From Dialister pneumosintes (GTDB taxonomy: Bacteria; Bacillota; Negativicutes; Veillonellales; Dialisteraceae), in NCBI RefSeq assembly GCF_001717505.1, contig NZ_CP017037.1, positions 535,001-599,000 of the forward strand: a stretch of DNA of 64,000 nucleotides, written 5' to 3'. Under the pieces are notes generated by a model. The model saw nothing but the letters and a program-made list of their open reading frames with translations. It did no database searches and was not told the origin of the DNA. This document shows, in pieces, positions 1-64,000 of the stretch. How positions within the stretch are numbered: the first letter of the stretch is position 1; each line of letters opens with the position of its first letter. Position numbers and translations under genes: made by a program.

Positions 1-36
1 CGGTTTCACCAAAACTAAAGTCTTCTCTACTGCCAT
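1..36 (-). CDS. ndk: Nucleoside diphosphate kinase, first 12 codons only
   Basis: This is the 5' end of a gene that runs off the left edge of the window. The codons read MAVEKTLVLVKP, which matches the conserved start of nucleoside diphosphate kinases, enzymes that transfer the gamma phosphate of ATP to NDPs. An AGGAGG ribosome-binding site at 45-50 is eight bases ahead of the ATG and overlaps the htpX stop codon, so ndk is probably translated from the htpX transcript. The assignment rests on 12 residues only; the spacing and the excellent ribosome-binding site support a real start. Confidence 0.8.
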   Translation of the reverse strand, partial: MAVEKTLVLVKP

Positions 37-49
37 GAGTAAATCCTCC

Positions 50-910
50 TTAAAATAAATTCATATCAGCTGCTATATTTTGCAACTTTTCAATACGCTC
101 TTCCGTAGAAGGATGCGTTGAAAACAAATTTTGAATACCGCGTACCCCACATAAAGGATTAATAATAAATAACCCGGATGTGGAAGGTTTAGCACCCGGT
201 ATAACTTTATGATGTGCATAATTATCTAATTTCTGCAATGCACTTGCTAAAGCTAACGGTTTACCACTAATTTCAGCACCCGAAGCATCTGCCATATATT
301 CCCTAGAACGAGAAAGTGCTAATTGAATAATAGAAGCAGCAATAGGTGCCACTATTATAGTAGCCAAAAGCCCAATAATACTACTGCTTCCATTTTCATC
401 ACGGCGACCGCCAAATATCGCACTCCATTGGGCTATATTTGCAATGTAGCTAATAGCTGTCGCGATAGAAGCGGCTAAAGTCATAATTAAAGTATCCCGA
501 TGCTTAATATGTGATAATTCATGACTGATAACACCCGCCAATTCATCTTTATTTAGAAGATTTAATAATCCTTGTGTTATAGCTACTGCTGCATGTTTAT
601 CATCTCTCCCCGTTGCAAATGCATTGGGAACATCTGTTGGTATAACATATAATTTAGGCATAGCAATAGAAGCATTATCAGATAGTCGTCTGACTAATTG
701 ATGAAGTTCAGGAGCTTCTTCTTTTGTAATAGGTTGTGCATTATATTGCATTAATGCAATTTTATCACAATTCCAATAACTAATAAAATTAATAACAAAT
801 GAAACTGCCAACATACATAAGGCACCTTGACGACCGCCAACCACTCCACCAATGGCCATCAAAATTATGCTCAATAACGTTAAGAGCATCACAGATTTAA
901 TTTTATTCAT
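50..910 (-). CDS. htpX: Membrane zinc metalloprotease HtpX (M48)
   Basis: HtpX-type membrane protease for quality control of damaged membrane proteins. The start was placed at the ATG at 910 (MNKIKSVM), which has GAGGT upstream and opens directly into the first membrane segment. The longer open frame reaching 1003 runs into the tRNA gene and is not credible. Two N-terminal hydrophobic segments are followed by the zinc motif HELSH (HExxH) and, further on, SRSREYMAD with the third ligand Glu. Two more hydrophobic stretches lie between these motifs. Length (286 aa) is normal for HtpX. It lies between tRNA-Pro and ndk in the same direction. Confidence 0.95.
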   Translation of the reverse strand: MNKIKSVMLLTLLSIILMAIGGVVGGRQGALCMLAVSFVINFISYWNCDKIALMQYNAQPITKEEAPELHQLVRRLSDNASIAMPKLYVIPTDVPNAFATGRDDKHAAVAITQGLLNLLNKDELAGVISHELSHIKHRDTLIMTLAASIATAISYIANIAQWSAIFGGRRDENGSSSIIGLLATIIVAPIAASIIQLALSRSREYMADASGAEISGKPLALASALQKLDNYAHHKVIPGAKPSTSGLFIINPLCGVRGIQNLFSTHPSTEERIEKLQNIAADMNLF

Positions 911-942
911 ATGGATGACCTCACAATAAAAACACATAAAAA

Positions 943-1019
943 TGGTCGGAACGACATGATTTGAACATGCGACCTCTACCACCCCAAGGTAGCGCTCTAC
1001 CAAACTGAGCTACGTCCCG
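943..1019 (-). tRNA. tRNA-Pro (anticodon UGG)
   Basis: Read on the minus strand this is a complete 77-nt cloverleaf. The acceptor stem CGGGACG pairs with CGTTCCG with one G-U. The D arm is GCTC...GAGC. The anticodon stem CTACC/GGTAG holds the loop TTGGGGT, giving anticodon TGG. The T loop is TTCAAAT, and the CCA end is encoded (943-945). UGG reads proline codons. A strong promoter lies just upstream, and htpX follows within about 35 nt, so read-through into htpX is possible. Confidence 0.95.
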
Positions 1020-1033
1020 ACAACTACATTACA

Positions 1034-1062
1034 AGAATACACAGCTCATTATTGTTTGTCAA
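1034..1062 (-). promoter_or_regulatory. Sigma-70 type promoter of tRNA-Pro
   Basis: The minus strand shows a perfect TTGACA -35 box (1057-1062), a 17-bp spacer and TATTCT as -10 (1034-1039). Transcription would start about 6-9 nt downstream, roughly ten bases before the tRNA. Confidence 0.85.
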
Positions 1063-1101
1063 GCAAATATAACAAACTGAATAACTTAATTTGATATCAC
1101 T

Positions 1102-1557
1102 TTATAACTTATCTCTTCCTATAAGGTCTACTTTTTTTACGCCTTTCATGTTTTTTATGACATCAATCAATTTTATTACACTACTTTTTAATTCTAATGA
1201 CTCAAACACAACATTAAGCATAGTAAATTTATTGACAGGTAGACTCCTATGAATGGTAATAATTTGATTTTTCCCTTTAGCAATTTTTCTTATGATTCTT
1301 GAAGAAATTGCTATGTCTTCTGCTACAGTAATCACAAGAGAATATACTTTTTCATCTTTTACATCTACAGCAGGTGCTACATGATCTTTATACTTATAGT
1401 AAGCACTACGACTGATTCCTGTCCGCTTAACCGCTTCATTAATCGTTAATACGGTACCTTCTTTTAATAATTGTTTTGTTCTAATAGTTTTCTTAATTGC
1501 TTCTGATAGAATTTGAAAGTCTACCAAATAAAATTCTCTTGATGTGTTTTTTGCCAT
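1102..1557 (-). CDS. pheB: ACT domain protein, PheB-like
   Basis: A 151-aa protein of the PheB/UPF0735 ACT-domain family. The N-terminal ~60 residues look like a helix-turn-helix-like segment (NEAVKRTGISRSAYYKYKDHV). The C-terminal ~75 residues form a single ACT domain (VYSLVITVAED...). ACT domains usually bind amino acids. In Bacillus the homologue lies near pheA, but no phenylalanine or threonine pathway gene is next to it here. It starts one base after the stop of the upstream deacetylase gene, with an AGGAATT ribosome-binding site. It is the last gene of the nrdR-gmhA-gmhB series. The exact function is not known. Confidence 0.8.
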   Translation of the reverse strand: MAKNTSREFYLVDFQILSEAIKKTIRTKQLLKEGTVLTINEAVKRTGISRSAYYKYKDHVAPAVDVKDEKVYSLVITVAEDIAISSRIIRKIAKGKNQIITIHRSLPVNKFTMLNVVFESLELKSSVIKLIDVIKNMKGVKKVDLIGRDKL

Positions 1558-1558
1558 T

Positions 1559-2413
1559 TTAATTCCTAATTTCTTGATACGAAGTTAATATAATATCCTT
1601 TTTTTGAATCCATTCTTTAACATGTTCGGATAAAAGTCCTTGCAATTCTTCTTCACCATGATATCCCCAATGAAAAATTTCTTCCATAGCTTGATTATCA
1701 GTAGAAGGGTGACACATAATTTCAGTCAATCCTTTATCCATATGTGAAATGCATCGAATAAGACGCTCTTCATATAAAGCTCCCCCATAAAGCATTCCCC
1801 GAAAGTTATCATTAGTTATAAAATTATGTTTACGTAAATATCTTTGATTTTTATTAGAAAGCAGTGTCAATCCATTTTTGGAAATCCATCTCATTAAATT
1901 TCCTTCTGTTATCCCAAACAATAATGATTCATTAGGAACTCTGATTTTTAAAATATTATACTTTTTAGCTAGTTCTACAGCCACTTTAAAAAAAGATGGC
2001 CACATGTGCATATGTTGATGACTATCAAAATGAGTAATTTGAATGCCAGCTTTTAATATTTTGTTAATTTGTGCATCCCACTCATCATATACATCTTGCA
2101 AATTAATAAGCCCTTTTATATCACGCTTTATAAGTTCTATATAATCTTTACATAATACATCACTTTCCCATGTAAGTGAAGAAACTGCTTTCGCCGGTAA
2201 AACCGTTTTAATGTTTCCCACAAGTGTTAAATGAATTCCAACTCCTAATGTAGGTAAAGACTTTATCATCTTCACTGCTTCATCAAATGCATCAGATCCT
2301 GCCATTAAAGAAGCACTGGTAAGTATTCCCTTTGTATGTGCTTGATAAATAGCTTCATTGACTACACCATGAATTCCAAAATCATCCGCATTTACAATTA
2401 GCCTTTTTTTCAT
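1559..2413 (-). CDS. YdjC/ChbG/HpnK-family carbohydrate deacetylase
   Basis: A 284-aa member of the YdjC superfamily, metal-dependent deacetylases of N-acetylated sugars or sugar lipids. The N-terminal metal motif NADDFG is at residues 8-13, GIHLTLVG at about 58-65, and HFDSHQHMHMW at about 129-139 supplies the second His set. The characterised relatives ChbG and HpnK act on chitooligosaccharides and hopanoids. No chitobiose or hopanoid genes are near. Its place beside heptose and heptosyltransferase genes suggests a role in cell-surface glycan modification, but this is inference from context. The ATG at 2413 has GGGGAA upstream. Confidence 0.85.
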   Translation of the reverse strand: MKKRLIVNADDFGIHGVVNEAIYQAHTKGILTSASLMAGSDAFDEAVKMIKSLPTLGVGIHLTLVGNIKTVLPAKAVSSLTWESDVLCKDYIELIKRDIKGLINLQDVYDEWDAQINKILKAGIQITHFDSHQHMHMWPSFFKVAVELAKKYNILKIRVPNESLLFGITEGNLMRWISKNGLTLLSNKNQRYLRKHNFITNDNFRGMLYGGALYEERLIRCISHMDKGLTEIMCHPSTDNQAMEEIFHWGYHGEEELQGLLSEHVKEWIQKKDIILTSYQEIRN

Positions 2414-2450
2414 ATATTCCCCGATTAATTATAAAAGATATTGCTATACT

Positions 2451-3242
2451 TTAATTTATATGTTCTGTATGAAATAAGATAATAGCAGCAGCTGCAGTAA
2501 CATTTAAAGACTCTACATTATTATGTAACGGAATGTATAAAGAATAATCACAAAGTTTTAATATTTCTTCAGATATTCCATTTCCTTCATTACCAAATGC
2601 AATAATACCATTTGCAAATGGAGTATATTCTCTATAAGATTTAGCATTAGTAAAAGAAGTTCCAATAATTGTGAAATCTTTTCTTGTCTTCAATTCTAAA
2701 AGTTCTTCCATTTTTACATCTTCATAAATAGGTAAACGAAGAATGCTTCCCATAGAACTTCTCACTGCTTTTTCTGAATAAGCATCTGTACATCCAGAGG
2801 TAAGTAATATTCCTTTGCATCCTGCAGCAGCTGCAGTACGAATAATGGTTCCCATATTACCAGGATCTTGTATCCTATCTAAAAGTACATAATGTCCTTT
2901 CAATGTTCTAATTTCATGATGTGGATATATTTTTTTATTTACAATAGAAAGAAGTCCTTGTGTATTTTCTGTTCCTGTAATAGCTTTCATAATCGATTCA
3001 GTTACACACAATAAAACCCAATGTAACGAATCACCCTTTTTTATAATTTTCTTAACTCTATCATTTTGAGTTGCATTATCAGTAAAAAAACAAATTACAT
3101 CTGAAATCTGTTGTTTTTGAATATCTTCTGTGGAACGAATCCCTTCCATAAGAAATTGAGCATATTTATCTCTAAATTTTCTATGTTTTAACTGTTCTGC
3201 AAGTTTAACCCACCTATTTGATCTGCTAGTAATTAGTTGCAT
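2451..3242 (-). CDS. TrmH/SpoU-family RNA methyltransferase
   Basis: A 263-aa SPOUT-class RNA 2'-O-methyltransferase. The N-terminal part (SRSNRWVK... FLMEGIRSTEDI) is the substrate-binding domain. The C-terminal half has the SpoU motifs: LLDRIQDPGNMGTIIRTAAAAG (motif 1), then FGNEGNGIS (motif 2) and LNVTAAAAIILF (motif 3), which build the trefoil-knot SAM site. Family members methylate rRNA or tRNA riboses. The substrate cannot be told from sequence, so I give no symbol. It lies between the heptosyltransferase and deacetylase genes in the same direction. Confidence 0.88.
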   Translation of the reverse strand: MQLITSRSNRWVKLAEQLKHRKFRDKYAQFLMEGIRSTEDIQKQQISDVICFFTDNATQNDRVKKIIKKGDSLHWVLLCVTESIMKAITGTENTQGLLSIVNKKIYPHHEIRTLKGHYVLLDRIQDPGNMGTIIRTAAAAGCKGILLTSGCTDAYSEKAVRSSMGSILRLPIYEDVKMEELLELKTRKDFTIIGTSFTNAKSYREYTPFANGIIAFGNEGNGISEEILKLCDYSLYIPLHNNVESLNVTAAAAIILFHTEHIN

Positions 3243-3263
3243 ACAATTACAGCCCTTTCCATA

Positions 3264-4262
3264 TTAAATATATGCAATTTGTTCTTTATATCTTTTTATA
3301 ACAGCCTCATACACTTGGTCTACAGAAATGGTATTCATATCTGAATTTTGTTCCCCTGCATGATCTGCCAATATAACTGTATATAATAAATTTCCATAAG
3401 GACCACTTCGCTTAGGAAGTGTAGGTCCAAATAATGCTACCATAGATGTTTTCATTGCATTGGCAATATGTAATGGTCCTGTATCAGAAGAAACATGAAC
3501 CTTAGCCATTTTTTCTATTGCAACTAGCTCTAATAAAGAAGTTTGACCCATTAAAGGAAGTACGAATGAGGAATTAGTTATACTTAGAATTTTTTCTTGT
3601 AAATAAATTTCTTCTTGTGTGCCTAAAAGTACAGTGTAAATCCCTTTATTTGATAATCGATTTGTCAGTTCTCCCCAACAATCAATAGGCCATTTCTTCG
3701 ATTCTCCTCTAGTTCCCGGAACTAGAACAATATAATTCCCCTGTAAACCCGCTTGTTGTAACTTGCGTGTTGCAGATTTAGTAGCTTTTGTGATATCTGC
3801 AAAAGGGAATTCTATAGAAGTTACTTTACAACCTAAATATCGAGTAACATCTAATAATTGTTCAATAATATGCCCTGTTTTATGTAAACCTTTAATAGGT
3901 TGATTAACAAGCCAACTACCTTCTCTAGCATCCCAATATCCGATATGTTTTTTCCCTCCGGAAAGAAATGAAATAATTGCACTTTTAGCAATCATTTGAA
4001 AATCAATTACCAAATCAAAATGATGTGCATGTAGTTCTTTTCGTACTTGATTGAGATAGCTTAAATTTTTTATTTTATTCCTATCAATAATATAAACTTC
4101 ATCAATCCATGGTTTTCCAGGTAGTACTTCGGCAAATGCAGAATGAACAGCCCAAGTAATTTTTGCATTTGGATATGTTTTTCTCAAAACAAAAAGAGAG
4201 GGAAGTGTATGTATAACATCCCCTAATGAGCTCATTTTTATAATTAAAATATTTTTATACAT
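3264..4262 (-). CDS. waaC: Lipopolysaccharide heptosyltransferase (GT family 9, WaaC-like)
   Basis: A 332-aa family 9 glycosyltransferase that would move ADP-heptose onto the LPS inner core at the cytoplasmic face of the inner membrane. The N-terminus (ILIIKMSSLGDVIHTLP) is the typical acceptor-side motif of heptosyltransferase I. The C-terminal half contains VPGTRGESKKWP and VSSDTGPLHIANAMKT, the ADP-heptose site signature. It overlaps gmhB by 8 bp, and gmhA lies just upstream, so donor synthesis and transfer are encoded together. Heptosyltransferase I is the better match than II, but the linkage is unproven. This gene is a main sign of an LPS-bearing outer membrane. Confidence 0.85.
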   Translation of the reverse strand: MYKNILIIKMSSLGDVIHTLPSLFVLRKTYPNAKITWAVHSAFAEVLPGKPWIDEVYIIDRNKIKNLSYLNQVRKELHAHHFDLVIDFQMIAKSAIISFLSGGKKHIGYWDAREGSWLVNQPIKGLHKTGHIIEQLLDVTRYLGCKVTSIEFPFADITKATKSATRKLQQAGLQGNYIVLVPGTRGESKKWPIDCWGELTNRLSNKGIYTVLLGTQEEIYLQEKILSITNSSFVLPLMGQTSLLELVAIEKMAKVHVSSDTGPLHIANAMKTSMVALFGPTLPKRSGPYGNLLYTVILADHAGEQNSDMNTISVDQVYEAVIKRYKEQIAYI

Positions 4263-4797
4263 GAAAATCCTTCTTATCTTTTAATAAAGTAAGACAATGA
4301 AGTACAAATGTATCAAGTCGTCCACCTTTAAATAAAAATCCAGGCATTCCTGCACGTTCTGCTGCCTCCATATCGCTATTCTTATCCCCTATTAAAAAGC
4401 ATTTTGTAGGTTCTAAGTCATATGCTTTGATCCCTTTTAAAATCATTCCCGGCGCAGGTTTTCTATCTATAGAATCTTTATCATACTTACTTATTTTTGC
4501 ACCTTTTAGATAAGGACAATATATAAATTTGTCAATCTTTCCTCCGGCATTGTTAATTATCATTGCCATATAATGATGTAATGTCATTACATCATCTTCT
4601 GTATAATATCCTCTTGCAATACCACTTTGATTCGTAACAACAATTATTTTCCATCCCAATTGAGATAATTGTACAACTGCTTCTATAGCACCGGGAATCC
4701 ACTCTAAATCAGATATTTTATATAAATAATGTTTATCAACATTAAGAACGCCGTCTCGGTCTAAAAAAACCGCTTTATTTTTATGTAATGATTTCAT
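4255..4797 (-). CDS. gmhB: D-glycero-D-manno-heptose 1,7-bisphosphate phosphatase (HAD IIIA)
   Basis: A 180-aa HAD-superfamily phosphatase that removes the 7-phosphate in ADP-heptose synthesis. HAD motif I is FLDRDGVLN (residues ~11-19, nucleophile Asp). Motif II is VVTNQSG, motif III lies around RKPAPGM, and motif IV is LIGDKNSD. The usual GmhB zinc loop (Cys-x-His ... Cys-x-Cys before RKP) is degraded here to CPY...SID, so three of four ligands are missing. The gene follows gmhA by one base and overlaps the heptosyltransferase by 8 bp. HisB-type histidinol phosphatase is an alternative for this fold, but the neighbours argue for heptose. Confidence 0.87.
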   Translation of the reverse strand: MKSLHKNKAVFLDRDGVLNVDKHYLYKISDLEWIPGAIEAVVQLSQLGWKIIVVTNQSGIARGYYTEDDVMTLHHYMAMIINNAGGKIDKFIYCPYLKGAKISKYDKDSIDRKPAPGMILKGIKAYDLEPTKCFLIGDKNSDMEAAERAGMPGFLFKGGRLDTFVLHCLTLLKDKKDFHV

Positions 4798-4798
4798 T

Positions 4799-5359
4799 TT
4801 ACCAATTTTCTTGATCTATTATTTCACATATTAAATGTGCACATAACATATGCATCTCTTGTATACGTGCAGTATTATTGGATGGGATAATCAGTGAAAC
4901 ATCTGCTACATTTTTAATCATTCCACCATCTTTTCCTGTAGAAATAATAGTAGTTAATCCAAGTTCTTTTGCTGTTTCTGTAGCAGCAATTACATTAGTA
5001 CTATTCCCACTGGTAGTAATTCCCCAAAAGACATCGCCCTGCACACCTAATCCTTCTACCTGTCTCGAAAAAACCATATCATAATTATAGTCATTTGCAA
5101 TAGAAGTAAGGATAGAAGTATCAACGGTTAAAGCAATGGAGGGAAGAGAAATTCTTTCATTACAAAATCTACCTATAAGTTCAGCAGCTATATGTTGTGC
5201 ATCTGCAGCACTACCGCCATTACCACAAATTAAAATCTTATTCCCATTTCTTAAAGAGTTAAGACATATTTCTGCCATCTTTTGTACAACAGGAATTAAA
5301 TCCATAGTATCTTCTAACACTTTATGATGGTTAATAAATCCGTTCTTAATAATATCCAT
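4799..5359 (-). CDS. gmhA: Sedoheptulose-7-phosphate isomerase
   Basis: A 186-aa SIS-domain isomerase converting sedoheptulose 7-phosphate to D-glycero-D-manno-heptose 7-phosphate, the first step toward ADP-heptose. The phosphate loop CGNGGSAADAQHIAAELIGRF (residues ~46-66) and ITTSGNSTNVI are the signature of GmhA, as is the length. The helix-rich C-terminus has QEMHMLCAHLICE with the metal/catalytic His. It is followed by gmhB one base later and preceded at 25 bp by nrdR. No hldE or hldD gene lies in the window, so the pathway is completed elsewhere. Confidence 0.95.
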   Translation of the reverse strand: MDIIKNGFINHHKVLEDTMDLIPVVQKMAEICLNSLRNGNKILICGNGGSAADAQHIAAELIGRFCNERISLPSIALTVDTSILTSIANDYNYDMVFSRQVEGLGVQGDVFWGITTSGNSTNVIAATETAKELGLTTIISTGKDGGMIKNVADVSLIIPSNNTARIQEMHMLCAHLICEIIDQENW

Positions 5360-5384
5360 TGTTATACCTCTTCATATAATGGTT

Positions 5385-5843
5385 TTATTTCTTACTTTCC
5401 ATCAACGTTTTTAATTCTGTCATAAAACTGCTAATATCCTTAAATTCTCGATAAACCGAAGCAAAACGAACATAGGCTACTTGATCTATTTTTTTTAATT
5501 CATCCATAACAAAATTCCCAATACTTTCAGTAGTTACTTCTTGACAAGGATCACTTCTAACATGATGTTCAATAGAGTTTACCATGCGTTCAATTTGTTC
5601 GGAACTGATATTTCGTTTTTCACAAGCCCTGACTATTCCGCTTCGCACTTTATTTCTATCAAACATTTCACGTGTACCATCTTTTTTCATAACACGAAGT
5701 ACACCTTGTTCTATGGTTTCATAAGTAGTAAAGCGTTTATCACAAGATAAACATTGTCTTCTTCGACGTATAGAAGCTCCATCATCCGTATCACGAGAAT
5801 CCGTTACTTTAGTATTTGGATTATCACAAAAAGGACATTTCAT
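5385..5843 (-). CDS. nrdR: Ribonucleotide reductase repressor NrdR
   Basis: A 152-aa zinc-ribbon and ATP-cone repressor of ribonucleotide reductase genes. Starting at the ATG at 5843 gives MKCPFC, the invariant NrdR N-terminus. The zinc ribbon has CxxC (CPFC) and CxxC (CLSC), with the basic stretch SIRRRRQC between. The ATP-cone domain begins at about residue 48 (VMKKDGTREMFDRNKV). No nrd gene or paired NrdR box was found in the window, so its targets lie elsewhere. It follows ftsZ across a terminator and heads the heptose gene series. Confidence 0.96.
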   Translation of the reverse strand: MKCPFCDNPNTKVTDSRDTDDGASIRRRRQCLSCDKRFTTYETIEQGVLRVMKKDGTREMFDRNKVRSGIVRACEKRNISSEQIERMVNSIEHHVRSDPCQEVTTESIGNFVMDELKKIDQVAYVRFASVYREFKDISSFMTELKTLMESKK

Positions 5844-5867
5844 ATATAATCTCCTATTAAACCAAAA

Positions 5868-5893
5868 GACCACACTGCAAATGCGGTGTGGCC
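5868..5893 (-). terminator. Terminator after ftsZ
   Basis: On the minus strand the inverted repeat CCACAC...GTGTGG is followed by TTTTGGTTT. It lies between the ftsZ stop and the nrdR start, ending the division cluster. The T tract is interrupted, so some read-through into nrdR is possible. Confidence 0.75.
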
Positions 5894-5906
5894 CTGATAA
5901 TCATTA

Positions 5907-6926
5907 TTATTTTTTCAGGAAATCTGGTACCGCTATAGTAGATGAACGAGCACCCCCACCAAAGGTAGTTGTTCCCATAGAAGATATTTTCTTACCATCA
6001 GCAAATCCTGTAGCAATAACAGTAATCTTAACGGTATCATCCATATCCGGATCAATAGCTGTTCCCCAAATAATATTTGCATCCGGATCAGCAGCTTCAG
6101 TAATAATTTGAGAAGCTTCATTAATTTCAAACAATCCCAAATCTTCATTACCGGTAATACTGATAATAATACCTTTAGCACCTTCAATACTACGTTCCAA
6201 TAATGGACTTGAAATAGCCTGTTTAGCAGCATCACTCGCACGACTTTCTCCAGAACCAATACCAATTCCCATAAGTGCTTCACCTTGATCGCTCATGATA
6301 GTTTTTACATCAGCAAAATCGAGATTAATTACTCCCGGAACAGTAATTAAGTCTGAAATCCCTTGAATCCCTTGACGAAGGACATCATCTGCCAATCTAA
6401 AAGCATCCTTTACAGATGTTTTTTTATCAATAATTCCTAATAACTTATCATTAGGAACTACTAATATAGCATCTACATTTTGCTTTAACTTTTCAATTCC
6501 AGAAAAAGCATTATTCATACGAATTTTACCTTCAATGGAAAATGGTTTAGTTACTACAGCTACGGTCAAAGCTCCTAATTCTTTAGCACATTGTGCTACA
6601 ACAGGTGCTGCACCAGTACCTGTACCGCCACCCATTCCGGCAGTTACAAATACCATATCTGCACCGGTCAGGGCTTTTATTATTTCATCACGAGATTCTT
6701 CTGCTGCATTTCCACCAACTTCGGGCTTAGCACCTGCACCTAATCCACGTGTAACTTTTTCTCCGATTTGAATTTTTACATCAGCATTGGATTTATCTAA
6801 AACTTGCAATTCTGTATTTACTGCAATAAATTCAACACCTTGTACTTTAGCGTCTATCATTCGATTAACAGCATTGTTTCCGCCACCACCAACGCCAATT
6901 ACTTTGATATTTGCTAAATCACTCAT
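5907..6926 (-). CDS. ftsZ: Cell division GTPase FtsZ, very short C-terminal linker
   Basis: Tubulin-like GTPase that forms the division ring. The N-terminal tail is almost absent. [11 protein letters not shown] starts at about residue 13, the tubulin signature GGGTGTG lies at about residues 104-110, and the T7 loop NLDFAD at about 204-209. At 339 aa the protein is short for the family: the folded core ends near residue 315 and the conserved C-terminal peptide IAVPDFLKK forms the last nine residues. The disordered linker is thus about 12-15 residues. AGGAGG stands before the start. Upstream is ftsQ after a 131-bp gap with no ftsA. Downstream are a terminator and nrdR. Confidence 0.98.
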
Positions 6927-7057
6927 TTTTATCCTCCTTCGATGCTTCTTGGTTACATAAATTACTTTTATGAGAATATATTCATACTATTTTCATTTAT
7001 TTTACAATATTTTAAACAAATTATCTATAGGTATATACTATCCTACCCAAAAGATAT

Positions 7058-7936
7058 TTACTTTTTAAGTTTTATAAAGGGAGATGTCAAATTTACTTCT
7101 ATATATTCAACAGATAATCCTCTTGCCATAATATCTCCAACCATATTTTCTGCCATAACAGCTTGCTTATCAATATGTTCCCCGGAACCTAAATGCACTG
7201 CAATACCATCTCTGGTATAGGCAATAATATTATTTGGTTGTCCTATATTTACCTCAGAAAATTGTTTAAATCCATCTTGACTAAGAGAACTGATAAATTG
7301 AAGTGCTTTATTAATAGACTCTTCTTGTACTATATCTTCTAATAAAAGATTTCCCAATTTCTTTCCCGTAATAATAGGAAGATCTAATCCACTAATCGAA
7401 GTTTGTGTATCCATTACTCTTCCATTTTTATCAAGAACAGCATATACGTAATCTCCTTGTACAATAGCATAAGGAGTCCTATCATGAACAATAACATCTA
7501 TATAAAAAGGAAAGGATCTTTTTATATCTATTGAAGAAACTCTAATATCATGTAATAGTCGCTGTTTTACATTTGAAATATTAATTTGTAATACATTAAC
7601 GGGATGTTTAATCTTACCTTCAAAAATAATATCACTTCTAGTTACTACAGCGCTTCCGGTAACACGAATATCTCCAAAAGGGAGTGGTAAAAAAAGAAAA
7701 CTCAACAAAATTATAAAAAAGACAGCACATCCCATCATAAATCTTGTTTTCCATTTCTTTTTAATTCGTATTTTTCTTCTTTTCTTTTTAATATTTTTGT
7801 TTGACAGTTCTAAAGGTAATTCAGTTGAATCATTATTTACATTTGAGATAAAATTTGTTTCTTTATGATTTTCTTGTCTATCCAATCCTTTATGAATCGT
7901 ACGTTGAAAATCATCAAAACTTTTAAATTTACCCAT
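7058..7936 (-). CDS. ftsQ: Division protein FtsQ/DivIB
   Basis: A 292-aa bitopic division protein of the divisome QLB complex. The N-terminal cytoplasmic region (~70 residues) is very basic toward its end (KKKRRKIRIKKKWK). One membrane segment follows (about residues 67-86), then a POTRA domain opening with FGDIRVTGSAVVTRSDI and a beta domain. It follows ddl by 12 bp. The gap of 131 bp to ftsZ is the largest in this part of the cluster and holds no gene, so ftsZ may have its own promoter there, but I could not assign one confidently. Confidence 0.93.
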   Translation of the reverse strand: MGKFKSFDDFQRTIHKGLDRQENHKETNFISNVNNDSTELPLELSNKNIKKKRRKIRIKKKWKTRFMMGCAVFFIILLSFLFLPLPFGDIRVTGSAVVTRSDIIFEGKIKHPVNVLQINISNVKQRLLHDIRVSSIDIKRSFPFYIDVIVHDRTPYAIVQGDYVYAVLDKNGRVMDTQTSISGLDLPIITGKKLGNLLLEDIVQEESINKALQFISSLSQDGFKQFSEVNIGQPNNIIAYTRDGIAVHLGSGEHIDKQAVMAENMVGDIMARGLSVEYIEVNLTSPFIKLKK

Positions 7937-7948
7937 TAGAAATAACCC

Positions 7949-8887
7949 TTATACCTTTCTTATAGTAGCTCCAAGAAGAATTTTTTCACATAATTGAGGA
8001 AAATCTATACCTAATACAGCTGCAGATTTAGGTACTAAGCTAGTAGATGTCATTCCTGGAATAGAATTTGCTTCTAACATATAGGGGGTTCCATCTGCCG
8101 ATGTACGTATATCAAAACGAACTACTCCACTACATTCTGCAGCTTTATACCCCTTTACAGCCATTTCTTCCATTTCTTTAGCTAAAGTATCACTAATAGG
8201 TGCAGGAACTAAATATTCAGTAGCTCCTTTTGTATATTTAGAGTGAAAATCATAAGTTCCGGAATAAGGGCAAATTTTAATAATGGGAAAAGCTTTCCCA
8301 TTAAAAACAGGAATAGTAAATTCATCCCCATCTAAATAAGCTTCTGCAAGTAGTCGTTTTTCTACAGCAAACGCTCGCTCTAAAGCCGGAATAAGCTCTT
8401 CGTTAGTATGAACAATTTCTATTCCGATAGTAGAACCTTCACAAGCCGGTTTCAATACTACAGGAAACTTATTAAAATAAGAATTAATGGAGCTGGCTAC
8501 ATTTTCAATTCCATCAGAAAAATATACAGGAAGAGAATTTGCCATACGTATACCAGCTTGTTTGAATAAACGACTTGAAAAAATTTTATCCATAGTAATG
8601 GCACTGGAAGAAACACCGGAGCCTGTATAGGGAATCCCTTCCAGCTCTAAAACACTTTGAATGGTTCCATCTTCCCCATATTTTCCGTGTAAAGCGATAA
8701 AAACCACTTCTACATTATTCTCTTTAAGTTGGCTTATAACATTACGTGGATTATATTCAATAGCTATTGCATGATATCCTAAACCATTTAAAGCTTCAGT
8801 AATTGCTGTACCTGTAGCTCGAGATATGGCAGCTTCACCAGAAACTCCACCCATTAATACTCCCACGACATTATTTTTAGTTATCAT
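7949..8887 (-). CDS. ddl: D-alanine--D-alanine ligase
   Basis: ATP-grasp ligase making D-Ala-D-Ala for peptidoglycan precursors in the cytosol. The start at 8887 (MITKNNVVGVLMGG) has AAGGA at proper spacing inside the end of murC; a start 18 bp further upstream is less likely. Visible motifs are GGVSGEAAIS near the N-terminus, ALHGKYGEDGTIQ, the ATP-grasp lysines in FPVVLKPACEGSTIG, and the Mg-binding C-terminal EANSIPGMTSTSLVP. Length is about 312 aa, normal for Ddl. It overlaps murC by 11 bp and stands where many Firmicutes have murB. Confidence 0.96.
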   Translation of the reverse strand: MITKNNVVGVLMGGVSGEAAISRATGTAITEALNGLGYHAIAIEYNPRNVISQLKENNVEVVFIALHGKYGEDGTIQSVLELEGIPYTGSGVSSSAITMDKIFSSRLFKQAGIRMANSLPVYFSDGIENVASSINSYFNKFPVVLKPACEGSTIGIEIVHTNEELIPALERAFAVEKRLLAEAYLDGDEFTIPVFNGKAFPIIKICPYSGTYDFHSKYTKGATEYLVPAPISDTLAKEMEEMAVKGYKAAECSGVVRFDIRTSADGTPYMLEANSIPGMTSTSLVPKSAAVLGIDFPQLCEKILLGATIRKV

Positions 8888-10277
8888 TATATATTCCTTC
8901 TTCATCTAATAATTGAGCTAATTTTTGTCCTACCGTATAAATATTCCCGGCCCCCATAGTAATTATCATATCACCCGGCCTTGCTATATGATATAAACTT
9001 TCAACCAAATTTTCTAAAGTACAAACATAATGTACCTCTTTTGATAAATTGTTTTTTTGTACTAATAGAGGAATTAATTTCCCATCTACTCCGGATAATG
9101 GCTTTTCACTTGCAGCATAAATATCCGTAAAATAAAGAATATCCGCCATATCAAACGCAACTGCAAATTCATCACATAAAAGTTTAGTCCGAGAATAACG
9201 ATGTGGTTGAAATGCACAAATAACTCTATATCCACTAATTTCTTTTGCTGCTTTTAATGTAGCTTCTATCTCTGTGGGATGGTGTGCATAATCATCTACA
9301 ATCCAAATTCCATGATGAAATGCTTTAGTCTCAAACCGACGATGCACCCCACAAAATAAAGAAAGAGCTTCTTGAATAGATTCAAAAGATATTCCACAAT
9401 AAAGTGCAGTAACTATAGCAGCTAATGCATTAAGAACATTATGCTCTCCAGGTAAGTGTAATTGTATCGTACCCAAAATATGTCCTTTATGTAAAACATC
9501 AAACAATAAAAGATTTTTCTCGTATCTCTTATTAACAGCTTGATAATCTGCCTCTATATTAAATCCATAGGTAATAACTTTCTTTTTTACTTGAGATAAA
9601 ATACTACGTATACCTGCATTATCAATACAAACAACTGCTACGCCATTTTCATCTGAAATACGTTCAATAAATTCTATAAATGCTTTTTTTATATTTTCAA
9701 AAGTTCCATAATAATCTAAATGGTCATCTTCAATATTTGTAATTATAGACAGAAATGGTGAAAATTTAAGAAAAGTTCCATCACTTTCATCGGCCTCTGC
9801 AATAACGTATTCTCCTTTACCATAGCAAGAGTTTCCTTTTAAATAATCAGTAGCTCCTCCTAAAACAATAGTTGGATCTACATTTGCATACTTAAATATT
9901 TGTCCCACCATAGCAGAGGTTGTTGATTTTCCGTGAGCACCGGCAACAGCAATTCCTTTCCCCCACATAAACATAGCTGCTAATACATCTGATCGATGAA
10001 ATATAGGAATATTTCGATTTTTTGCTTCTTGCAATTCAGGATTCTCTGGTGAAATCGCTGAAGAAATAACAACAACATCTGCATTCTCTATATTTTCTGC
10101 TTTATGCCCTAGATAAATAGTAGCTCCTTGTTCTCTAAATTTATGTAAAATAGTAGAATCTACTACATCTGAACCGGAAACATTTACTCCCATATGAATC
10201 AAAATATTGGCTAAGGCACGCATGCCCATACCACCTATTCCTATAAAATGAAACTTTTGATATGTATCTAAATGCAT
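8877..10277 (-). CDS. murC: UDP-N-acetylmuramate--L-alanine ligase
   Basis: Mur ligase that adds L-Ala to UDP-MurNAc, the first peptide step of peptidoglycan synthesis. The N-terminal Rossmann motif FIGIGGMGM (residues ~11-19) is typical of MurC. The ATP loop is AGAHGKSTT (~112-120), followed by EADESDG and the C-terminal DDYAHHPTEI. Length 466 aa fits the family. It lies 8 bp downstream of murG and overlaps ddl. AGGAG stands ahead of the ATG. Confidence 0.98.
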   Translation of the reverse strand: MHLDTYQKFHFIGIGGMGMRALANILIHMGVNVSGSDVVDSTILHKFREQGATIYLGHKAENIENADVVVISSAISPENPELQEAKNRNIPIFHRSDVLAAMFMWGKGIAVAGAHGKSTTSAMVGQIFKYANVDPTIVLGGATDYLKGNSCYGKGEYVIAEADESDGTFLKFSPFLSIITNIEDDHLDYYGTFENIKKAFIEFIERISDENGVAVVCIDNAGIRSILSQVKKKVITYGFNIEADYQAVNKRYEKNLLLFDVLHKGHILGTIQLHLPGEHNVLNALAAIVTALYCGISFESIQEALSLFCGVHRRFETKAFHHGIWIVDDYAHHPTEIEATLKAAKEISGYRVICAFQPHRYSRTKLLCDEFAVAFDMADILYFTDIYAASEKPLSGVDGKLIPLLVQKNNLSKEVHYVCTLENLVESLYHIARPGDMIITMGAGNIYTVGQKLAQLLDEEGIYNDN

Positions 10278-10285
10278 AAAACAGT

Positions 10286-11407
10286 TTATCTCCTTTTTTC
10301 ATCGGCCATTTTTAGTGCCATGCTTGCAATATGGGCACCTGCATCTACCATTTTTAATTTATTTGCAGAATCAGACATACGTTTTCTTTTCCCCATATCA
10401 TTATAAAGTTCTTCAATATTGGAAATTAAAGACTCTGCTGTTAATTCTTTATCCAAAACCATCGTTGCTGCACCTGCATCAACAAAAACTTGTGCATTAA
10501 ATGTTTGATGATCTTCTGCTGCATAAGGGTATGGTATTAAGATCGCCGGTAAATTTTTAGCTGCTATTTCAGCAAGTCCAATAGCACCTGCACGATAAAT
10601 AATAACATCAGCAGCTGCTATTGCAGTTGGCATATCCTGTTGATAGTCTACAATTTGTGAGTTATTAATCTCTTTTTTATCAGGCATATTTTTTTGTAAT
10701 GTATCTTGTACATAGGTAAATTCTTTCGTACCGGTTATATGATAAATATAAATATCTGTTTTATTTGCAAAATATTTATGAACTCCTATCATAGCTTTAT
10801 TAATATTATGTGCGCCTCTACTTCCTCCGGCTACTAATATCATAAAAAAATTTTCCGGTATTCCAAGCTTTATTCTTGCTTCTTTTTTACTAATTTTTAT
10901 AATATCACTACGAATAGGGTTCCCTGTATATACACATTTATTCTTTATAGGAAAGTAGTTTTGTGCTTCCTTATATCCCAATGCTATTCTGTCAACAAAA
11001 TAACTAAGAATCTTGTTAGTGAATCCGGGAATTACATTTTGTTCCTGGATAATAGTAGGAATATGAGCTAAAGCCGCCATTAGTAAAATGGGACCGCAAA
11101 CATAACCACCGGTACCAATAACCACATCCGGTTTAAAATTTTTTAAAATAGTTCTTGCTTTCCAAAGACTACCAAATGTTTTAAATAAAATCGAAATATT
11201 TTGAAAAGTAAATTTTCGTTTCAGTCCGGACATAGGCATAGAAACAAACGAATATCCTTCTCGAGGAATAATCATTGATTCCATCCCATTAGGTGTTCCT
11301 ACAAATAATATTTCTACAGGTTCTTTTTCCTGTAATGCTTTTGCAATAGTAACAGCAGGATAAATATGCCCCCCTGTTCCACCGCCTGATAAAATAATTT
11401 TTTTCAT
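10286..11407 (-). CDS. murG: UDP-GlcNAc--lipid I GlcNAc transferase MurG
   Basis: Membrane-associated GT28 glycosyltransferase converting lipid I to lipid II on the inner face of the membrane. Key motifs are SGGGTGGHIYPA near the N-terminus (residues ~7-18), VIGTGGYVCGP, and the C-terminal donor site RAGAIGLAEIAAKNLPAILIPYP. Its length of 373 aa is usual. It sits directly between murD and murC; the SEDS gene ftsW/spoVE that often stands between murD and murG in Firmicutes is absent. Confidence 0.97.
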   Translation of the reverse strand: MKKIILSGGGTGGHIYPAVTIAKALQEKEPVEILFVGTPNGMESMIIPREGYSFVSMPMSGLKRKFTFQNISILFKTFGSLWKARTILKNFKPDVVIGTGGYVCGPILLMAALAHIPTIIQEQNVIPGFTNKILSYFVDRIALGYKEAQNYFPIKNKCVYTGNPIRSDIIKISKKEARIKLGIPENFFMILVAGGSRGAHNINKAMIGVHKYFANKTDIYIYHITGTKEFTYVQDTLQKNMPDKKEINNSQIVDYQQDMPTAIAAADVIIYRAGAIGLAEIAAKNLPAILIPYPYAAEDHQTFNAQVFVDAGAATMVLDKELTAESLISNIEELYNDMGKRKRMSDSANKLKMVDAGAHIASMALKMADEKRR

Positions 11408-11422
11408 AGCCAGTTATCCATA

Positions 11423-12766
11423 TTAATTTAAATGATTAACGATATCTTTAAAAATATCTCCTCGCTCTTCGTAACAAGAATACATATCAAAGCTTGAACA
11501 AGCAGGAGAAAGCATTACCACATCACCGATAGTTGCTATGTTCTGTGCTTTTTTTATTGCTTCTTCCATATTAACTGCTTTCTCAATAGTATGAATTCCA
11601 GCACGCTTAGCTTCTTCATAAAAACGTTCTGAAGATTCTCCAATTAATATTATATACTTTGCATGTATTTTTACATATTCCATAAAATCATGTAAAGGAG
11701 TTCCTTTATCATGCCCACCAACAATCAATATAAGTGGTTTATTAAAAGAACTCATTCCTTTTAACGCAGCATCTACATTCGTTGCTTTTGAATCATTAAA
11801 ATAACTCACTCCATGTAAAGTTCTTACGAATTCGACTCGATGTGCCAATCCTTTAAACGAGAGTAGTACTTTACGAATGGATTCTATAGAAACACCTCCA
11901 ATATACGCAAGAAAAGCAGCTGCTAAACAATCCTCATGATTTTGTGCTCCTTTAATTTGCAATTCCGAAATATCACAAATTATTATTTGTTGTTTATTAA
12001 CTTTTAGAACCAATTTATTATTAACAATGCAAGCTCCTCTGTCTACCTCTGTAGAAACATTTAACAAATATACTGAAGTATGCTTTTCAGCTTCTTCCAA
12101 CAATTTAGGGGTATATGGATCTTGCTCATTTAAAAGTAAATAACTTTCTTTATCCATGTTTTCAAAAATTCTAGATTTAGCAGCAACATATGCATCCATT
12201 GTATGATGCCTTTCCATATGATCAGGAGTAATGTTTAAAATCACAGCAGCTTTAGGTTTAAAAGTATCAATAAATTCAAGTTGGAAACTGGATAACTCAG
12301 CAGCAATCAAGCCTGTTTGTGGTACATTTTCAACTTCTACACTTAAAGAAACACCTATATTACCTGCTACTGCACAAGGAATAGACTCTTCCTTAATCAT
12401 TTTTCCTAACAATGTAGTAGTTGTTGTTTTTCCATTGGTACCCGTAATGCCTAATATAGGTGCTTTAGTTATTAAATACCCTAACTCCACTTCGCTGATT
12501 ACAGAAATTCCCCGTTTAATTGCTCCTCTAACAATAGGATTTTCTGAAGGCACAGCAGGAGAAAGTACTACTGTATCCATACCTTCTAATAACAAATCAC
12601 TTTGTGGCCCAAAACAAAAGATAACTCCGGCTTCAATGAGTTTCTTTTTTTTATCGCCAATACGATCTGCTAAATCAGAAAGAACTACATTAAATCCTCT
12701 TTTTGCTAAAACTTGTGCTGCACCAAGTCCACTTATACCTGCACCTAAAACTAAAACATTTTTCAT
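11423..12766 (-). CDS. murD: UDP-MurNAc-L-alanine--D-glutamate ligase
   Basis: Mur ligase adding D-Glu to UDP-MurNAc-L-Ala. The N-terminal domain opens with VLVLGAGISGLGAA. The ATP loop GITGTNGKTTTTTL is near residue 110. HRVE and FNDSKATNVDAALKG mark the central and C-terminal domains. Length 447 aa is standard. It follows mraY by about 56 bp and precedes murG by 15 bp in the cluster. Confidence 0.97.
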   Translation of the reverse strand: MKNVLVLGAGISGLGAAQVLAKRGFNVVLSDLADRIGDKKKKLIEAGVIFCFGPQSDLLLEGMDTVVLSPAVPSENPIVRGAIKRGISVISEVELGYLITKAPILGITGTNGKTTTTTLLGKMIKEESIPCAVAGNIGVSLSVEVENVPQTGLIAAELSSFQLEFIDTFKPKAAVILNITPDHMERHHTMDAYVAAKSRIFENMDKESYLLLNEQDPYTPKLLEEAEKHTSVYLLNVSTEVDRGACIVNNKLVLKVNKQQIIICDISELQIKGAQNHEDCLAAAFLAYIGGVSIESIRKVLLSFKGLAHRVEFVRTLHGVSYFNDSKATNVDAALKGMSSFNKPLILIVGGHDKGTPLHDFMEYVKIHAKYIILIGESSERFYEEAKRAGIHTIEKAVNMEEAIKKAQNIATIGDVVMLSPACSSFDMYSCYEERGDIFKDIVNHLN

Positions 12767-12822
12767 TTATAAGGCTCCTAATTTCAGAAAATACCTACAT
12801 TTCTTTTAAACTATATTTTCTT

Positions 12823-13797
12823 TTATATCATCTCACATATAGAAACTAATAATAAAACTCCTGCTGCTGCCAACATTTCAGTAAACCAAAAAAACCATAC
12901 TACTTGTGTTTCACTCCACCCGGACAACTCAAAATGATGATGAAGCGGACTCATTTTAAAGATTCTTTTTCCCCATAATTGAAAAGATGCTACTTGTAAA
13001 ATAACAGATAATGCTTCTGCTACAAAAATTACTCCTAAAAAGACTAAAAGTAATTCCGAATGTGTTACCACAGAAATACCTGCTATAGCGCCTCCTAAAG
13101 CAAGCGAACCTGTATCTCCCATAAAAATTTTAGCAGGATGATAATTATAAAACAAAAAGCCTGCACAACATCCTGCCATAATACAAGAAAATGCTGCTAC
13201 ATCAGTTAATCCTACCCATAAGCTATATAGAGCATATGCCATAAAAGTTATAAAACAACATCCTGCAGCTAATCCGTCTAATCCATCAGTTAGATTAACA
13301 GCATTAGATGCTCCCACTATAACTATCACAACAAAAGGATAATATAAATATCCAATAGACAATTCCCAAGAAGTAAACGGAACAAGAATTGCATGTGAAA
13401 GATTTAATGCGGTAGAAGTTCCATAACAAAATATAACTGCTAATATAATTTGCCCCATTAATTTCTGTTTAGCAGTTAATCCCAAATTTCTTTTCTTTTC
13501 CGCCTTAATAAAATCATCAAGAAATCCAAGAATGCAATATCCTACAGTAAGAACTAACAAACAAATGACTGCCCAAGAATGTGCTTGACTAAATACAGTA
13601 ACAATTACTGCAGCTAATACCATAAACAAACCACCCATTGTCGGTGTCCCTGATTTACAACGGTGAGATTTAGGTCCTTCTTCGCGAATAGATTGATGAG
13701 CTTTATATTTTTTTGCCATTGGAATTCCAACAGCTCCTAAAATAATCGTTGTAATAACAGCTATTATTATATATAAGAGGTATGGCATAAAAATCAT
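12823..13797 (-). CDS. mraY: Phospho-MurNAc-pentapeptide transferase MraY
   Basis: Integral membrane enzyme that moves phospho-MurNAc-pentapeptide onto undecaprenyl phosphate to form lipid I. The 324-aa chain shows about ten hydrophobic segments. The active-site signatures are EGPKSHRCKSGTPTMGG near the N-terminus, FLDDFIK with the catalytic Asp pair, NLTDGLDGLA, GDTGSLALGG, and the C-terminal MSPLHHHFEL. The start codon overlaps the murF stop by 4 bp. Confidence 0.97.
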   Translation of the reverse strand: MIFMPYLLYIIIAVITTIILGAVGIPMAKKYKAHQSIREEGPKSHRCKSGTPTMGGLFMVLAAVIVTVFSQAHSWAVICLLVLTVGYCILGFLDDFIKAEKKRNLGLTAKQKLMGQIILAVIFCYGTSTALNLSHAILVPFTSWELSIGYLYYPFVVIVIVGASNAVNLTDGLDGLAAGCCFITFMAYALYSLWVGLTDVAAFSCIMAGCCAGFLFYNYHPAKIFMGDTGSLALGGAIAGISVVTHSELLLVFLGVIFVAEALSVILQVASFQLWGKRIFKMSPLHHHFELSGWSETQVVWFFWFTEMLAAAGVLLLVSICEMI

Positions 13798-15170
13798 TTA
13801 CCGTCTCCCCCTAATAGTTGTAATATTTTTTCCATATGCATAGAATGTGATGCTTTTAATAATACGGTGTCTCCTTTTTTCATAATAGATTCGAGTACTT
13901 GAGCTGCTTCTTCCAAAGTGTTACAAGAAATTACTTGTTTGCATCCATGCTCTTTAGCTCCTAAGGCAATAAATTTACCTAATTCCCCTACAGTTATAAC
14001 TGTATCAACTCCTATTTCAGCAGCTCTTTTACCAGTTTCATAATGATATGTTTTCTCCTTTTCTCCAAGTTCAAGCATATCACCTAAAACAAGAATTTGA
14101 TGCACTCCATTGAGTTGTTTTAATGCCTGAAAAGCCATTTCCATAGATAACGGATTAGCATTATAAGAGTCATCCATTATTTGTACTCCATACATATTTA
14201 CAATATGCTGCCTTTGCTCTGCCGGTTTATACTGTTGAAATGCCCTTTGGATATATGAAGTTTCCACACCCATTAGATACCCTACAGCTATGGATGCTAG
14301 TGCATTATAGACATTGTGTACCCCTAACACAGGCAATTCAATCGAAAATACATGTTCTTTAATATGACAATCAAAACTGGTACTTGTTATACCGTAAGAA
14401 ATATTTTCCGCATGAACATCGCCTTTTTTAATTCCATAAGTAAGTACTTTTCCTCTAAAGTTTTCTTGCATACCTATAACTAAAGGATCATCTTGGTTAA
14501 GAACTGCAATCCCTGTTTCTCCTAACGACTCTATTAATTCACTTTTAGCTTTAGCTATGTTTCTCTTACTTCCTAAAATACCTATATGCGATGTCCCTAC
14601 ATTCGTAACAACACCTATAGTCGGTTTAGTAAATGTGCATAATTCTTTTATTTGCCCGATTCCACGCATTCCCATTTCCACAATACATACATTATCGCTC
14701 TTCTTTAAAGAGAGTAAAGTCTGGCACATTCCGATTTCATTATTATTATTTTTAACAGTACTACAAACAGAAAAAACTTGATTAAGTATCGTGAAAATCA
14801 TATCTTTGGTTGTTGTTTTTCCATTAGAACCTGTAACTCCAATAACAGGAATTAAAAAACGGTTTCTATGAAAATAGGCACAATTTTCTAATGCAACTTT
14901 AGTATCGTTTACATAAAATATAGATATTTGTTTCGGTACTTTATGTAAACAATTTTTATTGCTAATAATAATACCCGCTGCGCCTTTATTAATAGCATTA
15001 TCGATAAACTCATGTCCATCAAAATTTTCTCCGAGCAAAGCAATAAATACATCACCCTTCTTAATGGTTCGTGTATCGGTACTAATCCCACTAAATAAAG
15101 AAGTTACACCTTTCTGTATTAAAGCACCATTTAATGCTTTATTTAATTCTTCAATCGTAAATGTTGCCAT
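13794..15170 (-). CDS. murF: UDP-MurNAc-tripeptide--D-Ala-D-Ala ligase
   Basis: Mur ligase that adds D-Ala-D-Ala to the UDP-MurNAc-tripeptide. It has STDTRTIKKGDVFIAL in the N-terminal domain, the ATP loop VTGSNGKTTTKDM near residue 112, NNNNEIGM (the MurF-type stretch after the P-loop), and DDSYNANPLSM in the C-terminal domain. The 458-aa length is normal. It overlaps murE by one base (TAATG) and mraY by four, indicating translational coupling. Confidence 0.97.
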   Translation of the reverse strand: MATFTIEELNKALNGALIQKGVTSLFSGISTDTRTIKKGDVFIALLGENFDGHEFIDNAINKGAAGIIISNKNCLHKVPKQISIFYVNDTKVALENCAYFHRNRFLIPVIGVTGSNGKTTTKDMIFTILNQVFSVCSTVKNNNNEIGMCQTLLSLKKSDNVCIVEMGMRGIGQIKELCTFTKPTIGVVTNVGTSHIGILGSKRNIAKAKSELIESLGETGIAVLNQDDPLVIGMQENFRGKVLTYGIKKGDVHAENISYGITSTSFDCHIKEHVFSIELPVLGVHNVYNALASIAVGYLMGVETSYIQRAFQQYKPAEQRQHIVNMYGVQIMDDSYNANPLSMEMAFQALKQLNGVHQILVLGDMLELGEKEKTYHYETGKRAAEIGVDTVITVGELGKFIALGAKEHGCKQVISCNTLEEAAQVLESIMKKGDTVLLKASHSMHMEKILQLLGGDGK

Positions 15171-16675
15171 TATCTACACTTCCTAATTATATTCCGAGCT
15201 TCTTCTCTATCATCAAAATGAATAATTTTATCTTTAATAATTTGATAAGTTTCATGCCCTTTACCCGCAATAAGAATCGTATCCCCTGATTTCCCTATTT
15301 GAATAGCATGACTAATAGCATCTCTTCTATCAATTAGCACTTCATAACTGAAAACATATCCATTATTAATAGCTTTACGTACCCCGTCTTCTATTTCACT
15401 AATAATAAAGGCAGGCTCTTCTGAACGAGGATTATCACTCGTAATAATTATAATATCACTATATAATGCTGCTATTTCTCCCATAATCGGACGTTTTTTT
15501 CTATCTCGATCTCCACCACACCCAAATACAGTAATTATGCGTCCTTTTGTAAATTCTCTTGTTGTTTTTAAAATATTTTCAAGTCCATCGGGTGTATGTG
15601 CATAATCAACTATAACAGTAAATGGTTGTCCTTCATCTACAATTTCAAATCGTCCCGGGACAGTAGTAAAGGTCGATAACGCTGAAATAATTTGATCAAT
15701 ACGTATGCCTTCCGAAAGTGCAGCACCAATCGCAGCCAGTGTATTATATACATTAAAACGTCCTACTAACTTTGTATGTACAGAGTAAGTAATATCATCC
15801 ATCTTTAAATCAAATGATAAAGCCTGTCTAGAAAATTTAATATTTATAGCTTGTAAATCCGCCTCATTTTCAATCCCATAAGTAAATACCGGACAAAAAG
15901 TTTTCTTATTTACAAAACTTTTCATAATAGTTGCATAAGAATCATCTATATTAATAATTCCGGATTTTAATGGTTTGCTATGTTTATCGGCAGAAACCAA
16001 AGAAAATAATCTCGCTTTAGTTTCTGCATAACTTTCCATAGTTTTATGGTAATCAAGATGATCTTGTGTAAGATTAGTAAATATAGCCGTATCAAATTCA
16101 CAACCTGCTATACGGTTTAAAGATAATGCATGCGAAGATACTTCCATAGATACATGTGTAACCCCTGCTTTTTCCATCCTATAAAGAATCTTCTGCAAAG
16201 TAATAACATCAGGTGTTGTATTTCTTATCGGATATGCTTCTTCATTAATAAGCCAATGAAGAGTTCCTATAACACCCACTTTATATCCCTGTTGTCTTAA
16301 AATATGTGCAATGATATGTGTAGTTGTCGTTTTTCCATTTGTTCCTGTTACAGCTATCATCCTCATTTTTTTTGAAGGATAATCAAAAAAATAAGGAGTT
16401 ATATCTTCCATAGCTTTTCTGGTATCTTCTACATAAACAACAGTTATTAAATCGGATACATTTATTTCTTTAGAAGCAATAATAACTGAAGCACCTCTAT
16501 CTGCTGCTACAGTAGCATAATCATGTCCATCCACATGAACCCCTTCAAGACAAATAAAAAGGCTTCCTTTTTTTACTTCGCGTGAATCTGCTGTAATGTC
16601 AGAAACTTCACTGTTAACATTTCCAATTATAGATTTTACTTCTGTGCAAGCAATTAATCTTTCCAGAGTTTTCAC
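15170..16675 (-). CDS. murE: UDP-MurNAc-tripeptide synthetase, meso-DAP type
   Basis: Mur ligase adding the third amino acid. The motif SDNPRSEEP near residue 408 is the DNPR form that marks meso-diaminopimelate-adding MurE rather than the L-lysine type. This agrees with dapL in the window. The ATP loop is VTGTNGKTTTTHI (~110-122). Length 501 aa. The start is GTG at 16675 with GAGGTGA upstream. It is separated from ftsL by a strong terminator, so the murE-to-ftsZ block should be transcribed from its own promoter in the ~60-bp leader, which I could not pin down. Confidence 0.97.
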   Translation of the reverse strand: MKTLERLIACTEVKSIIGNVNSEVSDITADSREVKKGSLFICLEGVHVDGHDYATVAADRGASVIIASKEINVSDLITVVYVEDTRKAMEDITPYFFDYPSKKMRMIAVTGTNGKTTTTHIIAHILRQQGYKVGVIGTLHWLINEEAYPIRNTTPDVITLQKILYRMEKAGVTHVSMEVSSHALSLNRIAGCEFDTAIFTNLTQDHLDYHKTMESYAETKARLFSLVSADKHSKPLKSGIINIDDSYATIMKSFVNKKTFCPVFTYGIENEADLQAINIKFSRQALSFDLKMDDITYSVHTKLVGRFNVYNTLAAIGAALSEGIRIDQIISALSTFTTVPGRFEIVDEGQPFTVIVDYAHTPDGLENILKTTREFTKGRIITVFGCGGDRDRKKRPIMGEIAALYSDIIIITSDNPRSEEPAFIISEIEDGVRKAINNGYVFSYEVLIDRRDAISHAIQIGKSGDTILIAGKGHETYQIIKDKIIHFDDREEARNIIRKCR

Positions 16676-16744
16676 TTTCTCACCTCAATTTTATTGCGTA
16701 TCTTCAAAAAGCATTACTATTTATCATATATTAAATATATAATG

Positions 16745-16782
16745 AATACAATAGCGACTCCTTCCGGAGTCGCTATTGTATT
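16745..16782 (-). terminator. Strong terminator between ftsL and murE
   Basis: A 17-bp near-perfect stem (AATAGCGACTCC pairing with GGAGTCGCTATT and flanking A/T pairs) with a 4-nt TTCC/GGAA loop. T-rich sequence follows on the minus strand. It would end the mraZ-rsmH-ftsL transcript at the place where ftsI usually follows ftsL. Confidence 0.85.
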
Positions 16783-16821
16783 TCCCTTATTCCTACCCGG
16801 ATAAGCGATCTTTCTTATTAA

Positions 16822-17208
16822 TTAATCTCTTACTATACCGGTATGTGCCAAATTATCGCTACTTCCATATACAGCACTTTCCGGAACTACCATCCCTAAA
16901 GTAGTTTCTGCAATATTTTCTATACGAGAAGGTGATTCCAATCTAGCCACTTCCATACGCCTACTCTCATTTTCACGCTCAAGAGTCATTACTTCCGCTC
17001 TGATACTGGACATTTGATATTCCTTTTGAATAATTGCGCCATTGAAAAAGTAAATAGTACCGACAATACTTGCAGCAAACATAATAATTTCCAATACTTT
17101 TTTAAAGCTTTTAGCATATACACCGGTTTTTACTTGAACTTGTTTTCTAGCAGAAGTAGTAGTAACTATTGATTGATACGATTCCACCAAATACTCTTGA
17201 GATGACAT
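16822..17208 (-). CDS. ftsL: FtsL-like division protein
   Basis: A small bitopic protein with the FtsL/DivIC plan. About 35 cytoplasmic residues are followed by one membrane segment (about VLEIIMFAASIVGTIYFF). A leucine-zipper-like coiled coil follows (MSSIRAEVMTLERENESRR), and then the short ESPSRIENIAETTLGMV segment typical of FtsL. The start at 17208 (MSSQEY) has GGAGGAAG upstream; the longer frame overlaps rsmH without a site. Sequence similarity in FtsL is low by nature, so the call rests on topology and on position directly after rsmH. Confidence 0.85.
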   Translation of the reverse strand: MSSQEYLVESYQSIVTTTSARKQVQVKTGVYAKSFKKVLEIIMFAASIVGTIYFFNGAIIQKEYQMSSIRAEVMTLERENESRRMEVARLESPSRIENIAETTLGMVVPESAVYGSSDNLAHTGIVRD

Positions 17209-17239
17209 AGACTTCCTCCAATTTACACCCAACATACAG

Positions 17240-18172
17240 TTATATTTTTTCAACCACACGCAAGATAGCACTTCTTGCTCTAGGATTTTCTTTTATTTCT
17301 ATTTCTGTCGGTCTTTGTGCTTTTACAATCTGTTTCACTTCTTTTGTATGATGACACATACAAACAGGAAACTCAGGTGGACACACACACGCAGTTTCCA
17401 TCAATTTAAATACATTTTTTATAATCCTATCTTCTAAAGATTGAAAAGTAATAACACCTAATCTTCCACCCGGCTTTAATCTTCTTACACAATCCTTCAT
17501 AGTTTGTTCTAATATTTTTAATTCATTATTAACTTCAATCCTTATAGCTTGAAAAGTACGTTTTGCCGGATGTGAGCCTTCTCTTCTAACGGCTTGTGGA
17601 ATAGCCGCTTTTATGATATGTACCAATTCATTAGTTGTTTTAATCGGATTTTCTTTTCTAGCTTTTAAAATAAACTGAACAATTCTTTTCCCCCAACGTT
17701 CTTCTCCATACTCAAAAAGAATTTTTTCTAACATTTCCGAGGAATAAGTATTAACTACTTCATAAGCAGTTAAAGTATTTCTTTGATCCATTCTCATGTC
17801 CAGATCACCATTATTCATATAAGAGAATCCTCTATTTCCATCATCAAGTTGTGGTGAAGATACTCCCAAATCAAAGATAAATCCATCCACCTTATCAATA
17901 TGTACGCTATCTAAATTCTCATCTACAAATGAAAAATTATTTCGTATAGTTAAATAATTACATTTAATAGACTTTAATCGTTCTCTTGCAGCTTTAATTG
18001 CCTGCTCATCTTGATCGATTCCAATAAGCAAAGCAGTATCAGCTAACCTTTGTGCCAAAGCACAAGAATGTCCTCCACCACCAAGAGTACAGTCAACATA
18101 TATACCTTCCGGATTAGTTAGTATATTATTTATCATTTCATCAAGTAGTACTGTTTTATGTTTAAAGGCCAC
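17240..18172 (-). CDS. rsmH: 16S rRNA (cytosine-1402-N4)-methyltransferase
   Basis: SAM-dependent methyltransferase for C1402 of 16S rRNA (MraW). Starting at the GTG at 18172 gives MAFKHKTVLLDEMI. SAM motif VDCTLGGGGHS lies at residues ~24-34, followed by DGFIFDLGVSSPQLD and the C-terminal FQSLEDRIIK and NPRARSAILRVVE. Length 310 aa. The ribosome-binding site GAGGT overlaps the mraZ stop codon, so translation is coupled to mraZ. Confidence 0.97.
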   Translation of the reverse strand: MAFKHKTVLLDEMINNILTNPEGIYVDCTLGGGGHSCALAQRLADTALLIGIDQDEQAIKAARERLKSIKCNYLTIRNNFSFVDENLDSVHIDKVDGFIFDLGVSSPQLDDGNRGFSYMNNGDLDMRMDQRNTLTAYEVVNTYSSEMLEKILFEYGEERWGKRIVQFILKARKENPIKTTNELVHIIKAAIPQAVRREGSHPAKRTFQAIRIEVNNELKILEQTMKDCVRRLKPGGRLGVITFQSLEDRIIKNVFKLMETACVCPPEFPVCMCHHTKEVKQIVKAQRPTEIEIKENPRARSAILRVVEKI

Positions 18173-18180
18173 AATTTACC

Positions 18181-18618
18181 TCATATTTCAAAATCCATAG
18201 GTACATCTAAAGATTCCGCCAATTCCCCAATAGACTCTTCTTTGCTATTAGTTAGTTGTAAAATTTCTGGACTCCAAATTTCAATAGTCGCACCGGTTCC
18301 AATTACCAATGCTTCTTTTTTTATTCCTGCATATTCACGAAGATGTGAGGGAATAAGTACTCTCCCTTGTTTATCACATTCAACTTCTGTACTACTTCCA
18401 ATAAGAAAGCGCCTCAATGTACGTACACTACTTTTTGTGAAAGAGAGTTTTTGAAGACTACTTGCCAATTTTTCCCAATTTTCTAAAGGATATATAGTTA
18501 AACATTGATCAATTCCCCGAGAAAGAACAAATCGGTTACCTAAACCTTCTCTAAACTTAGCAGGAAGAATCATACGACCTTTAGCATCAATCGTATGGTT
18601 ATATTCATTCATAAACAT
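18181..18618 (-). CDS. mraZ: Transcriptional regulator MraZ
   Basis: A 145-aa AbrB-like DNA-binding protein with two MraZ domains that regulates the cell wall and division cluster. The start at 18618 (MFMNEYNHTIDAKGR) matches the family N-terminus. The ATG further upstream at 18639 lies inside the operator and is not needed. The two DAKGR/DKQGR-type repeats (KGRMILPAKFREGL and QGRVLIPSHLREYA) are clear. GGAGGGAGGG is the ribosome-binding site. It sits first in the cluster behind its own promoter and operator. Confidence 0.96.
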   Translation of the reverse strand: MFMNEYNHTIDAKGRMILPAKFREGLGNRFVLSRGIDQCLTIYPLENWEKLASSLQKLSFTKSSVRTLRRFLIGSSTEVECDKQGRVLIPSHLREYAGIKKEALVIGTGATIEIWSPEILQLTNSKEESIGELAESLDVPMDFEI

Positions 18619-18633
18619 AATTCTTCCCTCCCT

Positions 18634-18677
18634 CCACATTTACCCACATTCTACCATAATTCACCACCTTTTGTCAC
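18634..18677 (-). promoter_or_regulatory. mraZ promoter with four-repeat MraZ operator
   Basis: On the minus strand the upstream region has four copies of (G/A)TGG spaced exactly 10 bp apart (18664-18667, 18654-18657, 18644-18647, 18634-18637), three being GTGG. The -10 box TAGAAT (18648-18653) lies between repeats. A GTGACA -35 box (18672-18677) stands 18 bp away. MraZ is known to bind short TGG-type direct repeats at 10-bp spacing ahead of its own gene, so this is a self-regulated promoter. Confidence 0.85.
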
Positions 18678-18739
18678 TAAAAACTATTATTTTATAAAAA
18701 ATAATGAAAAATTTATTATTTTGTAATGTTTTAGGCAAT

Positions 18740-18780
18740 AAAAAAGAAGGATATCGTTTCATACGATATCCTTCTTTTTT
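18740..18780 (-). terminator. Terminator after gluQ
   Basis: A perfect 17-bp stem (GAAGGATATCG arm plus A/T pairs, 7-nt loop) followed by T residues on the minus strand. It overlaps the last bases of gluQ and insulates the mraZ promoter. The A and T tracts on both sides would let it work in either direction. Confidence 0.9.
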
Positions 18781-19717
18781 AAATACTTATGGTTTTCTTT
18801 GTAAGATTATGACATTCATTAAAAGAAATATTATTTTTTGCATAACGTAGTGAAATTTTTTCCGGTTTAGAAATAGCTCCTGCCCAAAACAATAATTTTC
18901 CAATAATATCGTTTACAGTTATCCCACTATTTCTAAGTGAACGAATAGTAATTCCTTTTTGCCGTTTAGATAATCGAATCCCTTCTTTATCTACTAACAA
19001 TGGAAGATGTCCATAAACAGGAAGTTGATATCCTAATTCTTTTAATAACTTTATCTGATAAAAAGTTGAGGATAATAAATCTTCTCCTCTAAATACATGA
19101 GTAATATCCATAGCACCATCATCATAAGATACAGCTAATTGATAAGCAACCATTCCATCTGTCCTCATAATAACAAAATCATCACGATTTGGCATAAGAT
19201 TGTAATATTGTTTTTTATGGAATATATCCGAAAAAGAAACGGTTTCTTTTTCTTTTATTTTAAAGCGCCATGATGGTTTAATTTTATGTTTTTCATCTAT
19301 AGTTGTTAAGGTATTACGACAATATCCATCATAAATAGGTAATTGCTCCCCACGATGTGGTGCTGATGCAATTTTATGGATGCGTGCACGCGTACAATAA
19401 CACGGATACGCATCCCCATTATTCCCCCATTTATGTATAAGAGATTTATAAAGTCCTAAACGTTCAGATTGAATAGTGCTTCCATATGAATAAGTAAAAC
19501 CGGGGCCTTCATCCCAATCAAGACCTAACCATTCTAAATCTTCTTTTAATGCTTTTATATATTCTAATTTAGAACGCTCTCCATCTATATCTTCAATCCT
19601 CAATATTATAGAGCCTCTATTTTGCCGAGTAAATAACCAATTAAGAAAGGCTACCCATATATTCCCTATATGCAAATATCCGGTAGGACTTGGGGCAAAT
19701 CTTGTACGTATTTTCAT
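18779..19717 (-). CDS. gluQ: Glutamyl-Q tRNA(Asp) synthetase
   Basis: A 312-aa paralogue of glutamyl-tRNA synthetase lacking the anticodon-binding domain. It attaches Glu to queuosine in tRNA-Asp. It has the Rossmann motif FAPSPTGYLHIGN (HIGH = HIGN) and the zinc site CYC...YDGYC. KMSKS is replaced by the degenerate LSKRQKG expected for this class. The full GltX is encoded separately at 47779-49230. The start overlaps the stop of the M16 peptidase gene by one base (TAATG). Confidence 0.92.
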   Translation of the reverse strand: MKIRTRFAPSPTGYLHIGNIWVAFLNWLFTRQNRGSIILRIEDIDGERSKLEYIKALKEDLEWLGLDWDEGPGFTYSYGSTIQSERLGLYKSLIHKWGNNGDAYPCYCTRARIHKIASAPHRGEQLPIYDGYCRNTLTTIDEKHKIKPSWRFKIKEKETVSFSDIFHKKQYYNLMPNRDDFVIMRTDGMVAYQLAVSYDDGAMDITHVFRGEDLLSSTFYQIKLLKELGYQLPVYGHLPLLVDKEGIRLSKRQKGITIRSLRNSGITVNDIIGKLLFWAGAISKPEKISLRYAKNNISFNECHNLTKKTISI

Positions 19718-22644
19718 TATTTCCTAAGAGAACGAACTTTATTAAATAATGTATGTTCAGCTTTAATTTTCTCTTCACTCCCCAACACACAGAAATAAGG
19801 AGCGTTTACAATACAATTCACAAGATCTGCCGTATTTCGGATGTCTTCAACGGAACAATTAATAATCTCTTCACGTATATGTTGTCGTTCTTCATTTGTC
19901 ATTCCACTATAACGCATAACCATTGCACGTTCTGCCTTCATAAGAGGTGTTAGTTGTACTTCAGAAGATGCCATAGTTCCAATTACATATTTTGTCATCT
20001 CTCTTTCAGAAACATTAAAATTTTTAATGTATTCAGGCATATTTTTATAAACATTCAATGTTTCTGATAAATTAGGATCTCTATAAGAGCACAGGAAAGA
20101 ATCACCATTAGTAGCAAACTGTGTAAACGCGCCATATGCTCCACCTAGAACTCGCACATTCTTCCATAGATAATCAAATCTAACAATAGTTTCTAATACA
20201 CGAAGTACACCGGTATAAGAAAATCCATGCTGACGGAAATTTCCTCCTCTAGCTACATATTGAACTTTTCCTGATGACAAAAAGCCTTCATTTACAACCG
20301 AATCTTCAAAAACAAAATAAGTACTATTGCAAGGTACTCCTTCAAGCATATCATCTATTAATAAGTGGATATGTTTAGAAACCGCAGCTCTTTCTTCTAT
20401 ACCGCCAACCTCTTGTATAGTAAGATTATTTTTTACAAAAATCTTGGATGCTACTTGTTTTAATTTATCAATAATAATTGAAGAATTTTCATCAAATGTA
20501 GCCACCAATTCATTCAAAAAGTAATAGTAAGATAAACTTCCTTGTTCTTTAAACTTAGCCACTTTCGAATAATAAGACATTAAACGTTGCATAACTAAAG
20601 AATGCCCACGTTCAAATAAAGACATATCCCATGCAGCTTTTTCTTCCATTAAAAGTTCTTTTAATCTATTAGTATCCCTATAATCAGTATGATTAAGAAT
20701 TTGACCTAATAATTCCATCATTTTATCAACATTAGTTGTAAGAGATTTTCCTCGAACAACCACCACAGGAACATATTTTTCATTATTTGATTTATGACCA
20801 TAGCAGGATACAGTAAAACTCAGCCCACCCGTATACATATTGGATATACGTGTTATATCTTCATATGTATACTTAACAGTATTCATAGATTCTAATACCA
20901 TCATCAATAAATATGCATACGAAACCTCAGAAGAGTCTAAATTGTTCAGATTAAAAAATAAATTTAAATAAGTGATTCCAGATGTATTATCATCATATGA
21001 TAAACGAGTAATGCCACATATTTCACTTTCCGTCTGTGTAAATATCTCTATTTTTTTATTCAAATCAGTTCTGGAAAGTAAAGGTATTGTCTTTAGAGCT
21101 TCTTCTGTATCTCTACTTGCTTGTCTGACTTTTAACGCTTTAGTTGTTTCAATAATATGATTCAATTGCTCATCAGAGAGGCTTTGTTTAAAATCTTCTA
21201 ATTGTTCTGCTATAGCAAAATTTTTCTTTTCTGTCAATCCTTTCTCCGGATTCATAGTCACAAGCACCTGATGTTCATTTTGTACAAAATACTTTAATAG
21301 TAAAGCTTCAAAATATCCTTCATCAATGCCATTTCTAAGAATCTTTAAATTTTCTTCATATCGAAGCGCTTGCAACGGTTCTCTATCATAAAGCCACATT
21401 TGCATGATATGAATTCCATAATAAAGTCCTTTAGGTTTTCCTTGAAAATCACTTTCACGTAAAATAAACTCGGCTCTATTCAATGCTGCAGTAAGCATTT
21501 CTTTATCAATTCCGCCAAGCGTTAATTTTCTTATAGTCGTATCAACGATATTGGCGAATTTTTCTTTATCATCAGGATTAGACCCTGTAATCTCAATAGT
21601 CCATACAGGTTGTTTAAGACTTGTTTCTAAAGCACCTGATACATCATTACAAATACCTGCATCAATAAGAGCCTTCTTTAAGGGAGCTCCTTCCATGTCA
21701 ATTAATGTATAATTAAGTATTTTTAATGCTAACAAATTGGCGGTTGACATATGGTCATCACAGGCAGTAAAGAGTGCGTGAATAGATTTATTAGTTTCAT
21801 TTTCCTCATCAGTAATTCCAAATTTCCCTACACATTCTTTTCGCACTGAAAATGTACTTTGTGTTTTTACTTCTGTATCTACCACTTGTTTTTTAAAAGA
21901 TGATAAATATTCTTCATCTATAAATTGAAGAGTGGATTCAATATCCATATCCCCATAAAGATATAAATAACTATTTGAAGGGTGATAAAATTTTCTATGA
22001 AATTCTGTGAATTCTTTAAAAGAAAGACTTGGAATAACCTCAGGATCTCCACCGGATTCCACTGCATAAGTAACATCCGGAAACAATGCCTCCATTGCCA
22101 CATTTTGCAATAATGCTTCCGGAGAAGATAACGCTCCTTTCATTTCATTGTAAACAACACCATTGTAAGTTAATGGACCTTCTTTATTCTCCATTTCATA
22201 ATGCCATCCTTCTTGCATTAAAATTTTAGGATCTTTAATACAATTAGGATAAAATACAGCATCTAAATAAACATCCATTAAATTATGAAAATCTTGATTG
22301 TTTCTACTTGCTACGGGATACATGGTTTTATCCGGCCAAGTCATCGCATTTAAAAATGTATTTAAAGAACCTTTAATAAGCTCTACAAAAGGTTCTTTAA
22401 GAGGAAATTTTCTGGATCCACATAACGTAGAATGCTCCATAATATGTGGAGTTCCTTTTGAGTTATCCGGTGTAGTTCTAAAGCAAATATAAAAAACTTT
22501 ATTATCATCACTATTATCTAAATACAATAATTTAGCTCCAGATTGTATATGTTCCAATTCATACGCATCAGAAACCACTTCATGTATATATTCCATTTTT
22601 TTTACTTTAAAACCATGTATCACATCATTTATATTCCATTTCAT
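19717..22644 (-). CDS. M16C metalloprotease (PreP/insulinase family)
   Basis: A 975-aa single-chain zinc peptidase of the presequence protease/Cym1 group. The inverted zinc motif HIMEH (HxxEH) lies at about residue 67-71, in GTPHIMEHSTLCGS. A distal Glu follows in the NEMKGALSS region. Two large M16 halves are joined by a linker with an M16C-associated domain. There is no signal peptide, so it is probably cytosolic and degrades peptides. AGGAGAG stands before the ATG. It is followed directly by gluQ; a shared function is not evident. Confidence 0.92.
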   Translation of the reverse strand: MKWNINDVIHGFKVKKMEYIHEVVSDAYELEHIQSGAKLLYLDNSDDNKVFYICFRTTPDNSKGTPHIMEHSTLCGSRKFPLKEPFVELIKGSLNTFLNAMTWPDKTMYPVASRNNQDFHNLMDVYLDAVFYPNCIKDPKILMQEGWHYEMENKEGPLTYNGVVYNEMKGALSSPEALLQNVAMEALFPDVTYAVESGGDPEVIPSLSFKEFTEFHRKFYHPSNSYLYLYGDMDIESTLQFIDEEYLSSFKKQVVDTEVKTQSTFSVRKECVGKFGITDEENETNKSIHALFTACDDHMSTANLLALKILNYTLIDMEGAPLKKALIDAGICNDVSGALETSLKQPVWTIEITGSNPDDKEKFANIVDTTIRKLTLGGIDKEMLTAALNRAEFILRESDFQGKPKGLYYGIHIMQMWLYDREPLQALRYEENLKILRNGIDEGYFEALLLKYFVQNEHQVLVTMNPEKGLTEKKNFAIAEQLEDFKQSLSDEQLNHIIETTKALKVRQASRDTEEALKTIPLLSRTDLNKKIEIFTQTESEICGITRLSYDDNTSGITYLNLFFNLNNLDSSEVSYAYLLMMVLESMNTVKYTYEDITRISNMYTGGLSFTVSCYGHKSNNEKYVPVVVVRGKSLTTNVDKMMELLGQILNHTDYRDTNRLKELLMEEKAAWDMSLFERGHSLVMQRLMSYYSKVAKFKEQGSLSYYYFLNELVATFDENSSIIIDKLKQVASKIFVKNNLTIQEVGGIEERAAVSKHIHLLIDDMLEGVPCNSTYFVFEDSVVNEGFLSSGKVQYVARGGNFRQHGFSYTGVLRVLETIVRFDYLWKNVRVLGGAYGAFTQFATNGDSFLCSYRDPNLSETLNVYKNMPEYIKNFNVSEREMTKYVIGTMASSEVQLTPLMKAERAMVMRYSGMTNEERQHIREEIINCSVEDIRNTADLVNCIVNAPYFCVLGSEEKIKAEHTLFNKVRSLRK

Positions 22645-22673
22645 ATAAAAACTCTCCTTCTTATAAAGAAAAC

Positions 22674-22708
22674 AGGACCAATTATCCTATAAAAGGGCAA
22701 TCAGTCCT
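22674..22708 (-). terminator. Probable terminator after aspartate kinase
   Basis: The arms AGGAC and GTCCT enclose further paired blocks (ATT/AAT and CCT/AGG) with G-U or mismatched positions between. TGTTTTC follows on the minus strand. It lies between the lysC stop and the M16 start. Imperfect, so moderate confidence. Confidence 0.55.
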
Positions 22709-22715
22709 ATAAAAA

Positions 22716-23933
22716 TCATTTAAAAAATTCGTCATGAATTGCACATATTGCTTTATTTATATAGGTTCTTGGTATTAAACAAGATATGCTGTTTTTTGAA
22801 GTACTTACAATATCAATATTAATATTATCTTTTCCTAATGAACCAAAAATACGTGCAGCCACCCCTGGGGTTCCAAGCATTTCAGGTCCTACAATAGAAA
22901 CCTTAGCGCAATTATCATCATACATAACTTTATTAATTTTTCCTTGTTTCTTCATCTGCTCTAAAACAAATTTTGCTTGATGTAAATCCGTACTGGCAAC
23001 AGTAAAAATAATATCAATGGTCTTATCATCCAATTTACGAGCACTTTGAACAATCATATCTACAGGCACTTCGTTGCTAGCCAATTCAGAAAATAGCATT
23101 CCTGCTGTTCCCGGCATATTTTCAAGACCCAGTACAGCTATTCTGGCTACATTGTCATCTTGTGCAACCCCACAAATTAAATTGGATTCCATTTGTTTAG
23201 AATACGAATCTTTAATAATAGTCCCCGATTCATGTGTAAAAGTAGATCTTACATGAATCGGTACATGATAGCGTTTTCCCATAGCTACACTTTGTGGGTG
23301 CATTACACCTGCTCCAAGTCTTGCTAATTCCAACATTTCCGCATTAGTTATTTCTTTCATCTTAATTGCATTAGGTACTATACGAGGATCTGCAGAATAT
23401 ACACCTTTTACATCTGTATATATTTCACAAATATCAGCTTCCATAGCTCCTGCTAATGCTACAGCCGTAGTATCACTACCTCCTCTACCTAAAGTTATAA
23501 TATCCCCTTGAGGAGTAATACCTTGGAATCCGGCTACTATAACTACTTTCCCTTCATTTAAAGCTTTAAACACTCTTTCAGGTTTTATATCTACAATATT
23601 GCCTTTTCCAAAAACACCCTCAGCAATAATACCGGCTTGAGCACCAGTTAAAGAAATAGCAGGTGTTCCCATCGAGTTAAATATCATAGCCATAAGTGAA
23701 ATAGAAACTTGTTCTCCCGTAGAAATTAACATATCCATTTCTCGATTAAAAGGATTATTTTCTACTTTGGATGCAAGATGAAGTAAATCATCAGTAGTAT
23801 TTCCCATAGCAGAAACTACAATTATAATTTGATCTTCTTCTTTTTTATCATTCAATACACGCGAAACAATATGGCGCATTTTTTCTAAAGTAGCAACAGA
23901 ACTACCACCAAATTTTTTTACATATAATGCCAT
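22716..23933 (-). CDS. lysC: Aspartate kinase
   Basis: A 405-aa monofunctional aspartokinase, the first step toward diaminopimelate, lysine, methionine and threonine. The N-terminal kinase domain has VKKFGGSSVA, GFQGITPQGDIITLGRGGSD and the ATP/Asp site. Two ACT domains form the C-terminal ~150 residues (VARIAVLGLENMPG and CAKVSIVGPEMLG), giving feedback control. Only about 125 bp of leader precede it, with a promoter but no room for a lysine riboswitch. With dapL and murE it ties the window to meso-DAP supply. Confidence 0.95.
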   Translation of the reverse strand: MALYVKKFGGSSVATLEKMRHIVSRVLNDKKEEDQIIIVVSAMGNTTDDLLHLASKVENNPFNREMDMLISTGEQVSISLMAMIFNSMGTPAISLTGAQAGIIAEGVFGKGNIVDIKPERVFKALNEGKVVIVAGFQGITPQGDIITLGRGGSDTTAVALAGAMEADICEIYTDVKGVYSADPRIVPNAIKMKEITNAEMLELARLGAGVMHPQSVAMGKRYHVPIHVRSTFTHESGTIIKDSYSKQMESNLICGVAQDDNVARIAVLGLENMPGTAGMLFSELASNEVPVDMIVQSARKLDDKTIDIIFTVASTDLHQAKFVLEQMKKQGKINKVMYDDNCAKVSIVGPEMLGTPGVAARIFGSLGKDNINIDIVSTSKNSISCLIPRTYINKAICAIHDEFFK

Positions 23934-23987
23934 ATTTCCATCCTATAGTTCTTTAACTTCATAAAAAATGTAAAAATAACTATTAAA

Positions 23988-24016
23988 ATTTTATCATGGA
24001 CAAATATGGATGTAAA
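23988..24016 (-). promoter_or_regulatory. Promoter of aspartate kinase gene
   Basis: On the minus strand TTTACA (24011-24016), a 17-bp spacer and TAAAAT (23988-23993) make a good sigma-70 promoter. It lies about 55 bp ahead of the start codon and after the pdxS terminator. Confidence 0.7.
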
Positions 24017-24057
24017 GATTTATCAGCATTTTACGAATAAAATGAATGATTAAATTT

Positions 24058-24101
24058 AAAAGTGTTACTTTAATTATACCTTCAATTAAAGTAACACTTT
24101 T
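24058..24101 (-). terminator. Terminator after pdxS
   Basis: An 18-bp perfect stem (arms 24058-24075 and 24084-24101, core GTGTTACTTTAATT) with an 8-nt loop. Its ends are A and T runs, so it could act in both directions. It ends pdxS on the minus strand. Confidence 0.9.
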
Positions 24102-24118
24102 TAGTTAACAGTTAAATC

Positions 24119-24991
24119 TTATTTGCCTCTTTCTGCCATAAGAACTGCAATTTCGTCTTCATTAATCCCAACCATTGCTTCACCTAAACCGGCAGATACT
24201 TCTGCTAATTTCTTAGCATCTTTATAATTACGTACTGCTTCAACGATAGCTACTGCTCTCTTCTGCGGGTCTCCAGATTTAAAAATACCGGATCCCACAA
24301 ATACACCTTCTGCACCAAGTTGCATCATCAAAGAAGCATCAGCAGGCGTTGCTACACCACCAGCTGCAAAATTTACTACCGGTAATTTACCATGTTCATG
24401 AACATATTGAAGCAGATTATAAGGTACTTGCATTTCCTTAGCAGCTTCATACAACTCATCTTCTCTCAATGTCTGAATTCTTCTGATATCTTTATTCATT
24501 GCTCTCATATGACTAACAGCTTGCACAACATCACCGGTACCGGCTTCGCCTTTAGTACGAATCATGCACGCACCTTCTGCCACACGACGAAGAGCTTCTC
24601 CTAAATTTCTTGCACCACATACAAAAGGTGCCTTAAACTGTGCTTTATCTATATGATAAATATTATCTGCCGGAGATAACACTTCACTTTCATCAATATA
24701 ATCAATGCCAATAGCTTCTAAAATCTGTGCTTCTGCAAAATGACCAATACGACATTTTGCCATAACCGGAATGGATACTGCGTCCTGAATACCTTTAATC
24801 ATTTCCGGATCACTCATACGAGATACACCACCTGCTACACGAATATCAGCAGGAATTCTTTCTAATGCCATAACTGCAGAAGCACCTGCTGCCTCAGCAA
24901 TTTTTGCCTGTTCAGGCGTGGTAACATCCATAATTACTCCACCTATTAAAGACTGTGTTAATTTGATATTTTCAGCTAAATGGTTACTCAT
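24119..24991 (-). CDS. pdxS: Pyridoxal 5'-phosphate synthase, PdxS subunit
   Basis: A 290-aa TIM-barrel lyase that builds PLP from ribose 5-phosphate, glyceraldehyde 3-phosphate and ammonia. [19 protein letters not shown], the active-site [11 protein letters not shown] and [12 protein letters not shown] are visible and highly conserved. The glutaminase partner gene pdxT, usually next to pdxS, is not adjacent and not in the window. Upstream is radC in the same direction, 249 bp away. That 249-bp gap is AT-rich and I find no clear structure in it. A GGAGAGAGGA ribosome-binding site precedes the ATG. Confidence 0.97.
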
Positions 24992-25240
24992 AATTATTAT
25001 CCTCTCTCCAAAAGATACTTTAGATAAATTCTTAACAATAAATAATACTTATAAATATATCTGTAGTTCCATATTATTTCAGTTGCGCACACTGTTCTTA
25101 TATAGAGTACCTCATTTTTGGATATATATAAATAATCAATTTTTCAATATTTTATATAACCAAAAACCTGTTTTTTAATTAAAACGCACAAAATACTGCC
25201 TATTTTAATACCAAAATAGAAGTCCAAAAACAATCATTTA

Positions 25241-25924
25241 TCAAAAGAGTCCTTTTTCTTTTAAACTAACAAATATTCCATCACCAATAATAATATGATC
25301 TAATAGTGTTACATCAATTAATTTTCCAGCTTTAAAAACCTTATAGGTAAGAATCTTATCCGACTCTGAAGGATCAGCAAACCCACTTGGATGATTATGG
25401 ACCAATATCAAAGCCTTTGCTTTCATACGAATCCCCCATCGCATAATTTCTTTGATATCGGCAGGTGCTGTATTTAAATTCCCCCTACTAATCTCTTTTT
25501 TCCCTATAAGTTTATACTTAGTATTTAAATAACAAGCATACAAATGTTCCTGACTCTCATGCCTAAGCATTTCCATAAAATAATTTGCCACTTTATGCGG
25601 AGAGTTAAAATCCGGTAAATTTCTTTTATAAAACCGTCCTGACAATCTGCGACCTAACTCAATAGCTGCGCATATAGTAACTGCTTTATCTGTCCCTATC
25701 CCCGGTATGATTGTTAAATCTTTCCAATACGGTTCATCCATACCTGTATTTCCATATTGTTCTTCAAAAAAATTAACTACGTCCCTAGCCACATCTTTTA
25801 CTGAATGATTCTTTCTCCCTGTCCGGATTAAAATAGCTATTAAATCAATCAAATCTACTGTATCCGGTGAATGCATAAATTTTTCTCTAGGTTTTTCTTC
25901 CGGTCTCATTTCTTTTATTAACAT
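25241..25924 (-). CDS. radC: RadC/MPN domain protein
   Basis: A 227-aa RadC-family protein. The N-terminal ~95 residues include a helix-hairpin-helix-like stretch (IPGIGTDKAVTICAAIELGRR). The C-terminal MPN/JAB domain has the metal motif HNHPSG...PSESD around residue 175. RadC was once linked to DNA repair, but its role remains uncertain. The ATG at 25924 has GGAGGGGAT upstream and is chosen over an adjacent TTG. It lies alone between two terminator-bounded units. Confidence 0.93.
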   Translation of the reverse strand: MLIKEMRPEEKPREKFMHSPDTVDLIDLIAILIRTGRKNHSVKDVARDVVNFFEEQYGNTGMDEPYWKDLTIIPGIGTDKAVTICAAIELGRRLSGRFYKRNLPDFNSPHKVANYFMEMLRHESQEHLYACYLNTKYKLIGKKEISRGNLNTAPADIKEIMRWGIRMKAKALILVHNHPSGFADPSESDKILTYKVFKAGKLIDVTLLDHIIIGDGIFVSLKEKGLF

Positions 25925-26023
25925 CAAATCCCCTCCCGTTATATAACCTTCCCCTTTTAAATGTATATTATATCATTTTTATGTATAATAAATTGCCAAA
26001 AAGATACTTTATATTCATAATAA

Positions 26024-26051
26024 AAAAAGAGTATATAAATATACTCTTTTT
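26024..26051 (-). terminator. Terminator after DUF4321 gene
   Basis: AAAAAGAGTATA pairs with TATACTCTTTTT in a tight hairpin next to the stop codon of the 89-aa gene. T-rich tail on the minus strand. Confidence 0.85.
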
Positions 26052-26052
26052 A

Positions 26053-26322
26053 TTAGATACGATTAAAAATCCAAGCAGCAATAAAAATTCCTAAAATACT
26101 GATTAAACTGGGAGCAAATTGAATTCCAAAATGGAATTTTATAATTCCTAGATTAACCATAATATCTTTTAAATCAAAGACTTGATAACTTGTTACTAAA
26201 TAAGGCATAATTCCTTCGATAGAACTGGATTCCAAGATACCGCCTATGATAGATCCCAGAAAAGCCCCCACAATCAAAAATAGTATCAAAGAAATAACCC
26301 CTCTAGAACCACCTATACGCAT
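26053..26322 (-). CDS. DUF4321 small membrane protein
   Basis: An 89-aa protein matching the DUF4321 pattern of Firmicutes. It has a basic N-terminus (MRIGGSRG), a glycine-rich first membrane segment (LILFLIVGAFLGSIIGG), a short middle, and a second hydrophobic C-terminal segment (FAPSLISILGIFIAAWIF). Function is unknown. In many Firmicutes such genes lie near radC or the Maf/rod-shape genes; here it is beside radC and a lipoprotein gene. AAGGAGA precedes the ATG. Confidence 0.75.
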   Translation of the reverse strand: MRIGGSRGVISLILFLIVGAFLGSIIGGILESSSIEGIMPYLVTSYQVFDLKDIMVNLGIIKFHFGIQFAPSLISILGIFIAAWIFNRI

Positions 26323-26335
26323 AAATATTTCTCCT

Positions 26336-26911
26336 TTATAGTACAGTTCCCGGAATAATTTGTCCTGCTAATCTATCTGATAAAGCTTTACCTACTGTAT
26401 CCTCTGTACGGTATTGATAAATAACTCGCCAAATTACGTGATTATACTCAAAAATGTATTCAGTAATTGTTATTCCAATATTTTTTCCTTTATTATTTTC
26501 AATAAACTCAATTTTTAATATTTCTGTGGTTATATTTCCTACTTTTCCCGTTTTTTCCTCTACTTGTAAGTTAGAAACCGCTGCATCATTCTCTATAATT
26601 TTTAAAGTTTCTTTCTTTAAAGAATCAACCGTATGCTCTGTATCAGATAGATCTCCATTTACATTAATTTGAATATGCTTGTTATATCCACTAGCTACCA
26701 CTTTTGTAGACATTAAGTCTCCAATATCAGCCTGTTTCCCCTTTACAGCCAACTCAAAAGGACTATTTACCGTAATAGTTGTATTAGCACAATGAACTCT
26801 ACTTTTTCCAAATACAAATTGATCTTCTATTCGTTCATTAGCACATCCTGTCACAGCTAATATAATGGTAAATACCATAAATAACGAATATATTATATTT
26901 TTTACGTTCAT
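26336..26911 (-). CDS. Predicted lipoprotein of unknown function
   Basis: A 191-aa protein with a lipoprotein signal: basic start, hydrophobic core, and lipobox VTGC with Cys at about residue 23, followed by ANERIEDQ. The rest is a soluble domain of alternating strands, including SPFELAVKGK, IQINVNGD and KNIGITITEYIFEYNHVIWRVIYQYR. The last resembles stress-protein-like lipoproteins that carry a PsbP/LpqN-type fold, but I do not recognise the family with certainty. It lies 13 bp ahead of DUF4321 and downstream of serS. Lgt at 41179 would modify it. Confidence 0.7.
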   Translation of the reverse strand: MNVKNIIYSLFMVFTIILAVTGCANERIEDQFVFGKSRVHCANTTITVNSPFELAVKGKQADIGDLMSTKVVASGYNKHIQINVNGDLSDTEHTVDSLKKETLKIIENDAAVSNLQVEEKTGKVGNITTEILKIEFIENNKGKNIGITITEYIFEYNHVIWRVIYQYRTEDTVGKALSDRLAGQIIPGTVL

Positions 26912-27035
26912 TTTATATTACCTATTAAATTTATAATATTTTATTCTAAATAATATCTCCTGTTATAAGCAAAAGTCCTTTTTCTGTTTTATAATGAATA
27001 TACTATAAAATAGAAAGAGATTCTCACATTATTAA

Positions 27036-28340
27036 CTATTCACATGTAGAGCTTTTAAAATATTTTCTTTTTTCAATAATAGTTTTACCATTCATATATG
27101 GTTGTAAAGCTTTAGGAATTAAAATAGTGCCATCTGACTGCTGATAGTTTTCTAAAATAGCTGCTACAGTACGTCCAACTGCCAACCCGGAACCATTAAG
27201 TGTATGAACGAACTCAGGCTTTGCACCATTTTCACGACGGAATCTTATATTAGCTCTACGAGCTTGGAAATCTAAACAGTTTGAACAAGATGAAATTTCT
27301 CTATATTTGTCCTGTGCAGGCATCCAAACTTCAATATCATAAGTTTTAGCAGAAGAAAAGCCTATATCTCCGGAACAAAGGCAAACAACACGATATGGTA
27401 ATTCTAATCGTTGTAATACACGTTCTGCTTCCGCTGTTAAAGATTCTAGCTCATCCCAACTTTCTTCCGGTATACAATATTTAACCATTTCCACCTTATG
27501 AAATTGATGTTGACGAATAAGTCCTCTTGTATCTTTGCCAGCAGATCCTGCTTCTTTTCTAAAACAAGGTGTCAGTGCCGCCATATGTACAGGTAATATA
27601 TTCGCATCTAATATCTCATCTGCAAAATAATTAGTTAAAGGAACTTCAGCAGTAGGTGTCATGTACATATCTTCACCTTCCACTTTATACATATCATCTG
27701 CAAATTTAGGTAATTGCCCTGTACCTTGCATAGAAGATGCATTAATAAGATATGGAGATATTACTTCTGTATAATCACTTTCTTCTGTATGCATATCCAG
27801 CATTAAGCTATATACAGCGCGTTCAAGTTTTGCTGCCATATCTAAATAAAAGCAGAAACGTGCTCCGGATACTTTCCCTGCGCGTTCAGAATCAAGTATA
27901 CCTAAATCATTCCCTAATTCATAATGAGCTTTTATCGGAAAATTAAAAGTTCTAGGTGTTCCCCATTTGCGTACTTCCGGATTTTCGCTATCATCTTTAC
28001 CTAATGGAACACTACTATCAATCATATTGGGTAAATGAAGTAAATCTATGTTTAATTCTTCTTCAACTTGTTTTAACGTGTAATCTATTTCAGAAATCTT
28101 TTCTCCTAATTCTTTCATTTCTTTTATAACTATTTGCACATCTTTGCCATTTTTCTTAGCTTCTGCAATTTTTTTAGAAGTTGCATTTTTTTCACTTTTA
28201 AGTAATTCTGTCTGTGCTAAAAGTGCTCTACGTTTTTGATCTAATTCAATAACTTTATCCAAGTCAAAAGAATTATGTCTGTGAATTAAATTTTGTTTTA
28301 CTTTGTCTACATGTTCTCTAATAAATTTAATATCTAACAT
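27036..28340 (-). CDS. serS: Serine--tRNA ligase
   Basis: Class II aminoacyl-tRNA synthetase charging tRNA-Ser. The N-terminal ~100 residues form the long antiparallel coiled coil. The core has motif 2 (FRKEAGSAGKDTRGLIRQHQFHKVEMV) and motif 3 (LNGSGLAVGRTVAAILENYQ). The ATG at 28340 gives MLDIKFIRE, the standard start, with GAGGTG upstream. The preceding in-frame GTG is part of the ribosome-binding site. Expression is controlled by the T-box leader just upstream. Confidence 0.97.
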   Translation of the reverse strand: MLDIKFIREHVDKVKQNLIHRHNSFDLDKVIELDQKRRALLAQTELLKSEKNATSKKIAEAKKNGKDVQIVIKEMKELGEKISEIDYTLKQVEEELNIDLLHLPNMIDSSVPLGKDDSENPEVRKWGTPRTFNFPIKAHYELGNDLGILDSERAGKVSGARFCFYLDMAAKLERAVYSLMLDMHTEESDYTEVISPYLINASSMQGTGQLPKFADDMYKVEGEDMYMTPTAEVPLTNYFADEILDANILPVHMAALTPCFRKEAGSAGKDTRGLIRQHQFHKVEMVKYCIPEESWDELESLTAEAERVLQRLELPYRVVCLCSGDIGFSSAKTYDIEVWMPAQDKYREISSCSNCLDFQARRANIRFRRENGAKPEFVHTLNGSGLAVGRTVAAILENYQQSDGTILIPKALQPYMNGKTIIEKRKYFKSSTCE

Positions 28341-28369
28341 TAAAATCACCTCTTAAAACAATATAATTA

Positions 28370-28577
28370 AAAATAAAAAAGACTTCTATCCCCATGGGAC
28401 GAAGTCAATCGCGGTACCACCCAAATTGCATAAAGCCAGCTCTGTGTACTATAACGGGTACCCCGTTCGATTCTTCATCGACTACTCCTGAGTGGAACTC
28501 TATTAAATCATGTAAACTTACACCAACCGTTTACTCTCTGCTTATAATTTAAATAGATTAGTCTCAATCATTGTATT
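28370..28577 (-). promoter_or_regulatory. T-box riboswitch of serS, UCC specifier
   Basis: The minus strand carries the T-box GGGTGGTACCGCG (RNA of 28409-28424) and a Stem I with AGAGAG, GGTTGGTGTAA and the 3' side GAGTTCCACTCAGGAG. In that 3' side TCC stands in the specifier position, a serine codon. A terminator follows (GACTTCGTCCC, 4-nt loop, GGGATAGAAGTC, then six T; 28370-28406). Uncharged tRNA-Ser would stabilise the antiterminator and turn serS on. The bulge reads UGGU, which would pair with a G73 discriminator only by wobble. Confidence 0.93.
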
Positions 28578-28583
28578 AAAAAA

Positions 28584-28612
28584 ATTATACACTTCTTCTT
28601 TGCTTTTGTAAA
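28584..28612 (-). promoter_or_regulatory. Promoter of T-box/serS transcript
   Basis: TTTACA (28607-28612), 17-bp spacer, TATAAT (28584-28589) on the minus strand, directly after rsmA and ahead of Stem I of the T-box. Confidence 0.85.
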
Positions 28613-28623
28613 GATAATGTAAT

Positions 28624-29487
28624 TTACGATTTTTCATGAATAAGGTCATACCATGCATCAGCTAATAGCCCAAACTCTTGCATAGAAAATGTTTCACCAC
28701 GTCGCGTACCATCTATTTGAGTCCGTCTTAAAATCTCATCAATCATAGTTTTATTAATACCACCTGCTTTCAAAGCATTGGTAAACACTTTTCTACGTTG
28801 TCCAAAAGCTATTTTTACCATACTAAAAAATAATTTCTTATCTTTTACTTTAACCGCCGGTTCTTTCCGTTTTTTTAATTTTAATACAGTTGACATAACA
28901 GCCGGTTTCGGGATAAAGGAAGAAGGAGGTACATCCATAACAATTTCAGCTGTACAATAAAATTGAATCGCCAATGTTAATGCACCATAATCTTTTGTTC
29001 CTGGTGATGCCATAATACGTGCAGCCACCTCTTTTTGTATCATAAATACAAAAAGAGAAATAGGAAGTTCTGTCTGTATTAAATAGATGAGTATCGGTGT
29101 AGTAATATAATACGGTAAATTAGCCGCTATTTTCCAAATTTTCCCTTGCATTAATTCATATAAATTCAATTTTAAAATATCTTCATAAATAATATTTATA
29201 TTTTCATAAGGTTCTAATGTATGCAAAAGAACTTTTTCTAAACTTTTATCTATTTCTACTGCAGTAACAGCTGCTCCGGTTCTAGCTAGGGCTTGTGTTA
29301 ATATACCAATACCCGGTCCAATTTCTAAAACACAACTTTCTTCCGTAAGCTCTGCTGCTTCTGCAATAGCCTTAACAACATCCGCTCTTACTAAAAAATT
29401 TTGCCCCAGTCTATGTTTAGCATGAATGTTAAAACGTTTTAAAATATATGAAATTACCTTTTTATCTGCAAGTTCTACTTCAAACAT
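28624..29487 (-). CDS. rsmA: 16S rRNA dimethyladenosine transferase
   Basis: KsgA/RsmA, which dimethylates A1518 and A1519 of 16S rRNA during 30S assembly. HRLGQNFLV opens the SAM domain, with LEIGPGIGILTQAL (motif I) and NLPYYITTPI (catalytic NLPY, motif IV). Length 287 aa. GGAGGAA precedes the ATG. It overlaps rnmV by 8 bp, the common rnmV-rsmA pair of Firmicutes. Confidence 0.97.
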   Translation of the reverse strand: MFEVELADKKVISYILKRFNIHAKHRLGQNFLVRADVVKAIAEAAELTEESCVLEIGPGIGILTQALARTGAAVTAVEIDKSLEKVLLHTLEPYENINIIYEDILKLNLYELMQGKIWKIAANLPYYITTPILIYLIQTELPISLFVFMIQKEVAARIMASPGTKDYGALTLAIQFYCTAEIVMDVPPSSFIPKPAVMSTVLKLKKRKEPAVKVKDKKLFFSMVKIAFGQRRKVFTNALKAGGINKTMIDEILRRTQIDGTRRGETFSMQEFGLLADAWYDLIHEKS

Positions 29488-30025
29488 GAATTTCCTCCAT
29501 AGCAGCTATTACTTTATCCCACTCTTCACGCGATATACTAAAGTGATTTAATTTTTTTAAAAATGTTTTAGCATTTCCATAACCTATATGCAATAATGCG
29601 CCTGCTTTTTCACGTCGTTTGGCAGCAGATACATCTCCTACCATTTTTGCTTTTAATAAATCCGACATATTAAATTCTTTTGATGGATTAAATTGTGTTG
29701 TTTGTACATTTTCTAAAGCTTGCTTAATTGCATGAGGAGAAGCTTCTTCTATTCCTACTCCGGATATTGATGAAGCTTCCGACTTTGGTATAAATGCATG
29801 AAGTGCATGGGGAAATAAGTGAGTTAATTTCTTTCGTATACGATTCCCCGGTCCATCCGGATCCGTGAAAATTATGATCCCTCTTGTATGATAAGCACAT
29901 TCTATTTCATGTATAGTATCACGTGAAAGTCCTAAGCCACCTGTTGCAATCATATCCGCATCTACAGCCAATTTTACTCTTGCTATATCAGACTTTCCTT
30001 CTACTATAATAACTTCTTTTATCAT
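29480..30025 (-). CDS. rnmV: Ribonuclease M5
   Basis: Toprim-domain endonuclease that matures 5S rRNA precursors. The start at 30025 (MIKEVIIVEGKSD) has GAGGTAT upstream and puts the toprim motif at the N-terminus. The toprim acidic residues are visible in VEGKSD and FTDPDGPGNRIRK. Length 181 aa. It is followed with overlap by rsmA. It begins a transcription unit after the enolase terminator. Confidence 0.95.
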   Translation of the reverse strand: MIKEVIIVEGKSDIARVKLAVDADMIATGGLGLSRDTIHEIECAYHTRGIIIFTDPDGPGNRIRKKLTHLFPHALHAFIPKSEASSISGVGIEEASPHAIKQALENVQTTQFNPSKEFNMSDLLKAKMVGDVSAAKRREKAGALLHIGYGNAKTFLKKLNHFSISREEWDKVIAAMEEIHV

Positions 30026-30081
30026 TACATACCTCACAACTGCATTTATTTTATAATCGTATAATCATAGCATATAAAAAC

Positions 30082-30121
30082 AAAAGAAGGAAGAATTCCT
30101 ATGGAAAATCTTCCTTCTTTT
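30082..30121 (-). terminator. Terminator after enolase
   Basis: AAAAGAAGGAAGA (30082-30094) pairs with TCTTCCTTCTTTT (30109-30121). It ends the glycolytic operon on the minus strand. Confidence 0.88.
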
Positions 30122-30130
30122 TATAATATC

Positions 30131-32177
<2,047 letters not shown>

Positions 32178-32181
<4 letters not shown>

Positions 32182-33374
32182 TGAATTTCCTCCTTATCAG
32201 AAAGAATTGTTACTCCCGGTAAAATCATTCCTTCTAACATTTCAAGAGATGCACCTCCACCGGTAGACACATGTGAGAATTTATCTCCAATTCCCATTTG
32301 ATCTACCACCGCTGCTGACTCACCACCGCCAACAACAGTTGTTGCATCAAGATTAGCAACTGCATTAGCTATGGCATGAGTACCTTTAGCAAAAGGTTTC
32401 ATCTCGAATACACCCATCGGTCCGTTCCAGACCACAGTTTTCATCTTCTTTAAAGTTTCAACATATAACTCAATAGTCTTAGGTCCAATATCCAATGCCA
32501 TCCATGGATCACTAAATTCTTCAGCAGTTAATACTTTTGTTTGGGCTTTTTCTGAGAATGCATCACCAGCCATAAAATCAACAGGAAGAATTATACGAGA
32601 ACCAATTTTTTTTGCTCTCTCTTTTAATTCTCTGGCTAAATTAAAACGATCTTTATCTTGCAAAGATTTTCCCATATCATAACCTTCTGCTGCAACAAAA
32701 GTATTTGCCATACCACCACCAATTAAAATGACATTCGCTTTTTCCATTAAATTAGCAATAACATGAATTTTATCACTAATTTTAGCCCCACCAATAATAG
32801 CTGCAAAAGGTCGAACCGGATGATCTATTACACCGTTAAGAAACTCAATTTCTTTTTTCATTAAAAATCCGGCTACCATAGGTAAGCGTCTTCCAACCCC
32901 CACAATAGATGCATGTGAACGATGAGAAGCACCAAAAGCATCATTAACAGCTATATCACAACCTTGTGCCAATTGGTCAGCAAAGGCATCTTCATTCTTC
33001 TCTTCCCCTTTATGAAAACGTACATTTTCTAATAAAAGAATTTCTCCTGGAAGAAGACTTTCTTTCATTCTTTGTGTCTCTTCTCCAATACAACAGTTGG
33101 CAAACTTAACAGGTTTATTTAAAAGCTGTGATAAACGTTCTGCTACAATCGTTAAAGACAAATCAGACTTAATTTCGCCTTTAGGACGTCCCATGTGGCT
33201 GGCAATAATAAGCGAAGCACCTTGATTTAAAAGATATTCCAAGGTAGGAATAGTAGATTTTATTCTTCTATCATCAAGAATATTTCCCTTTTCATCATGG
33301 GGCACATTATAGTCAACTCTAACATATACTTTTTTCCCTTGTACTGAGATATCATATATGGTCTTTTTATCCAT
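32178..33374 (-). CDS. pgk: Phosphoglycerate kinase
   Basis: Makes ATP from 1,3-bisphosphoglycerate. The start at 33374 (MDKKTIYDISVQGKKVYVRVDYNVP) has AAAGGA upstream. The N-domain has RVDYNVP and SHMGRPKG. The nucleotide domain has GGAKISDK, WNGPMGVFE and GGGESAAVV. Length 398 aa. The stop codon overlaps the tpiA start. Confidence 0.98.
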
Positions 33375-33378
33375 AATA

Positions 33379-34395
33379 TTAAAGTCCTTTCGCTGCAACA
33401 TAAGCTACTAAATCAACGGTTCTTTCTGAATAACCCCATTCATTGTCATACCAAACGATAACTTTAACCATATTCTTTTCCATAACCATCGTTAACGTAG
33501 AATCAATAGTAGAGGAAACACTGGTTCCCTTAAAATCACTAGATACAAGCGGCTCATCTGTATATGCAAGTATACCTTTTAATTCATTTTCACTAGCTTG
33601 CTTTAAAACAGTGTTAATTTCTTCTTTTGTAACTTCTTTTTGATTTAATTCACATACTAAATCAACTAAAGATACATCTGGAGTAGGTACACGAATAGAA
33701 AGCCCATTCAATTTACCTTTCATTGCAGGAATAACTAAACCAATAGCTTTAGCGGCACCTGTGCTTGTTGGAATCATGTTTTCTGCTGCTGCACGACCTC
33801 TTCTAGGGTCTTTCTTATGTGCTTTTTCTAAGATAGCTTGGTCATTAGTATAAGAATGGACCGTTGTCATAAGCCCTCTCTTAATCCCAAATGCATTATT
33901 CAATACTTTAACTACAGGTGCTAAACAATTCGTTGTACAGGATGCATTAGATAAAATGTGATCTGTTTTAGGATTATATATTTCTTCATTAACCCCCATA
34001 ACAATAGTAGCATCTTCATTCTTAGCCGGTGCAGTAATAATTACTTTTTTTACTGTTCCTTTAATATGCTTTGATGCACTTTCTTTATCTTTAATTTTGC
34101 CGGTAGATTCAACAATAATTTGAATTCCTAAAGAAGACCAATCTAAATTAGCAGGATCACGATCATGAAATACTACAATTCGTTTTCCATCAATAAGTAA
34201 AGAATCTCCATCAACAATTACTTCACGATCTAAGCGACCATGAATAGTATCATACTTAAGCAAATAAGCCGCTGTTTCAGCACCACTTGGATTATTAATG
34301 GCTACAATATCCATGTCATCTCTATCTAACATAGCACGAAATACTAATCTACCGATTCTACCAAATCCGTTGATACCAATTTTTGTTTTAGTCAT
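33379..34395 (-). CDS. gapA: Glyceraldehyde-3-phosphate dehydrogenase
   Basis: Glycolytic NAD-dependent dehydrogenase. INGFGRIGRLVFRA forms the NAD-binding start, SNASCTTNCLAP holds the catalytic Cys, and TVHSYTNDQ and WYDNEWGYS complete the signature. I place the start at 34395 (MTKTKIG); an ATG six bases upstream is also possible because GGGAGA lies between the usual spacings of both. Length about 338 aa. It is directly downstream of its likely regulator gene cggR. Confidence 0.97.
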   Translation of the reverse strand: MTKTKIGINGFGRIGRLVFRAMLDRDDMDIVAINNPSGAETAAYLLKYDTIHGRLDREVIVDGDSLLIDGKRIVVFHDRDPANLDWSSLGIQIIVESTGKIKDKESASKHIKGTVKKVIITAPAKNEDATIVMGVNEEIYNPKTDHILSNASCTTNCLAPVVKVLNNAFGIKRGLMTTVHSYTNDQAILEKAHKKDPRRGRAAAENMIPTSTGAAKAIGLVIPAMKGKLNGLSIRVPTPDVSLVDLVCELNQKEVTKEEINTVLKQASENELKGILAYTDEPLVSSDFKGTSVSSTIDSTLTMVMEKNMVKVIVWYDNEWGYSERTVDLVAYVAAKGL

Positions 34396-34419
34396 AATCA
34401 TCTAATCTCCCATTTGTAA

Positions 34420-35457
34420 TTATTGTTTCTTTACCAACGATAAAATCTGCTTTCCAGCACCTTCATCTGTAATTAGAACCCCTCGAACACCTGCTCTTGC
34501 CATAGCTAAAATAGCTTCTCCTTTATTTTTACCTCCGGCTGCAATTAAAACATGTGAAACAGACTGTAAATCATCTGAAGAAAGACCTAAATTATACATT
34601 TGATACCTTATTTTTCCATTAATATCTGCATATAACCCAAGAGTCTCTCCACATACCCCCTCATCATGCAATCGTTCACAGACATGTAATGGTAACTTAT
34701 GAATCTTTGCCATATCTCGTGCATTTTCTATACTAATTGCTAATACATCTGCACGATGAATTAAGGACTCCACTTCTGCAGTATCCGGAACTTCCTCTCT
34801 AATTCGCCTAATCAAATTCGGACTAATTCCATCAGGCACATGAAGAAGTTTATAGTTACCTCCTAACTTTTTTGCTGTTTTAGCTGCAATCATATTAGCT
34901 TGATAACCTATTTCCGCTCCAAATCCGCCTCTAACAGGCACAACTGTAACCTTCATTGAGCTGGAATCAGCTAATTGCGGAAGTAATTCTGTCATTCTAG
35001 AAAGTATAGGACCTCCACCTACGGCAACAATGCTATCATCACGAATAGCACGTGTTAACTCATAAGCCATCTGATATCCTATATTTTTCTGTGTATCCTT
35101 GGAAGAATTTGAATCTCCTTTTATAACAATAACCTTTTCCATAGAAAGTATTTTTGTTAATTCTTCTTCCATTTCTTCAACAGTAGGATCTTTATACAAG
35201 GCATCAAAAAAGGACAGAAGAAGTGTTTCGCCCTTACGTGATAATGTAATTCCACTAGGGTGTATTTCTATAAGTCCTTGTTCTTTCATAATAGTTAAGT
35301 GTGTACGTATAGTAATTTCTGATAACTTAGTAGATACTGCCAACAAATGCCGTCCCACCGGTTTTAACTCTGAAATTTGTTGCAGAATAGAATATCTTTC
35401 TTGTGCAACTTGTATTAACTCCGGCACCAGTATCAAAAGCAAATAATCGTCACGCAT
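34420..35457 (-). CDS. cggR: Central glycolytic gene regulator CggR
   Basis: A 345-aa SorC/DeoR-type repressor. The N-terminal ~90 residues form a winged helix-turn-helix (LLAVSTKLSEITIRTHLTIMKEQGLIEI). The rest is the sugar-phosphate-binding domain (VGGGPILSRMTELLPQ...VLIAAGGKNKGEAI). In Bacillus CggR represses the gapA operon and is released by fructose 1,6-bisphosphate; the same gene order supports the same role here. AGAGGTAG precedes the ATG. Confidence 0.95.
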   Translation of the reverse strand: MRDDYLLLILVPELIQVAQERYSILQQISELKPVGRHLLAVSTKLSEITIRTHLTIMKEQGLIEIHPSGITLSRKGETLLLSFFDALYKDPTVEEMEEELTKILSMEKVIVIKGDSNSSKDTQKNIGYQMAYELTRAIRDDSIVAVGGGPILSRMTELLPQLADSSSMKVTVVPVRGGFGAEIGYQANMIAAKTAKKLGGNYKLLHVPDGISPNLIRRIREEVPDTAEVESLIHRADVLAISIENARDMAKIHKLPLHVCERLHDEGVCGETLGLYADINGKIRYQMYNLGLSSDDLQSVSHVLIAAGGKNKGEAILAMARAGVRGVLITDEGAGKQILSLVKKQ

Positions 35458-35747
35458 AATCTACCTCTATACAGTTACTTAGCCCTGATATAATAAATAA
35501 AAATCCTGTCAATAGTATAGCACAGACTATATAGTAACTCAACAACAGTATATCTTATAAAAAATAAGTATACTCTATATCAATACTATCTATGTAAGTG
35601 ACTGAATTCAATTGTTTATAATTACCAATTCTTTATAATAAATTAACCTTACTTGCATACTATATATAAAAAAATATATAATAAAAATGTTCGTTTAAAA
35701 TAGAAAATAATAAAAGTATATATAAAAATTATAAGGAGTTTTAAATA
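35458..35747. promoter_or_regulatory. Divergent promoter region between cggR and fabK
   Basis: No gene fits in this 290-bp AT-rich region. For cggR (minus) I see TTGAGT (35537-35542), 17 bp, TATACT (35514-35519). A second TTGACA further downstream at about 35507-35512 lacks a well-placed -10. For fabK (plus) I see TTGTTT (35612-35617), 16 bp, TATAAT (35634-35639). An imperfect palindrome at 35547-35574 (AGTATA...TATACT) lies between them and could be a regulatory site. No match to the known B. subtilis CggR operator was evident. Confidence 0.6.
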
Positions 35748-36698
35748 ATGTGGAAAACGAGAATCACAGAACTATTAGGAATTAAATACCCAATTATTTT
35801 AGGTGCCATGGCTTATATTTCCGAATCACAACTCGTAGCATCTATTTGTCATGAAGGTGGAACCGGTGTTATTGCCAGTGGCGGATTTTCTGTAGACGAA
35901 GTACAACGATATATACATGAAGTACGTGATATGTGCGGAAAACAAGCTGTATTTGGAGTAAATTTAATGCTTCAATCACCAAACAAAGATGACATTGCAC
36001 AATTAGTATGTGATGAAAAAGTCCCTTTCGTAACTATTGGTGCAGGCAATGCTTCCTCTTATATAAATCCACTTCATCAGGCGGGAATACATGCCTTGGC
36101 AATTGTACCTACCGTAAAATTAGCGGAACGTGTACAAGAACGAGGTGCTGATGCAGTCATTATTGAGGGAATGGAAGCAGGTGGACATGATGGAAAATTA
36201 ACACTCATGGCTTTAATGGAAAATGTTATCCCTTCCTTAGAAATACCCGTTATATCTGCCGGCGGTATTTCTGACGGTCGTGGAATTGCTGCTGCACTTA
36301 TTATGGGTTCTTCCGGAGTTCAAATAGGAACGCGTTTCCTTCTTGCAGAAGAATGCCAAACACATATAAACTATAAAAATGCTCTCATCCATGCTAACGA
36401 TAAAGATTCTGTAGTTACAGGTTTTTCTAAAAATGATAGTGTACGTGGGCTTCGTAATGCATTTACCAAGAAATATCTTGAAGCAGAATATGATGGTGCA
36501 TCTATAGAAGAACTCCGTGCCTTATCTCATGGAACTACAAAAAAAGCGGTCATTGAAGGAGATGTGCAAAATGGATACGTATTAGCAGGAATGTCACTAA
36601 CCAATCTTAAGAAAATTCAACCTATGAAAGAAATTATGTCAGAGTTAATTGCAGAAACAGAATACACTTTAGAAAAAGCATCTTCTTTACTCAAATAA
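35748..36698 (+). CDS. fabK: Enoyl-ACP reductase FabK (FMN type)
   Basis: A 316-aa FMN-dependent TIM-barrel enzyme of the nitronate monooxygenase/FabK family that completes each round of fatty acid elongation. ITELLGIKYPIILGAMAYIS opens the barrel. GVNLM, EGMEAGGHDGK with the catalytic His region, ISAGGISDGRGIAAALIMGSSGVQIGTRFL for phosphate binding, and the length all fit FabK. It stands alone, without other fab genes, behind its own promoter. Nitronate monooxygenase is the alternative, though the sequence fits FabK better. AAGGAG precedes the ATG. Confidence 0.85.
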   Translation: MWKTRITELLGIKYPIILGAMAYISESQLVASICHEGGTGVIASGGFSVDEVQRYIHEVRDMCGKQAVFGVNLMLQSPNKDDIAQLVCDEKVPFVTIGAGNASSYINPLHQAGIHALAIVPTVKLAERVQERGADAVIIEGMEAGGHDGKLTLMALMENVIPSLEIPVISAGGISDGRGIAAALIMGSSGVQIGTRFLLAEECQTHINYKNALIHANDKDSVVTGFSKNDSVRGLRNAFTKKYLEAEYDGASIEELRALSHGTTKKAVIEGDVQNGYVLAGMSLTNLKKIQPMKEIMSELIAETEYTLEKASSLLK

Positions 36699-36707
36699 CT
36701 TATAACT

Positions 36708-36743
36708 AAAATGTGGTATACAAATATTTGTATACCACATTTT
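36708..36743. terminator. Bidirectional terminator between fabK and nth
   Basis: A perfect inverted repeat (AAAATGTGGTATACAAA and its complement) with A and T runs at the ends, standing between the convergent stop codons of fabK and nth. Confidence 0.92.
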
Positions 36744-37405
36744 TACTTTATATTATTTTCCCAAGGTGAAACTTTTACCAGACAAGAAGGACATACATCT
36801 TGTAAAAAACATTCCTCACAAGCAGGTTTTCTTGCTTTGCAAATCTTACGTCCATGCCAAATAAGCCAATGATGTGCGGATGACCAATTTTCTTTTGGTA
36901 TTGCTTTTTGCAGACCTTCTTCTACTTCCAATGGAGTATCTCCAATGGATAATTTTAATCGGTTAGATACACGAAATACATGTGTATCAACTGCAATACC
37001 AGGATACCCCCAACATACGCTTCTAACAACATTAGCTGTCTTACGCCCTACTCCCGGCAGTGAAACTAGTGCATCAAAATCTTCCGGAACTTGTCCATCA
37101 TAATTGTTCAATAATATTCTACACATTTCTAAAATATGCTTTGATTTACTACGATAAAGTCCACAATCATGAATTTCTTTTTCTAATTGTTGTTGTGAAA
37201 GTGTAATCATTTTAGCAGGACTATCCAATCTGGGAAAAATACGTTTTGTAATAATATTAACTCTAGCATCAGTACATTGTGCAGATAAAATAGTAGCTAC
37301 CAATAATGTAAATGGATTGGTATATTCTAATGCTGTTGTATAGTCATGATATACATTTTCCAATCTACGTAACTGTTCCGTCTTTATCGCTTTAGTAACT
37401 CTCAT
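36743..37405 (-). CDS. nth: Endonuclease III
   Basis: Base-excision repair glycosylase/AP lyase for oxidised pyrimidines. The helix-hairpin-helix LPGVGRKTANVV carries the catalytic Lys, VDTHVFRVSNRL the catalytic Asp, and the C-terminal Cys-x6-Cys-x2-Cys-x5-Cys (CKARKPACEECFLQDVC) binds a 4Fe-4S cluster. Length 220 aa. It follows trxB by 11 bp in one unit. Confidence 0.97.
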   Translation of the reverse strand: MRVTKAIKTEQLRRLENVYHDYTTALEYTNPFTLLVATILSAQCTDARVNIITKRIFPRLDSPAKMITLSQQQLEKEIHDCGLYRSKSKHILEMCRILLNNYDGQVPEDFDALVSLPGVGRKTANVVRSVCWGYPGIAVDTHVFRVSNRLKLSIGDTPLEVEEGLQKAIPKENWSSAHHWLIWHGRKICKARKPACEECFLQDVCPSCLVKVSPWENNIK

Positions 37406-37416
37406 AACTCTCCATT

Positions 37417-38331
37417 TTAATGCCTAAGTAAATAATCATGTGCTGCCAAAGCCGCTGCTGCTCCTTCACCGGCAGCAATTACTACTTGTTTATCTTTACG
37501 ATCGGTAACATCTCCTGCAGCAAATAACCCGGAAATATTTGTAACTCCATATTTATCACTAATAATTTCTCCCGATTTATTAGTAGTAACACTTTCAGGA
37601 AGATAACCATTGTTAGGAATTCCACCTGCTTCTATAAAAATACCATCAAGAGATATAGAAGACTCTTCTTCTGTAAGATTATTTCTTATATCTATCCCAA
37701 CTACTTTATCTTCACCTATAATTTTAACCGGAGAATATCCTAGCATAACTTTTATATTTGGTAACTTATTTAACCTAGAAACTAAAATTTCTGAAGCTCG
37801 TATCTTACTACGTACTAACAAATATACCTGTTTGGATATAGAAGCCATTTCAATAGCAGCTTGAATAGCACTATCACCACCACCAACTACTGCTGTCACT
37901 TTATTCTTGTAAAAAGGACCATCACAAGTTGCACAATAACTTACACCACGTCCTGTTAATCGCGATTCCCCGTCAATATTCAATGTACGATTTCGTTTAC
38001 CGGCAGTTACAATTACAGTTTTACCAATAATTTGTTTTCCATCATCAAGTTCCACACTAAAATGACCATCAGGTAATCTTTTTAATTTCTCAACAGAAGC
38101 CATTTCAAATGACACCGGATATTTTCTTACATGGCTTTCCATTTTATCTGATAAATCAAAACCTAATATCGATTCAAATCCCGGATAATTTTCAATTTCA
38201 TTAGTCAATAACATTTGCCCACCGATATCAGGAGAAATAAGCACAGTAGACATTTCTTTGCGAATAGCATATAACGCTGCAGTAAGTCCTGCCGGACCTC
38301 CTCCAATTACGATAGTATCATATATAGTCAT
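37417..38331 (-). CDS. trxB: Thioredoxin reductase
   Basis: A 304-aa FAD/NAD(P)H flavoprotein disulfide reductase. IGGGPAGLTAALYA binds FAD, the redox pair lies in SYCATCDGPFY, VGGGDSAIQAA is the NAD(P)H site, and GLFAAGDVTDRKDKQVVIAAGEG is the C-terminal FAD motif. The NAD(P)H loop after VGGGDSA (KQVYLLVRSKIRAS) lacks the fully typical HRRDxxRA, so ferredoxin- or NADH-linked variants cannot be excluded. It lies between leuS and nth. Confidence 0.93.
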   Translation of the reverse strand: MTIYDTIVIGGGPAGLTAALYAIRKEMSTVLISPDIGGQMLLTNEIENYPGFESILGFDLSDKMESHVRKYPVSFEMASVEKLKRLPDGHFSVELDDGKQIIGKTVIVTAGKRNRTLNIDGESRLTGRGVSYCATCDGPFYKNKVTAVVGGGDSAIQAAIEMASISKQVYLLVRSKIRASEILVSRLNKLPNIKVMLGYSPVKIIGEDKVVGIDIRNNLTEEESSISLDGIFIEAGGIPNNGYLPESVTTNKSGEIISDKYGVTNISGLFAAGDVTDRKDKQVVIAAGEGAAAALAAHDYLLRH

Positions 38332-38418
38332 AATTTTACCTCTTATTTAAATATAATATAATTTTATATTTTGATTATATCGTTTTTTATCGATATAGTC
38401 AAGTGAACTATTCACAAA

Positions 38419-38452
38419 AAAATCCTCAATTCATTATAGAACTGAGGATTTT
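38419..38452 (-). terminator. Terminator after leuS
   Basis: AAAATCCTCAGTTC pairs with GAATTGAGGATTTT on the minus strand (one mismatch) and is followed by a T run. It ends leuS ahead of trxB. Confidence 0.9.
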
Positions 38453-38456
38453 CCTT

Positions 38457-40925
38457 TTACTTTACAACAATATTAACAATCTTTTTAGGCACTACTATAA
38501 CTTTAACAATTGTTTTTCCTTCTATAAATTTTTGAATAGCTGAAAGAGTTTTTGCTTTGTACTCAATCTCCTCTTTTTCCATAGCAATAGGCACGGACAT
38601 AACTGTTCGTACACGCCCATTAACCTGTATTGCCAATTCTACTTCATCTACCGTCAATGCAGATGAGTCTACAACAACCCATTCAGCATCATGTACACTG
38701 CTCTCTTCCGCTCCTAATTTCTGCCAAAGTTCTTCTGTAATATGAGGAACAAAAGGCGCCAATAAAATCAATAAACTGCGTACTATTTCTTTTTTAAAAC
38801 CTTCCGCTATAGATGAATGACTTTCTGCATATGAATACATTTCATTCACTAATTCCATAATAGAGCTGATTGCTGTATTAAAATTAAATTTTCCATCTAA
38901 ATCCTCTGTAACTTTAGCAATTGTTTTATGCAGGCGACGTCTTAATTTTATTTGATCAGAACAAAGTGTGTTTTCTTGATAATTATCCATATCGAGATAC
39001 TTCTCAACAATAGCCCAAACTCTCTTTAAGAAACGGTAAGAGCCTTCTACACCTTGATCACTCCAATTTAAGTCACGTTCCGGTGGTGCAGCAAATAAAA
39101 TAAACAAACGTGCTGTATCTGCACCGTACTTAGCAACTATTTCTTCCGGACTTACTACATTACCAACCGATTTACTCATCTTCCCGCCATCTTTGAGAAC
39201 CATACCTTGGCAAAGTAAATTCGTAAACGGCTCTATGCAATTTACCAATCCTTCATCATATAACACTTTTACAAAGAAACGAGAATACAATAAATGTAAA
39301 ATTGCATGCTCAATACCACCAATATATTGATCTACAGACATCCAATAATTTACTTTCTCTTTATCAAATGGCTGCTTTTCATTATGTGCATCACAATAAC
39401 GTAAGAAATACCAAGAGGAATCTACAAATGTATCCATAGTATCGGTTTCACGAAGTGCAGCCCCGCCACATTTAGGACACTTACACTGCAAGAAAGACTC
39501 GCTTGTTTGAAGAGGTGATACCGCACCGGAAACAAATTCCACATCTTCAGGAAGACGTACAGGTAAATCCTTTTCAGGAACTAATACTGAACCACAAGTT
39601 GGGCAATTAATAATCGGAATCGGACAACCCCAATAACGTTGACGAGAAATAAGCCAATCACGAAGTCTATAATTTACTTTCTCTTTCCCAATTCCCATCT
39701 TTTCCATCTTGTTAATAATAGATACTCTAGCTTCTGCTGATGATTGTCCTGTAAATTCCTCGGAGTCTACTAAATAACCATCTTCCACATATGCTGCATC
39801 CATATCATCTAATGCAAGATTCTTTTCTTGATTTTGAATAGTTAATTTAATTGGTAAATTATATTTCTTAGCAAACTCCCAGTCACGCTGATCACCTTCC
39901 GGCATCGCCATTACAGCTCCAGTGCCATATTCGGACAAAACATAATTAGCAATCCAAATAGGAACACGCTCTCCATTCATTGGATTCGTAGCATAGCTAC
40001 CTGTAAACATTCCTAATTTTTCAACACCTTCTGCTGTTCTTTCAATATCACTTTGATTCTTTACTTTATCAATAAAAACATTAAGTTCTTCTTTATTAGG
40101 ATTGTTAGCAATCAGAGCAGACACGATTGGATGTTCAGGTGCCAACACGATATAAGTTACGCCAAAAACAGTATCTACTCGTGTGGTATAAACAGAAATT
40201 TTTTCTTCCATACCTTCTACATCAAAAGCAAATTCAACACCGGTTGACTTACCTATCCAATTTTTCTGCATGCTTTTAACACGTTCCGGCCATCCCGGCA
40301 TATGATTTAAATCTTCGAGAAGTCTATCCGCATAATCTGTAATTTTTAAAAACCACTGTGCTAAATTTTTCTTAATTACCGAATTCTTACAGCGCCAGCA
40401 CTTTCCATCCTCTACTTGTTCATTTGCTAAAACGGTATGACAAGTATCGCACCAGTTAACTTTTGCTTCTTTCTTATATACCAGTCCTTTATTATAAAAA
40501 ATTTCAAAAAGTTTTTGTGTATGTTTATAATAATCTTCTCTACAAGTCACCACTTCTCTATTCCAATCATAAGAAAGACCCAATTCACGTTGTTGACGAG
40601 TCATATTTTCTATGTTTGAATAAGTCCATTGAGCAGGAGCTACCCCATTTTTTATAGCCGCATTTTCTGCAGGCATACCAAATGCATCATATCCTATTGG
40701 ATGTAATACATTAAACCCTTGCATTTTTTTGAATCTAGCAACTACATCACCAATAGAATAATTTCGAACATGTCCCATATGAAGATTTCCTGACGGATAA
40801 GGGAACATTTCTAAAACATAATATTTCTCCTTATTAGAGTCTTCTTTTGTTTCAAAAGCATTCGTATCCAACCAGTATTTTTGCCATTTCTTTTCAATTT
40901 CTTGCGGAACATATTTGTCTGACAT
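38457..40925 (-). CDS. leuS: Leucine--tRNA ligase
   Basis: Class I synthetase of about 822 aa. The start at 40925 ([15 protein letters not shown]) has GGAAGGTG upstream. The HIGH motif is in [15 protein letters not shown] and KMSKS in [12 protein letters not shown]. The CP1 editing domain (about residues 220-420) contains [11 protein letters not shown] and the conserved editing Asp region, and zinc-type CxxC pairs are visible (CPTCGSVL and CKCPKCGG). It has its own promoter about 90 bp upstream but no T-box leader, unlike serS. Confidence 0.98.
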
Positions 40926-41012
40926 TCGTATCACCTTCCATAATTTATTCTATTAAAATAAAGAAAGCATAGCTTTATTAATAGATAATAACTACCTTAT
41001 TATATAAAATCA

Positions 41013-41041
41013 ATTATATAATTAAGAAAATTTCACGTCAA
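41013..41041 (-). promoter_or_regulatory. Promoter of leuS
   Basis: TTGACG (41036-41041), 17-bp spacer, TATAAT (41013-41018) on the minus strand. The leader of about 80 nt has only a small AAAGC/GCTTT hairpin and no T-box consensus. The remaining gap to lgt holds no gene. Confidence 0.85.
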
Positions 41042-41178
41042 CTAATAGGAAAAACAAAGATAACATTCTATTTCTACACAATATGTATCTTCATAATGAT
41101 ATAATTTTCATATACCATGTAATATACAAAATAAATTCATTTTTCTTTTTGTATTTTGTTAAAGAAAGGTAAATTAAA

Positions 41179-41964
41179 ATGCACCAATATCTTTTCTTTA
41201 TTGGTAATTGGCCAATTCGATTTTATGGAATATTTTTTTCATTAGGTATTATTTCCGGATGTATTATGGCTTATTTTCTTCTAAAAAAAGAAAATAAAGA
41301 ATGGGCTAAACACATATTCGATTTAGGTATAACTATCGCTTTTTGGGGAATTCTCGGTGGACGACTTTGGGATGTATTCTTTTTTGATTGGGAATATTAC
41401 CATAATCACCTTTCTGAAATATTCTATGTATGGCAAGGTGGTATGGCTATTCAAGGAGGACTATTGTTTGCTATAATTGCTGCTTATTTCTTCCTTAAGC
41501 AAAAAAATATTCCTATTTTATCTTTTGCCGATACAATCGCTCCTGCCATTATTTTAGGACAATCTGTAGGGCGTATTGCCAATTTTATGAATGGCGACGC
41601 ATTCGGACATCCCACGGGAATGAACTTTGGCCTACTATATCCTAATACAACACTTGCCTATCAAACCTATGGTTCTCAACCCTTATGGCCGGCTGAAGTA
41701 TGGGAATGCCAAGGCGACTTACTAATCTTTGTTTTTCTTATTTTATATAGTTGTGAAAAGAGACCTAAGGGCACAATTTTTTCTCTCTATTTAATGCTAT
41801 ACTCTATTCTTCGTTTCTTCCTAGAGTATTTTCGTGGTGACTATCAAATCCTGTTATGGGGACTAAAAAGTGCTCAGATTACAGCTGTTATAGGTTTTTT
41901 ATGTGCTTGTACTGCATTTATTTATTTTTATATTAAAGATTTGCATATTACTAAAAAAAGGTAA
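41179..41964 (+). CDS. lgt: Prolipoprotein diacylglyceryl transferase
   Basis: Integral membrane enzyme that adds diacylglycerol to the lipobox Cys of prolipoproteins. The 261-aa chain has about seven membrane segments. Key motifs are WPIRFYG near the N-terminus, GGRLWDV, VWQGGMAIQGGLL, the signature GQSVGRIANFMNGDAFG with the essential Arg-Asn pair, and LRFFLEYFRGD. AGAAAGG precedes the ATG. It is one of only two plus-strand genes. Confidence 0.96.
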   Translation: MHQYLFFIGNWPIRFYGIFFSLGIISGCIMAYFLLKKENKEWAKHIFDLGITIAFWGILGGRLWDVFFFDWEYYHNHLSEIFYVWQGGMAIQGGLLFAIIAAYFFLKQKNIPILSFADTIAPAIILGQSVGRIANFMNGDAFGHPTGMNFGLLYPNTTLAYQTYGSQPLWPAEVWECQGDLLIFVFLILYSCEKRPKGTIFSLYLMLYSILRFFLEYFRGDYQILLWGLKSAQITAVIGFLCACTAFIYFYIKDLHITKKR

Positions 41965-41974
41965 ATATGTAAAC

Positions 41975-42010
41975 AAAAAGACTGTAATGAGTTTTCATTA
42001 CAGTCTTTTT
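41975..42010. terminator. Bidirectional terminator between lgt and ychF
   Basis: Perfect 16-bp stem (AAAAAGACTGTAATGA and complement) with a 4-nt loop, lying between convergent stop codons, with A and T runs on the two sides. Confidence 0.95.
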
Positions 42011-42012
42011 AT

Positions 42013-43119
42013 TTATACATTAAAACGAAAATATACCGTATCTCCATCTTCTACTATATATTCTTTTCCTTCTACACGAAGCAATCCTTTTTCTCTGGCA
42101 GCTGCATAAGAGCCACATTCCATAAGATCTTCATAAGAAACAATTTCTGCTCGAATAAATCCACGTTCCATATCGGTATGAATCTTACCGGCAGCTTGTG
42201 GTGCTTTAGTTCCTTTACGAATAGTCCATGCTCTACATTCTACTTCACCAGCTGTGAAAAAGTTAATTAAACCTAACATAGAATAAGCAGTACGAATCAA
42301 TCGATGAAGTCCCGGTTCTGTTTCTCCTAAATCTGCAAGAAACGCTTTGGCTTCTTCCGGTTCCAATTCAGATACTTCTTGCTCAATAGCAGCAGAAATA
42401 GTTACCCATTTGGCCCCTTCTTTTTCAGCTTGTGCTGAAACTTTTTGTACTAAAGAATTTGACATCGGATCTGCTATATCATCTTCCGCTGTATTTAATA
42501 CGTAAAGAACCGGCTTTAGTGTAATTAAATTTAATTCCTGTAAAAGCTCTTTATCTTCATCTGTTAAATCAACCACTCTTGCAGGTTTTCCATCTGCCAA
42601 TGCATTGAACACTTTTTCATAAGTGGGAAGAAGCGCCTTAGCTTCTTTATTGCCTGTTTGTGCTAATTTAGCAGTCTTTGTTTTCTTTTTTTCTATACTA
42701 TCTAAATCTGCTAAACAAAGTTCCGTGTTGATAATTTCCATATCACGAATCGGATCTACAGATCCTTCTACATGAACAATATCATCACTTTCAAAACAAC
42801 GAACTACATGTGCAATAGCATCTGTTTCTCGAATATGACTTAAAAATTGATTCCCTAATCCTTCTCCTTTAGATGCACCTGATACTAAACCTGCAATATC
42901 AACAAAACGAGTAAATGCCGGAACGATTTTCTTTGTATTAAAAAGTTTGGATAAATCATAAATTCTATGATCGGGAACTTCTACAACTCCTACATTCGGT
43001 TCAATAGTGCAGAACGGAAAGTTTGCTGCTTCTGCCCCAGCTTTTGTAATAGCATTAAACAAAGTACTTTTACCTACATTCGGAAGACCTACAATACCAA
43101 TTTGCAAATTTGTGCTCAT
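42013..43119 (-). CDS. ychF: Redox-regulated ATPase/GTPase YchF
   Basis: A 368-aa Obg-family P-loop protein (OLA1/YchF) that prefers ATP and associates with ribosomes. The P-loop is GLPNVGKSTLFNAITKAGAEAANFPFCTIEPNVG, followed by DIAGLVSGASKGEGLGN (G3), VLNTAEDD in place of NKxD, and the C-terminal TGS domain (NFFTAGEVECRAWTIRKGTKAPQAAGKIHTDMERGF). Its start overlaps the dapL stop by one base (TAATG). Confidence 0.97.
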   Translation of the reverse strand: MSTNLQIGIVGLPNVGKSTLFNAITKAGAEAANFPFCTIEPNVGVVEVPDHRIYDLSKLFNTKKIVPAFTRFVDIAGLVSGASKGEGLGNQFLSHIRETDAIAHVVRCFESDDIVHVEGSVDPIRDMEIINTELCLADLDSIEKKKTKTAKLAQTGNKEAKALLPTYEKVFNALADGKPARVVDLTDEDKELLQELNLITLKPVLYVLNTAEDDIADPMSNSLVQKVSAQAEKEGAKWVTISAAIEQEVSELEPEEAKAFLADLGETEPGLHRLIRTAYSMLGLINFFTAGEVECRAWTIRKGTKAPQAAGKIHTDMERGFIRAEIVSYEDLMECGSYAAAREKGLLRVEGKEYIVEDGDTVYFRFNV

Positions 43120-44360
43120 TACGATTCCCCTTTTTTCAATAATTTTTTTAAACGTTGTACTGCTTCTTGAGTATTTTCTGGAGTATTAAATGCGGTTAAT
43201 CGAATATAACCTGCTCCACAAGGACCAAATCCGGCACCCGGTGTACAAACAACACCTGCTTGCTGCAAAAGCAAGTCAAAAAATTCCCAACTTGTCATTC
43301 CTTCCGGAACTGTTACCCAGATATAAGGGCTATTTTTTCCCCCCGAGGATGTTAAACCGACTTCCATAAGCCCTTCTAAAATCATATGTGCATTTTCACG
43401 ATATATATTTATAGTGGCTTGTACTTGTGCTTTTCCTTCCTCAGTATAAAGTGCTTCTGCTCCACGTTGCACAATATAAGAACAGCCATTAAATTTGGTA
43501 CATTGACGACGATTCCACAATTCATTGGCACTTATCTTCTCTCCGGATTGTGTTTCTAACATCAATGCATGAGGAACTACACAATAACCACATCGAACAC
43601 CAGTAAATCCTGCACTTTTAGAATAGGATCTAAACTCAATAGCTACTTCTTTAGCTCCTTCAATTTCATAAATACTATGAGGCAAGTCTTTATCTGTGAT
43701 AAATGCTTCATACGCTGCATCAAAGAAAATGACAGATCCTGTTTGTTGTGCATATTTAACCCACATAGTTAAGTCTTTATGAGTAAAGACAGATCCTGTC
43801 GGATTATTAGGAGAACATAAATAAATAATTTGAGGATCATGTATAGGTAAACTTGGTTTAAATGCACATTCTTCATAGCAAGGCATATAGATAATTCTTT
43901 GATAATTACCATTCACAAATTTTCCACCCCGTCCTGCCATAACATTGCTGTCAACATATACGGGATATACAGGATCTGTTACTGCAACAAGAGAGGATTC
44001 TGCAAATATGTCTTGCATATTCCCTACATCACATTTTACTCCATCACTAACAAAAATTTCAGAAGGTTCTAAATCAATACCACGTGATTTAAAATCACCA
44101 TTTACAATAGCCTCACGTAAAAACGAATATCCTTGTTCAGGTCCATATCCCCTAAAAGTTTCTATATTTCCCATTTCAAAAACAGCTTTTTGCATTGCCT
44201 TAATAACCACAGGCGCTAAGGGTTGTGTCACATCACCAATCCCTAATGAAATAATATTAGTATTCGAATGTAGTTTTTTATATGCATCTATTCTATTTCT
44301 AATTTCAGCAAACAGATAAGCTCCCTGAAGTTCAATAAACGCCTCATTACAATACGCCAT
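43119..44360 (-). CDS. dapL: LL-diaminopimelate aminotransferase
   Basis: A PLP-dependent class I aminotransferase that makes LL-DAP from tetrahydrodipicolinate in one step, bypassing the acylated routes. The start at 44360 (MAYCNEAF) has TAGGAGA upstream; the longer frame lacks a site. NTNIISLGIGDVTQPLAP is the characteristic N-terminus, SPNNPTGSVFT binds the substrate, and SYSKSAGFTGVRCGYCVVP holds the PLP Lys. Length 413 aa. It fits MurE of the DNPR type. Confidence 0.96.
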   Translation of the reverse strand: MAYCNEAFIELQGAYLFAEIRNRIDAYKKLHSNTNIISLGIGDVTQPLAPVVIKAMQKAVFEMGNIETFRGYGPEQGYSFLREAIVNGDFKSRGIDLEPSEIFVSDGVKCDVGNMQDIFAESSLVAVTDPVYPVYVDSNVMAGRGGKFVNGNYQRIIYMPCYEECAFKPSLPIHDPQIIYLCSPNNPTGSVFTHKDLTMWVKYAQQTGSVIFFDAAYEAFITDKDLPHSIYEIEGAKEVAIEFRSYSKSAGFTGVRCGYCVVPHALMLETQSGEKISANELWNRRQCTKFNGCSYIVQRGAEALYTEEGKAQVQATINIYRENAHMILEGLMEVGLTSSGGKNSPYIWVTVPEGMTSWEFFDLLLQQAGVVCTPGAGFGPCGAGYIRLTAFNTPENTQEAVQRLKKLLKKGES

Positions 44361-44425
44361 ATATTTTCTCCTATTATTTCCAGATTCTTTTATAAAAACA
44401 GCATATTTCCTATATGTTTTTAGCA

Positions 44426-44980
44426 CTATAATTGAAAGGCAACTGTTCCTAGTACATGATCCAATGGTACTGCGCCAATAAATCGGCTATCACTACTATG
44501 ATTCCTATTATCACCCATTACAAATACCATTCCTTCCGGTACTACATAGGTTCCATCCATAGAAAATTCCATAGGTTCTTTAATATAAGCTTCTTCTAAT
44601 TTTTCTCCATTACGATACACATATCCATCATGAAAAGCAAGCTCATCTCCACTTTTTCCAATTACTCTTTTCACCCAAATATTATGTTGTTGTGAATTAT
44701 GACTAAAAATGGATAAATAATTGTCTAAGGGTTCTAATACATCATCTGCCCAAGTTCTTTCTCTTTGTACACGGCTATCAATAATAACTATATCTTTATA
44801 ATTAACATCTTTATGCAAAACATGCCCTATTTTCGACACAATTAAATATTGTCCATTTTGCAAAGATGGATACATAGATTCTCCCGAAACTCGAGTAGGT
44901 ACAAAAATAAAGATATGAATAATCATAGCTAAAATTAAGGCTACAACGATAGAATACAGCCAATCTAACACTTCATGCAT
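44426..44980 (-). CDS. lepB: Signal peptidase I
   Basis: A membrane serine protease of the S26 family that cleaves secretory signal peptides. One N-terminal membrane segment (LYSIVVALILAMIIHIFIFV) is followed by SGESMYPSL with the catalytic Ser, WVKRVIGKSGD with the catalytic Lys, and GDNRNHSSDSRFIG. I place the start at 44980 (MHEVLDW) behind GGGGGA; an ATG 12 bases upstream is possible. Length about 184 aa. It is followed by dapL in the same direction. Confidence 0.95.
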   Translation of the reverse strand: MHEVLDWLYSIVVALILAMIIHIFIFVPTRVSGESMYPSLQNGQYLIVSKIGHVLHKDVNYKDIVIIDSRVQRERTWADDVLEPLDNYLSIFSHNSQQHNIWVKRVIGKSGDELAFHDGYVYRNGEKLEEAYIKEPMEFSMDGTYVVPEGMVFVMGDNRNHSSDSRFIGAVPLDHVLGTVAFQL

Positions 44981-45027
44981 AAAATCCCCCATATTGATAT
45001 AGTATAACCAGTTTATAAAAGTAAAAT

Positions 45028-45055
45028 AAAATAGCGGATACATATCCGCTATTTT
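45028..45055 (-). terminator. Terminator after glpX
   Basis: AAAATAGCGGAT pairs with ATCCGCTATTTT around a 4-nt loop between glpX and lepB, with T residues following on the minus strand. Confidence 0.9.
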
Positions 45056-45074
45056 AACAGATTTAAGACTTTTT

Positions 45075-46037
45075 TTATAGTTTAACTATCGGTTTATTTT
45101 CACCAAAACGATGAACTGTATCTATAAATCGTACTGTACCTGTTTTATATCTAAGAAGCATGGTAGATGTACGACATCCATTATCAAAATATCTTACACC
45201 TTTTAAAAAATTACAATCGGTAATAGCAGTTGCTGAAAAAATACAATCATCTCCTTTTACAAGGTCATCAATTGTAAAGACTCTAGAAGGATCTTCAATT
45301 CCCATTGCACGCATACGATTAATTTCTTCTTCATTATGAGGAAGTAATCTTGCTTGCATATCTCCACCTAAACATTTTAGTCCAACTGCAGCTAATACAC
45401 CTTCCGGTGCACCTCCCTGTCCAATAACCATATGAATACCGCTACCTTGAATTCCACATTCAACAGCAGGTGCCACGTCCCCATCCGTAATTAAACGAAT
45501 GCGCGCACCGGCTTCTCTGCATTCGCGAATAATACCCGCATGACGTTCTCTATCAAGAGTTACTACTGTAAGATCTGCTATTTCTCTATTCATTGCTTCC
45601 GCAACATTTTTAAGATTAACAGCAACAGGAGCATCAATATTAATGCGACCTTTTGCTCTTGGTCCTACACAAATCTTATACATATACATATCAGGAGCAT
45701 GAAGTAAACTTCCAGCCGGAGCAACTGCCATAACTGCAATCGCCCCGTCTTTTCCTTTAGCCACTAAATTAGTACCTTCTACAGGGTCGACTGCAATATC
45801 AATAGCTTCTCCACCTGCCCCAACGTGCTCGCCAATATACAACATAGGTGCTTCATCTAATTCGCCTTCACCAATTACTACTGTGCCTGAAACAGCTGTT
45901 TTAGAAAACGCTTCATGCATCCCATCAACAGCTAATTGATCTGCGCCTTCTTTATCTCCACATCCCATTAAACGACCACTCTTGATTGCAGCTTGTTCAG
46001 TAACACGTACAAACTCCAAAGACAACTGCCTATCCAT
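45075..46037 (-). CDS. glpX: Fructose-1,6-bisphosphatase, class II
   Basis: GlpX-type phosphatase of gluconeogenesis. The start at 46037 (MDRQLSLEFVRVTE) has AGGAGGT at ideal spacing. Metal and substrate motifs are GDKEGADQLAVDGM, GEGELDEAPMLYIGE and AVDPVEGTNL, with GQGGAPEGVLAA later. Length 320 aa. With the glycolytic operon at 30131-35457 it gives the organism both directions of the pathway. It lies alone between two terminators. Confidence 0.96.
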   Translation of the reverse strand: MDRQLSLEFVRVTEQAAIKSGRLMGCGDKEGADQLAVDGMHEAFSKTAVSGTVVIGEGELDEAPMLYIGEHVGAGGEAIDIAVDPVEGTNLVAKGKDGAIAVMAVAPAGSLLHAPDMYMYKICVGPRAKGRINIDAPVAVNLKNVAEAMNREIADLTVVTLDRERHAGIIRECREAGARIRLITDGDVAPAVECGIQGSGIHMVIGQGGAPEGVLAAVGLKCLGGDMQARLLPHNEEEINRMRAMGIEDPSRVFTIDDLVKGDDCIFSATAITDCNFLKGVRYFDNGCRTSTMLLRYKTGTVRFIDTVHRFGENKPIVKL

Positions 46038-46086
46038 AAAGATACCTCCTATGTTGTATGCTTCAAATGTCATTATTATTTAATAA

Positions 46087-46138
46087 TAACACATTCTGCG
46101 CTTAAATGGAGTATACCATTTAAGCGCAGAATGTGTTA
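46087..46138 (-). terminator. Long perfect hairpin after the amino-acid importer genes
   Basis: Arms of 23 bp (46087-46109 and 46116-46138) are exact complements around a 6-nt loop, with core ACACATTCTGCGCTTAAATGG. On the minus strand TTATTATT follows. It stands between the ABC gene stop and glpX, and is the longest exact stem in the window. Confidence 0.85.
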
Positions 46139-46155
46139 ATTATATTCATTATTAA

Positions 46156-46905
46156 TTATAAAACTTTTGATAAGAAATTCTTTGTTCTCTCTTCTTTAGC
46201 ATGATTAAAAATGGCTTCAGGTATTCCTTCTTCAAGAATAGAACCTTGATCGACAAAAAGAACTCTTGTGCCTACTTCTCTTGCAAATCCCATTTCATGA
46301 GTAACTACTACCATTGTCATGCCTTCAAGTGCAACTTCTTTCATAATATCCAGTACATCATGTACCATTTCCGGATCCAAAGCCGATGTAGGTTCATCAA
46401 ATAAGAGCGCTTTAGGTTTCATAGCTAAAGCACGTGCAATAGCTACACGTTGTTGCTGTCCTCCGGAAAGTTGAGACGGCATAGAGGTGGCTTTATCTTT
46501 TAGTCCTACTTTATCTAATAACGCAATACCACGTTCATATGCTTCATCTCTACTCATTTTTCTAATTTTCATAGGTGCCAACATGATATTATTAATAACC
46601 GACATATGTGGAAATAAGTTAAAGCGTTGAAATACCATACCTACTTCAACACGCACTTTATTTAAATTTTCTTCACTATTTAAGGGAATGTTATCAAAAG
46701 TAATTGTTCCTTTAGTCGGCATTTCTAATCCATTAATACAACGTAATAAAGTACTTTTACCGGAACCGGAAGGTCCAATAATAACAGCCACTTCTTTAGG
46801 TTTTACTTTAAGTGTTACATCCTTTAATACTTCTGTCTTTTGGAATGATTTACTTATATGGTCTACATTAATTAAATAGGGAGTATTATTATTTATTGTT
46901 TCCAT
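46156..46905 (-). CDS. glnQ: Polar amino-acid ABC transporter ATPase
   Basis: A 249-aa importer ATPase of the GlnQ/HisP type. The start at 46905 (METINNN) has GGAGGG upstream. Walker A is GPSGSGKST, the signature is [15 protein letters not shown], Walker B is [11 protein letters not shown], and the switch His is in VVTHEMGF. The start overlaps the stop of the permease gene by one base. The amino acid carried cannot be told. No binding-protein gene is adjacent, so that part must be encoded elsewhere. Confidence 0.93.
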
Positions 46906-47543
46906 TATTTTCCCTCCATATAAGATATAAATCTTGCAATAACCAATGTCATGATTAAATATAAGACAGCAACCGTCATCCAAATTTCAAAAGATGCATA
47001 TGTTTGGGCTATAACCAACTGTCCACGTCTCGTAAGCTCTTCAAAACCAATAACCGAAACCAATGATGAATCTTTAAGCATAGTGATAAATTCATTACCT
47101 AGCGGAGGAAGGATATTGCGAAAAGCTTGTGGAAGAAGAATATAATACATCGTCTGCCACCAAGTAAGCCCTAAAGAACGCCCTGCTTCCATTTGTCCAA
47201 TATCAATAGATTGTATGCCTGCCCTAAAAATTTCAGAAACATAGGCGCCACTATTAATACCACAAGCAGTAACAGCAGCAACAAACGGATTAATATGCAT
47301 ACCTAAAACTACAGGTAAAGCAAAATAAATTAAAAAAATCTGAATCAGCAATGGAGTACCTCTAATTCCGTCTGCATATATAGTCGCTGTAATTCTAAGC
47401 AATCTAACTCTAGAAATTCTAGCTATTCCCGTAAATAGTCCAATAAAAAAGCCTATACCAACGCTAAGCATAGTAATTTCTATCGTTATGAGTGCCCCTT
47501 GCAAAAGGAAAGGCAAAGATTTTTCAATTAATTCCAAATCCAT
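46905..47543 (-). CDS. Polar amino-acid ABC transporter permease
   Basis: A 212-aa HisM/GlnP-type permease with about five membrane segments. The cytoplasmic EAA loop [34 protein letters not shown] contacts the ATPase. It is the first gene of a two-gene unit behind a strong promoter and a small palindrome. Substrate unknown; glutamine, cystine or arginine-type systems all share this architecture. Confidence 0.92.
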
Positions 47544-47583
47544 GTATACGTCTCCAAATCATTTTTAATGTATATATAACAAC

Positions 47584-47623
47584 TTGTATCGTTAATAATA
47601 CAACCCAAATGATTCTCTGTCAA
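47584..47623 (-). promoter_or_regulatory. Promoter and candidate operator of amino-acid importer
   Basis: TTGACA (47618-47623), 17-bp spacer, TATTAT (47595-47600) on the minus strand. An inverted repeat TTGTAT-N8-ATACAA (47584-47589 and 47598-47603) covers the -10 box and start point, a suitable place for a repressor. The rest of the 235-bp gap to gltX is AT-rich without a gene. Confidence 0.75.
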
Positions 47624-47729
47624 TGATATTTATTTAATTAATAACTGTAAAAATCATATTTTTGTAGTTATTTTTATTAAATCATATTTTTTGAGTATTT
47701 ATACAATTTCATAAATTTATAAAACAAAA

Positions 47730-47760
47730 TAAAGGAACAGAATTATTTTCTGTTCCTTTA
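47730..47760 (-). terminator. Terminator after gltX
   Basis: TAAAGGAACAGAA pairs with TTCTGTTCCTTTA around a 5-nt loop, just after the gltX stop. Confidence 0.9.
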
Positions 47761-47778
47761 TCTAAACAATAGATATTA

Positions 47779-49230
47779 CTATATAAATCGTTGAAGTCTT
47801 CTTGTCGTTTCTTCACGACCTAAAAGCTCTATCATCGTATAAAGTCCCGGCCCATGAGTTTCTCCTGTTAATGCTATTCTAACAGGTTCAAAAGCAGCTT
47901 TTCCTTTTATACCGGTTTCTTTCATTACATCTTTAAAACATTTTTTTATGCTTTCTTCATCAAAAGATGATAAATTCATCAAACTGTCAGCATAAGCAGC
48001 AATAATTTTCTTACTTTCTTCTAAAGCCATTATGTCTTGTATATTAGCAGCTAAGCTTTCAGGAACATCTTCAAAAAACGGCTTCACATTTTCTATAACT
48101 TGTTGTCCATAATATAAGTGTTCACGAACATACCAAACTACTTTTTCAAGCCAAAGCCTACGCTGATCACTAATAGTTGTATCTACATATCCTGCTTGAA
48201 CTAAAAATGGCATAACAAAATCAAAAAGTTCTGTTTGAGAAAGTTTTTTCATATATTGGAAATTAATCCAATTTAACTTTTCAATATCAAATACAGCATC
48301 ATTAGAAGAAACTCTATCCATTGTAAATTGTGCAATAAGTTCTTTTCGTGTGAAAATTTCTTGTTCTCCCTTCGGTGCCCACCCCAAAAGAGATAAATAG
48401 TTTACCATTGCATCCGGCAAATAGCCCTTATCTCTATAAGCTTGAACAGAAGTCGCACCGTGACGCTTACTCATCTTTTTATGATCAGAACCTAAAATCA
48501 ACGAAATGTGCCCAAAAGTAGGTATATCATATCCTAATGCTTCATAAATAGCGAGTTGTCTAGGGGTATTCGATAAGTGTTCTTCTGCTCGAATAACATG
48601 TGTAACTTTCATAAGTGCATCATCTACAACTACTGCAAAATTATATACCGGAATACCATCTGATTTCATGATAATAAAATCACCTACGCCGGCAGATTGA
48701 AATTCAACATGTCCACGAACCATATCATCAAATGCATACACTTTATCAGTAGGTACCATTAGACGAACTACCGGTTTTCTTCCCATCTGTTTATAAATAT
48801 CGATCTGTTCCGGTGTTAAATGACGACAAGTTCCTTTATGTACAGGTGTCTTTCCTGCTGCTAATTGCTCTTGTCTTTCTTTTTCCAACTCTTCCGGTGA
48901 AAGATAACAATAATATGCTTTTCCTTCCTGAATAAGGCGTTCTACTTCTTTCTTATAAATATCCACTCTTTCCGTTTGACGATAAGGACCGGTCTCTCCG
49001 CCAACATCAATACCTTCATCCCAATCAAGCCCCAACCATTTCATTGCTTCTTTAATATTTTCCTCTGATTCTCGAGAAGAACGAGCTAAATCAGTGTCTT
49101 CAATACGTACAAGAAATGTTCCATTTGTATGCTTAGCTACTAACCAATTAAAAAGAGCAGAACGTGCTCCCCCAATATGAAACGGTCCTGTAGGACTTGG
49201 TGCAAAGCGAACTCTAATTTTTTCTGTCAT
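47779..49230 (-). CDS. gltX: Glutamate--tRNA ligase
   Basis: Class I synthetase of 483 aa. FAPSPTGPFHIGGARSALFN holds the HIGH motif and DHKKMSKRHGAT the KMSKS motif. The C-terminal ~170 residues are the helical anticodon-binding region that gluQ lacks. It is 3 bp after ispDF, last in the radA-side series. No glutaminyl-tRNA synthetase or gatCAB gene is in the window, so it is not known whether it also charges tRNA-Gln. Confidence 0.97.
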   Translation of the reverse strand: MTEKIRVRFAPSPTGPFHIGGARSALFNWLVAKHTNGTFLVRIEDTDLARSSRESEENIKEAMKWLGLDWDEGIDVGGETGPYRQTERVDIYKKEVERLIQEGKAYYCYLSPEELEKERQEQLAAGKTPVHKGTCRHLTPEQIDIYKQMGRKPVVRLMVPTDKVYAFDDMVRGHVEFQSAGVGDFIIMKSDGIPVYNFAVVVDDALMKVTHVIRAEEHLSNTPRQLAIYEALGYDIPTFGHISLILGSDHKKMSKRHGATSVQAYRDKGYLPDAMVNYLSLLGWAPKGEQEIFTRKELIAQFTMDRVSSNDAVFDIEKLNWINFQYMKKLSQTELFDFVMPFLVQAGYVDTTISDQRRLWLEKVVWYVREHLYYGQQVIENVKPFFEDVPESLAANIQDIMALEESKKIIAAYADSLMNLSSFDEESIKKCFKDVMKETGIKGKAAFEPVRIALTGETHGPGLYTMIELLGREETTRRLQRFI

Positions 49231-49233
49231 TTT

Positions 49234-50397
49234 CTAATTCCTCCGATAAAGTAACGCATTGGCAATAACAGCAATGGCTTTCCCTGCTCCAATAGCATCC
49301 ATTTTTTCTTTTGTAGTTGCTTTTATACCAATAGATTCTATATGTATACACATTACATCTGCAAGAACTTTTTTAATCTCTTCTATATGGGCTGCTAATT
49401 TTGGTTTTTGCGCAATAATTGTAGTATCAATATTTCCTATTTCATACCCGGCTTCTCTAATTTTCTGCATAACTTGTTCTAACAATTTTATACTGGATAC
49501 ATTTTTAAATTTAGAATCTGTATCCGGAAAAAAATGTCCAATATCAGGAAATCCTGCAGCACCTAAAAGTGCATCCATAATAGCATGTGTTAAAACATCT
49601 GCATCAGAATGTCCTAATAAGCCAAAAGTATCTGAAATTTTTACACCACCAAGAATTAACGGTCTTGCATCACACAACTGATGTATATCATACCCCTGAC
49701 CAATCCGAAAATCAATTTTCTCGTTTTTTAAAGAAGTTTTCAATCTATCAATATCCTCCTTTACAGTGATTTTATAGTACTCTTCTCGTCCGATCATTGT
49801 TGTTACAGGAATACCTTGCTCTTCAAATAATGAAACATCATCTGTAAATAATTTTCTCTCCATAACTGAGTGGATAACGGTTCTAAATAAAGGTGCATAA
49901 AATCCTTGAGGTGTTTGTGCTCTAAACAATTGACTTCTATCAAGAGTTTCTTTTACAATTCCCCTTTCAGATATTTTTTTTATTGTATCTATGCAAGGAA
50001 TTCCGACTACAATAGCAGGAGTCGATTCGCTTATTTTATTTAAAACCTTATCAATACATTTTCCATCTACAAGTGGCCTTGCACCATCATGAACAATAAT
50101 CTTTTCTGTTTGTGGAGAAACAAGCTTAAGTCCATTATAAACCGATGCTTGACGTGTATTCCCACCTATCGCAATGTGAAATAGGATATTCGAATTAAAA
50201 GACCGGATAATTGATTCAAATTCCGGTCTTTCTCGCTCTTGTACAACTACGATAATTTCATTTAAAAGTTGACTAGTAAGTATATGTTGTAAAGAATGCC
50301 AAAAAATAGGTTTCCCTTGTACTTTGATTAGCATTTTATTAATTGCAGCACCAACACGTTGCCCTTTCCCTGCTGCTAAAAGTATCATGCTATTCAT
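49234..50397 (-). CDS. ispDF: Bifunctional IspD/IspF isoprenoid enzyme
   Basis: A single 387-aa chain carries two non-consecutive MEP pathway enzymes. Residues ~1-225 are IspD (CDP-ME synthase): ILLAAGKGQRVG, VHDGARPLV, and the CMP-binding residues in the SQLFRAQTPQGF region. Residues ~230-387 are IspF (MECDP synthase): RIGQGYDIHQL, GLLGHSDADVLTHAIMDALLGAAGFPDIGHFFPD, and NIDTTIIAQKPKL. The fusion has no frameshift or stop. The start overlaps the stop of the yacL-like gene by 4 bp. Confidence 0.96.
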   Translation of the reverse strand: MNSMILLAAGKGQRVGAAINKMLIKVQGKPIFWHSLQHILTSQLLNEIIVVVQERERPEFESIIRSFNSNILFHIAIGGNTRQASVYNGLKLVSPQTEKIIVHDGARPLVDGKCIDKVLNKISESTPAIVVGIPCIDTIKKISERGIVKETLDRSQLFRAQTPQGFYAPLFRTVIHSVMERKLFTDDVSLFEEQGIPVTTMIGREEYYKITVKEDIDRLKTSLKNEKIDFRIGQGYDIHQLCDARPLILGGVKISDTFGLLGHSDADVLTHAIMDALLGAAGFPDIGHFFPDTDSKFKNVSSIKLLEQVMQKIREAGYEIGNIDTTIIAQKPKLAAHIEEIKKVLADVMCIHIESIGIKATTKEKMDAIGAGKAIAVIANALLYRRN

Positions 50398-51500
50398 TGT
50401 TCAGAACTCTCCATTTCTGCAAAAATCATTCTTCCTGCTGAAGTTTGAAGAACCGATGCAATAACCACAGCTACATCCTTGCCTATAGAATCTCCACCAT
50501 TTTCTACAACAATCATAGTGCCATCATCAAGATAGGCAACCCCTTGCCCATTTTCTTTCCCATGCTTGATTAATTGAACAAATAGTTTTTCACCAGGAAT
50601 AACGACAGGTTTTAATGCACCCGCCAAATCATTAATGTTAAGTACTTGCACTTCTTGTAATTCTGCCACTTTATTTAAATTATAATCATTAGTAATAATT
50701 TGATAGCCTCTTTTTCTTGCAAGTCGAATTAATTTAGAGTCCACTTCTGTTATATCTTCAAAATCATCTGCAACAATAGTAAAATTATCTTTACGAATTT
50801 TACGCATCTTATTTAAAATATCTAACCCTCGCCTACCTCTATTTCTTTTAAGTAAATCAGATGAGTCTGCTATTTTTTGCAACTCTTCCAAAACAAATAC
50901 AGGCACTATTATTTTACCTTCTAAAAAACCGGTTTCACGAATATCCGCTACGCGACCATCAATAATGACACTGGTATCCAATAACTTCCCCTTAGTAACA
51001 TCATTATCAGCTATTGCTTTATCAGTGTTTCCCGGTCGCAATCGAATCCAATCTGATATTTCCCCTTGCTTAATAATAGACATATGCATGCCTACATACC
51101 CTAATAATATACTAAGTACTATAGAAATGTAGGGGCCAATATAAGGAATATTCTCAAAAGCCGCTCCTACTAAATTAGCAATAATTAAACCGATAAAAAG
51201 CCCAACAGTACCAAGTAAAAGGTTTTGAATAGATATTTCGGATAAAGATTTTTCAATATATGCAGTTAATAAGAAAATAAAACGATTTAAATACGGAGCT
51301 ACTAAAACTCCTGCTACGGCGCCAACCATACCACTCAAAATCATCATTCCTAAAGATAACGCACTAATTCCCCACACGGTTTCTGTTAGTAAGGTTTTAG
51401 GAATATATGCAGTCATTAATTGAGCCGGTTGTGCTCCTGCTACAATGCCTAAGATGGCAAATAGCAAGATAAAAATCATATTTAATATTTTTTCCGGCAT
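50394..51500 (-). CDS. yacL: PIN/TRAM-domain membrane protein (YacL family)
   Basis: A 368-aa protein with four N-terminal hydrophobic segments (residues ~1-145). A PIN nuclease-like domain follows (LLDTSVIIDGRVADIRETGFLEG... ITNDYNLNKVA), and then a TRAM domain near the C-terminus (KLFVQLIKHGKENGQGVAYLDDGTMIVVENGG). The PIN acidic residues (DTS, EEL, D in TNDYN) are retained. In Firmicutes it lies between radA/disA and ispD; no cellular role is firmly known. disA is missing here. Confidence 0.92.
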   Translation of the reverse strand: MPEKILNMIFILLFAILGIVAGAQPAQLMTAYIPKTLLTETVWGISALSLGMMILSGMVGAVAGVLVAPYLNRFIFLLTAYIEKSLSEISIQNLLLGTVGLFIGLIIANLVGAAFENIPYIGPYISIVLSILLGYVGMHMSIIKQGEISDWIRLRPGNTDKAIADNDVTKGKLLDTSVIIDGRVADIRETGFLEGKIIVPVFVLEELQKIADSSDLLKRNRGRRGLDILNKMRKIRKDNFTIVADDFEDITEVDSKLIRLARKRGYQIITNDYNLNKVAELQEVQVLNINDLAGALKPVVIPGEKLFVQLIKHGKENGQGVAYLDDGTMIVVENGGDSIGKDVAVVIASVLQTSAGRMIFAEMESSEQ

Positions 51501-51531
51501 ACGCTAATCTCCATATAACTTTTATTTTGAT

Positions 51532-51557
51532 TATTGAATATATATATATATTCAATA
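51532..51557. repeat. 26-bp perfect AT palindrome upstream of yacL
   Basis: The sequence TATTGAATATATAT and its complement form an uninterrupted palindrome 32 bp ahead of the yacL start. It could be an operator or an AT-rich promoter element. No -35/-10 pair was assigned with confidence. Confidence 0.6.
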
Positions 51558-51621
51558 TATAAAGTATATTATCACACCCATAATTTTCTTGCTATACATA
51601 GAGCAATAAATTATCGGTATT

Positions 51622-53028
51622 TTATTTACTTCGCAATCCTTCCATTAATTGAACTACTTCTGAAAGTTTATCAACAAAAATAGTTTTTATGAGATGATTT
51701 TTAGAATGTGTGAAAAAATTCTCTATCTCCATTTTATTGCCTAGTGGACAAATAAAAGTAGTATTCCCCATCTTGATTGCTTCTTTAATCCTTGTAGTGA
51801 TATGAGATACAGGTAAAATTTCACCGGTAAGACTTATTTCTCCCAATGCAATAATATGAGAAGGAATAGATATATCCCATTGAGAAGAAACAATAGCCAT
51901 TGCAGTTGCTAAATCAGCAGCTGTTTCTTGTACTCTAAATCCACTTGCCACATTCACATATACATCTTTAGTAGAAAATGGTAGTTTTGTCCGTTTTTCC
52001 AATACTGCCAACAATACAATCATACGATTATAGTCATATCCTACACTAATACGTCGAGGAATATTTAAAACAGAGTGTACTGATAATGCTTGTATTTCTA
52101 CCATAATCGCACGCTGTCCTTCCATGCAAGGTGTTATAACACTTCCTGCAACCGGTTCTTCTTTTTTTCTTACAAGATACTCTGATGGATTAGTAATCTC
52201 TCTAAGACCTTTTTCTTCCATAACCAAAAGTCCGGTTTCAGCAGTAGATCCAAACCTATTTTTTACGGTTCTTAAAACACGAAATTGATAGCTCCGATCT
52301 CCTTCTAAATACAATACTACATCCACCATATGTTCTAACATACGAGGTCCTGCTAAGTTTCCCTCTTTAGTTACATGTCCTACAATAAGAAAAGTAATAT
52401 TATGAGTTTTAGCTAATTGATTCAATATAGCAGTCACTGCTTTAATTTGATTCGGACTTCCCATAGGAGAATCATTATTTACACTATAAACGGTTTGAAT
52501 GGAATCAATAACTACAAATTTAGGTTTAATTTTACTTATTATCTCAATAACAGTTTCTAAATTATTTTCTGATAAAACAAAATAAGGCTGCATATCTACA
52601 CATAATCGTTCTGCCCGAATTTTAAGTTGTTGTTCCGACTCTTCCCCACTACAATACAAAACAACTATATTTTGTAAAGCTAATGCATTACATATTTGAA
52701 GTATTAATGTAGATTTCCCAATTCCCGGTTCTCCCCCAAAAAGAATAACTGAGCCCGGTACAATCCCTCCTCCCAAAGTTCTATCAATTTCTGTTATTTG
52801 TGTAGGAAATCTTTTTTCTCCTGCCACTTCAATATCTGATAATTTAACTGCCTTTTTGACTTTGGTTCCAGTAGATAATAAAACAGAGGCAGGATACTCG
52901 CTTTTAGAAGCTTTTATTTCTTCCATTGTATTCCACTCTCCACAAAGAGGACAGCGTCCTAACCATTGTAGAGATTCCGCACCGCACTCATTACACATAA
53001 ATTTCACCATCTGTTTTTTTGCACACAT
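51622..53028 (-). CDS. radA: DNA repair protein RadA
   Basis: RecA-related branch-migration helicase of 468 aa. The start at 53028 (MCAKKQMVKF) has AAGGAG upstream. An N-terminal zinc finger (CNECGAESLQWLGRCPLCGEW) precedes the RecA-like core with Walker A GGEPGIGKSTL and the RadA motif KNRFG. The C-terminal Lon-like domain (ASGFRVQETAADLATAMAI) is complete. It follows clpC across an imperfect terminator, the usual Firmicute order. Confidence 0.97.
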   Translation of the reverse strand: MCAKKQMVKFMCNECGAESLQWLGRCPLCGEWNTMEEIKASKSEYPASVLLSTGTKVKKAVKLSDIEVAGEKRFPTQITEIDRTLGGGIVPGSVILFGGEPGIGKSTLILQICNALALQNIVVLYCSGEESEQQLKIRAERLCVDMQPYFVLSENNLETVIEIISKIKPKFVVIDSIQTVYSVNNDSPMGSPNQIKAVTAILNQLAKTHNITFLIVGHVTKEGNLAGPRMLEHMVDVVLYLEGDRSYQFRVLRTVKNRFGSTAETGLLVMEEKGLREITNPSEYLVRKKEEPVAGSVITPCMEGQRAIMVEIQALSVHSVLNIPRRISVGYDYNRMIVLLAVLEKRTKLPFSTKDVYVNVASGFRVQETAADLATAMAIVSSQWDISIPSHIIALGEISLTGEILPVSHITTRIKEAIKMGNTTFICPLGNKMEIENFFTHSKNHLIKTIFVDKLSEVVQLMEGLRSK

Positions 53029-53059
53029 AGATAACTCCTTATAATTGATATACAAAGTA

Positions 53060-53087
53060 AAAGGGCACGAATCTTCTCGTACCCTTT
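53060..53087 (-). terminator. Terminator after clpC
   Basis: AAAGGG and CCCTTT enclose ACGA/TCGT with one mismatch between, followed by TT(A)C and AT-rich sequence on the minus strand. Likely partial, since radA lies 80 bp downstream in the same direction. Confidence 0.7.
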
Positions 53088-53109
53088 ATTATACCTTATA
53101 TATTTTTAA

Positions 53110-55512
53110 CTATTCGGCAGTAAAAACAAGTTTTTCTTCTTTTTCATCAATATGAAGAACCTTTTTCCCTTGTAAAGTACCTTCTAGGATTAGTTCTGAA
53201 ACAGCATCCTCTATTTCACGTTGAATAACTCGTTTTAAAGGCCTTGCACCATACTCAAAATCAGAACCTTTCTTCATAAGGTACTCTAATGCTTTGTCTG
53301 AAATATCAATAGTGATATTCATATTATCCATTTTTTTCTGAACAGCATTCATCATAAGTTTTACAATATGACGTAAATGTTCTTCAGATAGTGGATGGAA
53401 TACAATAATTTCATCAATACGATTAATAAATTCAGGACGGAATGTTCGCTTTACTTCTTGTAAAATTTTGTCTTTTGCTGATTCAAAAGAATTATCATTT
53501 TGTATCTTTGTTTCTGCAATAAAACCAAGTTTCTTATTCTGATTTCTAAGAAGTTGAGCACCCAAATTACTCGTCATAATAATAACCGTATTTGTAAAAT
53601 CAACAGTACGTCCCTGTCCATCAGTCAAACGTCCGTCATCAAGAACTTGCAGTAGAATATTGAAAAAGTCAATATGTGCTTTTTCTACTTCATCAAATAA
53701 AATTACAGAATAAGGGTTCCTACGCACAGCATCTGTCAATTGTCCTCCTTCATCATAACCTACATATCCGGGAGGTGCACCAATTAAGCGAGATACTTCA
53801 TGTTTCTCCATAAATTCAGACATATCAAATCTAATTAAAGACTTTTCACTACCAAACATACACATAGCTAAAGCTTTAGCTAATTCTGTTTTACCTACCC
53901 CCGTAGACCCAAGAAACATAAAAGATCCAATCGGACGATGAATATCTTTCATACCGGCTCTAGCACGGCGAATAGCTTTAGCAACTGCTCCAACAGCATC
54001 TTCTTGCCCGATAACCCTCTTGTGAATTTCCTCTTCCAAATGAAGAAGTCGTTCAGAGTCACTTTTTGTAAGATTTTGAAGTGGAATACCTGTCCATTTA
54101 GCAACTACTTGTGCAATATCTTCTTCTGTGACAGTAAGATTATCTTGTGAAGAACCTTTCCACTCTTTCTTCAATAATTCAATCTCCTCCGATAGTTTAT
54201 GAGCTTGGTCCCGATAAACAGCTGCTTTTTCAAAATCTTGTGCTGATACTGCTGCTTCTTTTTCTTTTTGAATAGATAGTAATTCATCCTCTTTCTTTTT
54301 TAACCCTTCCGGAGCAGAAGATGCTTCCATCCTAATTTTAGCAGCGGCTTCATCAATAACATCAATTGCTTTATCCGGTTGAAATCTATCTGTTATATAA
54401 CGCGAAGATAATTTCACGGATAAGTCCAGTGCTTCATCACTAATTTTCACTTTATGAAATGCTTCATATTTATCCCTAAGTCCTTTTAAAATTTCCATGG
54501 TTTCTTGAGGAGTCGGCTCCCCTACTTTAACAGGTTGAAAACGACGTTCTAATGCTGCATCTTTCTCTATATATTTCTTATATTCAGCTAAGGTAGTAGC
54601 ACCTATGCAACGTAACTCGCCCCTTGCTAAAGCAGGCTTCATAATATTTGCTGCATCCATAGTACCTTCACCGGCGCCCGCACCGACTAAAGTATGTAGT
54701 TCATCAATAAATAAGATCCACTCCGGATGTTTTTTTACTTCATCAATTACTTTCTTTAAACGCTCTTCAAACTCCCCTCTATATTTAGTCCCTGCTACCA
54801 TTGTAGACATTTGAAGAGAAATAACATTACAATTTTTTAATATTTCCGGCACATCATTTTCAATTATTCGTTGTGCCAATCCTTCAGCAATAGCTGTTTT
54901 ACCTACCCCAGGTTCTCCGATAAGTACAGGATTATTTTTATTACGTCTGGATAGTATTTGAATAACACGATTAATTTCATCTTGTCGTCCAATAACCGGA
55001 TCTATTTTTCCTTCTTTGGCACGTTGATTAAGATTAATAGCATAATCAGCAAGTGCACCTAAGTCATTGTCATTGCTTGCTCTTCCATTTTCTGTCATAA
55101 ACTTTTCAAAAGCCTTTTGCAATTTATCTTCTGTAACACCAAAAGAGGAAAGAATACTCATCGTTAAACTATCCCCTTCATGTAAAATAGCAAGTAAAAC
55201 ATGTTCTGTCCCCACATAATTACTTCTCATTTTATTTGCTTCAATCAATGACATTTCCAATACATGTTTTGTTCGCGGAGATATATATAATTCATGGCTG
55301 AATATACCAAAAGCCTTCCTATCTAATTGTTGTTCAATCTTATCGACGGTAATCCCCAAAGATTGTAAAATTTTACCTCCTACAGTATCTTTCTGATGTG
55401 CAATTCCCATCAAAAGATGTTCAATTCCAACATATTGGCTCCCTAGTTTTTGTGCCTGTGAAATAGCATATTTCCAAGCATTTTTTACTCCGTCAGTATT
55501 TCTTTGATTCAT
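53110..55512 (-). CDS. clpC: ATP-dependent protease chaperone ClpC
   Basis: An 800-aa Hsp100 unfoldase that feeds ClpP. Two N-domain repeats (residues ~1-145) are followed by AAA1 with [13 protein letters not shown] (~199-211). The middle domain has a UVR-type motif ([24 protein letters not shown]), which separates ClpC from ClpB. AAA2 carries [13 protein letters not shown] and ends in the D2-small domain with [11 protein letters not shown]. It is the last gene of the ctsR-mcsA-mcsB-clpC heat-shock unit. GGAGGGA precedes the ATG. Confidence 0.98.
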
Positions 55513-55545
55513 ATAAATCCCTCCTTACTTTATCTGTTTTATACT

Positions 55546-56577
55546 TTATAAACTCATTTCCTTAATAACATCTCTAATAAGAACTGCACGCCATGTATTA
55601 ATATCATTTTCACTCATTTCTTCTTTATGTATTTTTTTCTCTACATAAAAAGGTCCTGCCAGTCTAAGCAACTTATAGAATAATAATCTATCTTTTATAG
55701 GCAATATATTAAATCTCATCCCTATATAAAGCCAAGCAATACATTCTAAAGTTTCCTCATAATTAAGACTTCTTGCATAAGAAAATATCCCTAATGAACG
55801 CCATATTTTATCTTTAATCTGTTGTTGGTTGATATCATAAAAACTATTCCATGCTTTTTCCTCTATAAATTCTATATTTTTTTGTACTTCTTCCAATCGA
55901 TTACAAAAAGTTTCTTCTTTAAGTCCCATAGAAAAGGAATTCTCTATAAAATAGAAATGATTTCGTAATTTGGATATTTTATAGCCACTACGTGCCAATT
56001 TACCGGATAAATTATCCATTTGGTTAACATTAGTAATTCCAGGTAAAAATACCGTTGCTCTAATCTCCATACCAGTTCCTGCTATTAATGGAGAAGCTGT
56101 TAAATACCCAAATTCATTATCAAATGCAAAAGATATTTTTTGTGCGAGCCACGTATCTAAGCGAGATAATTTATCCCATATTTGAGTAATATCCGCCTCA
56201 AAAGATATGCCCCATAAAGTAATATGTTCGATTCCATTCGTTAGTATAACTAATAATCTATCTTTAGATAAATATAACTTTTGCGATTCTCTATGTTCTA
56301 TATTTGGAATATCAATCCCATATTCTCGTAAAGCTTGTATATCCCCATTTGTTAAGGTAGTTAATGGACATACAAGAAATGTATTATCATTTTCTTTATT
56401 CCATAAAGAAATACTTTCATCTACTAATTTATTGATTGTTCTTTGCTCTTGAATACTTACATTTTTATGGAATGGTATATCTTTTATATTTCTTGATAAT
56501 TTAATAGTTGAGGAAACCACCGATTTCCATTCCGATGAAATCGGTGGCATTTCTGTAATCCATTCTATAAATGTCAT
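55546..56577 (-). CDS. mcsB: Protein-arginine kinase McsB
   Basis: A 343-aa phosphagen-kinase-fold enzyme that phosphorylates arginines, marking proteins for ClpCP. Family stretches seen are VVSSTIKLSRNIKDIPF near residues 18-34, EYGIDIPNIEHRESQKLYLSKD, DNEFGYLTASPLIAGTGMEIRATVFLPG, and the C-terminal ARS and IGMRFNILP. The nominal RxR binding residues in SRNIKD read SRN, one of several departures from Bacillus McsB. The ribosome-binding site GGAGTAATAGG overlaps the mcsA stop. Confidence 0.93.
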   Translation of the reverse strand: MTFIEWITEMPPISSEWKSVVSSTIKLSRNIKDIPFHKNVSIQEQRTINKLVDESISLWNKENDNTFLVCPLTTLTNGDIQALREYGIDIPNIEHRESQKLYLSKDRLLVILTNGIEHITLWGISFEADITQIWDKLSRLDTWLAQKISFAFDNEFGYLTASPLIAGTGMEIRATVFLPGITNVNQMDNLSGKLARSGYKISKLRNHFYFIENSFSMGLKEETFCNRLEEVQKNIEFIEEKAWNSFYDINQQQIKDKIWRSLGIFSYARSLNYEETLECIAWLYIGMRFNILPIKDRLLFYKLLRLAGPFYVEKKIHKEEMSENDINTWRAVLIRDVIKEMSL

Positions 56578-56581
56578 CCTA

Positions 56582-57097
56582 TTACTCCTTGCTCAAAACT
56601 TTTATCTTATCACGCAATATCGCTGCTTCTTCATATTTTTCTTCTGCAATACATTGTTTGAGTTGTTTTTCCAACTTATCTAATTCAGATAAACTTTCTG
56701 TGTTAACCTTTACTTCTTCCTCTACAGGTTTTTTACCTATGTGTATATGCGATTCGCCAATTTGCTGAAACAAATTGCGTAATTTATCTCTGAAATCAGA
56801 GTAACAAAACTGGCAACCTAATAGTCCATCAGACTTAAAATTTGCATAAGTAGTACCGCAAGATGAACATGCTAAACTTCCTGGAATGTAATCAGATTGG
56901 TTTCCCCATAAACGTTCAAATACGGTATCTTCATGGAAAAAATCATCAAAAGCATTTTGAAAAAACATATCTTTCATTCTAAAATTTTTTTCATGTGATC
57001 CACACATATTACATAAATGTTTTTCTCGTCTATAACCATTTACAATTTCAGTAATATGAATAGTAGCTTCTCTTTTTTTACAATTTTGACAAATCAT
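56582..57097 (-). CDS. mcsA: McsA, activator of McsB
   Basis: A 171-aa zinc protein. Four CxxC motifs (CQNC, CNMC, CSSC, CQFC) form two zinc sites, and the C-terminal UVR motif (LEKQLKQCIAEEKYEEAAILRDKI) matches that of ClpC and UvrB. McsA activates McsB and binds CtsR in related Firmicutes. It starts one base after the ctsR stop and precedes mcsB by four bases. Confidence 0.94.
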   Translation of the reverse strand: MICQNCKKREATIHITEIVNGYRREKHLCNMCGSHEKNFRMKDMFFQNAFDDFFHEDTVFERLWGNQSDYIPGSLACSSCGTTYANFKSDGLLGCQFCYSDFRDKLRNLFQQIGESHIHIGKKPVEEEVKVNTESLSELDKLEKQLKQCIAEEKYEEAAILRDKIKVLSKE

Positions 57098-57098
57098 A

Positions 57099-57602
57099 TT
57101 AATTATCCCCTTTCAATATTTGATTTACATTCTGAATAAACGAAGATATTATCTGATGTTGTTCATTGGCTGTACAAGTTTTAAATATGGAATGCATCAT
57201 GCATTGAATAAACTGATATTCTCTTTCTGTAATCATCCTGCAATTTTTTAATATCCTAAAATAAGAAACTACCTCTGATTCTATAGGAGCAACATAATTA
57301 TGAGCTTTTATTTGATTATTTCTATTTTCAGAAAAAAAATCTTTCCGATTAACTTTGACAGGAAGTTTTTTTATTTGTGTTTGTGGTGATAAAGAAATTC
57401 GAATATAACCTCCATTTCCTCTCTTTGACTCTACTACATAGTTTTGATCTTCTGAAAAACGAGTATTCACCACATAAGTTACTTGTGAAGGTGCACAACC
57501 TAAATAATCTGCAATTTGATTTCGACTTAATGTAAGTGGTTCCAACTCTTGCTTATCAAGTAATTCAAGAATAATTTGTTCTATCTTATCGGATAATCTC
57601 AT
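57099..57602 (-). CDS. ctsR: Heat-shock repressor CtsR
   Basis: A 167-aa winged-helix repressor of clp genes. The N-terminal half (LSDKIEQIILELLDK, then QIADYLGCAPSQVTYVVNTRF, then SKRGNGGYIRI with the glycine-rich wing) is the DNA-binding and heat-sensing part. The C-terminal four-helix part ends in MTEREYQFIQCMM. AGGAGGCATAT precedes the ATG. It is first of the heat-shock unit and stands behind a promoter overlapped by a palindrome. Confidence 0.96.
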   Translation of the reverse strand: MRLSDKIEQIILELLDKQELEPLTLSRNQIADYLGCAPSQVTYVVNTRFSEDQNYVVESKRGNGGYIRISLSPQTQIKKLPVKVNRKDFFSENRNNQIKAHNYVAPIESEVVSYFRILKNCRMITEREYQFIQCMMHSIFKTCTANEQHQIISSFIQNVNQILKGDN

Positions 57603-57626
57603 ATATGCCTCCTTTCTTTTATCCTA

Positions 57627-57677
57627 ATTATAACTCTCAAAAGTTTAAAAGTCAAAGTAAGTTATACTTTTAAACTT
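57627..57677 (-). promoter_or_regulatory. ctsR promoter with overlapping palindrome
   Basis: On the minus strand TTGACT (57650-57655), 17-bp spacer and TATAAT (57627-57632) form a strong promoter. A 12-bp exact inverted repeat, AAGTTTAAAAGT (57641-57652) and ACTTTTAAACTT (57666-57677), straddles the -35 box. An AGTCAAA heptad (57650-57656, plus strand) resembles one half of the CtsR box (RGTCAAA); the second half (AGTTATA after 3 bp) is degenerate. Autoregulation by CtsR is the simplest reading. Confidence 0.75.
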
Positions 57678-57741
57678 ATTTTTGTATTTTATTCTATTTT
57701 AAAGCGTAATAAAGAATTGTTAGACTTTTAAGGACAAAAAA

Positions 57742-57772
57742 TAAAAAAGAGTTAAAAATCAACTCTTTTTTA
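57742..57772 (-). terminator. Terminator after recX
   Basis: AAAAAAGAGTT pairs with AACTCTTTTTT around a 7-nt loop and overlaps the recX stop codon. Confidence 0.92.
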
Positions 57773-58222
57773 TTTTGTAAACTTATTATCTTTTAGTTTT
57801 TCTAAAATTAAGTATATAACTGTAGTCCTAAACCCTCTCCTAGACAAGAAACCTGCCACTTTTCTTTTGGTTTTTATATCTACATTAGTTATATGTAGTT
57901 TAGTATTGATAACATTCTTAGCAAATTCCATTTCTTCTGAAACGGAAAGATGTAAATTAGAAGAAAGCCCTCTATACTTTAGCTTACTATGTATATATGA
58001 ATCCCCATACACTTTACGTTGTTTTAATGAATAAAAGACTTCATCTCCTAATTGTTCATCATTTATATATCCGTAATATTTTAACTTTTTTATAGTTTCT
58101 TCAATCTCATCTTTTTCATATTCTTTTTGCTTAAGCTTATTCTCAATCTCATATTCAGATAAAGCTCTATATCCTAACAAATAAAGAGCTACATCAAATG
58201 GTTTCTTATTAAGTTTCTTCAT
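57770..58222 (-). CDS. recX: RecA regulator RecX
   Basis: A 150-aa helical-repeat protein that inhibits or modulates RecA filaments. The start at 58222 ([35 protein letters not shown]) lies inside the last codons of recA, an overlap of 14 bp with no separate ribosome-binding site, so translation should be coupled. The three-helix repeats and the pattern [12 protein letters not shown] are typical. Length is near the short end for RecX. Confidence 0.9.
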
Positions 58223-59264
58223 CACGATTTGCAATAATTGTATCATCAAATTGTTCCGGTTCTACAACTAAAGTATCCCGAACAATTTTTTCTATTTCAG
58301 ACATAACTTCCGGATGACTAATTAAATATTGTTTGGCATTTTCACGTCCCTGTCCAATACGTTCGCCATTATAAGAGTACCAAGCACCACTCTTCTTTAT
58401 AATTTCCATATTAGATGCTATATCTAATAAAGTCCCTTCTGTAGAAATACCATGTCCATACATAATATCAAATTCAGCTACACGAAAAGGTGGTGCCACT
58501 TTATTTTTTACTACCTTAGCACGTGTTCTATTTCCTATAACTTCTGTACCATTTTTTATAGCTTCTCCACGTCTGATTTCAATACGCATAGAAGCATAAA
58601 ATTTTAATGCCCGTCCACCTGTAGTAGTTTCCGGATTACCAAACATAATTCCGACTTTTTCTCGAATCTGGTTAATGAAAATAACAATAGTTCTTGACTT
58701 ACTAATAATACCGGTTAACTTACGCAAAGCCTTACTCATTAGTCGAGCTTGCAAACCAACTGATTGATCACTGATATCTCCATCAATTTCTTGTTTAGGT
58801 ACTAATGCAGCTACTGAATCAATAACAACCATATCTACAGCACCACTGCGTACTAAAGCTTCACAAATACTTAATGCCTGTTCTCCACTATCCGGCTGTG
58901 AGATTAACAAATCTTTAGTATCAACCCCCAACTTATGTGCATAAATAGGATCTAATGCATGCTCCGCATCAATAAATGCAGCTACACCGCCCATTTTCTG
59001 TGCTTCTGCAATAGCATGTAAAGCTAATGTAGTCTTTCCGGAAGATTCCGGTCCATAGATTTCTACTACACGCCCTCTAGGATAACCACCTACCCCTACA
59101 GCAATATCTACAGCTAATGACCCGGTAGGAATTACCTCGATGTTCATTTTACTACCTAAATCGCCTAATCTCATAATAGCTCCTGTACCAAATTCTTTTT
59201 CAATTTGATGCAAAGCACTATCTAACGCCCTTTGTCTTCCTGCATTATTATCAAGTTTAGCCAT
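58209..59264 (-). CDS. recA: Recombinase RecA
   Basis: A 351-aa recombinase with Walker [14 protein letters not shown] (~70), [20 protein letters not shown], and the DNA loop signature [27 protein letters not shown]. The C-terminal acidic tail is short. AGGAGGTAATGTT precedes the ATG. It is 4 bp downstream of pncC, so it shares a transcript with rimO and pncC. No LexA/DinR box of the GAAC-N4-GTTC kind was seen near it. Confidence 0.99.
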
Positions 59265-59268
59265 AACA

Positions 59269-59784
59269 TTACCTCCTGAGATTAAATTCGTAAATATATT
59301 CCAACGTATGAATCATCGCTTTTAAAACCGATTTATTTCTAATAGAATCTCTGTCTCCTTCAAAATGTTCTTCATATACTTGTGTTCCTGATGGTTCACT
59401 GATAGCAATATACACTAATCCGGGTTCTTCTCCTCGTTCTCCTAATCCGGGACCTGCATATCCGGTAATAGCAATTGACAAATCACATTGATATATTTTT
59501 CTAACTCCAATAGCCATTTCAATAGCCACGAAAGAGCTTACTGCCGTATATCGATTTAAAGTCTCTTGTTTTACTTTTAAAACCTTATTCTTTATTTCGT
59601 TCCAATATGCTACTATACCACCTTTAAAATATACTGAACTCCCCGGCATATCTGTTAATATTTTAGCGAGAAGTCCTCCTGTACAAGATTCTGCCGTACA
59701 CAGCAACAAATTTCTATTAACAATTTCTTCAATTAAAAGTTTACTCAAATCTTCTATATTTTTGTGACTAATGTTCATTTTCAT
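59269..59784 (-). CDS. pncC: Nicotinamide-nucleotide amidase (CinA C-terminal type)
   Basis: A 171-aa PncC/CinA C-terminal domain protein that deamidates [24 protein letters not shown] is the active-site region, and [25 protein letters not shown] completes it. It lacks the N-terminal MoaB-like domain of full-length CinA (about 410 aa). It sits between rimO and recA as cinA does in many Firmicutes; pgsA, often between rimO and cinA, is absent. The start has a weak ribosome-binding site. Confidence 0.93.
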
Positions 59785-59795
59785 ATATTGATTAT

Positions 59796-61142
59796 TTATT
59801 CACTATCCATAATTCGATTAGCAATCAAATCATATGCGTATCCATCTATAATTTGCACTTTGCAAAAATCTCCCGGTTTTAAGTCACCAGGATTTTCAAT
59901 GTACACATTTCCATCAACTTCAGGGGCCTGAAAAGAAGTTCTTCCTTTTGCTACTATACCATCTCCATTATCCACTAATTCTTCTATCAAAGCTTCTGTT
60001 TCAAGACCAATAAGCTTTCGACTATTCTCTTCTGCAATTTTAGCTTGAATAGACATTAAACGATGATATCTATCTTCTTTTATATCTTCCTTAATTTGAT
60101 CGTTCATTCTGGCAGCAGGAGTGCCCTCTTGTGGTGAATAAGTAAATGCCCCCATATCATCAAAAGATACTTCTTTTATAAACGCACAAAGTTCTTCAAA
60201 GTTTTCTTCTGTTTCTCCAGGAAATCCTACCATTAACGTAGTTCGCAATGTCATACGAGGTCTAGCTTCTCTAAGCTTTTTTAATAACTTCCGTATACTT
60301 TCTTTTGTATCTTTCCGATGCATTCTTTTTAAAACAGAGTCACTAATGTGTTGAAGTGGAATATCTACATATTTACAAATTTTTTCTTCTTTTATAATAA
60401 AAGAAAGTAGGTCGTCATCAAAATAAGTAGGATAAAGATAAAAAAGTCTAATCCACTTAATACTATCAATTTTGACTAACTCTCTTAAAAGTGCTGTCAA
60501 CGTAGTTCCATCCTTTAAATCCCTCCCATAATAACTGAGATCTTGTGCAATGAGGTTAAATTCTTTAACACCTGTTGCCGCTAAACGTTTTACTTCATGT
60601 ACTACAGACGAAATAGGACGGCTCCGCATTTGTCCTCTTACGTAGGGAATATAACAAAAAGTACATCCATTGCTACAGCCTTCGGCAATTTTTACATAAG
60701 CGGAATAATTAGGTGTTACTAATTTCCTTGGTAGTAGTTCTTCATGTTCACAAGGAATACGATCAAATCTGTTAATTTGTGAACCTACTTCATAAGCCCG
60801 TTCTACAGCTTCTAATATATGCTGCCAAGAATTAGTCCCAATTAATACATCTAATTCCGGAATTTCTGTAGCTAAATCTCCTTGAAACTGTTGTGATAAG
60901 CAACCGGCAGCTACTAGCATTTCACATTTTCCTGTTTTTTTATATTGTGCCGCTTCAAGAATAGTCTCTATTGATTCTTCCTTTGCTGTATCAATAAATG
61001 TGCAAGTATTAACAATAATAATATGAGCTTCGTTTAAATCCTTTGTTAATTGATATCCCCCCTTTTCCATAATGCCAAGCATCATTTCCGTATCAACAAG
61101 ATTTTTAGAGCAACCTAAGCTTATAAATCCTACCTTTTTCAT
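59796..61142 (-). CDS. rimO: Ribosomal protein S12 methylthiotransferase RimO
   Basis: A 448-aa radical SAM enzyme that methylthiolates Asp of ribosomal protein S12. The N-terminal UPF0004 domain has the cluster cysteines in SLGCSKNLVD, NTCTFID and AAGCLSQQ. The radical SAM loop is EGCSNGCTFCYIPYVRG (CxxxCxxC). The C-terminal TRAM domain is present. S12-type RimO rather than MiaB is indicated by IPYVRGQMRSRP and overall similarity. GGCGGAG stands upstream. Confidence 0.96.
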   Translation of the reverse strand: MKKVGFISLGCSKNLVDTEMMLGIMEKGGYQLTKDLNEAHIIIVNTCTFIDTAKEESIETILEAAQYKKTGKCEMLVAAGCLSQQFQGDLATEIPELDVLIGTNSWQHILEAVERAYEVGSQINRFDRIPCEHEELLPRKLVTPNYSAYVKIAEGCSNGCTFCYIPYVRGQMRSRPISSVVHEVKRLAATGVKEFNLIAQDLSYYGRDLKDGTTLTALLRELVKIDSIKWIRLFYLYPTYFDDDLLSFIIKEEKICKYVDIPLQHISDSVLKRMHRKDTKESIRKLLKKLREARPRMTLRTTLMVGFPGETEENFEELCAFIKEVSFDDMGAFTYSPQEGTPAARMNDQIKEDIKEDRYHRLMSIQAKIAEENSRKLIGLETEALIEELVDNGDGIVAKGRTSFQAPEVDGNVYIENPGDLKPGDFCKVQIIDGYAYDLIANRIMDSE

Positions 61143-61146
61143 CTAT

Positions 61147-62184
61147 TTACTCCGCCTTTTTTGCAAATCTAACTTCAGAAATCCATTCTTTCTTAAAAGC
61201 ATCTCGTCCTTCTTTTACAAATACTTTTTTTAAATCCCAAAGATCTAAAAGACATCCTCTATCATCTTTTTCTTGCATAACATCATTAGTAAGCAAGTAA
61301 TAAGTCCCTACTTCTCCCATAGTATTCTTTAAATCTTCAGATAACACCCAATCAACAAACTCTCCTGCCAGTTCAAAATTAGGAGCATCTTTATAAATTC
61401 CTATACCATAAAGATACCAAGGTTGCCCATCATCAGGATAAATAATTTGAACAGGGAACTGTTCTTTTTTTGCACGCATCGCTTCTGAATAATTAGATAT
61501 GCCAACATCCGCTTTATTCATTGCAACCATACGCACAGGAGTTGATAGGTATTTACCATACTGAACAACATGCTTTCCTAATTGCAAGAGACGCATTAAT
61601 GTTTCTTCATCACCAAAATGCTCCCCCATACAATACAATAAATTTTCTGATTCTCTAGAAGTTACGAAATCAGTCACAGAAATACGTATATCCATATTTT
61701 GTATAACGCTATCCCATGTATACAAAATATCAAAATTTTCTTTATAAAAAGTAGGATTAACAATAAATATAATAGGGTCTATCCACACACCGGTCCATAA
61801 ACCATTTTCTGCCCTATATGGATAAAGTACAGTATCTGTTTGCTCCGAAATAAAAGGATGTAATTGCTGTTTTGTACTCAATTGTTGTAATACTTCTTGA
61901 GAAGAAATAACAATATCTGCTTGTTGAGCTGTACGTAAAGAGGCATCAAGTATTTGATTCTCTGTAAGAGGTATAACATCTACTGTAATTCCTGTTTTCA
62001 TTTCAAAAAGCTTTGCTACAGCATGAATCAATTCAAGTGACATATCTGTATACACATATAATGTTTTTGTAGATTGTGCAACACTTTGTCTCTGAATATC
62101 TTGTTTTTTAGCTTTATAATATACGCTCCCTAAAATTGCTATTGAAACAATCAAGAAAAAAACTACAGAAATAAAACGTTTCAT
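61147..62184 (-). CDS. Extracellular solute-binding protein, family 1-like
   Basis: A 345-aa periplasmic-type binding protein. The N-terminus has one hydrophobic segment (FISVVFFLIVSIAILGSVYY) without a lipobox Cys, so it may stay anchored in the inner membrane. The body matches Fe/thiamine/polyamine-type binding proteins: LYVYTDMSLELIHAVAKLFEMKTGITVDV, ADIVISSQ, WTGVWIDPIIFIVNPTFY, and NFELAGEFVDWVLS. No permease or ATPase gene is adjacent. It lies between rodZ-like and rimO genes. The ligand is unknown. Confidence 0.82.
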   Translation of the reverse strand: MKRFISVVFFLIVSIAILGSVYYKAKKQDIQRQSVAQSTKTLYVYTDMSLELIHAVAKLFEMKTGITVDVIPLTENQILDASLRTAQQADIVISSQEVLQQLSTKQQLHPFISEQTDTVLYPYRAENGLWTGVWIDPIIFIVNPTFYKENFDILYTWDSVIQNMDIRISVTDFVTSRESENLLYCMGEHFGDEETLMRLLQLGKHVVQYGKYLSTPVRMVAMNKADVGISNYSEAMRAKKEQFPVQIIYPDDGQPWYLYGIGIYKDAPNFELAGEFVDWVLSEDLKNTMGEVGTYYLLTNDVMQEKDDRGCLLDLWDLKKVFVKEGRDAFKKEWISEVRFAKKAE

Positions 62185-62216
62185 ATTTTTACCTCTTTTT
62201 ATTATGAAAGGAATTT

Positions 62217-62645
62217 TTAGCTATAGAAAAAACGAATCCACCATATAATAGCAAGAATTCCTAATGCACCGATAATTGCTTTCTCAACTTTAGACATTCT
62301 ACCTTCACGTTTATTTGTTTTTCTAGTTACGACTTCTATACTTTTTCTTAAAGTTTTTTGTCTCTCTTTTGAAAAAGTAGTCGCAAAAGGAATACGAATT
62401 TTTTCAGCCGATGTTTCTTCATTATAATATTGAATAAGCATATCCGGATCTAAACAAACAGCTTGCGCATAATTCCGAATAAATCCTTTAACATAAACAG
62501 GATCTCTAATACGATCATATTGAGAAACTTCTATTGCAATGATATACGCTTCATTTATAAAAGTTTTTTCTGCAATATCTCTCGTATTCAACCCTAATTG
62601 TACTCGCTGTTTCCTTAATATTTCTCCAACAGTTTCTCTAGTCAT
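62217..62645 (-). CDS. rodZ: Short RodZ-like helix-turn-helix membrane protein
   Basis: A 142-aa protein with an N-terminal Xre-type helix-turn-helix (VGEILRKQRVQLGLNTRDIAEKTFINEAYIIAIEVSQYDRIRDPVYVKGFIRNYA), which is the MreB-binding cytoplasmic domain of RodZ. A basic linker (RKSIEVVTRKTNKREGR) and one C-terminal membrane segment (IIGALGILAIIWWIRFFYS) follow. The periplasmic DUF4115 domain of normal RodZ is wholly missing. It sits between ftsK and the binding-protein gene, where rodZ commonly lies. A stand-alone regulator is the alternative. Confidence 0.8.
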   Translation of the reverse strand: MTRETVGEILRKQRVQLGLNTRDIAEKTFINEAYIIAIEVSQYDRIRDPVYVKGFIRNYAQAVCLDPDMLIQYYNEETSAEKIRIPFATTFSKERQKTLRKSIEVVTRKTNKREGRMSKVEKAIIGALGILAIIWWIRFFYS

Positions 62646-62663
62646 ATATTTACTACCTCACTG

Positions 62664-64000
62664 CTAATCGCCCTTTAATATTTGTTCTGCTTGTTCCTTA
62701 CTAACTAATATATCTCGAGGTTTAGCACCATTAGCAGTTCCTACAATTCCCAATTCTTCCATAGTATCCATTAACCGCCCGGCTCTAGTATATCCAATAC
62801 GAAAACGTCTTTGCAGCATAGAAACAGACGCTCGACCGGTACTCAATACCCAGTCTACAGCCTCTGATAATAATTCATCTTGTTGTTCTTCGCCTACTAC
62901 TTTAGTTGCTTCTTCTGGTGCTGTAAAAACTATTGGTTCTTGACTCTTAATCATTTCTGCAACAACCTTTTGATTTTCCACAAAATTTGTTACGGCTTCT
63001 ACTTCTTCATCAGATACAAATGCACCTTGAATACGTATAGGATTAATAACTCCAATAGGAGCAAATAGCATATCACCTTTACCTAAAAGATGCTCTGCTC
63101 CCGACTTGTCCAAAATAGTACGAGAATCAATTTGTGACGAAACTGCAAAAGAAATACGACTTGGAATATTCGCTTTAATAAGACCTGTAATAACATCCAC
63201 TGAAGGACGTTGTGTTGCAAGTATTAAATGAATTCCGGCAGCTCTAGCTTTTTGCGCCAATCTACAAATAGCTTGCTCAACGCTGTCTGCTGCAACCATC
63301 ATTAAATCTGCCAATTCATCTATAACAATTAATAAAAATGACATTTTATCTTCTGTATGTAAACGATTATATCCACGAATATCTCTTACGCCAGATTGAG
63401 AAAACAACTTATATCTATTTTCCATCTCTTTAACTGCCCACTGTAAAGCACCTGCTGATTTTTTAGGTTCTGTTACAACAGGAGATCTAAGATGAGGGAT
63501 TTTATTATATATAGATAATTCAACCACCTTAGGATCTATTAAAATCATTTTTACTTTCTCAGGTGAATATTTATATAAAATACTCATAATAATGGTATTA
63601 ATACAAACACTCTTACCACTTCCGGTGGAGCCAGCAATCAAAAGATGCGGCATTTTAGCTAAATCTGCTACTATAGTTTTCCCTGCTATATCTTTTCCTA
63701 ATGCAACATTGATATTCCCTCGTGCTTCAATAAATTCTTGACTTTCTAACACATCACGAAGTACCACTACACTGTTTTTCCCATTAGGAACTTCAATTCC
63801 CACTGCTGATTTTCCGGGAATGGGCGCTTCTATACGTACATGTGTTGCTGCTAACTGAAGTGCAATATCATCTGATAAGTTCTCTATCTTCTTAACTTTC
63901 ACTCCGGGAGCAGGTTCCAGTTCAAAACGAGTAACAGTTGGACCTACGCTAGTATTTATAACTTTAGCAGCCACTCCGAAATTATGAAGTGTATCTTCTA
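62664..64000 (-). CDS. ftsK: DNA translocase FtsK/SpoIIIE, C-terminal part
   Basis: The gene continues past the right edge; the frame stays open to base 64000 ([17 protein letters not shown]), so an apparent start near 63974 is not real. The alpha/beta motor domain has Walker [14 protein letters not shown] and Walker [14 protein letters not shown], with [22 protein letters not shown]. The C-terminal gamma domain ([32 protein letters not shown]) recognises KOPS/SRS sequences that direct DNA pumping at division. It heads the rodZ-like, binding-protein, rimO, pncC, recA series. Confidence 0.97.

Follow-up and report, generated by a model that had tools for sequence, protein, structure and literature searches.

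A conserved four-box array at 10-bp spacing over the predicted mraZ promoter of Dialister pneumosintes, a very probable MraZ operator

At the start site of the Burkholderia dcw cluster, four 7-nt repeats separated by 3-nt spacers have been described, and a fragment holding these repeats was used in a gel shift (PMC7761207). Both the Burkholderia boxes and those of E. coli are said to sit downstream of the -10 element (PMC7761207). E. coli MraZ is reported to act by repression and to have a wide effect on gene expression, and the mycoplasma MraZ is described as an activator, both as told in PMC7761207, so that the sign of the MraZ effect is not universal. The Mollicutes repeat is given as (AAAGTGKN3)3 (PMC5282649), and in M. 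genitalium the deletion of mraZ raises the expression of the dcw genes and the MraZ regulon consists of one operon (PMC8475190). These papers are cited throughout from excerpts. In the open-licence literature we found neither a paper describing a MraZ-DNA structure nor one dealing with the mraZ promoter of Veillonella; some of the listings were partial, and such work may be in print elsewhere.

We analysed a window of 64,000 nucleotides of the D. pneumosintes genome, meaning the whole stretch of DNA presented above, in which four RTGG cores follow one another in 10-bp steps on the minus strand (18634..18667), 5' of mraZ (ATG at 18618). The cores, numbered here as boxes 1 to 4, are GTGG (18667-18664), ATGG (18657-18654), GTGG (18647-18644) and GTGG (18637-18634). 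The original prediction had placed repeats at 18634, 18644, 18654 and 18664 with exact 10-bp spacing, and reading of the minus strand bears these coordinates out. It had also claimed that the repeats interlock with the -10 hexamer TAGAAT, which indeed sits between cores 2 and 3 (18653-18648). Read from 18677 to 18610 on the minus strand, the region contains in order GTGACA, GTGG, ATGG, TAGAAT, GTGG, GTGG, GGAGGGAGG and the ATG of mraZ. At least three direct repeats with a GTG core and 10-bp spacing, as expected for a MraZ operator, are thus found 5' of mraZ, since three of the four RTGG cores are GTGG.

The array lies far above chance. Within the 130 bp 5' of mraZ all four RTGG cores fall at a period of 10 (4/4), and none of 2000 dinucleotide shuffles matched this. 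The other periods gave only one core (6-9 and 11-14) or two cores (15) in the same 130 bp, and when both strands of the whole window were scanned at periods 6 to 15, the mraZ array was the sole run that reached three RTGG. When one mismatch was allowed, a three-box search of the window returned three matches, all belonging to the array and one of them in an additional register, against a chance expectation of 1.07. A search of the complete genome, a single contig of 1,274,073 bases, for three boxes without mismatch gave the mraZ array alone, in two overlapping registers, and the reversed control gave no match. A four-box scan of the genome with up to two mismatches returned seven matches versus six for the reversed control, three of the seven being registers of the mraZ array and four lying at two mismatches, and we claim no further MraZ targets. 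A megablast search of the mraZ operator region against plasmids gave no match.

B-DNA has a helical repeat of about 10.5 bp. The spacing of 10.0 bp is slightly shorter, so the four boxes would lag by about 1.5 bp from the first to the last unless the DNA is deformed. To call the repeats exactly in phase with the DNA helix, as the original prediction did, is therefore an approximation.

The gene downstream of the array encodes a member of the MraZ family. The mraZ product has 145 aa (18181..18618, minus strand), and its start was placed by the family N-terminus and the Shine-Dalgarno sequence, the mechanical open reading frame starting at 18639. The protein scores 140.8 bits against TIGR00242 (cut-off 98.35) and matches PF02381 twice above the cut-off. 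Its AlphaFold model (six sequences; pLDDT 85.5) superposes over 136 aligned residues on the MraZ of M. pneumoniae (1n0e; Z 21.6, rmsd 1.6) and, over the same number of residues, on two M. genitalium MraZ entries, 9r4j, whose title names a complex with its promoter (Z 20.4, rmsd 1.9), and 9sz7, a cryo-EM entry with '4 box promoter' in its title (Z 20.2, rmsd 1.5). Judging by these titles, the protein that binds a four-box promoter there is a MraZ with the same fold, although the sequence identity between the 9sz7 protein and the MraZ studied here is 31%. The nearest named relative that we found is Allisonella histaminiformans, with a MraZ that is 79% identical.

The chromosomal context is that of a dcw cluster, with mraZ in first place followed by rsmH (mraW; 17240..18172, minus strand; TIGR00006). 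Profile matches on the same strand (5385..17271) identified an ftsL-like gene, which scores below the curated cut-offs, then murE, murF, mraY, murD, murG, murC, ddl, ftsQ and ftsZ, followed by nrdR. Dcw clusters have a usual gene order in which ftsI and ftsA have their own places. The gap between the ftsL-like gene and murE is only 146 bp and that between ftsQ and ftsZ only 131 bp, indicating that neither ftsI nor ftsA is at its usual place. On the other side of the mraZ promoter lies a glutamyl-tRNA synthetase-like gene (18779-19717; 312 aa) that scores just below the cut-offs of the GluQRS and GltX models. A terminator-like hairpin with a T run may separate this gene from the mraZ promoter (18740..18780, minus strand); it was noticed by reading the sequence and is absent from the output of the hairpin scan, whose loop and stem limits may miss such a hairpin.

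Comparison with the described systems reveals both likenesses and differences. The dcw promoter of Burkholderia cenocepacia shares with this locus four repeats of 10-bp period that overlap the start site, here a predicted one, 5' of mraZ; the repeats are placed there downstream of the -10 element (PMC7761207), whereas boxes 1 and 2 lie upstream here, with the -10 hexamer between boxes 2 and 3. E. coli K-12, used as a yardstick, also carries GTGG repeats in exact 10-bp steps immediately 5' of mraZ, but has three RTGG cores with GGGG at the fourth position, compared with four cores here. The repeat of the Mollicutes is given as AAAGTGK (PMC5282649, PMC8475190) and not RTGG. E. coli MraZ is described as affecting many genes (PMC7761207), whereas the D. 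pneumosintes genome contains a single array, which suggests, as far as sequence scans can indicate, that MraZ controls one operon only, as it does in M. genitalium.

The promoter scan predicts a promoter that overlaps the array, with the -10 hexamer TAGAAT (18648..18653, minus strand) in a conserved register and a -35-like hexamer GTGACA (18672..18677, minus strand) separated from it by an 18-nt spacer that contains core 1. This promoter scores 10/12 and has a TG before the second hexamer; over the window as a whole, the scan was no richer than shuffles (15 versus 14.9). The array overlaps promoter and start site as placed by this predicted promoter only. Among 58 aligned regions of the order, the 18-nt spacer gave the best mean match to TTGACA (3.17/6, compared with 1.09-2.40 at spacers of 14-17 and 19-21), and 24 of the 58 match at two bases or fewer, so the -35 element is not uniform in the order. 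A Shine-Dalgarno-like sequence, GGAGGGAGG (18627..18635, minus strand), probably serves mraZ and overlaps the end of core 4. Core 4 also forms an ATG (18637-18639) in frame with mraZ, seven codons upstream of its start and about 2 nt past the predicted start site. A near-leaderless start at this codon is conceivable; only two of the family's 11 regions retain the ATG, with GTG in one more, and the codon is thus probably unused.

To place the locus among its relatives, we searched 60 genomes of one order, including the genome of the window, found mraZ in 59 and read all 59 upstream regions. A search of the class found mraZ in 87 further genomes, from which the best 29 of the 87 loci were taken, resulting in 88 regions (59 + 29). 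Four further loci (L032-L035) and E. coli (L103) were kept outside this count, and two loci were dropped, one for a wrong start (L036) and one for lack of a start (L037). Three or more RTGG in exact 10-bp steps occur in 69 of the 88 regions, of which 84 are distinct over 70 nt; related genomes are counted as independent. In 100 shuffled sets the mean was 0.11 and the maximum 2, and periods of 6-9 and 11-15 over the same regions gave 0 or 1. The family of the window has all four RTGG in 11 of 11 regions, and conservation in the alignment is higher in the boxes than at most spacer positions. Conservation in relatives had been proposed as a check on the original prediction, with its absence counting against it, and these data come out in favour.

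The 19 regions that lack three RTGG at 10 bp belong to four families: 15 to f3, one to f2, two to f14 and one to f26. The f3 regions concerned (15 of 17) have only two RTGG, with boxes 1 and 4 reading GTGT and GTGA, and four GTG cores remain. The other exceptions amount to one of four regions in f2, two of four in f14 and one of four in f26, the last without an array. Beyond the class, the named bins L033 and L034 carry three and four boxes, respectively. L032 is identical to L023 over the last 75 nt before mraZ. In L035, a Bacteroidetes bin, GTGG, GTGT, TTCC and GTGG stand at 10-bp steps in the interval from 41 to 1 bp before mraZ, and we read this sequence as a degenerate array with its third place changed.

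The G-rich character of the repeats raises the question of whether a G-quadruplex, and not MraZ binding, is what matters here, hindering transcription or translation of mraZ and leaving the boxes a secondary role. Such a structure has been described downstream of the S. aureus mraZ promoter, with motifs said to be conserved at mraZ in other bacteria (PMC11796246, cited from an excerpt), and the window does contain a two-tetrad motif, GGGTAAATGTGGAGGGAGGG. The coding strand of the 88 upstream regions, the window included, has four runs of three G in no case, and the two-G motif is present in 22 of the 88 (again including the window), while the 10-bp array is kept in 69. Moreover, the T of RTGG, which is useless to a quadruplex, occurs in boxes 1 and 2 of 59/59 regions of the order, in an alignment whose anchor fixed the GG of box 2 and not its T. 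With four G runs lacking and conservation tracking RTGG at 10 bp, we rejected the G-quadruplex as the main explanation and regard it as extremely unlikely.

The position of the boxes relative to the promoter is fixed within the order. A -10-like hexamer follows box 2 immediately, at an offset of +14 from box 1, in 58 of 58 scored arrays (of 59 regions) under a loose definition (at least 4/6, with A2 and T6); the next commonest offsets were +26 (29) and +21 (27). A stricter word, RTGG followed directly by TANN[AC]T, is present in 59/59 regions of the order. As box 2 adjoins the -10 hexamer, its TGG doubles as the TGn of an extended -10, which would give MraZ and sigma the same bases to read. 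This coincidence, together with the overlap of box 4 with the Shine-Dalgarno sequence, could also mean that the repeats have no operator function and merely reflect the presence of an extended -10 element and of a ribosome-binding site rich in G. Neither element needs a GTGG in the 35/10 spacer or in the initially transcribed region, where boxes 1 and 3 are found. In addition, the exact 10-bp spacing extends to the class beyond the order; of 26 arrays there, only two, both from family f14, have a -10-like hexamer adjoining a box, which in them is box 3. The chance that the repeats are such a byproduct appears very small. According to the predicted -10 hexamers, the array seems to be placed differently relative to the promoter across lineages, by whole boxes in f14.

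A distinct variant was found in family f4, which has three RTGG in 27 of 27 regions. Box 3 is replaced in all 27 (including L005, L007, L010, L057 and L071) by TTTACC, and box 2 and this sequence together make up a palindrome that spans the -10 and the start region. The palindrome reads TGGTARAATTTACCA in 26 regions and has one base changed in L003, and TTTACCATA was found in none of the 67 other regions read. Six genomes were scanned for the palindrome with up to one mismatch: it occurs only at mraZ in five f4 genomes and is lacking in the genome of the window. At two mismatches, 20 matches were left beyond the mraZ sites and three mirror-image matches, versus 16 for the reversed control. It is possible, if somewhat short of probable, that in the order one MraZ box is itself the extended -10, with sigma and MraZ competing directly for the identical TGG, and that the inverted third box of f4 points to an oligomer reading DNA in either orientation or to a second regulator that moved in.

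We consider the array to be a MraZ operator, with a probability of roughly 94%: MraZ would bind the boxes as an oligomer, exclude RNA polymerase and lower transcription of the mraZ operon. The original prediction had seen in the repeats the known MraZ binding pattern, and this agrees with the identity of the mraZ product, with boxes whose sequence and spacing correspond to those of E. coli and Burkholderia, with the overlap of the promoter and with the conservation in relatives. MraZ, the product of the first gene, would occupy the four RTGG boxes with successive subunits on successive boxes, on roughly one face of the DNA. Box 1 would fill the 35/10 spacer, box 2 would coincide with the extended -10, box 3 would lie on the likely start region and box 4 would reach the edge of the ribosome-binding site. 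With all these elements covered by the boxes, the promoter would be open to either MraZ or RNA polymerase but not to both, and at box 2 the competition between MraZ and sigma would be for the same TGG bases.

Reasoning from the systems of E. coli, Burkholderia and M. genitalium, we infer that MraZ very probably acts as the repressor of the cell-division and cell-wall operon to which its gene belongs, the extent of this operon and its start site being those predicted here. The opposite sign, with MraZ as an activator bound upstream of and over the promoter, would agree with the role described for the mycoplasma protein (as told in PMC7761207) and with the position of box 1 upstream of the -10; we consider it very unlikely, since the -10 and the likely start site are both buried under the array and repression has been reported in E. 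coli and M. genitalium (PMC7761207, PMC8475190).

As a MraZ operator, the array is of an already known kind and the regulation is otherwise well known, so that its presence at this locus causes little surprise. The comparison confirms that the 10-bp array of MraZ boxes is strongly conserved at the dcw promoters of the class, and the natural variants, with box 2 fused to the extended -10 or box 3 inverted, could be used to test how the MraZ oligomer reads DNA.
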